Notes under the pieces: generated by a model
Database searches by the model: none
What the model was told of the DNA's origin: nothing
Seen by the model: the letters and a program-made list of their open reading frames with translations, nothing else
In this document: positions 1 to 36,952 of the stretch, one piece after another
Layout of the letters: the number at the start of each line of letters is the position of its first letter
How positions within the stretch are numbered: position 1 is the stretch's first letter
Made by a program: the position numbers and the translations under genes
Assembly: GCA_028066595.1 (NCBI GenBank)
Contig: JALCBJ010000053.1
Location: 1 to 36,952, forward strand
Source: Thermoanaerobaculia bacterium
GTDB taxonomy: Bacteria > Acidobacteriota > Thermoanaerobaculia > Multivoradales > J023
Direction: 5' to 3'
Length of the DNA stretch: 36,952 nt

Positions 1-642
1 GCGCGTTTATCCCTTTGTTTTCAACGGAAATCGCGTTTCTGGATGCGATCTAGCTGGACTTCAAGTCCCTCGAAAGAAACGCCGACGAAGGGCTCAGCCC
101 AGCCCTCGTCCTCGAGCACCCATGCAGCGCAACGACGTTTGGGCCTATGATTTCCTCTTCGATCAGCGTTTGAAGTGCCTGACGGTCATCGATGAATGGA
201 CCCGTGAGTGCCTCGCCATTGAAGTCGCGGGGAGCCTCCGCTCGCAGCAGGTGATCGCCACGTTGGAACGACTCTTCGTGCAGCACGGGACACCGAAGTA
301 CTTGCGATCCGACAACGGACCTGAGTTTGTATCGCAAGCCGTCCGACGCTGGCTCGCTCCACGCGCCGTCGCGCCCAGCTTCATCGAGCCCGGGAAGCCC
401 TGGCAGAATGGCACGAACGAGAGCTTTAACGGGAAGTTCCGAGACGAATGTCTGAACCTGGAGTGGTTCAGAAGTCGAGCAGAAGCCAAGGTCGTCATCG
501 AATCATGGCGCCGTCACTTCAACGAAGTCCGCCCCCACTCGAGTCTCGGCTACCGAACGCCGAACGAGCACAAACAATCTAGACACTAAACCACGGGCCA
601 TACTCAAGTAGCGAGTGGTCCGAAGGAATCAGGCAGCTCTCA
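1..642 (+). mobile_element. IS3-family insertion sequence, 3' part with probable right end
   Basis: The window opens inside an IS3-family element: the transposase reading frame is already open at the left edge and stops at 589. About 30 nt after the stop is a stretch resembling the right end of IS3-family (IS407-like) elements, with GAGTGGTCCG at 614-623 and AGGCAGCTCTCA at 631-642. I place the right end near 642 by resemblance only, because the left end and the target duplication lie outside the window. The end falls about 30 nt before the start of the next gene, so the element may have cut that gene off from its original upstream neighbour or promoter. Confidence 0.55.
2..589 (+). CDS. IS3-family transposase OrfB, integrase catalytic domain (5' end outside window)
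   Basis: This is the DDE-type integrase core of an IS3-family transposase, which cuts and joins the element's ends. From the first in-frame ATG (122) the protein reads NDVWAYDF, with the first Asp of the DDE triad, then RSDNGPEF with the second Asp, then [11 protein letters not shown] with the catalytic Glu. It ends with the usual [11 protein letters not shown] motif of OrfB. The frame stays open upstream of 122 and shows GLQVPRKK, the linker normally found just before the catalytic core, so the real protein starts further left and 122 is not its start. OrfB is normally made by frameshifting from orfA, which is not visible. Whether the copy is intact cannot be judged here; the visible catalytic part looks undamaged. 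Confidence 0.88.
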
Positions 643-652
643 GCCCCTGCGC

Positions 653-658
653 TACCGT
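653..658 (+). promoter_or_regulatory. possible -10 element (TACCGT, in GCTAnnnT context) before the DUF790 gene
   Basis: GCTACCGT at 651-658 lies 13 nt before the GTG start at 672, and resembles the GCTAnnnT signals before several other genes in this window. No good -35 is visible. If used, it would give a very short leader. It lies just outside the predicted insertion-sequence end. Confidence 0.22.
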
Positions 659-671
659 AGACTCTTGCCCC

Positions 672-1958
672 GTGCTTACTTCCGACCTGGTCCAGGCGCG
701 TCTGTACAAGAAAAAGGTCCGGCCGCGTTACGTGAATCCGCGCGACCCGGACCTGCTCGAGATGGCGCGGCGGTTGATCGACACCTTTGGTGAGCACGTC
801 GGCAAACGTCGCGGGGAGCTCGATGTCGAGCTGAAGGAGGTGCTCGGCAACGACACCGATTTCCAGCTGCACAAGGCCTTGGCCAAGCTGCTGCTAGACC
901 GCTGCCTGTTCGAAGAAGTGTCGCCACTGGAGCCGGAGATGCTTCGGGAAACCGTGTTCGACCTCGCGGCGGAGGCTTGGCGTGCGAATCGTCGGCCGGC
1001 CGATGCGGGAGAAGAGAGTCCGAGAGACGATGAGGAGATCGATTTCCGGCGTCATCGTTTCGATCGCAACGGAGTTCTCGGGAAGGCTGCCGAGGTGCTG
1101 AGGTCCCAGGTCGACGGTTCGGTCGACTCGCAGGTAGTGGAAGCGGGGCTCTACGCAGATCTCAAGCACGAGCAGGTGTTGCAGGAATGGCAGCGGTGTA
1201 GGGCCGACTGGCTGCTCCATCGCTACAACGTCGCCCTCGCCCAGGGTGTGCTGCTGCGCGCTACCGAGATGGAGATTCGTCTCGGCGAAGCCAGCGTCGC
1301 GAAACACCGGGCGCTCTTCCGCAAGATCAAGTTCTTCCAGCTGATGCACCGCATTCGTCGCGCGCCAGATGGAGGCTGGCGCATCGTGCTCGACGGCCCG
1401 GCGTCGCTGTTTCAGTCGAGTAGCAAGTACGGCCTGCAGATGGCGTCGTTTCTACCGACGCTGCTGCATTTCGAAGATTGGAGCGTCGAAGCCCAAGTCT
1501 CCTGGGGGCCCAGACGCCGCCGAGCGACCTTCGAGCTCGACCCGAGCCACGGCTTGCGCTCCCACACCAAGCTCACCGGCCAGTGGCAGCCCGAGGAGCT
1601 CCGCTGGCTACCGAAGCAACTGGCCGAGCTCGAGACCGACTGGCAAGTATCCACCGACGGCGATCTCCTGAACCTCGGCGGAGAGGGCGTGCTGGTACCC
1701 GACTATGTGTTCACTCACGGCCCCAGTGGAACCCAGGTCTTCATGGAAGTCTTCGGCTTCTGGAACCGAGGTGCCATCGATCGCCGCCTCCGGCTGTTGG
1801 GACGCCATGGGCCGAAGAACCTCATCCTCGCCGTATCGTCGCAGCTGGCCACCAGCAAGGAAGGCCTGGACGACGCTGGTGCCGAGATCTACATCTTCCG
1901 GACTCATCCCATCGCCCGCAAGGTGCTGAAGCGACTCGAGGCACAGCTCGAGTCCTGA
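672..1958 (+). CDS. DUF790 / Bax1-like nuclease
   Basis: The 428-residue product matches the DUF790 family, whose archaeal members (Bax1) are nucleases that bind the XPB helicase in DNA repair. The N-terminus (MLTSDLVQARL then KVRPRYV) has the family's typical opening, so I chose GTG 672 over the upstream in-frame start at 615, which would add 19 unlikely residues. A PD-(D/E)XK-like nuclease site is seen near the C-terminus: VPDYVF with Asp344 and, after a short turn, EVFGFW with Glu359. No XPB helicase gene lies beside it; upstream is an insertion sequence and downstream a start-less cysteine-rich frame. The family assignment rests on motif recognition; the role in repair is inferred from archaeal relatives. 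Confidence 0.78.
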   Translation: MLTSDLVQARLYKKKVRPRYVNPRDPDLLEMARRLIDTFGEHVGKRRGELDVELKEVLGNDTDFQLHKALAKLLLDRCLFEEVSPLEPEMLRETVFDLAAEAWRANRRPADAGEESPRDDEEIDFRRHRFDRNGVLGKAAEVLRSQVDGSVDSQVVEAGLYADLKHEQVLQEWQRCRADWLLHRYNVALAQGVLLRATEMEIRLGEASVAKHRALFRKIKFFQLMHRIRRAPDGGWRIVLDGPASLFQSSSKYGLQMASFLPTLLHFEDWSVEAQVSWGPRRRRATFELDPSHGLRSHTKLTGQWQPEELRWLPKQLAELETDWQVSTDGDLLNLGGEGVLVPDYVFTHGPSGTQVFMEVFGFWNRGAIDRRLRLLGRHGPKNLILAVSSQLATSKEGLDDAGAEIYIFRTHPIARKVLKRLEAQLES

Positions 1959-1960
1959 GG

Positions 1961-2779
1961 TCGGGGCCCTCACGAGGTGGAGGTCGGGATACGAGTCCGG
2001 CGTCCGCAGCCCTGGCCGACGACTCCGGGCGCTGCGATGACGTGCCCTACAAGGCCCGTGAGGGTGCGGCTGTCGACTTGATCGCCACACCGACCAACTT
2101 TCTGTTGTGTACCTCGGGCGAGTACGCGCTGTGCTACTACTCGGGTGCCGACCCGTTGCCATGTACCGTAGACGAGAGCCGCGCGAACGCTGGTTGCGTT
2201 TGTCAGGTGTTCGCGGCCAGCGAGGCGAAACCGATGTATGTGGACATCAACTCGATTCTCGACGAATGCGCCTACGACGAGGCGATCGAGCAGTGTGGTG
2301 AAGACGGCAGTGGGTGCCTCAACATCTGCTCTCAGCCGGCTGCGAAGAAGGCATGCGGCGGCGTCAGCTCCTCGTCGGACTTACCTGAGGCTTACGTTTG
2401 CGGCTACATTGCTTCGGACCAGTTCGACGAATCCGCGGACTATGTTTCGACCTTCAGCTTCGCCACCGTGGCGGTGCCGAAGTCTGGGGCCGAGTTCGCT
2501 CCGCCGACCTGCAATCGTGGACTCGGCCAGTACGCGGGCTGCATGACAGCGTCCTGTACCGGGAGTCGAAGCGACGACAACGGCAACACCTACACGAGCT
2601 GCGCTTGTCCACTGTGGCCTACCGACGGCAGCCAGCACCGGTACCAGTATGGGCGCGTGTGTGTCGACGGTAGCGATCGAATGTCGCCGGCGAACTGCAC
2701 ACTGAGCGATGGGCAGGCTTGGTCAGCCGCGTTCAATCCCTTGGGATGCGGTCCACCAGACGGCGATCCGGGTAGCTGA
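1961..2779 (+). pseudogene. cysteine-rich exported protein lacking its N-terminus (probable 5'-truncated remnant)
   Basis: Immediately after the DUF790 stop, a reading frame encodes an acidic, cysteine-rich sequence with roughly twenty Cys, including CVC, CGEDGSGC, NIC and SCACP. It reads like the mature part of a secreted, disulfide-bonded protein. Just upstream of the first Cys the frame reads SPASAALADD, which looks like the end of a signal peptide with an A-x-A type cleavage site, but the hydrophobic core and a start codon are missing, and the other two frames do not supply them. The first usable start is GTG 2042, which would give 245 residues without a signal. I therefore read it as a gene truncated at its 5' end, perhaps by the rearrangement that joined it to the DUF790 gene. 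I do not recognise the family. Confidence 0.5.
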
Positions 2780-2832
2780 TGGAGCTGTCCTGGCAGGGCT
2801 AATGCCGCGCAGCGGCGACGGCGTAGATCCGC

Positions 2833-2838
2833 TATCCT
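2833..2838 (+). promoter_or_regulatory. possible -10 element (TATCCT) for the trp operon
   Basis: CCGCTATCCT at 2829-2838 ends 42 nt before the trpC start and fits the GCTAnnnT pattern seen before other genes here. No convincing -35 is seen. I see no leader peptide rich in Trp and no terminator/antiterminator pair in the roughly 100 nt before trpC, so transcription attenuation of the usual kind is not supported. Confidence 0.27.
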
Positions 2839-2880
2839 TGGGAGCCGAGCGGTACATGGAAGCTGCTCGGCCATCCGACC

Positions 2881-3717
2881 ATGTCATCCTATCCCGCCAC
2901 TCGTCTCGCCGGCACGGACGCTTCGTCTTCCGAGCTGCCCGACATCCTCGTGCGCATCGTCAGAAAGCGTGCCGAGGTGGTGGCTGTCGCGCGGGGTAAG
3001 GAAACCTATACAGAGCCGCCTCGTCGCGAAGTCTTCCAGGATGCGCGCGAGAACCGGTTCACCAGGGCCCTTGCGGAGAAGGCAGGTCGAGCGATCATCG
3101 CCGAGGTGAAGATGGGTTCACCGAGCCTCGGTTCCCTCGAAGGTACTTTCGACTCACTCGAGCAGGCACGGGCCTACGGCGATACCGGTGCTGCCGCCTT
3201 GTCGGTGGTAGTGGAGCCAGATTTCTTCCACGGTTCCTATGAGCTGCTGGCCCGCTGCGTGCGCGCTTCGGGCCTGCCCGCCATCGCCAAGGACTTCGTG
3301 ATCGATCCGTTGCAGCTGCGTTGGGCTCGTCGTGCCGGCGCGTCCGCGGTGTTGTTGATCGCGGCCCTCTACACGGCTCAGGAGCTTCGAGCATACGCTC
3401 GTCTCGCCAGGCGGCATCGGCTCGTGCCCTTGATCGAAACCCACGACGAGGCGGACGTCGCCAAGCTCGCTGGCATGGAGTGGGAGGTGGTTGGGGTCAA
3501 CAATCGCGACTTGCGTACGTTCGACGTCAGCCTGAACACTTCCGAATCGCTGGTCAGTCGACTGCCGGAGGACGCCATGAAGGTGGCGGAGAGCGGTATA
3601 CACAGCGCCGATGACCGTCGTCGCCTGGCGGACGTAGGCTACGACGCGTTCTTGATCGGCGAGGCGCTCGTCAAGTCGGGCGATCCTCGTGCCAAGTTGC
3701 GCGAGCTACTGGATTGA
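2881..3717 (+). CDS. trpC: indole-3-glycerol phosphate synthase
   Basis: This cytoplasmic TIM-barrel enzyme closes the ring of carboxyphenylaminodeoxyribulose phosphate to give indole-3-glycerol phosphate, the fourth step after chorismate. The 278-residue protein has the family's strand motifs in order: IAEVKMGSPS (usually IAEVK-x-x-SPS, with the active-site Lys), AKDFVIDP with the second Lys, GVNNRDL, and AESGI near the end. Length is normal for a stand-alone TrpC, with a slightly long N-terminus of about 20 residues before the conserved region. It is the first gene of trpCFBA; trpF starts 5 nt after its stop. The Met after EVK, where many relatives have Lys, is a minor variation. trpE, trpG and trpD must lie elsewhere. 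Confidence 0.95.
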   Translation: MSSYPATRLAGTDASSSELPDILVRIVRKRAEVVAVARGKETYTEPPRREVFQDARENRFTRALAEKAGRAIIAEVKMGSPSLGSLEGTFDSLEQARAYGDTGAAALSVVVEPDFFHGSYELLARCVRASGLPAIAKDFVIDPLQLRWARRAGASAVLLIAALYTAQELRAYARLARRHRLVPLIETHDEADVAKLAGMEWEVVGVNNRDLRTFDVSLNTSESLVSRLPEDAMKVAESGIHSADDRRRLADVGYDAFLIGEALVKSGDPRAKLRELLD

Positions 3718-3721
3718 GGCC

Positions 3722-4480
3722 GTGTCTACGCCCACCACCACCGCGGCACCGCCCACCTCGAGGGCCGCGAATCGTGCCGATGTCCGTCCTCCCGCACGTA
3801 CCAAGATCTGCGGTGTGACCACCACACGAGACGCCCTCGCTGCTCTCGATGCGGGCGCCGAGCTGATCGGACTCAACTTCTACCCACCCAGCCCGCGCTA
3901 TCTGACGCCCGAAGCTGCTGGCGATCTGGTGCGAGAGGTACGGCGGCTGCGCCCGGCTGCGGCCGAGGACGTCCTGTGGGTAGGCGTCTTTGTGGACGAG
4001 AGCGCGGAGCACATGGCAGACGTAGCCGAGGTCGCCGATCTCGACCTTTTGCAGTTGCATGGTGAGGAAGACCCAGCCGACATGGCGGCCCTGGCTACGA
4101 GGATCATCAAGGTGTTCCGGGTTCGCGCTGCGACCGGCGACGAAGAGCTGCGGACGGAGGTGATGCGTCGGATGGAGCCTTGGCGCTCTCTCGGTGTCTG
4201 GGGCTTCCTCGTCGACACCCATCACCCCGCTCTTTACGGCGGAACGGGCGAGAGCTGGAACTTCTCCGCCTTGCGATATCTCGCGGAAGATATTGGGGAC
4301 CGGATCCTATTGGCCGGCGGGCTGTCCCCCGACAATGTGGGCGCTGCACTCAGAGCCTGCAAGCCGTGGGGTATCGACCTTTGCTCCGGCGTCGAGTCGG
4401 AGCCAGGCCGCAAGGATTCTGACCTCTTGAGACGCCTCTTCGAGGAGATTCACGATGGCACGACCCGTCCCGCGACCTGA
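3722..4480 (+). CDS. trpF: phosphoribosylanthranilate isomerase
   Basis: TrpF carries out the Amadori rearrangement of phosphoribosylanthranilate to the substrate of TrpC. The 252-residue protein shows KICG near the N-terminus with the catalytic Cys, then [18 protein letters not shown], and a C-terminal phosphate-binding part with [11 protein letters not shown]. The acid-base Asp lies in VDTHH. I chose GTG 3722, 5 nt after the trpC stop, because the longer in-frame start at 3689 would overlap trpC and add residues unlike the family. About 28 residues rich in Pro, Thr and Ala precede KICG, more than most TrpF proteins have, so a later start is possible. Its 3' end overlaps trpB by 26 nt. Confidence 0.93.
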
Positions 4481-5765
4481 CGCTCGCGGTCATTTCGGAC
4501 CGTACGGTGGCCGCTATGTGCCCGAGACGCTGATGGCGCCTCTCGGCGAGCTGGCCAAGGCGTACGACAAATACAGTCGCAAGCGCGCCTTTCGCAACGA
4601 GCTCCGCGACTTGCTGACCCACTACGCTGGTCGCCCGACGCCGCTCTACTTTGCCGAGCGGTTGACACAAGAGTTGGGCGGTGCACGCATCTACTTGAAG
4701 CGCGAAGATCTGCTTCATACAGGCGCCCACAAGCTCAACAACGCCTTGGGTCAAGCCCTCCTTGCCAAGACCATGGGGAAGGAACGTGTGGTCGCAGAGA
4801 CCGGCGCGGGACAGCACGGCGTAGCGTCCGCCACCGCGTCGGCCCTGCTGGGCCTGCAATGCCGTGTCTATATGGGTGAGGAAGATTGCGAGCGCCAGCG
4901 CCTGAACGTCTATCGCATGCGTTTGCTGGGCGCCGAAGTGATCCCGGTCACGACCGGAACACGCACTCTCAAGGACGCTACGAACGAGAGTCTCCGCGAC
5001 TGGGCGACCACGGTCCGAAACACCCACTACATCCTCGGTTCCGTTCTGGGACCGGATCCCTATCCGCGTATGGTGCGGGATTTTCACCGCGTGATCGGCG
5101 AAGAGGCGCGGCGGCAGATGAAGAAGCAGGCCGGTACCTACTCTCCCGACGTGGCGGTGGCCAGCGTCGGTGGCGGTTCGAACGCCCTGGGTCTTTTCAC
5201 CGCCTTCCTCGACGACAAGAAAGTGCGTCTCATCGGCATCGAAGCCGGAGGTACTGGGGACGCCTTGGGTGAGCACGCGGCGCGCTTCTCCGGCGGCAAG
5301 CTCGGTGTACTCCACGGGACCCGCACGTGGATCTTGCAGGACGACGACGGCCAGATCGCGACCACCCACTCGGTGTCGGCCGGGCTGGATTACCCGGCGG
5401 TCGGACCCGAGCATGCACTGCTCAAGGACCAGGGACGGGTGGAGTTCGCTCGCGCGTCGGACGCGGAGGCGGTGGCAGCGTTTCACCGCCTGTCGGCCAC
5501 CGAAGGCATTCTTCCAGCCCTCGAATCGGCCCATGCCTTGGCTCATCTCGAAAAGTTGGCGCCACGCATGGGCAAGAGGGCAACCATCTTGGTCAACCTC
5601 TCGGGACGAGGTGACAAGGACGTGGAGTCGGTCCTCCGGTGGATGGAACAGCATGCACCCGATGGTGCGGTCACCCACGGAAACAGTGCCGCCACCCACC
5701 CGGCAGCGCGCAAGTGGGCTGCACCGAAGACCGGTCCCGAGAACGAGGACGGGGCCGACCGATGA
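4455..5765 (+). CDS. trpB: tryptophan synthase beta chain
   Basis: TrpB joins indole to serine to make tryptophan, with pyridoxal phosphate, in the alpha2-beta2 complex. The 436-residue protein is the standard TrpB1 type: [15 protein letters not shown] at the N-terminus, [11 protein letters not shown], and HTGAHKLNN with the cofactor Lys at residue 93. It then has [11 protein letters not shown], the phosphate-binding loop GGGSNA, and [14 protein letters not shown] tail of about 30 residues after VTHGNSAA looks low in conservation. The start overlaps the end of trpF by 26 nt, and its stop overlaps the trpA start as ATGA, so the two synthase subunits are translationally coupled, as expected for proteins made in equal amounts. 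Confidence 0.97.
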
Positions 5766-6562
5766 GCGCCATAGCGAGAGTCTTCGATCGCTGCCGAGAC
5801 GAAAAACGGGCGGCATTCATCCCCTTTCTCACGGCCGGCGATCCCGACTTGCGCAAGACTGCCGATCTCATGCAGGCATTCGTTGATGGTGGTGCCGACA
5901 TCATCGAGCTCGGCGTGCCGTTCAGCGATCCGGTCGCCGACGGTCCTGTGATCCAAGAAGCCTCGCAGCGCGCCCTGTCCTCGGGCACTACGCTGTCGGC
6001 GATTTTGCGCTTGGTGGCCCGCCAACGAGATCGGCTCGGCGTTCCGATCGTCCTGTTCACCTACTTCAATCCGATCCACGCGCGGGGGGTAGAGAACTTC
6101 GCCGAGCAGGCCGCCGCGTCCGGGGTCGACGCCGTGCTGTGCGTCGACCTGCCGCCCGACGAGGCCACGGAAGATGTGGTTCCAATGTTGCGCAAGCAGG
6201 GTCTCGACACCGTATTCCTCGTAGCGCCCACCAGCGATAAGCAGAGGATCAAGACGGTGAACGCCATGTCGTCGGGTTTCGTGTACTACGTATCTCGTAC
6301 GGGAGTCACCGGAGCTCGCCGAGAGCTGCCGAAGGAGTTGATCAGGGAGGTCAAGAAGCTTCGTCGCCGGATCGATCTGCCGCTGGCCGTGGGATTCGGT
6401 ATTTCCACGCCCGAGCAGGTGGAGCAAGTAGCGAGAGTGGCCGAGGGTGTAGTGGTTGGATCAGCGCTGGTAAAGCTGATCGGCGACCATGCCGAGGCGC
6501 CGGACTTGGCGAAGAAGGTAGAGTCGAAAATCCGTGAACTGGTGACGCCGCTGGGCCGATGA
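5762..6562 (+). CDS. trpA: tryptophan synthase alpha chain
   Basis: TrpA splits indole-3-glycerol phosphate and passes indole to TrpB through the tunnel of the complex. The 266-residue TIM-barrel protein has [11 protein letters not shown], the catalytic region [14 protein letters not shown] carrying the acidic Glu and Asp, a YVSRTGVTG phosphate/loop motif, and a conserved end [12 protein letters not shown] followed by [11 protein letters not shown] chose ATG 5762 because it overlaps the trpB stop as ATGA and gives the usual length; the in-frame start at 5639 lies deep inside trpB. All expected active-site residues that I can check are present, so the trpBA pair should be functional. Confidence 0.97.
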
Positions 6563-6572
6563 GGATCGAGGA

Positions 6573-7529
6573 ATGACGCAGATTCGAATTGCCATGGCGC
6601 AACTGTCTTCGAGCGAAGACCGCGCCGCGAACTTGACCCGCTGCCTCGAAGCCGTCGACCAAGCCGCGGCTGGAGGTGCCCACCTGGTCTGTTTTCCCGA
6701 GGTGGTCCTCGACCGTTTCTTTCCGGCCGAGCCGGGAACGCCCACGTGCAAGCTGGCAGCCCATGAGCTGTCGGAGCCTGTTCCCGGACCGGTGACCGAG
6801 CAGCTCTGCGCCCGGGCAAAAGAGCATGGCATCGCCATCGTCTTCAATCTCTACGAAGTCGATGGGTCGGCTGGTGGCGTGGTGTCCAGCGAACGTCGCT
6901 ATTTCGACACCTCACCGGTCATCGATTCGGACGGCACACTCCTCGGCGTCACCCGGATGATTCACATCACCGACTACGACGGCTTCCACGAGCAGGACTA
7001 CTACGATCCGGGTGACACCGGTGCCCCTGTTTATGAAGTCGACCTCGGTGGCAGGCCGGTGAAAGTAGGTGTCGCCATCTGCTATGACCGTCACTATCCG
7101 GAATACATGCGTGGCTTGGCCGTAGCAGGTGCCGAGCTGGTGGTGATCCCGCAGGCAGGCACTCTCGGCGAATGGCCCGAAGGGCTGTACGAGGCGGAGA
7201 TCCGCACCGCGGCGTTCCAGAACGGGTACTTTGCCGCATTGTGTAACCGCGTCGGCGTGGAGAAGACGCTGACCTTCGCCGGCGAGAGCTTCGTCAGCGA
7301 TCCGGAGGGAATCGTCCTTGCTCGCGGCAAGTCCCTCGAGGACGATCTCGTCTTCGCCGATCTCGACCTGTCTCGCTGTGCGGAATCCAACGCTCGCCAG
7401 CTCTTCTTTCGCGATCGGCGACCCGAGCTCTATTCCGACTGGTTGACGTCTTCACCCGCATCGGAAGAGAAGGACTCCGAAGAGAAGGTGTCGCCTCGTG
7501 TCGAGGCCCTGGCATCTTGTGAAGTATAG
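6573..7529 (+). CDS. carbon-nitrogen hydrolase (nitrilase superfamily), catalytic Lys replaced by Met
   Basis: The 318-residue protein has the nitrilase fold and resembles N-carbamoylputrescine amidase and beta-ureidopropionase branches, which hydrolyse C-N bonds of amides or carbamoyl groups. Glu43 lies in CFPEVVLDRFFP and the nucleophile Cys170 in AICYDRHYPE. The third catalytic residue is usually Lys in a Y-R-K-x-H motif; here the matching stretch reads VTRMIHI, with Met129 (codon 6957-6959) where Lys is expected. It may therefore have an altered mechanism, another Lys, or a non-catalytic role. It starts 10 nt after trpA with GAGG before the ATG, so it is probably part of the trp transcript, and a terminator follows. 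The substrate cannot be told from the sequence. Confidence 0.85.
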   Translation: MTQIRIAMAQLSSSEDRAANLTRCLEAVDQAAAGGAHLVCFPEVVLDRFFPAEPGTPTCKLAAHELSEPVPGPVTEQLCARAKEHGIAIVFNLYEVDGSAGGVVSSERRYFDTSPVIDSDGTLLGVTRMIHITDYDGFHEQDYYDPGDTGAPVYEVDLGGRPVKVGVAICYDRHYPEYMRGLAVAGAELVVIPQAGTLGEWPEGLYEAEIRTAAFQNGYFAALCNRVGVEKTLTFAGESFVSDPEGIVLARGKSLEDDLVFADLDLSRCAESNARQLFFRDRRPELYSDWLTSSPASEEKDSEEKVSPRVEALASCEV

Positions 7530-7552
7530 GGCCAGGGTCATGCGTTTTTTTT
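7505..7552 (+). terminator. intrinsic terminator of the trp-nitrilase operon
   Basis: GGCCCTGGC at 7505-7513 can pair with GCCAGGGTC at 7531-7539 (nine pairs including one G-U), with a 17-nt loop containing the TAG stop of the nitrilase gene. Eight T residues follow at 7545-7552. The hairpin thus overlaps the end of the gene. It supports one transcription unit running from trpC through the nitrilase gene. Confidence 0.65.
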
Positions 7553-7624
7553 GCTACGGCGGAGCCTCCCGTCGCATCCTTGATCAGAGTGCCGGCGGAG
7601 GCCGAGCGGCGGGAGATGGTCTTC

Positions 7625-8326
7625 ATGAGTGAAGCCGAGGCACCCGACCGAGACGAGGTCCAGATCAGGCACCAGCAGACGCAGGTGCAGGGGCGTTATC
7701 TCGTCTGGCGTGGTCCCGAAGCGTCGAATCGACCGCCTCTGCTCGTCGCCACACACGGTTACGGAGAGGATGCCGGCTCGATCCTGCGCGAGGTCCGCAA
7801 GATCCCGAGCGTCGATGGCTGGCTGGTGGTATCGGTCGATGCACCCCACCCGTTCTACACCAAGAAGGGTGACGTGGTGCGCTGTTGGATGACCAAAATC
7901 GACCGCGAGCAGGCCATCGCTCACAACACCGCCTATGTCACGGATGTCGTCGAAGCCGTCCGGCAGTCGGAGAACACGAGCGACATCCTTGTCTTCGCCG
8001 GGTTTTCCCAGGGTGTCGCCATGGCTTGGCGGGGCCTCGCGGGTTGCCTGCGCCGGGGCATGGAGGCTCATGGTCTCCTCGCCCTGGCAGCCGACGTGCC
8101 ACCGGATATCGCGGCAGATCCACCCCCCGGTATTCCCCCAGTACTCTTGGGCCGGGGAACGAGAGACGAGTGGTACTCGGCCAAGAAGATGGAGCAGGAT
8201 CTCCACGTACTCGAAGAGCTAGAGGTCGACGTCACGCCTTGCGTCTTCGAAGACGGCCACCTCTGGGCCACTGAGTACCTGGCGGCAGCCGACGTCTTCC
8301 TGCGGCGGGTCTCGGATCAAGCCTAG
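7625..8326 (+). CDS. alpha/beta hydrolase, phospholipase/carboxylesterase-like
   Basis: The 233-residue protein belongs to the small serine-hydrolase group of cytoplasmic carboxylesterases and lysophospholipases. The nucleophile elbow is GFSQG with Ser128, the acid is Asp181 in RGTRDEWY, and the base is His212 in EDGHLW, which is the order expected for the family. THGYGED near residue 44 is the oxyanion-loop region. No signal peptide or membrane segment is seen. ATG 7625 is preferred because GGGAG at 7611-7615 sits 9 nt before it; ATG 7616 is in frame but touches that site. It follows the trp-nitrilase terminator, so it likely has its own promoter. The substrate is unknown. Confidence 0.85.
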   Translation: MSEAEAPDRDEVQIRHQQTQVQGRYLVWRGPEASNRPPLLVATHGYGEDAGSILREVRKIPSVDGWLVVSVDAPHPFYTKKGDVVRCWMTKIDREQAIAHNTAYVTDVVEAVRQSENTSDILVFAGFSQGVAMAWRGLAGCLRRGMEAHGLLALAADVPPDIAADPPPGIPPVLLGRGTRDEWYSAKKMEQDLHVLEELEVDVTPCVFEDGHLWATEYLAAADVFLRRVSDQA

Positions 8327-8404
8327 GGATTCCGACGGATGGCGAAGACTCGAGCCACAGACCAAGTTGAAGAATCGGCGGTCATTGCTCCAGATCCTCC
8401 GTGC

Positions 8405-8410
8405 TAGTCT
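8405..8410 (+). promoter_or_regulatory. possible extended -10 (TAGTCT, in TGCTAGTCT) for the toxin-antitoxin pair
   Basis: TGCTAGTCT at 8402-8410 lies 16 nt before the antitoxin ATG, as an extended -10 with no clear -35. It would give a short leader carrying the GAGG-like ribosome site at 8417-8420. Confidence 0.3.
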
Positions 8411-8426
8411 GCAGCCGAGGATTCTG

Positions 8427-8693
8427 ATGAAGCAGGCCACCATTCAATATCCAGATGGACTTCCCCGGGCACTGAAGCTTTCGGACAGGGAATTCAGCGA
8501 GGAGCTGGGTTTCCTGGCTGCAGCGAAGCTCTATGAACTGGGCCGCGTGACAGCCGGGCAGGCAGCCGACCTAGCCGGCTTGCCTAGGCTTGTCTTTCTA
8601 GAGCGACTCGAGCAGATCGGAGTACCGGCGATCAATCTGCGAAACGAGGAAATCGAGGCGGAGATTCGTGCGGCCCTAGAGCTCGCCTCTTGA
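8427..8693 (+). CDS. UPF0175 family protein, probable antitoxin
   Basis: The 88-residue protein matches UPF0175, small proteins usually encoded just before a DUF3368 PIN-like protein and regarded as antitoxins. Its core reads FLAAAKLYELGRVTAGQAADLAGLPR, which is the family's helix-turn-helix-like signature (broken here: LYELGRVTAGQAADLAG), followed by FLERLEQIGVP. Such proteins probably bind DNA and the toxin. ATG 8427 has GAGG about 6 nt upstream; the in-frame start at 8367 would add 20 residues that do not look like the family. Its stop overlaps the toxin start by 4 nt, which fits co-translation of the pair. Confidence 0.85.
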   Translation: MKQATIQYPDGLPRALKLSDREFSEELGFLAAAKLYELGRVTAGQAADLAGLPRLVFLERLEQIGVPAINLRNEEIEAEIRAALELAS

Positions 8694-9184
8694 GTGTTTG
8701 GGTTACGAATGCCAGCCCCCTGATTTTTCTCGCCAAGTTGGGACGGCTAGATTTACTGAACCATTCTGCGGGTCGGGTTCTCGTGCCGTCTGCCGTGTTG
8801 ACGGAAATCGGGCAGTACGATGATGCTGCGGCTTCCCAGGTCGCACGAGCGACCGAGAACTGGCTCCATCGAAGAGATGTGAGACAGAGCCGGTTACTAG
8901 GCCTGTTTCAGGCTGAGCTTGGTGCTGGCGAGGCGGCGACCCTTGCACTCGCATCGGAGGTTCGGGCTGCACGAGTGGTGCTAGACGACCTCGATGGCCG
9001 CCGATGGGCCAGGAAGCTGGACCTAGAGGTGATCGGGACGCTCGGCCTGTTGTTGGGTGCCAAGCTCCGCGGTGACGTAACGTCACTTCGAACGAGCATC
9101 GATGAATTGAAATCTCATGGATTTAGGGCCAGCCAGCTTCTGATCGAGGCCGTTTTGGAACAGGCCGGGGAACTAACGAGCTAA
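8690..9184 (+). CDS. DUF3368 PIN-like protein, probable toxin
   Basis: The 164-residue protein has the DUF3368 pattern of PIN-domain RNases, which act as toxins when their antitoxin is lost. It begins VTNASPLIFLAKLGRLDLL, then has VLVPSAVLTEIG, an acidic LGAGEAATLALA helix, and VVLDDLDGRRWA with clustered Asp. In many PIN proteins the first acidic residue is Asp; here it is Asn, which I recall as also common in this subfamily, so it need not mean loss of function. The start is TTG 8690, overlapping the antitoxin stop as TTGA; no ATG or GTG is in frame near it. A convergent gene follows after 124 nt. Confidence 0.82.
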   Translation: MSVWVTNASPLIFLAKLGRLDLLNHSAGRVLVPSAVLTEIGQYDDAAASQVARATENWLHRRDVRQSRLLGLFQAELGAGEAATLALASEVRAARVVLDDLDGRRWARKLDLEVIGTLGLLLGAKLRGDVTSLRTSIDELKSHGFRASQLLIEAVLEQAGELTS

Positions 9185-9308
9185 GTCACCTCGACTTCTC
9201 GTTCCTCGTTTCCAGCGGGAAGCGAATCTGGCGGCACCCGTCGGACGAGGAGGCCCACTGCACTCGCGCGTAGTAGGTGCGGATCACGAGTGATGAACGG
9301 TTGGGAGC

Positions 9309-11039
9309 TCAGTTGGCCGGGTCCTTCAAGCTTACCCTCGCCCTCACGTTCTTCTGCAGCCCTCGAACTCGCAGCTCTCGGGCGGGCCGATGGCGGATCC
9401 ACGGCCATCGGACTCGGAGCTCTTCGGGAGTTGCTTCGCCGAGTCCGTAGTGGACGGTGAGTGGGTTCTGGCTCAAGTAGGAGGACGCGGTTCGCACCTC
9501 CCGCAACTGAGTGAGGGAGCCGGTCCGGACGTACACCTTGGCGCCGATGCCCTGGCGGTTTCCAGGTAGATCGGTGCGTATGTCGACCTGAAGCCAGCCT
9601 CCGGCGTCGGCGAGATTCTCGTAGACCTCGGCATCGTCGTTGCTGTTGGTGACCACGAGGTCGAGATCACCGTCCGCGTCGAGGTCGCCGGTGGCGAGTC
9701 CGCGACTGGAGCGAACCAGGTCGACGCCCGAGCTCTGCACCCTCAGGTATTTACCGCCTTCGTTCTCGAACAGCTGGTTCTCCTGCTTGTAGGTGGTGCC
9801 GGTTCCCCACTCCTCGACGTTGTGGACGATGTGGCCGTTGGCCACCGCCAGATCGAGGTCGCCGTCATTGTCCAGGTCTGCGAAGTCCGTTCCGAAACCG
9901 ACCTTCAGCATCGAGGCTTCCGCGACTCCGGTGACGAATCGGCGGTCGACGAAGAGCCCGCCGCCCAAGTTGCCGTAGAAAGCGTTGGTCTGCAGGTCTA
10001 GGTGGGTGACGAAGAGATCGAGATGGCCATCGGAGTCGAAGTCGGCGGCGTCGACTCCCATGCCAGCCTCTTCGTGGCCGAGATGGCTTACCGCCGTTCC
10101 CACGAGGACCGCGATTTCTTCGAAGGCACCGTCGCCGAGATTGGAGAAATGAAAGTTCGGCGTCATGTCGTTGGCAACGTAGACGTCCGGGGCCCCGTTG
10201 CCGTCGAGATCGCTCCAAACCACGCCCAAACCCTTGCCAAGGCGAGCCTGTCCGTCCTCGAAGTGTGTAATGCCAGCTTGTTCGGACGCGCCTTCGAATG
10301 TGCCGTCTCCGCGGCCGCGAAACAGGTGATCGGGCATCCCGGCGTAGACGTCGGGATGACAATAGGAACGGCGCCCCTTCTCACGTACACCGCAGACCGG
10401 GTTGTTGTCCCAGGAGAAGTCGACGTAATCGGTGACGTAGAGATCGAGGTCGCCGTCACCATCCGCATCGGCGAAACCGGCGGATGCGCTCCAGGTCGGT
10501 ACTGCGACGCCGGCGCGGACACTGGCGTCCACGAAGGTGCCGTCACCCTGGTTTAGAAACAGGTGATTTGGGCCCCAGGCGGTGACGTAGAGATCGAGAT
10601 CGCCGTCGCCGTCCACGTCGCCCGCGGTAGCACCCATGCCGTACGACGTGACCACGATTCCTGAGACTTCCGTCACGTCGACGAAAGTCTGCACCGTTCG
10701 GCCGCCGAGGGCTTGGATTCCGTCGTTGCGCAGCAAACGCGTTCGCGGCTCGTCCCCCTGGTATCCCGGTACGGTGCCGCTGTCGACGTAGAGCAGGTCG
10801 GGGTCTCCGTCACCGTCGTAGTCGAAGAGCACGACGCCCGAACCCAGCGTCTCGATCATGTAGAAGTCGCCTGCTGCGCCGGAGTGATGGCGGAACTGCG
10901 CGTTCCAATCGGCGGAAACTTCGCGGAAGCGGATCGAGCCCTGGCTATCGGCCGCGCAGGGCGATTCTTGCCACGCCACGACGGAGGCAAGCAGAAGAGA
11001 AAGGACCGTTCGGCGACCGGCCGAGAAGATGCGGTTCAC
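9309..11039 (-). CDS. CRTAC1-like exported protein with FG-GAP/VCBS repeats and ASPIC/UnbV C-terminal domain
   Basis: The 576-residue protein begins with a signal peptide (RRTVLSLLLASVVAW, ending near CAAD). At least seven repeats follow, each holding a calcium-binding D-x-D-x-D-G-x-x-D motif: FDYDGDGDPD, DVDGDGDLDL, DADGDGDLDL, DLDGNGAPD, DFDSDGHLD, DLDNDGDLD and DLDADGDLD. These should form a beta-propeller. The last 90 or so residues, with GIGAKVYVRTG, SYLSQNPLTVHYGLG and LRVRWP, match the ASPIC/UnbV domain. Such proteins are extracellular or periplasmic; binding of carbohydrate or protein partners is inferred. It is the last gene of a three-gene minus-strand operon, 50 nt after the VWFA gene. 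Confidence 0.92.
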   Translation of the reverse strand: MNRIFSAGRRTVLSLLLASVVAWQESPCAADSQGSIRFREVSADWNAQFRHHSGAAGDFYMIETLGSGVVLFDYDGDGDPDLLYVDSGTVPGYQGDEPRTRLLRNDGIQALGGRTVQTFVDVTEVSGIVVTSYGMGATAGDVDGDGDLDLYVTAWGPNHLFLNQGDGTFVDASVRAGVAVPTWSASAGFADADGDGDLDLYVTDYVDFSWDNNPVCGVREKGRRSYCHPDVYAGMPDHLFRGRGDGTFEGASEQAGITHFEDGQARLGKGLGVVWSDLDGNGAPDVYVANDMTPNFHFSNLGDGAFEEIAVLVGTAVSHLGHEEAGMGVDAADFDSDGHLDLFVTHLDLQTNAFYGNLGGGLFVDRRFVTGVAEASMLKVGFGTDFADLDNDGDLDLAVANGHIVHNVEEWGTGTTYKQENQLFENEGGKYLRVQSSGVDLVRSSRGLATGDLDADGDLDLVVTNSNDDAEVYENLADAGGWLQVDIRTDLPGNRQGIGAKVYVRTGSLTQLREVRTASSYLSQNPLTVHYGLGEATPEELRVRWPWIRHRPARELRVRGLQKNVRARVSLKDPAN

Positions 11040-11089
11040 GTGCAGGGCTCGAAGGTACGAACTCGGGACTGGCTCGCCGAGGGCCTCGC

Positions 11090-13300
11090 TCAGCGGTCGA
11101 CGACAAAAGGCAGGCTACGCACCGAGGCGCGGCCGGTAAGAGGGTCGGTCACCTCGATCTGCAGAGAATGTACCCCAGCCTGGAGGTCGTCGGGAGAGAA
11201 ACGAGCGCGCAGCTTCTCGACGCCCTCGATTCCGCTGACGGTCCGCTCGACGCCGTGGAGCACGTTGCGGGCCACGATCTCACCGTCCTGGTTGCGCACC
11301 ACGCTACCCACCATCGGGCTGGTAGCGGGGAGGTTGTATGCGATGAGCACGACACCGGCCGATTCTCCTGGGCGCATGGCGGGGCGGGCCGAAGGCACGA
11401 TGGGCTCGCCGTCGACCACGAACGGGTAGACCACGGACGTTGCACCCTCTGGAGGTTTCTCCCGAGCCAACACCCAAGGTCGAGGCTCATCGTAGAACAC
11501 CGGGAAGACTTGCAGATCGTCGCTTTCGAAGTCGGGGACGACGACTCGGTTGGTGCTCACCCCGGTGAGACCCGAACCCACCTCTCGTACCAAGATCCGC
11601 AACAGATAGTCGCCCTGCGGTAGGAGCATGTGGCCATAGAACTTGAACCCGTTCTGCGCCAACGGATTCTCGGAGTCTGCGCTGTCGAGCTCCAGGCGCT
11701 GAGAGAAGAAGTCCTTCATCGAACCCTCGGCGTCGGAGGCGTAGGCGAAGAGCTCGACATCGACTTTTCCCACTCCGTTGTCCGGCAGGATGTCGGTACC
11801 GTCCACCTGGACGACGACGGGTACGTAGGCCTCCTCGACACCGGACCGGAACGGTGTTGCCATTACCTCGATACCGATATCGTCCCGCGTCTCCGCCGCA
11901 GCGATGGCGTCGGCGGCCAGGAGGTTCCTCTCGAGAGCAGGAACCTGCTGAAACGGGCGAGGTGCGTAGTATCCGGACCGGTGGGAGACTTCCAGTGTCC
12001 TGCTTCTCACGCCCTGGATCTCACGGCCCTTGAGTGACACCTTCAAGGGGTGAAACGAACCGTCCCATTCGACGTCGGGTCGGATCGACAGCACATAGGT
12101 GATCTTGGAGCGTTTCAGGACGTCGTTCAGCCGTTCGCCGAACCGGTTGGTGTCTTCGATCAGCGTGCCACCGGTCTCGTTCGCTAGAAAGAAGAGGGCG
12201 TCGTCGGATCCAGTGGGCACCGCGGAGGCATCTAGGGTCTCGGCAGTTCCCACCTGCAGGCCGGCGATATCGAGGGAGTGGAGCACGGAATCGGAGCGCT
12301 TGAACTCCTGGAGCATTTCCTGCACCCGCGCTTGCAGCGTGGAATTGCCATAGGACTCGTCGGTATCGACGAGCCACAGATTCCCCGCGAGGCGATCCTG
12401 AGCCGACTGATCGCGATCTTGATCCATCGGGGCGCGGCCGAAGAAGAGAGATCCGTCGAACCCTTCCGAGAACAGAATCACCTGCTTCCGGCCACGAACG
12501 CTGTCGAGACTGCGGGCCAAGCGGCTGAGCGCCGCCGCCCAGCTTTCGATACGCCCCACCACGTAGGCGCGTTGACCTCGCTGCATGTAAGTACCGATGG
12601 CCCGGAAACTCTCGAATCCGGACTCTTCGAGCGCCTGACGGATCGTCGACCGTTCGCCGGAGAAATCACCTGCGCCCGTGGAGTCGGTGAGGCCGGGGTC
12701 GTCGATGAAGAAGCGAAGCGGATCGATCTGTCCGGGGCGGCGGAGGAGACCGAGCCCGTCGATGCCTCGAGCGAGCTGCGCTCGGTCCTCCGTGAACGTG
12801 ACGAGGAGCTTGGGGCCGTACTCCACCGAGAAGGTGGCGATGGCGGCTAGGTCGTCGGGGCGAAGCCCGTCGAGCACGAATTCCCGGGCCGCCCGGCGCG
12901 CCTTCTCGAGCGCCACGGGTGTGGAGAACGTCAGATCGAACAGAAGCAAGAACCGTCTGCGAGCCAAGGAAGGAGGCTCGGTGGGATCGGTCGCCGGGGC
13001 AGCAGGGACAGCCAGCTCCGTGTCGTAGACCTCGAAATCGGCGATCGGGCGGACGACCTTTCCGTCTCTGACCTCGAAGTCGTCGGCGGTGAGGCCAGCG
13101 ACGGACTCGCCGTCGCGATTGAAGACGAAGACCGGGATCTCGACTTCGAATACCCGACTGACGCCGCCGTAGACCCGATCGCCTGTCGACTCGTCTGTCT
13201 GCGCGAATCCCGCTACGGTCCCGAGGGTGAGAAGGAGCAGGGCCGAGACTACGAAGTGGGCACCTGCCGACAAGAGTCGCCGAGTCGACACGATCGTCAT
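11090..13300 (-). CDS. exported VWFA-related protein of the acidobacterial type
   Basis: This 736-residue protein has a signal peptide (VVSALLLLTLGTVAGFA, cleavage near residue 33), then VEIPVFVFNRDGESVAGL and TADDFEVRDG, the N-terminal part typical of the VWFA-related family abundant in Acidobacteriota. The von Willebrand A domain starts at about residue 117 (FLLLFDLTFS); Asp122, Thr124 and Ser126 form a D-x-T-x-S version of the metal site. A large C-terminal part after about residue 430 is all-beta in character and unassigned. Its ATG overlaps the stop of the upstream TPR gene as ATGA, so the two are coupled. VWA proteins bind other proteins through the metal site; partners here are unknown but may include the neighbouring products. 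Confidence 0.88.
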   Translation of the reverse strand: MTIVSTRRLLSAGAHFVVSALLLLTLGTVAGFAQTDESTGDRVYGGVSRVFEVEIPVFVFNRDGESVAGLTADDFEVRDGKVVRPIADFEVYDTELAVPAAPATDPTEPPSLARRRFLLLFDLTFSTPVALEKARRAAREFVLDGLRPDDLAAIATFSVEYGPKLLVTFTEDRAQLARGIDGLGLLRRPGQIDPLRFFIDDPGLTDSTGAGDFSGERSTIRQALEESGFESFRAIGTYMQRGQRAYVVGRIESWAAALSRLARSLDSVRGRKQVILFSEGFDGSLFFGRAPMDQDRDQSAQDRLAGNLWLVDTDESYGNSTLQARVQEMLQEFKRSDSVLHSLDIAGLQVGTAETLDASAVPTGSDDALFFLANETGGTLIEDTNRFGERLNDVLKRSKITYVLSIRPDVEWDGSFHPLKVSLKGREIQGVRSRTLEVSHRSGYYAPRPFQQVPALERNLLAADAIAAAETRDDIGIEVMATPFRSGVEEAYVPVVVQVDGTDILPDNGVGKVDVELFAYASDAEGSMKDFFSQRLELDSADSENPLAQNGFKFYGHMLLPQGDYLLRILVREVGSGLTGVSTNRVVVPDFESDDLQVFPVFYDEPRPWVLAREKPPEGATSVVYPFVVDGEPIVPSARPAMRPGESAGVVLIAYNLPATSPMVGSVVRNQDGEIVARNVLHGVERTVSGIEGVEKLRARFSPDDLQAGVHSLQIEVTDPLTGRASVRSLPFVVDR

Positions 13301-14475
13301 CGATCCGTCCCGGTGGAAGTATCCCCACCTTCGCCCCGTGAGGCTTGGTCCAGTGCCTCTGCCAAGCGGCGCGCCTCGCGGTGAGTGGCGTCGAGGCGCA
13401 GGGCACGGTCGACATGGTGGCGGGCCTTGTCCAGGTCGCCTACGTCGAGGAAGTAGTTTGCCAGGCCTACGTGTACTTCTGGCACCTCGGAGTCGACCCG
13501 AAGCGCGCGCCGCAGGTAGTCGAGTGCGCGATCGAGATTGCCGTCGAAGCGTGAACGCTCGGCCTGGAACAGATAGAAGTAAGGGTTGGTGGTCTTGAGC
13601 TCTTCGATACCCGCCAGGATCTCGTGAGCCTCGTCTTCGTTTCCCATCGTCTGATAGAGGCGAGCCAGGTTGGAACGCAGCGCCACATCTTGCGGAGAGA
13701 TCTCGAGTCCCGATCGGTAGGCAGCCAGCGCAGCCTCGAAGTCGCCGCGACGGGCGAGGATGACGCCACGATTGTTGATGGCTTTTTCGAATCTCGGGGC
13801 GAGGGAAACAGCCATCTCTACCAACCGCAACGCTTCGTCGAGATCTCCGTCCATCATCGCCTCGGCCGCGAGGTTGTTGTAGAAGTGAGCAGCTGCGTTA
13901 ACGTCGTCGATCGGAGCGAAGTTGCGGTACGACTTGGCCCGATACGGAAGGAAGTCGAACGTCTGCAACTCGCCGTTGACGTGCATGCCCGCCACCATGT
14001 GCCCCTGGCTCAGCACCAGACCGTCGGAGTGTCGCCAGCGTTGGTGGTCGCGTACCTCCACATAGAAGGGGTTCATCCGGTAGTGGCGGCCCACTCCGAC
14101 GAACAGGTTGACGAACGACAGGCAGTTTCCCTCGGCACTGGCGAAGGTATCGCCGGCGTCGCGCGTCGGCCGGAGGGAATAGCGGAGTCCCACGTCGTCG
14201 AAAATGAAATCGAGCACCTGTTGGGTACGGATCGTTTCGCGCACCGCTGGCTTGGCGCGGGTCTCCAGCCTCTGGAGGATTTCGGGCGTCAGACGGTAGG
14301 GAACCACGAAACGCGCCGACTGCTCGGAAGAGAGGCGGGCTTCGGCCTCGGTCCGTGTGTGTGCCACCGAATCAAAGCTAGCAGGCTGACTGGCGCACGC
14401 CGCGAGGTAGAGCAGCGATCCGGAGAGCACCGGGAATAGCGCTGGGTGAGGTCGTCGTGGGCGCGGGTTCAGCAT
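13297..14475 (-). CDS. lipoprotein with transglutaminase-like domain and TPR repeats
   Basis: The 392-residue protein has a lipoprotein signal with lipobox LAAC (Cys27). A cysteine-protease-like transglutaminase fold follows: GNCLSF (Cys118), SQGHMVAG (His159) and LQTFDFLP (Asp174) form a plausible Cys-His-Asp triad. From about residue 195 to the end there are about five tetratricopeptide repeats, recognisable from motifs such as NNRGVILARRGDFEAALAAY and NLARLYQTMGNEDEA. It probably sits on the periplasmic face of a membrane and acts as a scaffold, perhaps with peptide-bond or crosslinking activity. It is the first gene of the minus-strand operon; AAGGAG lies just before its ATG. Divergent to the TonB-dependent receptors. 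Confidence 0.87.
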   Translation of the reverse strand: MLNPRPRRPHPALFPVLSGSLLYLAACASQPASFDSVAHTRTEAEARLSSEQSARFVVPYRLTPEILQRLETRAKPAVRETIRTQQVLDFIFDDVGLRYSLRPTRDAGDTFASAEGNCLSFVNLFVGVGRHYRMNPFYVEVRDHQRWRHSDGLVLSQGHMVAGMHVNGELQTFDFLPYRAKSYRNFAPIDDVNAAAHFYNNLAAEAMMDGDLDEALRLVEMAVSLAPRFEKAINNRGVILARRGDFEAALAAYRSGLEISPQDVALRSNLARLYQTMGNEDEAHEILAGIEELKTTNPYFYLFQAERSRFDGNLDRALDYLRRALRVDSEVPEVHVGLANYFLDVGDLDKARHHVDRALRLDATHREARRLAEALDQASRGEGGDTSTGTDR

Positions 14476-14730
14476 GATCTCCTTCGCGATACGTCCACGA
14501 GGCAGAGAGGATTGTCCCTCGACATTAGCGACTTTGACGAGATTCCGAGAAGCAAGAAGTGACGAGTTGCTGCCGAACGGACGTCGAGCCGGGGTTTCGA
14601 CGACTCTGTATTTCCGGACCCTCTACTCTAGCACCTCCGGTTCCGCCGCCCGATCTGCGGTTGCCAGTTGGGAGAGGTAACCAGGTCTTGGCTCGGTCTT
14701 CGTGACAATCTGCGCCCCGGTTGATTGTGA

Positions 14731-14747
14731 TTGGTCCCTGGGACCAA
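14731..14747. promoter_or_regulatory. 17-nt perfect palindrome, candidate operator
   Basis: TTGGTCCCTGGGACCAA is perfectly symmetrical around T14739, with 8-bp arms. Its core GTCCCTGGGAC recurs before the second receptor at 18388-18398. It lies about 100 nt upstream of the best promoter for receptor 1, where an activator could bind, and also between the two divergent units. Confidence 0.45.
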
Positions 14748-14841
14748 AATCGGCAGCTCGGGTTCAATGGCTTGGATCACATGATCAATCCATTGAAGAA
14801 TCAAGTGTTTCCGCCGTTCCGCCCCGTGGCGTGGTGATCTA

Positions 14842-14870
14842 TTGCGACTTGGGATCGTCCCGCATACAAT
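14842..14870 (+). promoter_or_regulatory. sigma70-type promoter for TonB-dependent receptor 1
   Basis: TTGCGA at 14842-14847 and TACAAT at 14865-14870 are separated by exactly 17 nt. This is the best promoter match found in the region. Transcription would begin near 14877 and give a leader of about 260 nt. Confidence 0.45.
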
Positions 14871-15021
14871 GCCAGTCGTCCCAAGGTTTAATGAACCCCT
14901 CAGGTATTCCGATCCAGCTCTCCAAGCTGTCTCGCTATCCACGACTTCGCTCTGGCAGCTCTTTTGCAGTCCGTCGAGCGAATGCATCCACAGCCGTGAC
15001 CAGTTCTATTCCGCCTACGAC

Positions 15022-15050
15022 CCGTCCAGATGATTCCGACATCCGGACGG
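15022..15050 (+). promoter_or_regulatory. leader hairpin in the 5' untranslated region of receptor 1
   Basis: CCGTCCAGATG (15022-15032) and CATCCGGACGG (15040-15050) form 11 positions with one mismatch around the loop ATTCCGA. The hairpin ends about 85 nt before the start codon. No T-run follows, so it is not a terminator; a role in mRNA stability or control is possible. No known riboswitch is recognised. Confidence 0.35.
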
Positions 15051-15135
15051 CGAGGCGACTGGAATCTGAAGCGGCGACGCAGCGGGGCCGACGTGGTCTC
15101 CGCAGCGATCTTCAACCGAACGGAGGAAAGAACGA

Positions 15136-18111
15136 ATGCATCGATCCACCCTACGCCTGATCGCGATGAGCGCGATCCTGGTGTTGCTGACTGCCGGCGT
15201 GGCTTATGGCCAGGCCCAGAACGGCAACCTCTATGGCACGACCGCCACCAGTGACGGCTCGGCTCTGCCGGGCGTCACCGTCACGGTGACCGGGCCCTCA
15301 ACCCAGGTTCAGGTCACGGACGCCAGCGGTGACTTCCGCTTCCTCGGCCTGTCTCCAGGAACCTACTCGCTGACGGCGGAGCTAGACGGCTTCTCCAAGG
15401 TCGAGTACCCGAACGTCCAGATCAGTGTCGGCCGCAACACGTCGCTTAGCGTCTCGCTGAGCGAGGCTGTGGAGGAGACCATCACGGTGACCTCCGAGAG
15501 CCCCTTACTGGACAGCCGCAAGATCACTACCGGCTCGACGGTCAACGCCCTCGAGCTAGAGAAGATCCCGACCTCCCGTGATCCTTGGGCCATCTTGCAG
15601 ACGGTCCCTGGCGTGCAGGTCGACCGCATCAACGTGGGCGGTAACGAGAGCGGCCAGCAGGCCCAGTACGTCGGGCCTGGCTCGAGCGGCGACGATGCCG
15701 TGTGGGCCGTGGACGGCGTGGTCATCACCGACATGGGCGCCATCGGCTCTTCGCCGACCTACTACAACTTCGACGCGTTCCAGGAAATGCAGGCTGCCAC
15801 CGGCGGTTCCGACGCGACCCTGGCCACCGCCGGCGTGACGCTGAACATGGTGACCAAGCGCGGTGGCAACGAGTGGAAGGGCTCCGGGCGCTTTGTGACG
15901 GCTGATGATTCCTGGCAGTCCGACCTCGACTTCGATGCCAACGATCTCGGTCAGGACTTCGACGGTCCTGGCGGCACGGAAGCCCAAGATGAGTTCAAGC
16001 AGGGCAACCGGATCACCAGCATCGAGGACTACGGTATCGAGGCCGGTGGACCCATCGTCCAGGACAAGCTGTGGATCTGGGCCAACTATGGCGTCCAGGA
16101 GATCGATCTGCTGACCATCAGCGACTTCTCCGACTTCACGAAGCTTGAGAGCTACGGCGCCAAGATCAACGCCCAGCCGACGGCCTCCAACTCCTTGGTC
16201 GGCTTTTACAACTACGGCGACAAGATCAAGAATGGCCGTAACGCCGGTCCGACCCGTCCGCAGCCGACCACCTGGAACCAGACCGGCCCGACCGACATCT
16301 ACAAACTGGAAGACACGCACGTGTTCTCCTCCAGCTTCTTCCTGACCGGCCTCGCTTCCTACGTCGGCGGTGGCTTCCAGCTCACGCCGCAAGGCGGGCT
16401 CGACGGCCCCGACACCATTCTCGACTCGGACTTCGTCTGGCAGAGTAACTTTCTGCACCACGAGACGGAACGGCCGCAGGAGCAGCTCAAGCTCGACGCT
16501 TCCTACTTCTTCGACACCGGGTCCGTGGGTCACGAGTTGAAGTTCGGCGTCGGTTACCGAACCGCCGAGCTAACGTCCATGTCCGAATGGCCTGGTGACG
16601 CGCTGCGTCTCAACTACAACATCTCCAACTACGACACGCCGTACGAGGTCGTGGCGATCGTCCGGCCCCGCTCGGAGGATCTGGATACGGAGTACACCTC
16701 GCTCTACGTTCAGGACACCCTCACTACGGGCAACCTGACGGCGAATGTCGGTCTCCGTTACGACGCGCAGGACGGCAAGCTGAACTCCGTGAGCGTACGC
16801 TCGGTACCGGGCTTCGAGGCCCTCCCAGACGGTTCGCCGCTGTTCCCTGCCGCCACGTCGGTGGCGAAGGACCAAGGCTTCGAGTGGGAAGACATCACCC
16901 CGCGTCTGGGCCTGACCTACGCCCTCGGCGCCGAGCGCAAGACTCTCTTGCGCGCCAGCCTGTCGCAGTTCGCTCAGCAGATGGGCCAGGGCAACACGAC
17001 GATCCTGTCGACGGCGACCTACTCCTACGCCTACTTCTACTACGACGACCTCAACGGTGATGGTCGGACGACCGTGGACGAGATCATCGATTTCGGCGAC
17101 GGTCCGCTATTCGACGACAACTTCGATCCGCTGTACCAGACGGTCAACGACCGTGTCGATCCGGATTTCGAGGCGCAGATCACCGAGGAGCTGATCCTCG
17201 GAATCGAGCACGCGGTCCGTCCCGAGCTGGTCATCGGCTTGAATGCGACTATCCGTAACATCGACGGATTCACCGCGAGCCGTCACCTGGTGTGCGGCAA
17301 CGGGACGTCCTGTGACAACCCGCGGCTCGCTACGGCCGCCGACTACACGGAGATCGATCGGGACGAGGACACACCGGGTACCCAAGGCGATTTCGTCACC
17401 CGGCCGGACGGCTCGACTCTCGAGGTTCCGTACTTCGGTCTCGTCGACGGCCTCGACGATGTCGGTACGTTTTTCACCAACGGCAACCGGGAACAGGACT
17501 ACGTCGGCTTCACTCTGTCGATCAACAAGCGCCTGGCCAATCGCTGGATGTTGCGCGGTAACTTCACCATTTCCGACTGGGAGTGGGATGTACCTTCCAA
17601 CCGCACCGACCCGGATCCGAACCTCTATCTCGGCGGTGGCGTGCGTGACGGTGACGTCGTGCTCCAAGGCTCCGGCTCCGGTTCCGGCTCCAAGGGTGGC
17701 GTGTACGTGAACTCGTCTTGGTCCTACAGTCTGACTGGTATGTACCAGGTCGCTCCCGATCGTGGCTGGGGCTTCAACGTCGCCGCCAGCCTGAACGGCC
17801 GTGAAGGCTACGCGGTCCCTTACTTCGTACGCGGACCTCGGCCCTTCAGCACCCAGGGCAGCATCAATGCCTACGCGGTGACTTCGGCGGACGAGTTCCG
17901 TCTGGACGACATCCACGTTCTCGATCTCCGCGTCGAGAAAGAGTTCAACATCAGCGACTTCTCCTTCACGGTGGGCGCAGAGCTCTTCAACGCGTTCAAC
18001 GAGTCGACCGTTATTCAGCGGTCGCATCGTTTGGGTCGTTCCAACACGGATCACGTAACCGAGATCCTTAGCCCGCGTGTCGCGCGCGTCTCGGTTCGAT
18101 TCACCTTCTGA
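15136..18111 (+). CDS. TonB-dependent receptor 1 with carboxypeptidase-regulatory-like domain
   Basis: The 991-residue outer-membrane protein begins with a signal peptide (IAMSAILVLLTAGVAYG, cleavage near residue 25). Residues 30-110 form a carboxypeptidase-regulatory-like beta-sandwich (LPGVTVTVTG, DFRFLGLSPGTYSL). A TonB-box-like ETITVTSESP follows, then the plug (PTSRDPWAILQTVPGV, WAVDGVVITDMGA) and a long beta-barrel that ends in Phe (VSVRFTF), as needed for outer-membrane assembly. Residues 638-649 (DLNGDGRTTVDE) fit the canonical EF-hand calcium loop. These receptors import ligands with energy from TonB; the ligand is unknown. GGAGG at 15121-15125 precedes the ATG. A strong terminator follows, so it is probably monocistronic. 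It is paralogous to the next gene. Confidence 0.95.
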   Translation: MHRSTLRLIAMSAILVLLTAGVAYGQAQNGNLYGTTATSDGSALPGVTVTVTGPSTQVQVTDASGDFRFLGLSPGTYSLTAELDGFSKVEYPNVQISVGRNTSLSVSLSEAVEETITVTSESPLLDSRKITTGSTVNALELEKIPTSRDPWAILQTVPGVQVDRINVGGNESGQQAQYVGPGSSGDDAVWAVDGVVITDMGAIGSSPTYYNFDAFQEMQAATGGSDATLATAGVTLNMVTKRGGNEWKGSGRFVTADDSWQSDLDFDANDLGQDFDGPGGTEAQDEFKQGNRITSIEDYGIEAGGPIVQDKLWIWANYGVQEIDLLTISDFSDFTKLESYGAKINAQPTASNSLVGFYNYGDKIKNGRNAGPTRPQPTTWNQTGPTDIYKLEDTHVFSSSFFLTGLASYVGGGFQLTPQGGLDGPDTILDSDFVWQSNFLHHETERPQEQLKLDASYFFDTGSVGHELKFGVGYRTAELTSMSEWPGDALRLNYNISNYDTPYEVVAIVRPRSEDLDTEYTSLYVQDTLTTGNLTANVGLRYDAQDGKLNSVSVRSVPGFEALPDGSPLFPAATSVAKDQGFEWEDITPRLGLTYALGAERKTLLRASLSQFAQQMGQGNTTILSTATYSYAYFYYDDLNGDGRTTVDEIIDFGDGPLFDDNFDPLYQTVNDRVDPDFEAQITEELILGIEHAVRPELVIGLNATIRNIDGFTASRHLVCGNGTSCDNPRLATAADYTEIDRDEDTPGTQGDFVTRPDGSTLEVPYFGLVDGLDDVGTFFTNGNREQDYVGFTLSINKRLANRWMLRGNFTISDWEWDVPSNRTDPDPNLYLGGGVRDGDVVLQGSGSGSGSKGGVYVNSSWSYSLTGMYQVAPDRGWGFNVAASLNGREGYAVPYFVRGPRPFSTQGSINAYAVTSADEFRLDDIHVLDLRVEKEFNISDFSFTVGAELFNAFNESTVIQRSHRLGRSNTDHVTEILSPRVARVSVRFTF

Positions 18112-18135
18112 TCGAACCTGCGTGATCTAGCGTGA

Positions 18136-18153
18136 CTCGGCCTTCGGGCCGAG
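18136..18153 (+). repeat. hairpin with TTCG loop after receptor 1
   Basis: CTCGGCC and GGCCGAG form a 7-bp stem around TTCG, 25 nt after the stop codon. It stands just before the terminator and has the same loop, so it may stabilise the 3' end of the mRNA. Confidence 0.45.
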
Positions 18154-18166
18154 CGCGCCCGATAGG

Positions 18167-18199
18167 AAGCCGCCGGATTCGTCCGGCGGCTTTTCTTTT
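18167..18199 (+). terminator. intrinsic terminator of receptor 1
   Basis: AAGCCGCCGGA (18167-18177) pairs fully with TCCGGCGGCTT (18182-18192) around a TTCG loop, and TTTTCTTTT follows at 18191-18199. A textbook terminator, which separates the two receptor genes into two transcription units. Confidence 0.85.
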
Positions 18200-18520
18200 G
18201 GCTCGTCGTCCGTGAATCGGCCTGCTGTCTCCAACTTTCTGAATCCTCACCCAAGTCCTTGGAGCGATTCCACGCGGTGGGGAGTTGACCCCGGTTGGTC
18301 GTCGTCAAATTGCCGTCGCAACGAATCGACTCGTCGTCGCGATTTCGAGTCAGCTCGTCCCGGTGCGGCTACCGGATCGCACTGTTCGTCCCTGGGACCA
18401 GATGAGTGGCCGCGCCCTTGCAGTTCGAGGCGTCCAGTCATCATGCCCGGATCCGACCCGTACCAAGTCATCAGTCGTCGTGTTCGGGCACCTCGAAACT
18501 CCTGAAGGAGGAGACACCGA
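18200..18520 (+). other. intergenic region before the second receptor
   Basis: No gene is seen. It contains the shared palindrome at 18388-18398 and a CCCCGGTTG nonamer at 18289-18297 that also occurs at 14715-14723. No promoter is convincing. GGAGG lies at 18507-18511, before the ATG at 18521. Confidence 0.55.
18388..18398. promoter_or_regulatory. palindrome shared with the receptor 1 upstream region
   Basis: GTCCCTGGGAC, symmetrical around T18393, repeats the centre of the 17-nt palindrome at 14731-14747; the shared stretch extends to GTCCCTGGGACCA. It lies about 120 nt before the start of receptor 2. A shared regulator is the simplest idea. Confidence 0.4.
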
Positions 18521-21493
18521 ATGCTTCGATTCAACCTACGCACGATCGCCTTGACCGCGATCCTGTTGCTGTTGACTGCCGGCGTGGCCTATGGCCAGGC
18601 GCAGTCCGGCAACCTGTACGGACAGGTACTGGCCAACGATGGCTCGACCCTGCCCGGCGTCACCATCGCGGTCACCGGTGCCGCGACTCAGGTTCAGGTC
18701 ACCAACTCCCAGGGCGAGTTCCGGTTCCTCGGCCTGGCTCCAGGCTCCTACACCTTGCGGGCCGAGCTCGAGAGCTTTTCGACCCTCGAGTACGAGAACA
18801 TCCAGATCAACGTCGGCCGCAACACGACTCTGCAGCTCGACATGACGCAGGCCGTAGAGGAGACCATCACGGTGACCTCCGAGAGCCCCTTGCTGGACAG
18901 CCGCAAGATCACCACCGGCTCGACGGTCAATGCCCTCGAGCTAGAGAAGATCCCGACCTCACGCGATCCTTGGGCCATCCTGCAGACGGTCCCCGGTGTG
19001 CAGGTCGACCGCATCAACGTCGGTGGCAACGAGAGCGGCCAGCAGTCCAGCTACGTGGGTCCCGGCTCGAGCGGTGACGACGCCGTGTGGGCCGTGGACG
19101 GTGTGGTCATCACGGACATGGGCGCCATCGGCGCTTCGCCGAGCTACTACAACTTCGACGCGTTTCAGGAAATGAATGCTGCCACCGGCGGTTCCGACGC
19201 GACCCTGGCCACCGGCGGCGTGACGCTGAACATGGTGACCAAGCGCGGCGGCAACGAGTGGAAGGGCTCCGGCCGGTTCGTGCGGGCCGACGATGCCTGG
19301 CAGTCAGACCTCGACTTCGATGCCAACGAGCTCGGTCAGGACTTCGACGGCGACGGAGACACCGAAGCGCAGGATGCTTTCGCGCAGGGTAACCGCATCG
19401 TATCCGTAGACGACTACGGTCTCGAGGTCGGTGGCCCGATCGTCGAAGACAAGCTGTGGATCTGGGCCAACTATGGCGTTCAGGACGTCAAGCTGTTGAC
19501 CGTAGCTGACGTGTCCGACGACACCGAGCTCGAGACCTACGGTGCCAAGATCAACGCGCAGCCGTCGCAATCGAACTCCCTGGTGGGTTTCTACAACTTC
19601 GGTGACAAGGTGAAGAATGGCCGCAACGCCGGTCCGACCCGTCCGCAGCCGACCACCTGGAACCAGACCGGCCCGACCGACATCTACAAGCTGGAAGACA
19701 CTCACGTGTTCTCGTCGAGCTTCTTCCTCTCGGGCCTCGCCTCCTACGTCGGTGGTGGCTTTCAGCTCACGCCGCAGGGCGGTCTCGACGGACCGGAATC
19801 GGTTCTCGATCCTGACTTCGTGTGGCAGACCAACTTCCTGCACCACGAGACGGATCGGCCGCAAGAGCAGCTCAAGCTGGACGCTTCCTACTTCTTCGAC
19901 ACGGGCTCCGTGGGCCATGAGTTGAAGTTCGGCGTCGGCTACCGTGCGGTGGAGCTGACTTCGTTCTCCGTCTGGCCAGGCAACGGCATCCGTTTCGACT
20001 ACAACATCGCCAACTACGACACGCCCTACGAGATCGTGCAGATCACTCGGCCCCGCGCCGAGGACCTGGAGACCGACTACACCTCGATCTACGTTCAAGA
20101 CACGATCACCACTGGCAACCTGACGGCGAACATCGGCATCCGCTATGACAAGCAGGACGGACAACTGAACTCGGCTGATATTCCGGCGCTGCCGGGATTC
20201 GAGACCTTCCCGGATGGCCGGCCCCTGTTCCCGGCCGCCCCGACGGTCGCCGGCGACCAGGGTTTCGAGTGGGAGGACATCACGCCTCGGCTGGGTCTCA
20301 CCTACGCCGTAGGACCGGAGCGCAAGACTCTGTTGCGGGCCAGCCTGTCGCAGTTCGCTCAGCAGCTCGGCCAGGGTTTCACCACCCAGTTGTCGACGGC
20401 GACCTACTCCTACGCGTACTTCTACTACGAAGACACGAACGGTGACGGCATCACCCAGCCGAACGAGATCATCGACTTCAACGATGGCTTCTTGTTCTCG
20501 AACCGCTTCGATCCGTTCAACTCTCGGATCTTCAACCAGGTCGATCCCGACTTCGAGGCGCAGCTCACCGACGAGCTGATCCTCGGCGTCGAGCACGCGA
20601 TCCGTCCCGAGCTGGTGGTCGGTCTGACCGCCACCATGCGCAACATCGACAAGATCTCGCAGCAGGATCGTCTGGTGTGTGACGTGGCGCTAGGGACCGT
20701 AGACGACGAAGACAACTGCGATGGCCTCGCTCTGCGGGACGACGTGCGTAGCGACTACGTTGCGACGACCCGGACGGTAACCCGCCCCGACGGCTCGACC
20801 TACGAGCTGCCGATTTGGGACACCCGCGACGGAGTGCGTGACGACGGGGGCTTCTTGTTGAAGAACGGCGACCGTGAGCAGGACTATCTTGGCTTCACGG
20901 TGTCGGTGAACAAGCGCCTCGCCAACCGTTGGATGTTGCGCGGCAACTTCACGATCGCCGACTGGGAGTGGGACGTGCCCGCTGGCGCGCTCGACGATCC
21001 GAACAACTATCTCGGTGCCGGAACACGCGACGGAGACGTAGTGCTCCAGGGCTCCGGTACAGGCTCCGGTTCCAAGGGCGGTGTCTACATCAACTCCAAC
21101 TGGTCCTACAGCCTGACCACCATGTACCAGGTCGCCCCCGACCGCTCGTGGGGCTTCAACGTGGCCGGTAGCCTCAATGGCCGTGAGGGCTACGCGGTGC
21201 CGTACTTCTCGCGTGAGTTCGGTGTGTTCAACGACGCATCCTCGGTTCGCCTGGAGGCGGTCAACAGCGCGGACGAGTTCCGCTTGGACGACATCCATGT
21301 GCTCGACCTGCGTGTGGAGAAGGAGTTCAGCGTGAACGACTTCGCCTTCACGGTCGGCGCCGAGCTGTTCAACGTGTTCAACGAGTCGACGGTGCTACAG
21401 CGTCAGCATCGCTTGCGTCAGACCAACAGCGACCACGTGCAGGAGATCCTGAGCCCACGCGTGGCCCGTCTGTCGGTGCGTTTCACCTTCTGA
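18521..21493 (+). CDS. TonB-dependent receptor 2 with carboxypeptidase-regulatory-like domain
   Basis: The 990-residue paralog of the previous gene has the same layout: signal peptide ending AYGQA, regulatory-like domain (LPGVTIAVTG), TonB-box-like ETITVTSESP, plug, and a barrel ending LSVRFTF. An EF-hand-type loop (DTNGDGITQPNE) is at residues 638-649, exactly where receptor 1 has one. The main difference is in the barrel at about residues 690-790, where two predicted outer loops have unrelated sequence and different Cys spacing (LVCDVALG here, LVCGNGTSC there). This suggests a different ligand or different phage exposure. It has its own terminator and precedes the sulfatase-like operon. No TonB or ExbBD genes are in the window. 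Confidence 0.95.
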   Translation: MLRFNLRTIALTAILLLLTAGVAYGQAQSGNLYGQVLANDGSTLPGVTIAVTGAATQVQVTNSQGEFRFLGLAPGSYTLRAELESFSTLEYENIQINVGRNTTLQLDMTQAVEETITVTSESPLLDSRKITTGSTVNALELEKIPTSRDPWAILQTVPGVQVDRINVGGNESGQQSSYVGPGSSGDDAVWAVDGVVITDMGAIGASPSYYNFDAFQEMNAATGGSDATLATGGVTLNMVTKRGGNEWKGSGRFVRADDAWQSDLDFDANELGQDFDGDGDTEAQDAFAQGNRIVSVDDYGLEVGGPIVEDKLWIWANYGVQDVKLLTVADVSDDTELETYGAKINAQPSQSNSLVGFYNFGDKVKNGRNAGPTRPQPTTWNQTGPTDIYKLEDTHVFSSSFFLSGLASYVGGGFQLTPQGGLDGPESVLDPDFVWQTNFLHHETDRPQEQLKLDASYFFDTGSVGHELKFGVGYRAVELTSFSVWPGNGIRFDYNIANYDTPYEIVQITRPRAEDLETDYTSIYVQDTITTGNLTANIGIRYDKQDGQLNSADIPALPGFETFPDGRPLFPAAPTVAGDQGFEWEDITPRLGLTYAVGPERKTLLRASLSQFAQQLGQGFTTQLSTATYSYAYFYYEDTNGDGITQPNEIIDFNDGFLFSNRFDPFNSRIFNQVDPDFEAQLTDELILGVEHAIRPELVVGLTATMRNIDKISQQDRLVCDVALGTVDDEDNCDGLALRDDVRSDYVATTRTVTRPDGSTYELPIWDTRDGVRDDGGFLLKNGDREQDYLGFTVSVNKRLANRWMLRGNFTIADWEWDVPAGALDDPNNYLGAGTRDGDVVLQGSGTGSGSKGGVYINSNWSYSLTTMYQVAPDRSWGFNVAGSLNGREGYAVPYFSREFGVFNDASSVRLEAVNSADEFRLDDIHVLDLRVEKEFSVNDFAFTVGAELFNVFNESTVLQRQHRLRQTNSDHVQEILSPRVARLSVRFTF

Positions 21494-21537
21494 TCCAACA
21501 GATCTAGAAGGTAGGGGATGCCCCCTTTGTGGGGCCG

Positions 21538-21575
21538 AACGAGCCGCCGGTACGCCGGCGGCTCGTTTCGTTTCG
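21538..21575 (+). terminator. intrinsic terminator of receptor 2
   Basis: AACGAGCCGCCGG (21538-21550) pairs with CCGGCGGCTCGTT (21555-21567) around TACG, followed by TTTCGTTTCG. The stem shares the GCCGCCGG core with the terminator of receptor 1. The T-tract is interrupted, so efficiency may be lower. A small stem GCCCC/GGGGC at 21520-21535 precedes it. Confidence 0.75.
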
Positions 21576-21648
21576 AATAGCGGTTCGTAGGAGGGGCGGG
21601 TGGCGTCGGGCCAGGGCGCAGGCGCGATGCGATGGTCATCTCGACTGC

Positions 21649-21654
21649 TAGAGT
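21649..21654 (+). promoter_or_regulatory. possible extended -10 (TAGAGT, in TGCTAGAGT) for the sulfatase-like operon
   Basis: TGCTAGAGT at 21646-21654 lies 60 nt before ATG 21714 and matches the TGCTAnnnT pattern seen elsewhere. A -35 is not evident. If used, the start at 21600 could not be translated from this transcript, which supports ATG 21714. Confidence 0.3.
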
Positions 21655-21713
21655 CTAAGGCCGTGCCGCGTCCCGAGGGCGGCCGGAACGAGTCCCCGAC
21701 CCAGAAGCTTCCG

Positions 21714-23864
21714 ATGCACGAGACGCTACGCTCCCTCCTCCGCAGCCGCCAGTGGATCGTGTTTGGTCTCGTCGCCATCGCCCTCGCGGTTTGGTGGGCA
21801 GAGGCGCCCGTAGCCGAAAGCAAGCCTTCGGCGAAGGAGGCAGTCCCTACTGGGGAACGACCCGACGTCGTGTTGATCACACTCGACACGCTGCGTGCCG
21901 ACACGTTGGGGTTCGCCGGTCATCCTGGAGTCGAGACGCCGTTGCTCGATCGGCTGGCTCGGGAGGGTGCGGTGTTCCGGAGGGCTTACGCCCACAACGT
22001 GGTGACGCTGCCTTCCCATTCCAACATCCTGACTGGCCTGTATCCGCATCAGCACGGAGTGCGCGAAAACAGCGGGTTCGTGCTCGGCGAGAAGTTTCCG
22101 ACGCTGGCGACCCGTCTGCGTGATGCCGGCTATGCCACAGGGGCATTCATCGGCGCCTATCCGCTGGATTCCCGCTTCGGGCTGGATCGTGGTTTCGATA
22201 TCTACGACGATAGCTACAGCGTCGGGTTGGATCCGCGAAATCCTTCGTTCCCCGAGCGTCGGGGCGACGAGGTGGTGGCGTCGGCCTTGCGCTGGTGGCG
22301 GCAGGCGCAAGGCGCGCCGCGGTTTCTGTGGCTACATCTCTACGACCCCCATGCACCGTACGACCCACCGGAGCCGTGGCGATCGAAATACCGGAACAGG
22401 CCGTATCTCGGTGAGGTAGCTGCCACCGACGCGTTTCTCCGGCCGCTCGTCGAACCGATTCTCGATCGGGCCGCGGCGAGTTCGAAAGGCTCCGGAGCCG
22501 GCGCGCTGGTGGTGGTCACGTCGGACCATGGCGAGGGACTCGGAGAGCACGGCGAGACAACCCACGGGCTGTTCGTCTACGAGCCGACCTTGCGGGTGCC
22601 GCTGATCCTGTGGGGCGCAGGTGTCGAGCGCAGGGTGAGCGACTCTTGGGTCGGCCACATCGACATCGCGCCGACGATCTACGAGAGCGTGGGCTTGGTA
22701 GCACGAGAGCTTCCGGGCCGCTCGCTGCTGCGTGCTGTGAAGGACGCTCAGTCTCGCAGGCTCTACTTCGAAGCGCTCTCGGCCTTCTTCAATCGCGGCT
22801 GGGCTCCGCTGCGGGGCCTGGTCGGGGGTCGGTCGGATCGCGGCGAGAAGGCGATCGAGTTGCCGATCCCCGAGCTCTACGACCTACTCGGAGACCCGGG
22901 CGAGGCGAACAACCTCGCCGCTCCGGCAAGCGCTCGCTACCGAGAGATCGTAGGGATGTTGCCCACAGAGTCGTGGCCACCCACCCGAGGTGAGCTCGAT
23001 CGCGAAGAGATCGAGGCTCTGCGCGCGCTCGGCTACGTCACGGAGGAGGCGCCGCGTCGCGAGGCCTATACCGAGGCGGACGATCCCAAGCGTCTCATTC
23101 ACCTGGATCGCAAGTACCACGAGTCGGTCGATGCCTACCATCGCCGCGATCTCCAACGGGCAGAATCACTGACTCGGCAGATCCTCGCAGAGCGACCCGA
23201 CATGACCAATGCCTATGGCATCTTGGTGATGACGCTGCGGGAAGCGGGGCGCCCCGGAGAGGCCGTCGCGTTGCTGGAAGCTGCGGTGGCGGAGGGCCGC
23301 GCCAACGACGAGATGTTGCTGCACTTGGGCTCCACGTACGCCGAGCTGGGTCGGTCGCGGAAGGCGATCGAGGTTCTGGAGCCGTTGGCCCACGACGGAC
23401 ATCCGGCGATCCTCGCTACGCTCGGCATCGCGCACTCCGATGCTGGCGACCATCAGACCGGTAAGCGCATCCTGGAAGATCTGCTTGCGGACTCGCCGGA
23501 CGACACGCAAGCACACGAGAAGTACGGCGTGGTGCTCCTGCGCTTGCGCCAGCCGGCCGCGGCGCAGACGCATTTCGAACGTGCGCTGGAGCTGAATGAC
23601 GGGCTGTCCTTCAGCTGGAACAACTTGGGTGTGGCGCGGGCCTGGCAGGGTGACGAACGGGGTGCGCTGGTGGCGTGGCAGCGAGCGATCGCCCTCGACC
23701 CGAAACTCTTCGACGCGCTCTACAACCTGGGGATGACGGCCGCCAAGCTGGGGGAGAACGAGGTCGCGCGCAGCGCCCTCGCTCAGTACGTGGAATCTGC
23801 TCCGGTGGAACGGTTCGGGCCCGACGTGCAGCGGGCCCAGAGTATCTTGGACGCGCTGCCGTGA
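21714..23864 (+). CDS. membrane-anchored sulfatase-like (alkaline phosphatase superfamily) protein with C-terminal TPRs, copy 1
   Basis: The 716-residue protein has one N-terminal membrane segment (residues 14-28) and an exported alkaline-phosphatase-superfamily domain. Metal ligands are seen in ITLDTLRAD (Asp58) and TSDHGEGLGEHG. The nucleophile position of sulfatases, C/S-x-P-S-R, reads TLPSH here, with Thr98. So it is not a formylglycine sulfatase; phospho- or sulfo-transfer or hydrolysis through Thr is possible. From about residue 460 several TPRs follow. The start is uncertain: ATG 21714 gives a normal signal anchor, but GTG 21600, with AGGAGG 5 nt upstream, would add 38 residues. Its stop overlaps the next start as GTGA. 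First of three coupled genes. Confidence 0.88.
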   Translation: MHETLRSLLRSRQWIVFGLVAIALAVWWAEAPVAESKPSAKEAVPTGERPDVVLITLDTLRADTLGFAGHPGVETPLLDRLAREGAVFRRAYAHNVVTLPSHSNILTGLYPHQHGVRENSGFVLGEKFPTLATRLRDAGYATGAFIGAYPLDSRFGLDRGFDIYDDSYSVGLDPRNPSFPERRGDEVVASALRWWRQAQGAPRFLWLHLYDPHAPYDPPEPWRSKYRNRPYLGEVAATDAFLRPLVEPILDRAAASSKGSGAGALVVVTSDHGEGLGEHGETTHGLFVYEPTLRVPLILWGAGVERRVSDSWVGHIDIAPTIYESVGLVARELPGRSLLRAVKDAQSRRLYFEALSAFFNRGWAPLRGLVGGRSDRGEKAIELPIPELYDLLGDPGEANNLAAPASARYREIVGMLPTESWPPTRGELDREEIEALRALGYVTEEAPRREAYTEADDPKRLIHLDRKYHESVDAYHRRDLQRAESLTRQILAERPDMTNAYGILVMTLREAGRPGEAVALLEAAVAEGRANDEMLLHLGSTYAELGRSRKAIEVLEPLAHDGHPAILATLGIAHSDAGDHQTGKRILEDLLADSPDDTQAHEKYGVVLLRLRQPAAAQTHFERALELNDGLSFSWNNLGVARAWQGDERGALVAWQRAIALDPKLFDALYNLGMTAAKLGENEVARSALAQYVESAPVERFGPDVQRAQSILDALP

Positions 23865-26266
23865 CGCGGTGTCGCCGGCTGGCAGCGGTCGTGCGGATTG
23901 CTGGGCCTGTCGCGCTGGGGTGGAGCTTGCTTTCCTGTGCATCGGAGTCCGGATCCGGCCGGGTGGAAGATGCGTCCCACACGACTCCCCCACCCGTGGT
24001 GGTGATCTCCATCGACACGTTGCGGTCCGATCGACTGCCGGTCTATGGCTATGAGGGAGTCGAGACTCCGGCGCTCGACGAGTTCGCGCGTGATGCGGTG
24101 GTCTTCGAACGGGCCTATGCTCACTATCCGCTCACTCTGCCATCCCATGTCGCTTTGTTCTCCGGACGACTCCCCGCTGCTGCCGGAGTTCGCGACAACT
24201 CGCGGTATCGATTGCACGAGAGCGTGCGACCCTTTCTACCCGAGCTTTTGTCCGGGGCCGGATACGCCACGGCAGGCGCCGTATCGAGCTTCGTTTTGCG
24301 GGCCGATAGCGGAATGGCCCGCGGCTTCGACAGTTACTCCGATGTGCCGCTCCGAGCCCGATCGAACGAGGACGAGGCTCCGGTGAGTGGCGCGAATCAG
24401 CTGCCGGTCGGTGAGCGGTCGGGCGAAGAGACCTTGGCTCAGATCCTGCCCTGGCTACGGGAAAGAGACGACGAGCCGTTCTTCCTCTTCTTTCACATCT
24501 ACGAGCCGCATCTTCCGCACACCCCTCCGGAACCGTTCCGCGAACGGTGGGGCGATACGTACGAAGGTGAGATTGCAGTCGCCGATTCGGTGATCGGACG
24601 CCTGCTCGACGAGCTGCGCCAGCGCGGGGTCTACGAGGGCGCTTTGATCTTCGTGCTCTCGGATCATGGCGAGGAGTTTGGCGAGCACGGCGAAGAGGGC
24701 CATGGTCTGCTGCTCTATCGACAGTCCCTGCAAGTGCCGCTTCTGATGAAGCTACCCGCCGATGCAGGCAGTCAGCTCGCGGGTCGTAGACATCCTCATC
24801 CGGTGCAACTCGCCGATGTCTTGCCCACCGTCCTCGACGTCGTCGGCCTGGAGGGCGGGAACGACTTGGAAGGCGAGTCGCTACGGCGGATGGCGGATGG
24901 CTCCGTCGATCCGGCCGTGCTGGCGGATCGTCCGATCTTCAGCGAGACGCTGTACCCGAGGATCCACTATGGCTGGCACGAACTGACGTCGGTGGTCCAG
25001 GGCGATCTTCACCTGGTGGCTGGCCTTCGTGCCGAGCTGTTTCGCATCACGTCGGATCCGGAGGAAAAACAGGACATCTTGGCGAACGAGCGTCGCGCGT
25101 ATCGCGCCCTCGAGGAGCAGCGAATGCGACTGGCGACGCCCTTTGAGCCACCTGGCGGCGAGGAAGACGAGGAAACCCGCCGCCAGCTCGAGTCGTTGGG
25201 CTACCTGTCCTCTGCGGGTGGGCGATCAGGAGAACCGACCCGCGATCCTCGCGATGTAGTACCCGAAGTGGCTCCACGGCTGAAGCGGGCCGACGACGCG
25301 CTCAAGGCCGATAGCTTCGAAGAGGCCGAAGCTCTCTATCAGGAGCTACTGCAATTCGATGACGCGATGCCCGCGACCTGGAAGAACCTCGGCATCGCCC
25401 GCATGTCGCTGCGCGAGTTCGAGTCAGCGTTCGACGCACTCGCGCGGTCGCTGCAACTGGTGCACGATCCGCAGGTAGCGCGGATGGCGGGCAAGTGTCT
25501 GATCCAGCTAGGTCGTCTCGATGAGGCGGAGGAGCACCTGCGCTTGGCATGGTCCAGCGAAGGGGGCGCGGATTCCGACAGTGGATTCGATGGGGGCAGC
25601 GAGGAGACCCGGGATCTCCTGGTCGCTTTGAGCCTGGCTCGCGAGCGTCCGGACGAGGCTCTTTCCTGGGCCCGCGGGGGAGAGGGGCTGGAGGCCTTGC
25701 CCCCCGAAACCTTGCTGCAGCTGTCGAAGCAGTTGGGTGGAAACGAGGAGGTCACGGCGCTCGAGGTTCTGAGCATCTTGCACCGTACGGCACCCTCCGC
25801 CGCAGCCTGGAACGAGACGGCGAGATGGCACCTTTCGGCCGGGGATAAGGGTCCAGCGTCGGAGGCGTTGCAACAGGCGATGAAGCTGGAGCCGCGCAAC
25901 GCGGAGTCGCTGGAGTGGTTGGGCTTACTCGCACTCGAGCAGGGCCGAGCCGACGAGGCACGCCAGCTGCTGACGGAGAGTGTGGGCAAAGACTCGGGCC
26001 GCGACAACGCCTGGAATCTGTTGGCAGTCGCGCGATTCCAGGGCGGAGACACTCCGGGTGCCCTGGAGGCCTGGCAGCAGGCAGTGGAGCGCAATCCAGC
26101 TCACCTCGACGCGCTCTTCAATCTTGGTCTGACGGCAGCCCGCGTCGGTCGCCGGGACCTGGCTCTCCGTTCGCTTCGTGGTTTCGCCCGGGCCGCGGAA
26201 GCTGATCCGGCGCGTGCCGGGGACCTCGCGCGGGTCCAAGAAATGATCCGAGGACTCGGTGGATGA
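23861..26266 (+). CDS. sulfatase-like lipoprotein with C-terminal TPRs, copy 2
   Basis: The 801-residue protein starts at GTG 23861, overlapping the previous stop as GTGA; longer in-frame starts lie inside the previous gene. A lipoprotein signal with lipobox LLSC (Cys26) follows. The catalytic domain has ISIDTLRSD (Asp52), TLPSH with Thr92 in the nucleophile position, SDHGEEFGEHGEE with metal ligands, and LQVPLLMKLP. A C-terminal region from about residue 470 carries TPR-like helices (for example EAEALYQELLQ, WLGLLALEQGRADEA). Its order and spacing of motifs match copies 1 and 3. Asp at lipoprotein position +2 is absent (Ala, Ser follow Cys), which would favour sorting to the outer membrane if Lol rules apply. 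Confidence 0.88.
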   Translation: MTRCRRLAAVVRIAGPVALGWSLLSCASESGSGRVEDASHTTPPPVVVISIDTLRSDRLPVYGYEGVETPALDEFARDAVVFERAYAHYPLTLPSHVALFSGRLPAAAGVRDNSRYRLHESVRPFLPELLSGAGYATAGAVSSFVLRADSGMARGFDSYSDVPLRARSNEDEAPVSGANQLPVGERSGEETLAQILPWLRERDDEPFFLFFHIYEPHLPHTPPEPFRERWGDTYEGEIAVADSVIGRLLDELRQRGVYEGALIFVLSDHGEEFGEHGEEGHGLLLYRQSLQVPLLMKLPADAGSQLAGRRHPHPVQLADVLPTVLDVVGLEGGNDLEGESLRRMADGSVDPAVLADRPIFSETLYPRIHYGWHELTSVVQGDLHLVAGLRAELFRITSDPEEKQDILANERRAYRALEEQRMRLATPFEPPGGEEDEETRRQLESLGYLSSAGGRSGEPTRDPRDVVPEVAPRLKRADDALKADSFEEAEALYQELLQFDDAMPATWKNLGIARMSLREFESAFDALARSLQLVHDPQVARMAGKCLIQLGRLDEAEEHLRLAWSSEGGADSDSGFDGGSEETRDLLVALSLARERPDEALSWARGGEGLEALPPETLLQLSKQLGGNEEVTALEVLSILHRTAPSAAAWNETARWHLSAGDKGPASEALQQAMKLEPRNAESLEWLGLLALEQGRADEARQLLTESVGKDSGRDNAWNLLAVARFQGGDTPGALEAWQQAVERNPAHLDALFNLGLTAARVGRRDLALRSLRGFARAAEADPARAGDLARVQEMIRGLGG

Positions 26267-28488
26267 AGAGCCGACGAGACGGAAAGATCGAGCGGACGAA
26301 CGCGCTCCCGATCCGGGCCTTGACCGCTACCCTTGTGTTGGCACTTGCTTCGACAGGCTGCGGCACTGAGCGAACAGGCGAGTCAGATATCGAGGTAGAG
26401 CTCACAGGTCGCTATGCCGGAGCGCCGGTCGTCCTCATCTCGTTGGATACGCTGCGTTCCGACTACCTGCCGGTCTACGGCTATGACGGTATCGAGACCC
26501 CCGCCCTGGATCGTCTGGCGAAGGACGGTCTCGTTTTCGACAGCGCCTGGTCGCACTACCCGCTGACCGTGCCATCCCATGCGTCTATCCTGACGGGTGC
26601 GCTGCCGACGGAGCACGGTGTGCGGGACAACGTCGGCTATCCGCTGCGCAGCGATGAGTTTCACTATCTCCCGCGGCTGCTCCGGGAAGCCGGATATCGC
26701 ACCGCGGGTGCGGTCTCGACGTTTCTCTTGGCGGGCGACGCGGGCTTCGGCGATGGCTTCGAGCTCTATGACGACCAGATCGCCCGAGATCTCGAGAGAT
26801 CGCTGGCGGCGAGTCAACGCTCAGGAGATGAGACTCTCGATCGCCTTCTACCCTGGCTGGCGGAAGCGCACGACGAACCGTTCTTCCTGTTCTTCCATCT
26901 CTACGAGCCCCACACGCCCTACGACCCGCCCGAACCCTTCGCCTCTCGTTACGACGATCCCTACGCCGGCGAGGTCGCGCACGCGGACGCCATCGTCGGT
27001 CGCCTGCTGGCGGAGCTGGACCGTTTGGGCGTCTACGACCGCAGCCTGATCGTGGCATTGTCGGATCATGGCGAGGGCCTGGGAGACCATGGGGAAGCGG
27101 AGCACGGCGTCTTGCTCTACCGGGAAGCGCTCCAGATACCTTTGATCGTGAAGCTACCGGCAGATGATGGCGTCCGAACGGGGGAAAGGGTGGCCAAGCC
27201 TGCGCAACTGATCGACGTGGCACCGACGATCCGAGCACTGGTCGGAGTCGAGCCACCGCAGGACGGATCGGTCCCGCTGCTCGACCTGCGTCGTCCGGAT
27301 GCACCCAACCGACGGATCTACGCCGAGACGTACTATCCGCGCCTACGCCTCGGTTGGAGCGAGCTGACTTCGGCCATCGAGGATCGGTTCTACCTGATCG
27401 ACGGCCCGGATCCCGAGCTCTTCGACCTCACTACGGACCCAGGTCAGACGCGGAACGTCTTGCTCGACAACCGTCGCGACTATGCGGCCTTGGACAGCTG
27501 GCTGGAACAACAGGTCGCCGACCTGACCGCACCTTCTGCGGTCGACGAAGAGACCCAGAGTCGGCTCGCCTCCCTCGGCTACCTCTCCTCGTCCGCGGCG
27601 GTGGGCGATGGCCCGCTGCCGGATCCAAAGAGCCGCATTCATGTCCTCACCGATCTGGCGGAAGCCTTCCAGTTGCAAGGTCGCGGGCGCCATGCCGAAG
27701 CCGTAGAGTCCTTCCGACGCGTCGTCAACGACAACGCGGGGCTCGCGGACGGCCTCGAAGGCATGGCCACCTCGCTTCACGCCCTGGGTCGCCTGGACGA
27801 AGCGATCGACGCCTATCAGCAGGCCATGACGGCCAGCGGTGGAGCCGATCGCGTGGCACTCAACCTGGCCCGTGTGTTCCTCGAAGCCGGGCGGCTGGAC
27901 GATGCCGTGGCCCATGCCGAGCTCGCCCTGCCCACGCGTCCCCCGGAAGCCAACCTGATCCTGGCTCGTGTGGCGTTGAGGGACGAACGCCCCGAGGGCG
28001 CGATAGAGCTCGGTCGAACGGCCCTGGCTTCCCGACCCGGAGACGTGTCAGCGCACATTCTGCTGGCGGAGGCGCTCATCCTGACCGGGGATCTCGATGC
28101 CGCATCTCGGGAAGTCACCGCCGCGAATGCAGCTCGAGACGCTCAGTCGGGCGATGTCACGCCCACCGATTTCTTCTTCGTGCAGGGTGAGTTGGCCGCG
28201 CAGCAGGGTCAAGGGGAGGATGCCGTGCGATTCTTCCTACAAGAGATCCAGAAGAATCCTGGCAACCTCCGCGCCTACACCCGACTGGCCTTCCTCTATG
28301 CCTTCTTCGACCAACCCGCCCAAGCTACCGCGGCTCTGCGCCAGATGGTCGATGCCAACCCTCGTCCGTCGGCCTACGGAGCTGCGGTCGAGGCACTCCG
28401 CGCACTGGGCGACGAAGGCCAAGCTTCGCGGCTTCTGGACTACGCACGGCGACAGTTTCCACAAGATGTGACTCTGCAGGAGCTCTGA
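26263..28488 (+). CDS. sulfatase-like lipoprotein with C-terminal TPRs, copy 3
   Basis: The 741-residue protein begins at ATG 26263, overlapping the previous stop as ATGA. It has a basic N-terminus, a hydrophobic stretch (TATLVLALAS) and a lipobox-like STGC (Cys33). The catalytic domain shows ISLDTLRSD (Asp62), TVPSH with Thr102, and SDHGEGLGDHGEAEHG. It shares whole phrases with copy 2, such as DEPFFLFFH and SLGYLSS, so the two are close duplicates; copy 1 is more distant. TPR-like repeats occupy about residue 460 to the end. The three proteins probably act together outside the inner membrane. Their substrate is not apparent; the adjacent receptors suggest a shared nutrient. Confidence 0.88.
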   Translation: MKSRRDGKIERTNALPIRALTATLVLALASTGCGTERTGESDIEVELTGRYAGAPVVLISLDTLRSDYLPVYGYDGIETPALDRLAKDGLVFDSAWSHYPLTVPSHASILTGALPTEHGVRDNVGYPLRSDEFHYLPRLLREAGYRTAGAVSTFLLAGDAGFGDGFELYDDQIARDLERSLAASQRSGDETLDRLLPWLAEAHDEPFFLFFHLYEPHTPYDPPEPFASRYDDPYAGEVAHADAIVGRLLAELDRLGVYDRSLIVALSDHGEGLGDHGEAEHGVLLYREALQIPLIVKLPADDGVRTGERVAKPAQLIDVAPTIRALVGVEPPQDGSVPLLDLRRPDAPNRRIYAETYYPRLRLGWSELTSAIEDRFYLIDGPDPELFDLTTDPGQTRNVLLDNRRDYAALDSWLEQQVADLTAPSAVDEETQSRLASLGYLSSSAAVGDGPLPDPKSRIHVLTDLAEAFQLQGRGRHAEAVESFRRVVNDNAGLADGLEGMATSLHALGRLDEAIDAYQQAMTASGGADRVALNLARVFLEAGRLDDAVAHAELALPTRPPEANLILARVALRDERPEGAIELGRTALASRPGDVSAHILLAEALILTGDLDAASREVTAANAARDAQSGDVTPTDFFFVQGELAAQQGQGEDAVRFFLQEIQKNPGNLRAYTRLAFLYAFFDQPAQATAALRQMVDANPRPSAYGAAVEALRALGDEGQASRLLDYARRQFPQDVTLQEL

Positions 28489-28502
28489 CGTTCTCCGGCG
28501 GC

Positions 28503-29198
28503 TCAGTCCTGCCGCGACTGCAGATACGACTCGTAGATGGTCTTCGAGTTGCCCGCGAACGACAGAAAACGGATACCCACTCCGCCGATCTCTTCCTGGC
28601 GGCTCGTATGCCGTACCACCTCTCCGATGCCGACGACCGGACGGTTGGCACCGGGCATTTCGAAACGGAAGTAGAGTCGGCTGCCTTTCGCGGGCCGCTG
28701 CTCGGTTTCCAAGAGCGCTCCCGACATCGACGAGTTGCGAACCCTGCACGGCACTGTCCCGTCGGGCTCTGCATTTTCGAGTCGGAATTGAGCAGGAAAG
28801 GAAACCATGCGCCTCGGCGCCACGAAGATGACGCCCATCACCGCTTCGAGCAGAGTTTCCGCATCGGTGTCGAGGGCGACCACGCGGCTGATACCGTTGT
28901 CGATGAACTCTTCTGCCGAGGCGCGAAACTCCTCGCGGGTCATCAGAACCACGGGTGTGTTGCGACTCGTGTGACCCGGTCGGCGAAGGGTCCTGAGGAA
29001 GTCTTCGAGAGGCATTTCCTCGAGCGGAAAGTTCACGAGGAGCGCATCGAGGGTCAGGGTATCCAGGAGCTCCAGCGCTCCGGCGACCGATGGGAACCGA
29101 TCGACTTCGAGACCTCCCGGTGAGAGGAACTCGTCGACGATATGGAATTCGAACGACCCGAGGCCGATGGCTAGGATTTTTCTATGGCGTACCGGCAT
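28503..29198 (-). CDS. PilZ-domain protein with degenerate response-regulator receiver domain
   Basis: The 231-residue protein has two parts. Residues 5-120 look like a receiver domain (KILAIGLGSFEFHIVDEFL, TLDALLVNFPLEEMPLEDFL), but the phosphorylated Asp is replaced by Asn56 and the conserved Lys region is not seen, so it is likely a pseudo-receiver. Residues 127-226 form a PilZ domain, which binds cyclic di-GMP in many proteins. The N-x-S-x-x-G motif is there (NSSMSG, 155-160), while the R-x-x-x-R motif before it is incomplete (PRRMVSF). Binding is therefore uncertain. It may regulate motility or surface behaviour. It converges with the sulfatase-like operon, 14 nt apart. Confidence 0.82.
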   Translation of the reverse strand: MPVRHRKILAIGLGSFEFHIVDEFLSPGGLEVDRFPSVAGALELLDTLTLDALLVNFPLEEMPLEDFLRTLRRPGHTSRNTPVVLMTREEFRASAEEFIDNGISRVVALDTDAETLLEAVMGVIFVAPRRMVSFPAQFRLENAEPDGTVPCRVRNSSMSGALLETEQRPAKGSRLYFRFEMPGANRPVVGIGEVVRHTSRQEEIGGVGIRFLSFAGNSKTIYESYLQSRQD

Positions 29199-29368
29199 GG
29201 GTAATCAGGCGGAAGGTGGTGAGCCGCGTCTCGCAAGAAGCAGAGAGCTTATCAGCGGTGTACGGGGACCCTTGATAGAATTTCTTCGCTCGTACGCCGG
29301 GCCGTTTCGAACGTCGGCACCTCGGAATGCACCTGTCACCCACCGCTTTCGATACACGACATAGAACG

Positions 29369-29770
29369 ATGTTTCGAGTCGTCTTTCTCTGTACCGAGAA
29401 CTCCAACCGCTCCCAGATGGCCGAGGGGTTCGCACGCCATCACGGTAGCGACGTGCTCGAAGCTCATAGCGCCGGCTCGAAGGCTTCGGGGCGTGTCAAT
29501 CCACGTGCAATCGAAGCCATGGCGGAGAAAGGTATCGACTTGGGAGCACATGACTCCAAGTCCACCGATCGATTGCCGGGCGGCAAGTTCGACGTGGTGA
29601 TCACCATGGGCTGCGGCGATCAGTGTCCTTGGGTGGCGGGCGAGCTGCGGGAAGACTGGGGGCTATCCGATCCCGGCCCGATGTCTTACGAAGGATTGCT
29701 CCAAGTACGCGATGAGATCGAGGGAAAGGTTCTGGACCTATTGTCGCGACTACGCGACAAGACGCCCTAG
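29369..29770 (+). CDS. arsC: arsenate reductase, thioredoxin-coupled low-molecular-weight phosphatase type
   Basis: The 133-residue protein has the P-loop CTENSNRS (C-x5-R-S) with nucleophile Cys8 and Arg14, and the second conserved region TMGCGDQCPW with Cys82 and Cys86, the resolving pair of the arsenate reductase branch. DPGPMSYEG near residue 115 is the usual acid region. It reduces arsenate to arsenite, or may act as a tyrosine phosphatase. ATG 29369 gives the normal start at the first beta-strand; an in-frame start at 29327 adds 14 residues. No arsR, arsB or acr3 gene is adjacent, so it stands alone. The upstream neighbour is divergent and the downstream one convergent. Confidence 0.87.
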   Translation: MFRVVFLCTENSNRSQMAEGFARHHGSDVLEAHSAGSKASGRVNPRAIEAMAEKGIDLGAHDSKSTDRLPGGKFDVVITMGCGDQCPWVAGELREDWGLSDPGPMSYEGLLQVRDEIEGKVLDLLSRLRDKTP

Positions 29771-29799
29771 ATCCGAAGTCGATCGACGGATCCCGATGG

Positions 29800-31161
29800 T
29801 TACCAGTTCGCTCCCTGGGTCGCGCCGTAGATCAGGAGGACGAAGATGGCCAAGGGACACACATAGCGCACAAGGAAGCCCCAAACCGGAACCGCTGGCA
29901 TCTTGTGACCGCCGTGTTCAATCGCGGCGACGGCCGCCTTGATGCCCCACTTCCAGCCAACGAAGATACAGATCAACATGGCGCCAAACGTGAGGAAGTA
30001 GGTTCCACAGAGCATATCCACGATGTCGAGGAAGCCCTTCTTTTCGGTGATCCTAGAGAGGGAAGCACTGGCGCCGAGAGACAAGGCACTGGGAACCGCC
30101 AGCGCAAAGCAGGAACTCGCGACGGCCCAAGTCGCCCTCTCACGTCGCCATCCCCGCTCATCGACGAGGTAGGCTACGATGACTTCCAGCAGGCTGATGG
30201 TCGACGTTAGAGCGGCGATCGACAGCAGGCCGTAGAAGATGAACGCCATTAGGTTGCTGGCCGGCATTGCGTCGAAGATGCCGCCCATGACCACGAAGAT
30301 CAGCCCAGGTCCTTTGTCAGGCTCAGCGCCTACGAGAAATAGGGCCGGAAAGATGACGAGTCCAGCCAGGATGGCGATGCAAGTGTCGAAGACGGCGATC
30401 GTCATGGCCGACGCCGGCAAATTCTCTTCCTTCGGCAAGTAGGAACCGTAGGTGATCATAGCGCCCATGCCGAGGGAAAGGCTGAAGAGCGCCTGGCCAA
30501 GTGCCGACACGATCCCCTGGAAAGAGATTTCGTCGAGCTGGGGCTTGAACATGAAGGCCAGGCCCTCACCCGCCGTCGGCAAAGTAAGCGCGCGGGCTAC
30601 CAAAATCAACAGGAAGACGAAGAGGATCGGCATGAGCCATGTTGCCGCCTTCTCGATGCCGCCTCCGATGCCCTTGCGCACGACCAGTGCGGTCACGAGC
30701 AGGAAGCCGAACGATACTCCGATCATCCATACTGGACTGGCGACGATCTGGCCGAAGATCTCGCCGCTTTGCGCAATGTCGATTCCTCCGAACTTGCCTC
30801 CGATGGCAAAACCAGCGTACATCGCGGTGAGGCCGGCGATCACCGAGTAGAACGACAGTATGCCAAAGCCGGTAAGCACGCCGAGTCCGCCGAGTGCTGG
30901 CCACCAGGAGTTAGGAACCAGCTTCTTGAATGCCGTTACCGGACTCGTCTGCGTACTGTTGCCGATGGACAGCTCTGCGAAAAGCACCGGCACACCAATG
31001 AGGAACACGAAGCCGATGTACATGATGACCCAGGCGCCACCCCCATGAGTGCCGGCGGTATAGGGGAATCGCCAAATATTGCCGAGGCCGATGGCGGAGC
31101 CGGCGGCGGCCAGGATGAAGCCGAAACGGGAATTGAACTTGCCGCGATCGAGAGTGGACAT
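29800..31161 (-). CDS. sodium:neurotransmitter symporter (NSS/SNF) family transporter
   Basis: The 453-residue inner-membrane protein imports an amino acid or related amine using the sodium gradient, like LeuT, Tyt1 and MhsT. The first membrane segment holds the signature GSAIGLGNIWRFPY, broken here as GSAIGLGN and IWRFPY, which makes the sodium and substrate sites. About eleven membrane segments are recognisable, the usual number for the bacterial short type. The start ATG at 31159-31161 has GGAGA about 6 nt upstream; an in-frame start further out would add 25 residues without family likeness. No regulator or metabolic gene is adjacent that would name the substrate. The next gene upstream is divergent. 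Confidence 0.9.
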   Translation of the reverse strand: MSTLDRGKFNSRFGFILAAAGSAIGLGNIWRFPYTAGTHGGGAWVIMYIGFVFLIGVPVLFAELSIGNSTQTSPVTAFKKLVPNSWWPALGGLGVLTGFGILSFYSVIAGLTAMYAGFAIGGKFGGIDIAQSGEIFGQIVASPVWMIGVSFGFLLVTALVVRKGIGGGIEKAATWLMPILFVFLLILVARALTLPTAGEGLAFMFKPQLDEISFQGIVSALGQALFSLSLGMGAMITYGSYLPKEENLPASAMTIAVFDTCIAILAGLVIFPALFLVGAEPDKGPGLIFVVMGGIFDAMPASNLMAFIFYGLLSIAALTSTISLLEVIVAYLVDERGWRRERATWAVASSCFALAVPSALSLGASASLSRITEKKGFLDIVDMLCGTYFLTFGAMLICIFVGWKWGIKAAVAAIEHGGHKMPAVPVWGFLVRYVCPLAIFVLLIYGATQGANW

Positions 31162-31487
31162 TGCAAGGTCTCCTGGCGTTGGGACGCGCGGAGAGCTGTT
31201 CGGGGGGCCCTGAGAGCGCGTTTTGGCGGGAATCATTGCCGAAAGAAGTGTCGGTATCGTACACCAGGCTCCTGGTCGCAGAGCTTGGGCCGGAGCCTGC
31301 TACACTCGCCGAGCCGGCAAGCTCCGCGTCACGTGTTGCGACCGCGCCCCGCTCGGCAGCCTCGGAGAGCCCGCGGGTCGCACGCCGAAATTCGTGATGT
31401 GTCGAGGGGTCGGTTTCATCCCGAAGAACGCATCTTCACGTACCGGCTCTGCCCGAATCCGCCCGGCAGCCGAAGCCGAGAGGTTCT
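31162..31487. other. divergent intergenic region between the symporter and the ACT-helicase gene
   Basis: No gene is seen. The left part carries the symporter's ribosome site on the minus strand. On the plus strand a TGCTACACT at 31298-31306 may be an extended -10, which would give a leader of about 175 nt for the helicase gene. GAGAGG is at 31478-31483, 4 nt before its ATG. Confidence 0.5.
31301..31306 (+). promoter_or_regulatory. possible extended -10 (TACACT, in TGCTACACT) for the ACT-helicase gene
   Basis: TGCTACACT fits the extended -10 pattern found before other genes. No -35 with normal spacing is seen. A start here would leave a long untranslated leader, a common feature of cold-regulated RNA helicase genes, but no known motif is recognised. 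Confidence 0.27.
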
Positions 31488-33575
31488 ATGAGTTCCAAGT
31501 CCCGATCCCAGGCCTGTCCGGAGGAGTCGGACGGTACCCGCCGTCTCGCCCTCCGCGTGCATCCCGGAGCCTATGCCGTCTGTCGCATGCACCCGCGTGC
31601 GCGTATTCCTAAGTGGATTCACGACGCAGCTGTCTACAGCGCCACTCGTACGCATGACGAGCTGACCCTTGTGGCGCCCCACGAGCTCGTACCCAACGGT
31701 GTCCACCACGAGGGTGGTCGCCGGATGGTGCAGGTTGTAGGTGAGTTCGATTTCGAAGAGATCGGCGTACTCGCTTCGATCGCTTCGCCGCTCGCCGAAG
31801 CCGAGATCAGTATCTATGTACTGTCCACCTTCGCAACCGACTACTTGTTCTTGCTGGAGGATGATCTCGATGACGCGCTCGATGTGCTGGAGGATGCGGG
31901 TCACTTGATCCTCGAGGAGGATGAGCCCGCGGAATCCGCAGGCGACCGACCATCCGAAGACGACCTCTTCGCAGAAGCCGAGCGCAGGGAAGCCGATAGT
32001 CCCGATGACCGCCAGCAAGGCGACGAGCCTGGAGAGCGTCTCGAGGGACCTCAAGACGAAGAGGAGACGGTTCGTCTCACCGCCCATGCCGCCGTCTCGA
32101 CCGATCAGACGTTCGAGAGCTTGATGCGCACCGCGGTCGACGACGAGGACGACAGTTGGGGCGAAGAGGACGACGCCGAGGTTTCGCCGGAGCGTGAAAT
32201 GCCTCCCGAGCCCGATGCTTTGCCCGCCGACGAGCACGAGGAGTTCGACCGCGGCGAAGAGGACGGCGCCGAAGCTTCGCCGGAGAGCGAACCGCCTTCC
32301 GAGCTCGATGCTCTGCCCGCCGACGAGCGGGAAGAGTTCGACGAGAACGACCTGGAAGAGGGTATGTTCACCGGCGCCATTCCTCAGGTCGGGCTCGAGG
32401 TCATCGAAGACACTTGGCAGAGTCTCGGACTGTCCGCGGCCATCATCGACACCATCGAAGGTCTGGGCTTCAGTCATCCGACGTCGATTCAGGCAGCGGT
32501 GATTCCCATCGCGCTCGAAGGTACGGACATCATCGGTCTGGCGCAAACGGGTTCGGGAAAGACCGCGGCCTTCTGTTTGCCTCTGGCCGAACGCCTGACC
32601 CACGGTCGCGGGGTGCGCGGGCTGATCCTCTGTCCCACGCGTGAGATTGCGCTGCAGACCAAGGCGTTTCTCGATTCCTTCGGCCGCGACCACGAGCTGG
32701 AGACCGCCGTTATCATCGGTGGCGTCAAGTTTGGTCCACAGATTCAGGCGCTGCGGCGCAAGCCCGACATCCTCGTGGCCACTCCTGGTCGCTTGGCGGA
32801 TCACATGCGGCGACGGAACGTCCACCTTCGGGACGTCGAGGAACTGGTGCTCGACGAGGCCGATCACATGTTGGACCTCGGCTTCCTGCCGCAGATCCAG
32901 GAGATCTTGACTCAGGTTCCGGAGGATCGGCGCACCATGATGTTCTCGGCCACCATGCCGCCACCGATCGAGCGCCTCGCTCAGCGCTTCATGGACGATC
33001 CCTACCTGGTCGACCAGCGTCCGGTGGACAAGGTTGCTTCGGGGATCGAGCATCGTCTGTATCTGGTGACGCAGGACAGCGACAAGAAAGAGGCGCTCGT
33101 GCAGTTGCTGAAGGAGGTCGAAGGCTCGACGCTGGTCTTCGCGCGCCGCAAGATCGATGTCGAGTGGCTCGCACGACAGCTACAGAACGCTGGCGTCGAG
33201 GCCGAGCGCATTCATTCCGACCGAACGCAGGCCCAGCGCGTCCGGGCGCTCAAGGGCTTCCGCCAAGGCAGCACGAGGATTCTCGCCGCCACCGATGTCG
33301 CAGCACGAGGTATCGACGTCCCGCGGCTTCAGCACGTGGTCAACTACGAGTTGCCCGATACCGTCGAGGACTACGTTCATCGAGCCGGACGCACGGCCCG
33401 TGGTCAGGCCGTCGGCATCGTCTCGACCATCGGTACATGGCAAGACAAAGTCATGATCGGCGACATCGAGCGGGTCATCGGTAGGACCATTCCGCGCCAC
33501 GAGCTCGAGGGTATCGAGCACTACAAGGAACTGAAAAAGAAGCGGGGCGGCTTGCGGCGCCGACGTCTTCTCTGA
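31488..33575 (+). CDS. ACT-domain / DEAD-box RNA helicase fusion protein
   Basis: One 695-residue frame without interruption. Residues 19-142 match the bacterial ACT_7-type ACT family of stand-alone amino-acid sensors: PGAYAVCRM, VYSATRTHDELTLV, GVLASIASPLAEA, LSTFATDY (Asp118) and LEDAGH at the end. Residues 143-325 are a very acidic linker with a tandem repeat. Then comes a full DEAD-box helicase: Q motif GFSHPTSIQ from 327, AQTGSGKT 352-359, PTREIALQ, DEAD 456-459, SAT 487-489, ATDVAARGID, and HRAGRTAR 631-638. A basic tail (KKKRGGLRRRR) may bind RNA. DEAD-box proteins unwind short RNA duplexes with ATP. I infer that amino-acid binding may control the helicase. GAGAGG precedes ATG 31488. 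The next gene follows after 8 nt. Confidence 0.9.
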   Translation: MSSKSRSQACPEESDGTRRLALRVHPGAYAVCRMHPRARIPKWIHDAAVYSATRTHDELTLVAPHELVPNGVHHEGGRRMVQVVGEFDFEEIGVLASIASPLAEAEISIYVLSTFATDYLFLLEDDLDDALDVLEDAGHLILEEDEPAESAGDRPSEDDLFAEAERREADSPDDRQQGDEPGERLEGPQDEEETVRLTAHAAVSTDQTFESLMRTAVDDEDDSWGEEDDAEVSPEREMPPEPDALPADEHEEFDRGEEDGAEASPESEPPSELDALPADEREEFDENDLEEGMFTGAIPQVGLEVIEDTWQSLGLSAAIIDTIEGLGFSHPTSIQAAVIPIALEGTDIIGLAQTGSGKTAAFCLPLAERLTHGRGVRGLILCPTREIALQTKAFLDSFGRDHELETAVIIGGVKFGPQIQALRRKPDILVATPGRLADHMRRRNVHLRDVEELVLDEADHMLDLGFLPQIQEILTQVPEDRRTMMFSATMPPPIERLAQRFMDDPYLVDQRPVDKVASGIEHRLYLVTQDSDKKEALVQLLKEVEGSTLVFARRKIDVEWLARQLQNAGVEAERIHSDRTQAQRVRALKGFRQGSTRILAATDVAARGIDVPRLQHVVNYELPDTVEDYVHRAGRTARGQAVGIVSTIGTWQDKVMIGDIERVIGRTIPRHELEGIEHYKELKKKRGGLRRRRLL
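32160..32342 (+). repeat. two tandem 90-bp repeats in the acidic linker of the ACT-helicase protein
   Basis: Copies at 32160-32249 and 32253-32342, with a 93-nt period, start with GGCGAAGAGGACG and end with GAGTTCGAC. Each codes for a segment with GEED, SPE and DALPADE. The copies differ by base substitutions but keep the frame, so the linker lengthened by duplication. Confidence 0.85.
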
Positions 33576-33583
33576 GGTGGGTC

Positions 33584-34027
33584 ATGCCTGCGTCGCTGCA
33601 GAGATCCGAAGATCTTGCCGAGTTCAAGAGGCGTATCGCCGGGCTGGAGCCCGACACTCGTGGGCTTTGGGGCACCATGGATGCCCACCAGATGCTTTGC
33701 CACGTGTCGGATCAGATACGCGTGGCGCTCGGAGATCTGCCGACAAAAGACCGCTCGTCACTGTTCACCCGAACCGTCCTGCCCTTCCTCATCATCCGCC
33801 TCGGAATGGAGCCGCCCAAGGGCAAAGTGAAGACCGCGCCGGAGATGAAGACCACCGGGGCGACGGACTGGGAGGCAGATCGGGAGGCGCTCTACGGGCT
33901 GATGGATCGTATGGCCGTAGCCACCGAAACGACGCGTCATCCGATGTTTGGTTTGCTTTCGGCGGAGACTTGGGGGCTTCTCAGTGCGCGCCACCTCGAC
34001 TACCACTTACGGCAGTTCGGGGCATGA
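33584..34027 (+). CDS. DUF1569 / DinB-like protein
   Basis: The 147-residue protein resembles DUF1569, a branch of the DinB/YfiT-like four-helix group. It has LWGTMDAHQMLCHVSDQIRVALGD, shown here in two parts (LWGTMDAHQMLCHV and SDQIRVALGD), with His residues that often bind a metal in the DinB fold, and ends with SARHLDYHLRQFG, which holds the other His. Some relatives are thiol-dependent metalloenzymes, but most have no known role. The start is ATG 33584 with GAGG about 7 nt upstream, 8 nt after the helicase stop, so the two are probably co-transcribed. A functional link to the helicase is not evident. Confidence 0.78.
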   Translation: MPASLQRSEDLAEFKRRIAGLEPDTRGLWGTMDAHQMLCHVSDQIRVALGDLPTKDRSSLFTRTVLPFLIIRLGMEPPKGKVKTAPEMKTTGATDWEADREALYGLMDRMAVATETTRHPMFGLLSAETWGLLSARHLDYHLRQFGA

Positions 34028-34077
34028 AGCGATGGAGGAAGGCCACGACCTTCGCCCTCGCAGGTCCTCCACGGGAT

Positions 34078-34102
34078 CGGAGTCGAACCTAGCTCGACTC
34101 CG
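34078..34102. terminator. hairpin between convergent genes, possible bidirectional terminator
   Basis: CGGAGTCGA (34078-34086) and TCGACTCCG (34094-34102) form a perfect 9-bp stem with a 7-nt loop, between the ends of two convergent genes. No T-run follows on either strand, so termination by the simple mechanism is doubtful. Confidence 0.35.
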
Positions 34103-34112
34103 ACGGCTCCCC

Positions 34113-34832
34113 TTAGCGGCTCATGACGAGATTGACGGTCGTCGATCCGTCCGCCGGTACTGTGACCTCACTCTCGACCCTGCCGAGCTTCTCGTGCCAG
34201 GCAGCCGCCGTGTAGGTACCGGCAGGAACGCCTTCGATGCGAAAGACGCCATCGGGGCCCGTGGTCGCAAAGTAGGGGTGCTCCAGAACAGCGACCCAGG
34301 CTTTCATCCAGGGATGGAGATCGCATTTCACTGGGAACGCCGGCTCGGGCTTCGCGAAGTCCACCTTCACTTGTTTCAGGAACGGCGGCATGGCGAGGTT
34401 CTTCTCCTCGTTCTGCTTCGGCAGAAAGTGGACGTTGTGCATGAGGCCGTCCGAGTTACGCACTTCGAGGCTCTGGCCCAGCTGCACGCCGACGAGGCGG
34501 GGCTCGTAGAGGCAACCGACCTGGTCGATGACGACGGTACCGCTCGCTGGTGGGCTCGCGGGGAGCCGACCGGTGATCTGGACGAGTACGTTGCCAAGGG
34601 TCCGGCCACCATTCGCCTCGCTTCCGAGCACGAGAACCGATGAGGTGACGGTGCCATCGTGGCGCGCGGCGCACTGCGGATCGGCATTCATGTCCACGGT
34701 CGGCAGCTTGGGCACGGCGCCGCGGTAAACGACCGTACCTTCCAGAGTTCCGGCGAGCACGAGAGTCGGTGTCGTGAGGCACAAGACGAGGGCGAGCAGG
34801 ATTCCCTGAGAGCGGATCGTAAGGCTTTGCAT
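34113..34832 (-). CDS. exported cupredoxin-like protein with C-terminal regulatory-like domain
   Basis: The 239-residue protein has a signal peptide (ILLALVLCLTTPTLVLA, cleavage near residue 27). The ligands of a type 1 copper site can be placed: His132 and/or His135 in MHNVHFLP, then Cys170, His173 and Met176 in CDLHPWM. GVFRIEGVPAGTYTAAAWHEKLG, given here as GVFRIEGVP and WHEKLG, is the carboxypeptidase-regulatory-like C-terminal part. Such proteins carry electrons or bind copper in the periplasm. ATG at 34830-34832 has AAGGAGA before it; longer in-frame starts run into the divergent oxidase gene. Divergent placement from the oxidase suggests a role as its electron donor or in copper supply; this is inference. 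Confidence 0.8.
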   Translation of the reverse strand: MQSLTIRSQGILLALVLCLTTPTLVLAGTLEGTVVYRGAVPKLPTVDMNADPQCAARHDGTVTSSVLVLGSEANGGRTLGNVLVQITGRLPASPPASGTVVIDQVGCLYEPRLVGVQLGQSLEVRNSDGLMHNVHFLPKQNEEKNLAMPPFLKQVKVDFAKPEPAFPVKCDLHPWMKAWVAVLEHPYFATTGPDGVFRIEGVPAGTYTAAAWHEKLGRVESEVTVPADGSTTVNLVMSR

Positions 34833-34898
34833 GGCGAGTCTCCTTGAAGAGTTCTTGTCGTCGAACGGCGCGGCCCGCCGTTGTCTATCATCGGCGTC

Positions 34899-36653
34899 GT
34901 GACGACGGCAAAGACATCCGATCCGAGGGGGCCCTCCCCCGGCTTGTTGGCGCTGGGATTCGCCGTATCGTCGGCTTGTTTCGTGCTCCTCGCGTTTGTC
35001 GCGGTGCTTCTCATTCGTCAGCAACTGGCGGAACCGACACGCCCGGTACCCGGATTGAGCTGGTTGTTCGGATCCGAGCGCGCACCCGAAGGGCACATGT
35101 TGCCCGAGCTCTACAACCAGTTGGGAGCGGTCCACGGCACGATGATGGTGTTCTTCGGCGTGGTGCCGCTGGCGCTCTCCGGACTCGGTACCTGGTTGGT
35201 GCCGGCGATGATCGGCAGCCGGCGCCTCGCGTTTGCTCGGCTTCATGCCGCGGGGCTCGTACTGCATGTGTTGGGAGGACTGCTGCTGTTCGCGAGCCTG
35301 TGGGCGCCGGGCGGAGCTGCGCAGGCCGGCTGGACCTCTTACCCGCCGCTGTCGACCCTCGGAACCGATGGCCAGAGCTGGTGGCTCGTGGCGCTCGTCC
35401 TCGCAGCGATGTCAGCGCTGTTCGTCTCGGTCAGTCTGCTGGTCACCGTCGTGCAATGTCGGCGCGAAGGCTTGACGCTGTGGGCCATGCCTTTCGCCGT
35501 CTGGACGATGGTCGTGGCGGCGTTCTTGGAGCTGCTGGCATTGCCGCCGTTTGCCGCCGGCGCCCTGCTCCAGCTTTCCGATCGACACCTGGGCACCAGT
35601 TTTTTCGTGCCGGCGGATCTCGTGGTGGCGGGGCAGGTGCAGACGATCGCAGGACCCGGCGGCAGTCCGGTTCTCTGGCAGCACCTCTTCTGGTTCCTCG
35701 CCCATCCGGAGGTCTACGTACTGGTGCTGCCGGCCCTCGGCGTGGTGGCGCAGCTGTACAAAGTCCACGCCCGAACGCGGCTGTGGGGTCGTGACATGGC
35801 GTTGCGCTCGATCTTGTTCTTGGGCGTCGTCTCCTTTCTCGTGTGGGCGCACCATATGTTTCTCACGGGTATGGGTCCGGAGATGGCGGCGTTCTTCCAG
35901 GTGACGACGATGATCGTGTCGATTCCCTCTGTCGTGGTGGGTACCTCACTTCTCTTAACCCTGTGGGGTGGCTCGATCCGTTTCACACCACCGATGTTGT
36001 TTGCCCTCGCGTTCCTTCCGCTCTTCGCGCTGGGCGGGTTGACTGGACTGCCGCTGGGCATGGCAGCGTCGGACGTGCACCTGCACGACACGGTCTACGT
36101 CGTGGGGCACTTTCATCTGCTGGTCGGTCCAGGAACGCTCTTCGCGCTCTTCGCCGCGTTCTACCACTGGCTACCGCGCTGGACAGGGAGGGTGCCCAAC
36201 CGCCGGCTGGCCCACTTGCATTTCTGGCCGAGTCTGATCGGCATGATCAGCCTCTTCACCCATATGCTCGTCCAGGGACTTTCCGGCATGCCACGCCGCT
36301 ACTGGGACGGCGGTGCGCTCTTTGCCCGTTGGCAGGATCAGATGGGTCTTCACGACGCCACCACGCATGGCGCCTGGATTCTCGCGATCGGCCAACTGCC
36401 GTTCCTGATCAACGTGGTGTGGACCCTGCGGCGCGGGCCGAGGTCGGACGACCCTTGGGGTGCTGCGGCGCACGGAGGGTCGCCGGAATGGTGGACAGGT
36501 TCCGGCTCCCACGTGCTCGATGGGCCGAGACAGACGACGTCGTTCTCCGAAAAGGAGCTCGGTCTGGCCCTCGGTGCCGCTGCGCTGGTGATGTTCCTGG
36601 CAGCGCTCGGATCGGCCTGGATCTTTCTGCGCATCGCTGGGGGCGGCCGGTGA
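34899..36653 (+). CDS. heme-copper (cytochrome c-type) oxidase subunit I, divergent
   Basis: Subunit I of an oxygen-reducing terminal oxidase, 584 residues and about 12-13 membrane segments. All metal ligands are seen: His79 (heme, VHGTMM), His269 and Tyr273 in HPEVY (copper and crosslinked Tyr), His318-His319 (copper), and His396, His404 and His406 in HDTVYVVGHFHLL (metal and heme sites). The Glu in HPEVY is present. However, the D-channel entry motif normally ending APDMAFPR reads GSRRLAFAR, and the K-channel Lys position reads Val in SVVVGTS. So proton paths differ from A1-type enzymes. GTG 34899 was chosen; TTG 34881 is in frame. It leads an operon with a small membrane gene and subunit II. 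Confidence 0.9.
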   Translation: MTTAKTSDPRGPSPGLLALGFAVSSACFVLLAFVAVLLIRQQLAEPTRPVPGLSWLFGSERAPEGHMLPELYNQLGAVHGTMMVFFGVVPLALSGLGTWLVPAMIGSRRLAFARLHAAGLVLHVLGGLLLFASLWAPGGAAQAGWTSYPPLSTLGTDGQSWWLVALVLAAMSALFVSVSLLVTVVQCRREGLTLWAMPFAVWTMVVAAFLELLALPPFAAGALLQLSDRHLGTSFFVPADLVVAGQVQTIAGPGGSPVLWQHLFWFLAHPEVYVLVLPALGVVAQLYKVHARTRLWGRDMALRSILFLGVVSFLVWAHHMFLTGMGPEMAAFFQVTTMIVSIPSVVVGTSLLLTLWGGSIRFTPPMLFALAFLPLFALGGLTGLPLGMAASDVHLHDTVYVVGHFHLLVGPGTLFALFAAFYHWLPRWTGRVPNRRLAHLHFWPSLIGMISLFTHMLVQGLSGMPRRYWDGGALFARWQDQMGLHDATTHGAWILAIGQLPFLINVVWTLRRGPRSDDPWGAAAHGGSPEWWTGSGSHVLDGPRQTTSFSEKELGLALGAAALVMFLAALGSAWIFLRIAGGGR

Positions 36654-36874
36654 GAAGGGCGTTCGTCGCGCTCCTGAGCGCGCTTGTCTGGTTACTCCTG
36701 GTCGATCCGACCGCAGCCTGTCCTCTCTGTTACGGCGGCGACGATCCGGAGACGGGTCGCGCAGCGTTGTGGGCTGCCAGCTTCCTTGTGGCCACGGTCT
36801 ACGTCGTGTTGTCGGGCGGTGCCTGGTGGGCGTGGCGCCGCGTTCGGATCTCTCGCCAGAAGGAACCGTCATGA
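36650..36874 (+). CDS. small membrane protein with CPLC motif
   Basis: A 74-residue protein starts at GTG 36650, overlapping the oxidase subunit I stop as GTGA, and ends overlapping the next start as ATGA. It has an N-terminal signal-like segment (FVALLSALVWLLLV), then ACPLCYGGDDPETG, then a membrane segment (FLVATVYVVLSGGAWWAW) and a basic tail. The CPLC motif faces the periplasm if the first segment is a signal peptide. Function is unknown; small CPxC membrane proteins near oxidase genes may bind copper or a heme, but I cannot show it. Confidence 0.72.
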   Translation: MRRAFVALLSALVWLLLVDPTAACPLCYGGDDPETGRAALWAASFLVATVYVVLSGGAWWAWRRVRISRQKEPS

Positions 36875-36952
36875 CGTCGGGCTGGTTGCTACCGCCGGTG
36901 GCGTCGGATCACGGTGGCGGTCTCGATCGAGTGACGATCTGGGTCCATGTCC
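36871..36952 (+). CDS. cytochrome c oxidase subunit II, start only
   Basis: The first 27 codons are in the window. They read LLPPVASDHGGGLDRVTIWVHV near the start, which (shown in parts as LLPPVASDHG and DRVTIWVHV) resembles the N-terminus of subunit II just before its first membrane segment. The ATG overlaps the previous stop as ATGA. The copper-A domain would lie beyond the edge, so the call is based on position and a short likeness. Confidence 0.6.
   Translation, partial: MTSGWLLPPVASDHGGGLDRVTIWVHV

Follow-up and report, generated by a model that had tools for sequence, protein, structure and literature searches.

Could the supply of amino acids be read directly by an enzyme that remodels RNA? 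The question is raised by a single gene in a 36,952-nucleotide stretch of DNA, hereafter the window, from a Thermoanaerobaculia bacterium of the phylum Acidobacteriota (contig JALCBJ010000053.1, part of a 7.5 Mb genome assembly). An earlier sequence-only reading of the window proposed that this gene joins an ACT-domain amino-acid sensor to a DEAD-box RNA helicase, and knew of no such fusion. Our search of a library of open-access papers for an ACT domain together with a DEAD-box or RNA helicase likewise found no described ACT-DEAD protein, let alone the many published examples that would have counted against the proposal. Here, we ask whether the fusion is real, how it arose, and how well its head, its surroundings and its history fit a role in sensing.

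One frame encodes an ACT head, an acidic linker and a DEAD-box motor

The fusion gene (31488..33575, plus strand) is a single open frame encoding 695 aa, present at exactly the positions where an unbroken frame had been reported, and it is kept across seven genomes. The product consists of a CASTOR/Atu0741-type double ACT unit, an acidic linker of predicted disorder and a complete DEAD-box core, in that order, the domains being located by hmmscan. GC-rich DNA yields many long empty frames, and a 545-codon frame runs antisense over the fusion gene (window 31416-33053, minus strand), most likely as a GC-rich chance frame. We give practically no weight to the idea that the fusion itself is of this kind, or that it is a sequencing or assembly artefact: the same fusion is found in assemblies from four genera, and strong purifying selection acts on both of its domains. 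Rather than being absent from relatives, the joint recurs in 7/7 genomes of the family, and this recurrence rules out the artefact reading.

The head had been described as one ACT_7-like domain at residues 19-142. The ACT similarity of this segment was borne out by Pfam, by phmmer and by a structural model; the single domain was not, as the head is a two-part ACT unit that corresponds to one half of CASTOR1. Against Pfam gathering cut-offs of 27 bits for each model, A9CJY8-like_N (PF21631), the first ACT-like part, scored 45 bits over residues 27-70 (31566..31697, plus strand; E = 6.7e-12), and ACT_7 (PF13840) followed with 60 bits over residues 79-136 (31722..31895, plus strand; E = 1.5e-16). 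When solved structures were searched by phmmer, residues 19-144 matched Atu0741 (PDB 1zhv) with E = 3e-21, and the head also matched CASTOR1 (E ~1e-13). Structure prediction gave a concordant picture. For residues 18-144, modeled by AlphaFold together with 56 relatives, the mean pLDDT was 94, and the predicted fold matched 1zhv over the whole unit (Z 19.6, 1.8 Å, 127 residues, 35% identity). Matches to arginine-bound CASTOR1 (Z 12) and to the regulatory domains of aspartate kinases (Z about 10) were also obtained, and the suspected kinship of the head with CASTOR proteins is thus upheld by both sequence and predicted fold. CASTOR1 and the aspartate-kinase regulatory domains bind amino acids (PMC5020642, PMC5187391).

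These matches also define what sets the window protein apart. Atu0741 is a bacterial protein of A9CJY8-like_N plus ACT_7 that matches the whole window head; unlike the window protein, it stands alone, at about 134 aa, and has no helicase. No paper naming Atu0741 was found in the open-access library searched. CASTOR1 and CASTOR2, of the human cytosolic arginine sensor of mTORC1, resemble the head in one half of the chain, and the window head has D118 and S108 as equivalents of CASTOR1 D304 and S111 (see below). However, CASTOR1 carries four ACT domains per chain, lacks an enzyme domain and has GATOR2 as its target, whereas the window head precedes a helicase. Another arrangement of ACT domains, a tandem of ACT_3 and ACT_7 at the C-terminus of a protein, was seen in genome G042 (L036:7569-8603, minus strand).

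The head is followed by a linker that occupies residues 145-292 (31920..32363, plus strand). At about 150 residues it is shorter than the roughly 180 first estimated; its acidic character had been recognized correctly, with Asp and Glu making up 40% of residues 142-292 and a predicted net charge of -51. A full-length AlphaFold model, of low confidence (pLDDT 57, 6 sequences) and used for linker disorder only, placed residues 145-304 near pLDDT 30, as for a disordered linker. The linker is 200-373 residues long in relatives, so that its length varies twofold across the family (about 150 to 373), and its frame is kept with little conserved sequence; a negative charge is predicted for the linkers of 6/6 complete fusions.

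The remainder of the protein is the motor, for which a complete DEAD-box core had been proposed at residues 327-638. Pfam agrees, with DEAD at residues 332-496 (PF00270, 32481..32975, plus strand; E = 1.9e-45) and Helicase_C at residues 533-638 (PF00271, 33084..33401, plus strand; E = 1e-28). Motifs Q, I, Ia, Ib, II, III, V and VI of DEAD-box RNA helicases (SF2) are all present, including TGSGKT, PTREIA, TPGR, DEAD and SAT in the first domain and ARGID and HRAGRTAR in the second. The best solved match is CshA (5ivl, E = 8e-86). CshA is also the best NCBIfam match, at 376 bits against an equivalog cut-off of 646 bits (NF053631); the helicase is therefore not CshA itself, and its motor is, as far as sequence classifies it, a general CshA/RhlE-like bacterial DEAD-box RNA helicase. 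The CshA/RhlE/DbpA types share the complete core with all of its motifs, but the matched part of their models has no counterpart to the N-terminal head and linker. The window helicase further differs from these types in its short C-terminal tail, RRRRLL (33555..33572, plus strand), in which R691-L695 are invariant in the alignment of all six complete fusion proteins.

The fusion is conserved and under selection in one family

We found the ACT-DEAD architecture in every one of the seven genomes examined from its uncultured Acidobacteriota family, which span four genera. Six of these fusions are intact, encoding proteins of 695-939 residues; in the seventh genome (G004) the ACT ends one contig (C277) and the helicase opens another (C422), in an orientation that fits a split fusion. 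Each family genome (7/7) has one ACT of the fused type, and that copy is the fused one. Comparison of two species of genus g3 gave pN/pS values of 0.12 (head), 0.59 (linker) and 0.07 (helicase), and the low values at both ends indicate that head and helicase are kept by purifying selection. In a tree of helicase cores the seven fused cores formed one clade (100/99), with no settled order among families; the single clade fits one fusion event.

Elsewhere the ACT stands alone; it was matched in 29 of 59 relatives and in 101 of 396 genomes of the phylum. None of the long ACT-bearing frames read from this 396-genome sample held a DEAD domain; these frames proved to be stand-alone ACT genes behind seemingly chance upstream frames. 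Among the best 80 ACT relatives listed from 85,000 genomes, none outside the family had a helicase in the same locus, and the loci with both ACT and helicase (L076, L086, L132 and L137) all belonged to this family. Outside it, among the matches listed, ACT and the orthologous helicase were found only as separate genes.

The ACT unit was added at the ancestral start of the helicase

The orthologous helicase has strong matches in nearly all of the 59 genomes of the order. Elsewhere in the order and class, outside this family, it is 56-64% identical and usually encoded on its own by some 400 codons, and the stand-alone products open with M(F/Y)TGAIPQ or a sequence close to it. This start persists as a relict within the window protein, as MFTGAIPQ at residues 293-300 (32364..32387, plus strand), and as LFTGAIPQ or similar in most fused relatives. 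Since the ancestral start is still readable at residue 293, we conclude that the ACT unit and linker were added directly upstream of it. The relict start of the window gene is an ATG (32364) that follows the purine-rich GGAAGAGGG, and the gene might thereby give two products, the fusion and a stand-alone helicase initiated internally. We consider this very improbable, as none of the five remaining complete fusion genes has ATG at this position (the codon is CTG, CTC, TTG, CTT or CTA) and an internal ATG start is therefore not conserved.

Two genomes of family f3 (G046 and G016) carry a stand-alone ACT gene on the strand of the orthologous helicase, about 3 kb upstream of it (in G046, L039:3373-4728 and 7615-8088, minus strand). 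This proximity might be a relic of linkage that preceded fusion; in most other genomes the stand-alone ACT and the orthologous helicase are on separate contigs.

The ACT unit is not the only head on this helicase. Within the same order, genome G013 of family f8 encodes an orthologous helicase with a PhzC-PhzF head (PF02567, E = 2.9e-34; above the cut-off of NCBIfam PhzF_family), forming a PhzC-PhzF isomerase-DEAD fusion with a Pro-rich linker (L180:4035-6509, minus strand). Two further f8 genomes have a Phd/YefM-antitoxin-like head, which in each falls slightly short of the Pfam cut-off (E about 1e-6), on the orthologous helicase (G027, L178:2749-4473, minus strand; G021, L181:744-2372, plus strand). 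Each f8 head is joined via a low-complexity linker upstream of an AIPQHPV motif. Unrelated heads in a sister family imply that the N-terminus of the helicase accepts fusions readily. The ACT fusion is less exceptional in this light, and it becomes likelier that some of these fusions are tolerated and not regulatory.

The assortment of heads and low-complexity linkers, together with a joint located at the old helicase start, is what would be expected if the fusion were an evolutionary by-product, in which a gene lying upstream became fused in frame to the helicase while head and motor kept their separate old jobs, linked by shared expression only. This account is unlikely in our view. ACT-DEAD has remained fixed across four genera though most synteny has been lost, no family genome has split the head from the helicase again, and the constraint on the head differs from that on the linker as it would for a working domain.

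The putative ligand loop is retained, and the CASTOR1 pocket is not copied

In CASTOR1 the guanidinium of arginine is held by the side chain of D304 and by the main-chain carbonyls of G274, T300, F301 and F303, and its amino group by S111 (PMC5020642, PMC5187391). Alignment maps D304 of CASTOR1 to D118 of the window protein, S111 to S108 and E277 to E91; D118 lies in the loop STFATDY (residues 113-119, 31824..31844, plus strand). Residue conservation was counted on 27 sequences gathered without any sequence pattern. The ACT set drawn from genome contigs was unusable for this count because its scan pattern required the STFDTDY loop. D118, T114 and T117 were constant in 27/27 of the pattern-free sequences, stand-alone and fused forms alike, in line with the conserved Asp118 of the sequence-only reading. 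That reading had also pointed to an Ala in the loop, directly before Asp118. The Ala is real, though it is residue 116 (31833-31835) and sits two positions before D118. The accompanying remark that relatives are often acidic here proved an understatement: the residue is Asp in 26 of the 27 sequences, and the Ala is a peculiarity of the window protein, not of its family. Given Ala116, the ligand or partner in the window species may differ.

Other contacts of the CASTOR1 pocket have changed. The S108 position is Ser in the window, as in just 2/7 fused heads, and Gly in 5/7; the E91 position is Leu in 6/7, so the equivalent of CASTOR1 E277 is mostly absent from the fused family. The substitutions at these two positions show that the fused heads do not copy the CASTOR1 pocket. 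The acidic contact for a putative ligand is retained in D118, yet specificity is not readable from sequence.

D118 could equally serve protein contacts, because the same loop in the N-terminal half of CASTOR1 (Y118, Q119, D121) is the GATOR2-binding patch (PMC5187391). This second role of the loop, equivalent to F115-A116-D118 of the window protein, is the sort of precedent that would suit a head acting as a ligand-independent dimerization or docking module, one that pairs helicases or anchors them to a partner such as the ribosome or an enzyme of RNA decay, independently of amino acids. A long disordered linker suits tethering, the window protein is without the otherwise constant Asp116, and dimeric DEAD-box proteins are known, DDX21 being a reported example (PMC7721647). 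We nevertheless judge such a module somewhat unlikely as the role of the head. It leaves unexplained the invariance of D118 and T114 across stand-alone and fused forms, and it offers no reason for a fixed neighbor of the fusion gene, an amino-acid symporter.

An amino-acid symporter adjoins the fusion gene in all seven family genomes

The symporter gene (29800..31236, minus strand) encodes an NSS/SNF sodium-coupled amino-acid symporter (PF00209, E = 1e-54, 186 bits against a cut-off of 27). Its nearest solved protein by sequence is 4us3 (E = 8e-92), the structure of MhsT, which transports hydrophobic amino acids in a sodium-coupled manner. The gene adjoins the fusion in 7/7 family genomes, divergently in five and co-directionally in two, and each of these genomes has only about 2-4 NSS genes. 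In a tree, the adjacent symporters formed one clade (100/98), apart from the other NSS genes of the same genomes. The single clade led us to reject the idea that a paralogue had replaced the symporter in genus g4; the g4 genes are diverged orthologues in altered orientation. About 90 loci with stand-alone ACT genes showed no NSS gene nearby, and neither did the loci of helicase orthologues, which were shorter. Of the 69 other neighboring frames, just 2 had a homologue close to the fusion gene in a different genus, leaving the symporter as the sole widely conserved neighbor.

The adjacency was inherited within one family and is thus not seven independent events. It supports an amino-acid link without proving it, and of the circumstantial evidence for an amino-acid theme it is the strongest; the sequence-only reading did not have it. 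A search for a riboswitch or leader RNA near the fusion gene gave just one sub-threshold chance match, and no conserved motif emerged from the DNA that separates the symporter from the fusion gene, which is too diverged for confident alignment. On the other side of the fusion, a gene for a DUF1569 protein (window 33584-34027, plus strand) starts 8 bases past the stop codon and is perhaps co-transcribed; it is not conserved beside the fusion in relatives.

Discussion

Amino-acid regulation of the helicase through its ACT head is the leading explanation, and one that we advance tentatively. It is supported by a head with the sequence and predicted fold of amino-acid-binding ACT proteins, by the presence of D118 in all 27 relatives, by purifying selection on head and helicase, by the single, fused ACT copy of each family genome, and by the adjacent symporter. 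It is weakened by the interchangeable heads of the sister family, by a variable linker of predicted disorder, and by the double role of the loop equivalent to that of D118.

We envisage that, in the ancestor of the family, a DEAD-box helicase captured a stand-alone CASTOR/Atu0741-type ACT protein as its N-terminal head. The head most likely dimerizes, and we infer that its interface would bind an amino acid, possibly the one imported by the adjacent MhsT-like symporter. Binding would alter dimerization of the head or its association with a partner, and the altered state could in turn change the pairing of helicases, their location or their access to RNA, for which the acidic linker possibly competes. 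Because this long, disordered and acidic linker parts the head from the motor, control by tethering would be expected, and not control by rigid contact.

In its most complete form, the leading explanation describes an amino-acid-gated RNA helicase: a bacterial CASTOR-type sensor mounted on a DEAD-box motor, with a genetic link to the transporter of its ligand and with RNA remodeling set directly by amino-acid supply, within a helicase lineage that repeatedly takes metabolic or regulatory heads (ACT, PhzF, Phd/YefM-like). We regard this whole as possible, if doubtful. The repeated uptake of heads by one helicase lineage is notable in itself.

Long RelA/SpoT homologues (RSH) are reported to place an ACT-type domain, likewise, on an enzyme that works at the ribosome (PMC3153485, PMC7058999). 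The likeness is an analogy only. RSH is a different enzyme with a C-terminal ACT/RRM domain, whereas the window head is N-terminal.

If the head controls the helicase, the family would possess a direct bacterial route from amino-acid supply to RNA handling, independent of the alarmone ppGpp, and this route would rely on the fold through which arginine status reaches mTORC1 in animals. From the linked transporter, a few candidate ligands can be proposed, which makes the idea testable in vitro with one purified protein. The heads found in the sister family would, moreover, let this helicase serve as a natural experiment on the acquisition of regulators by enzymes.
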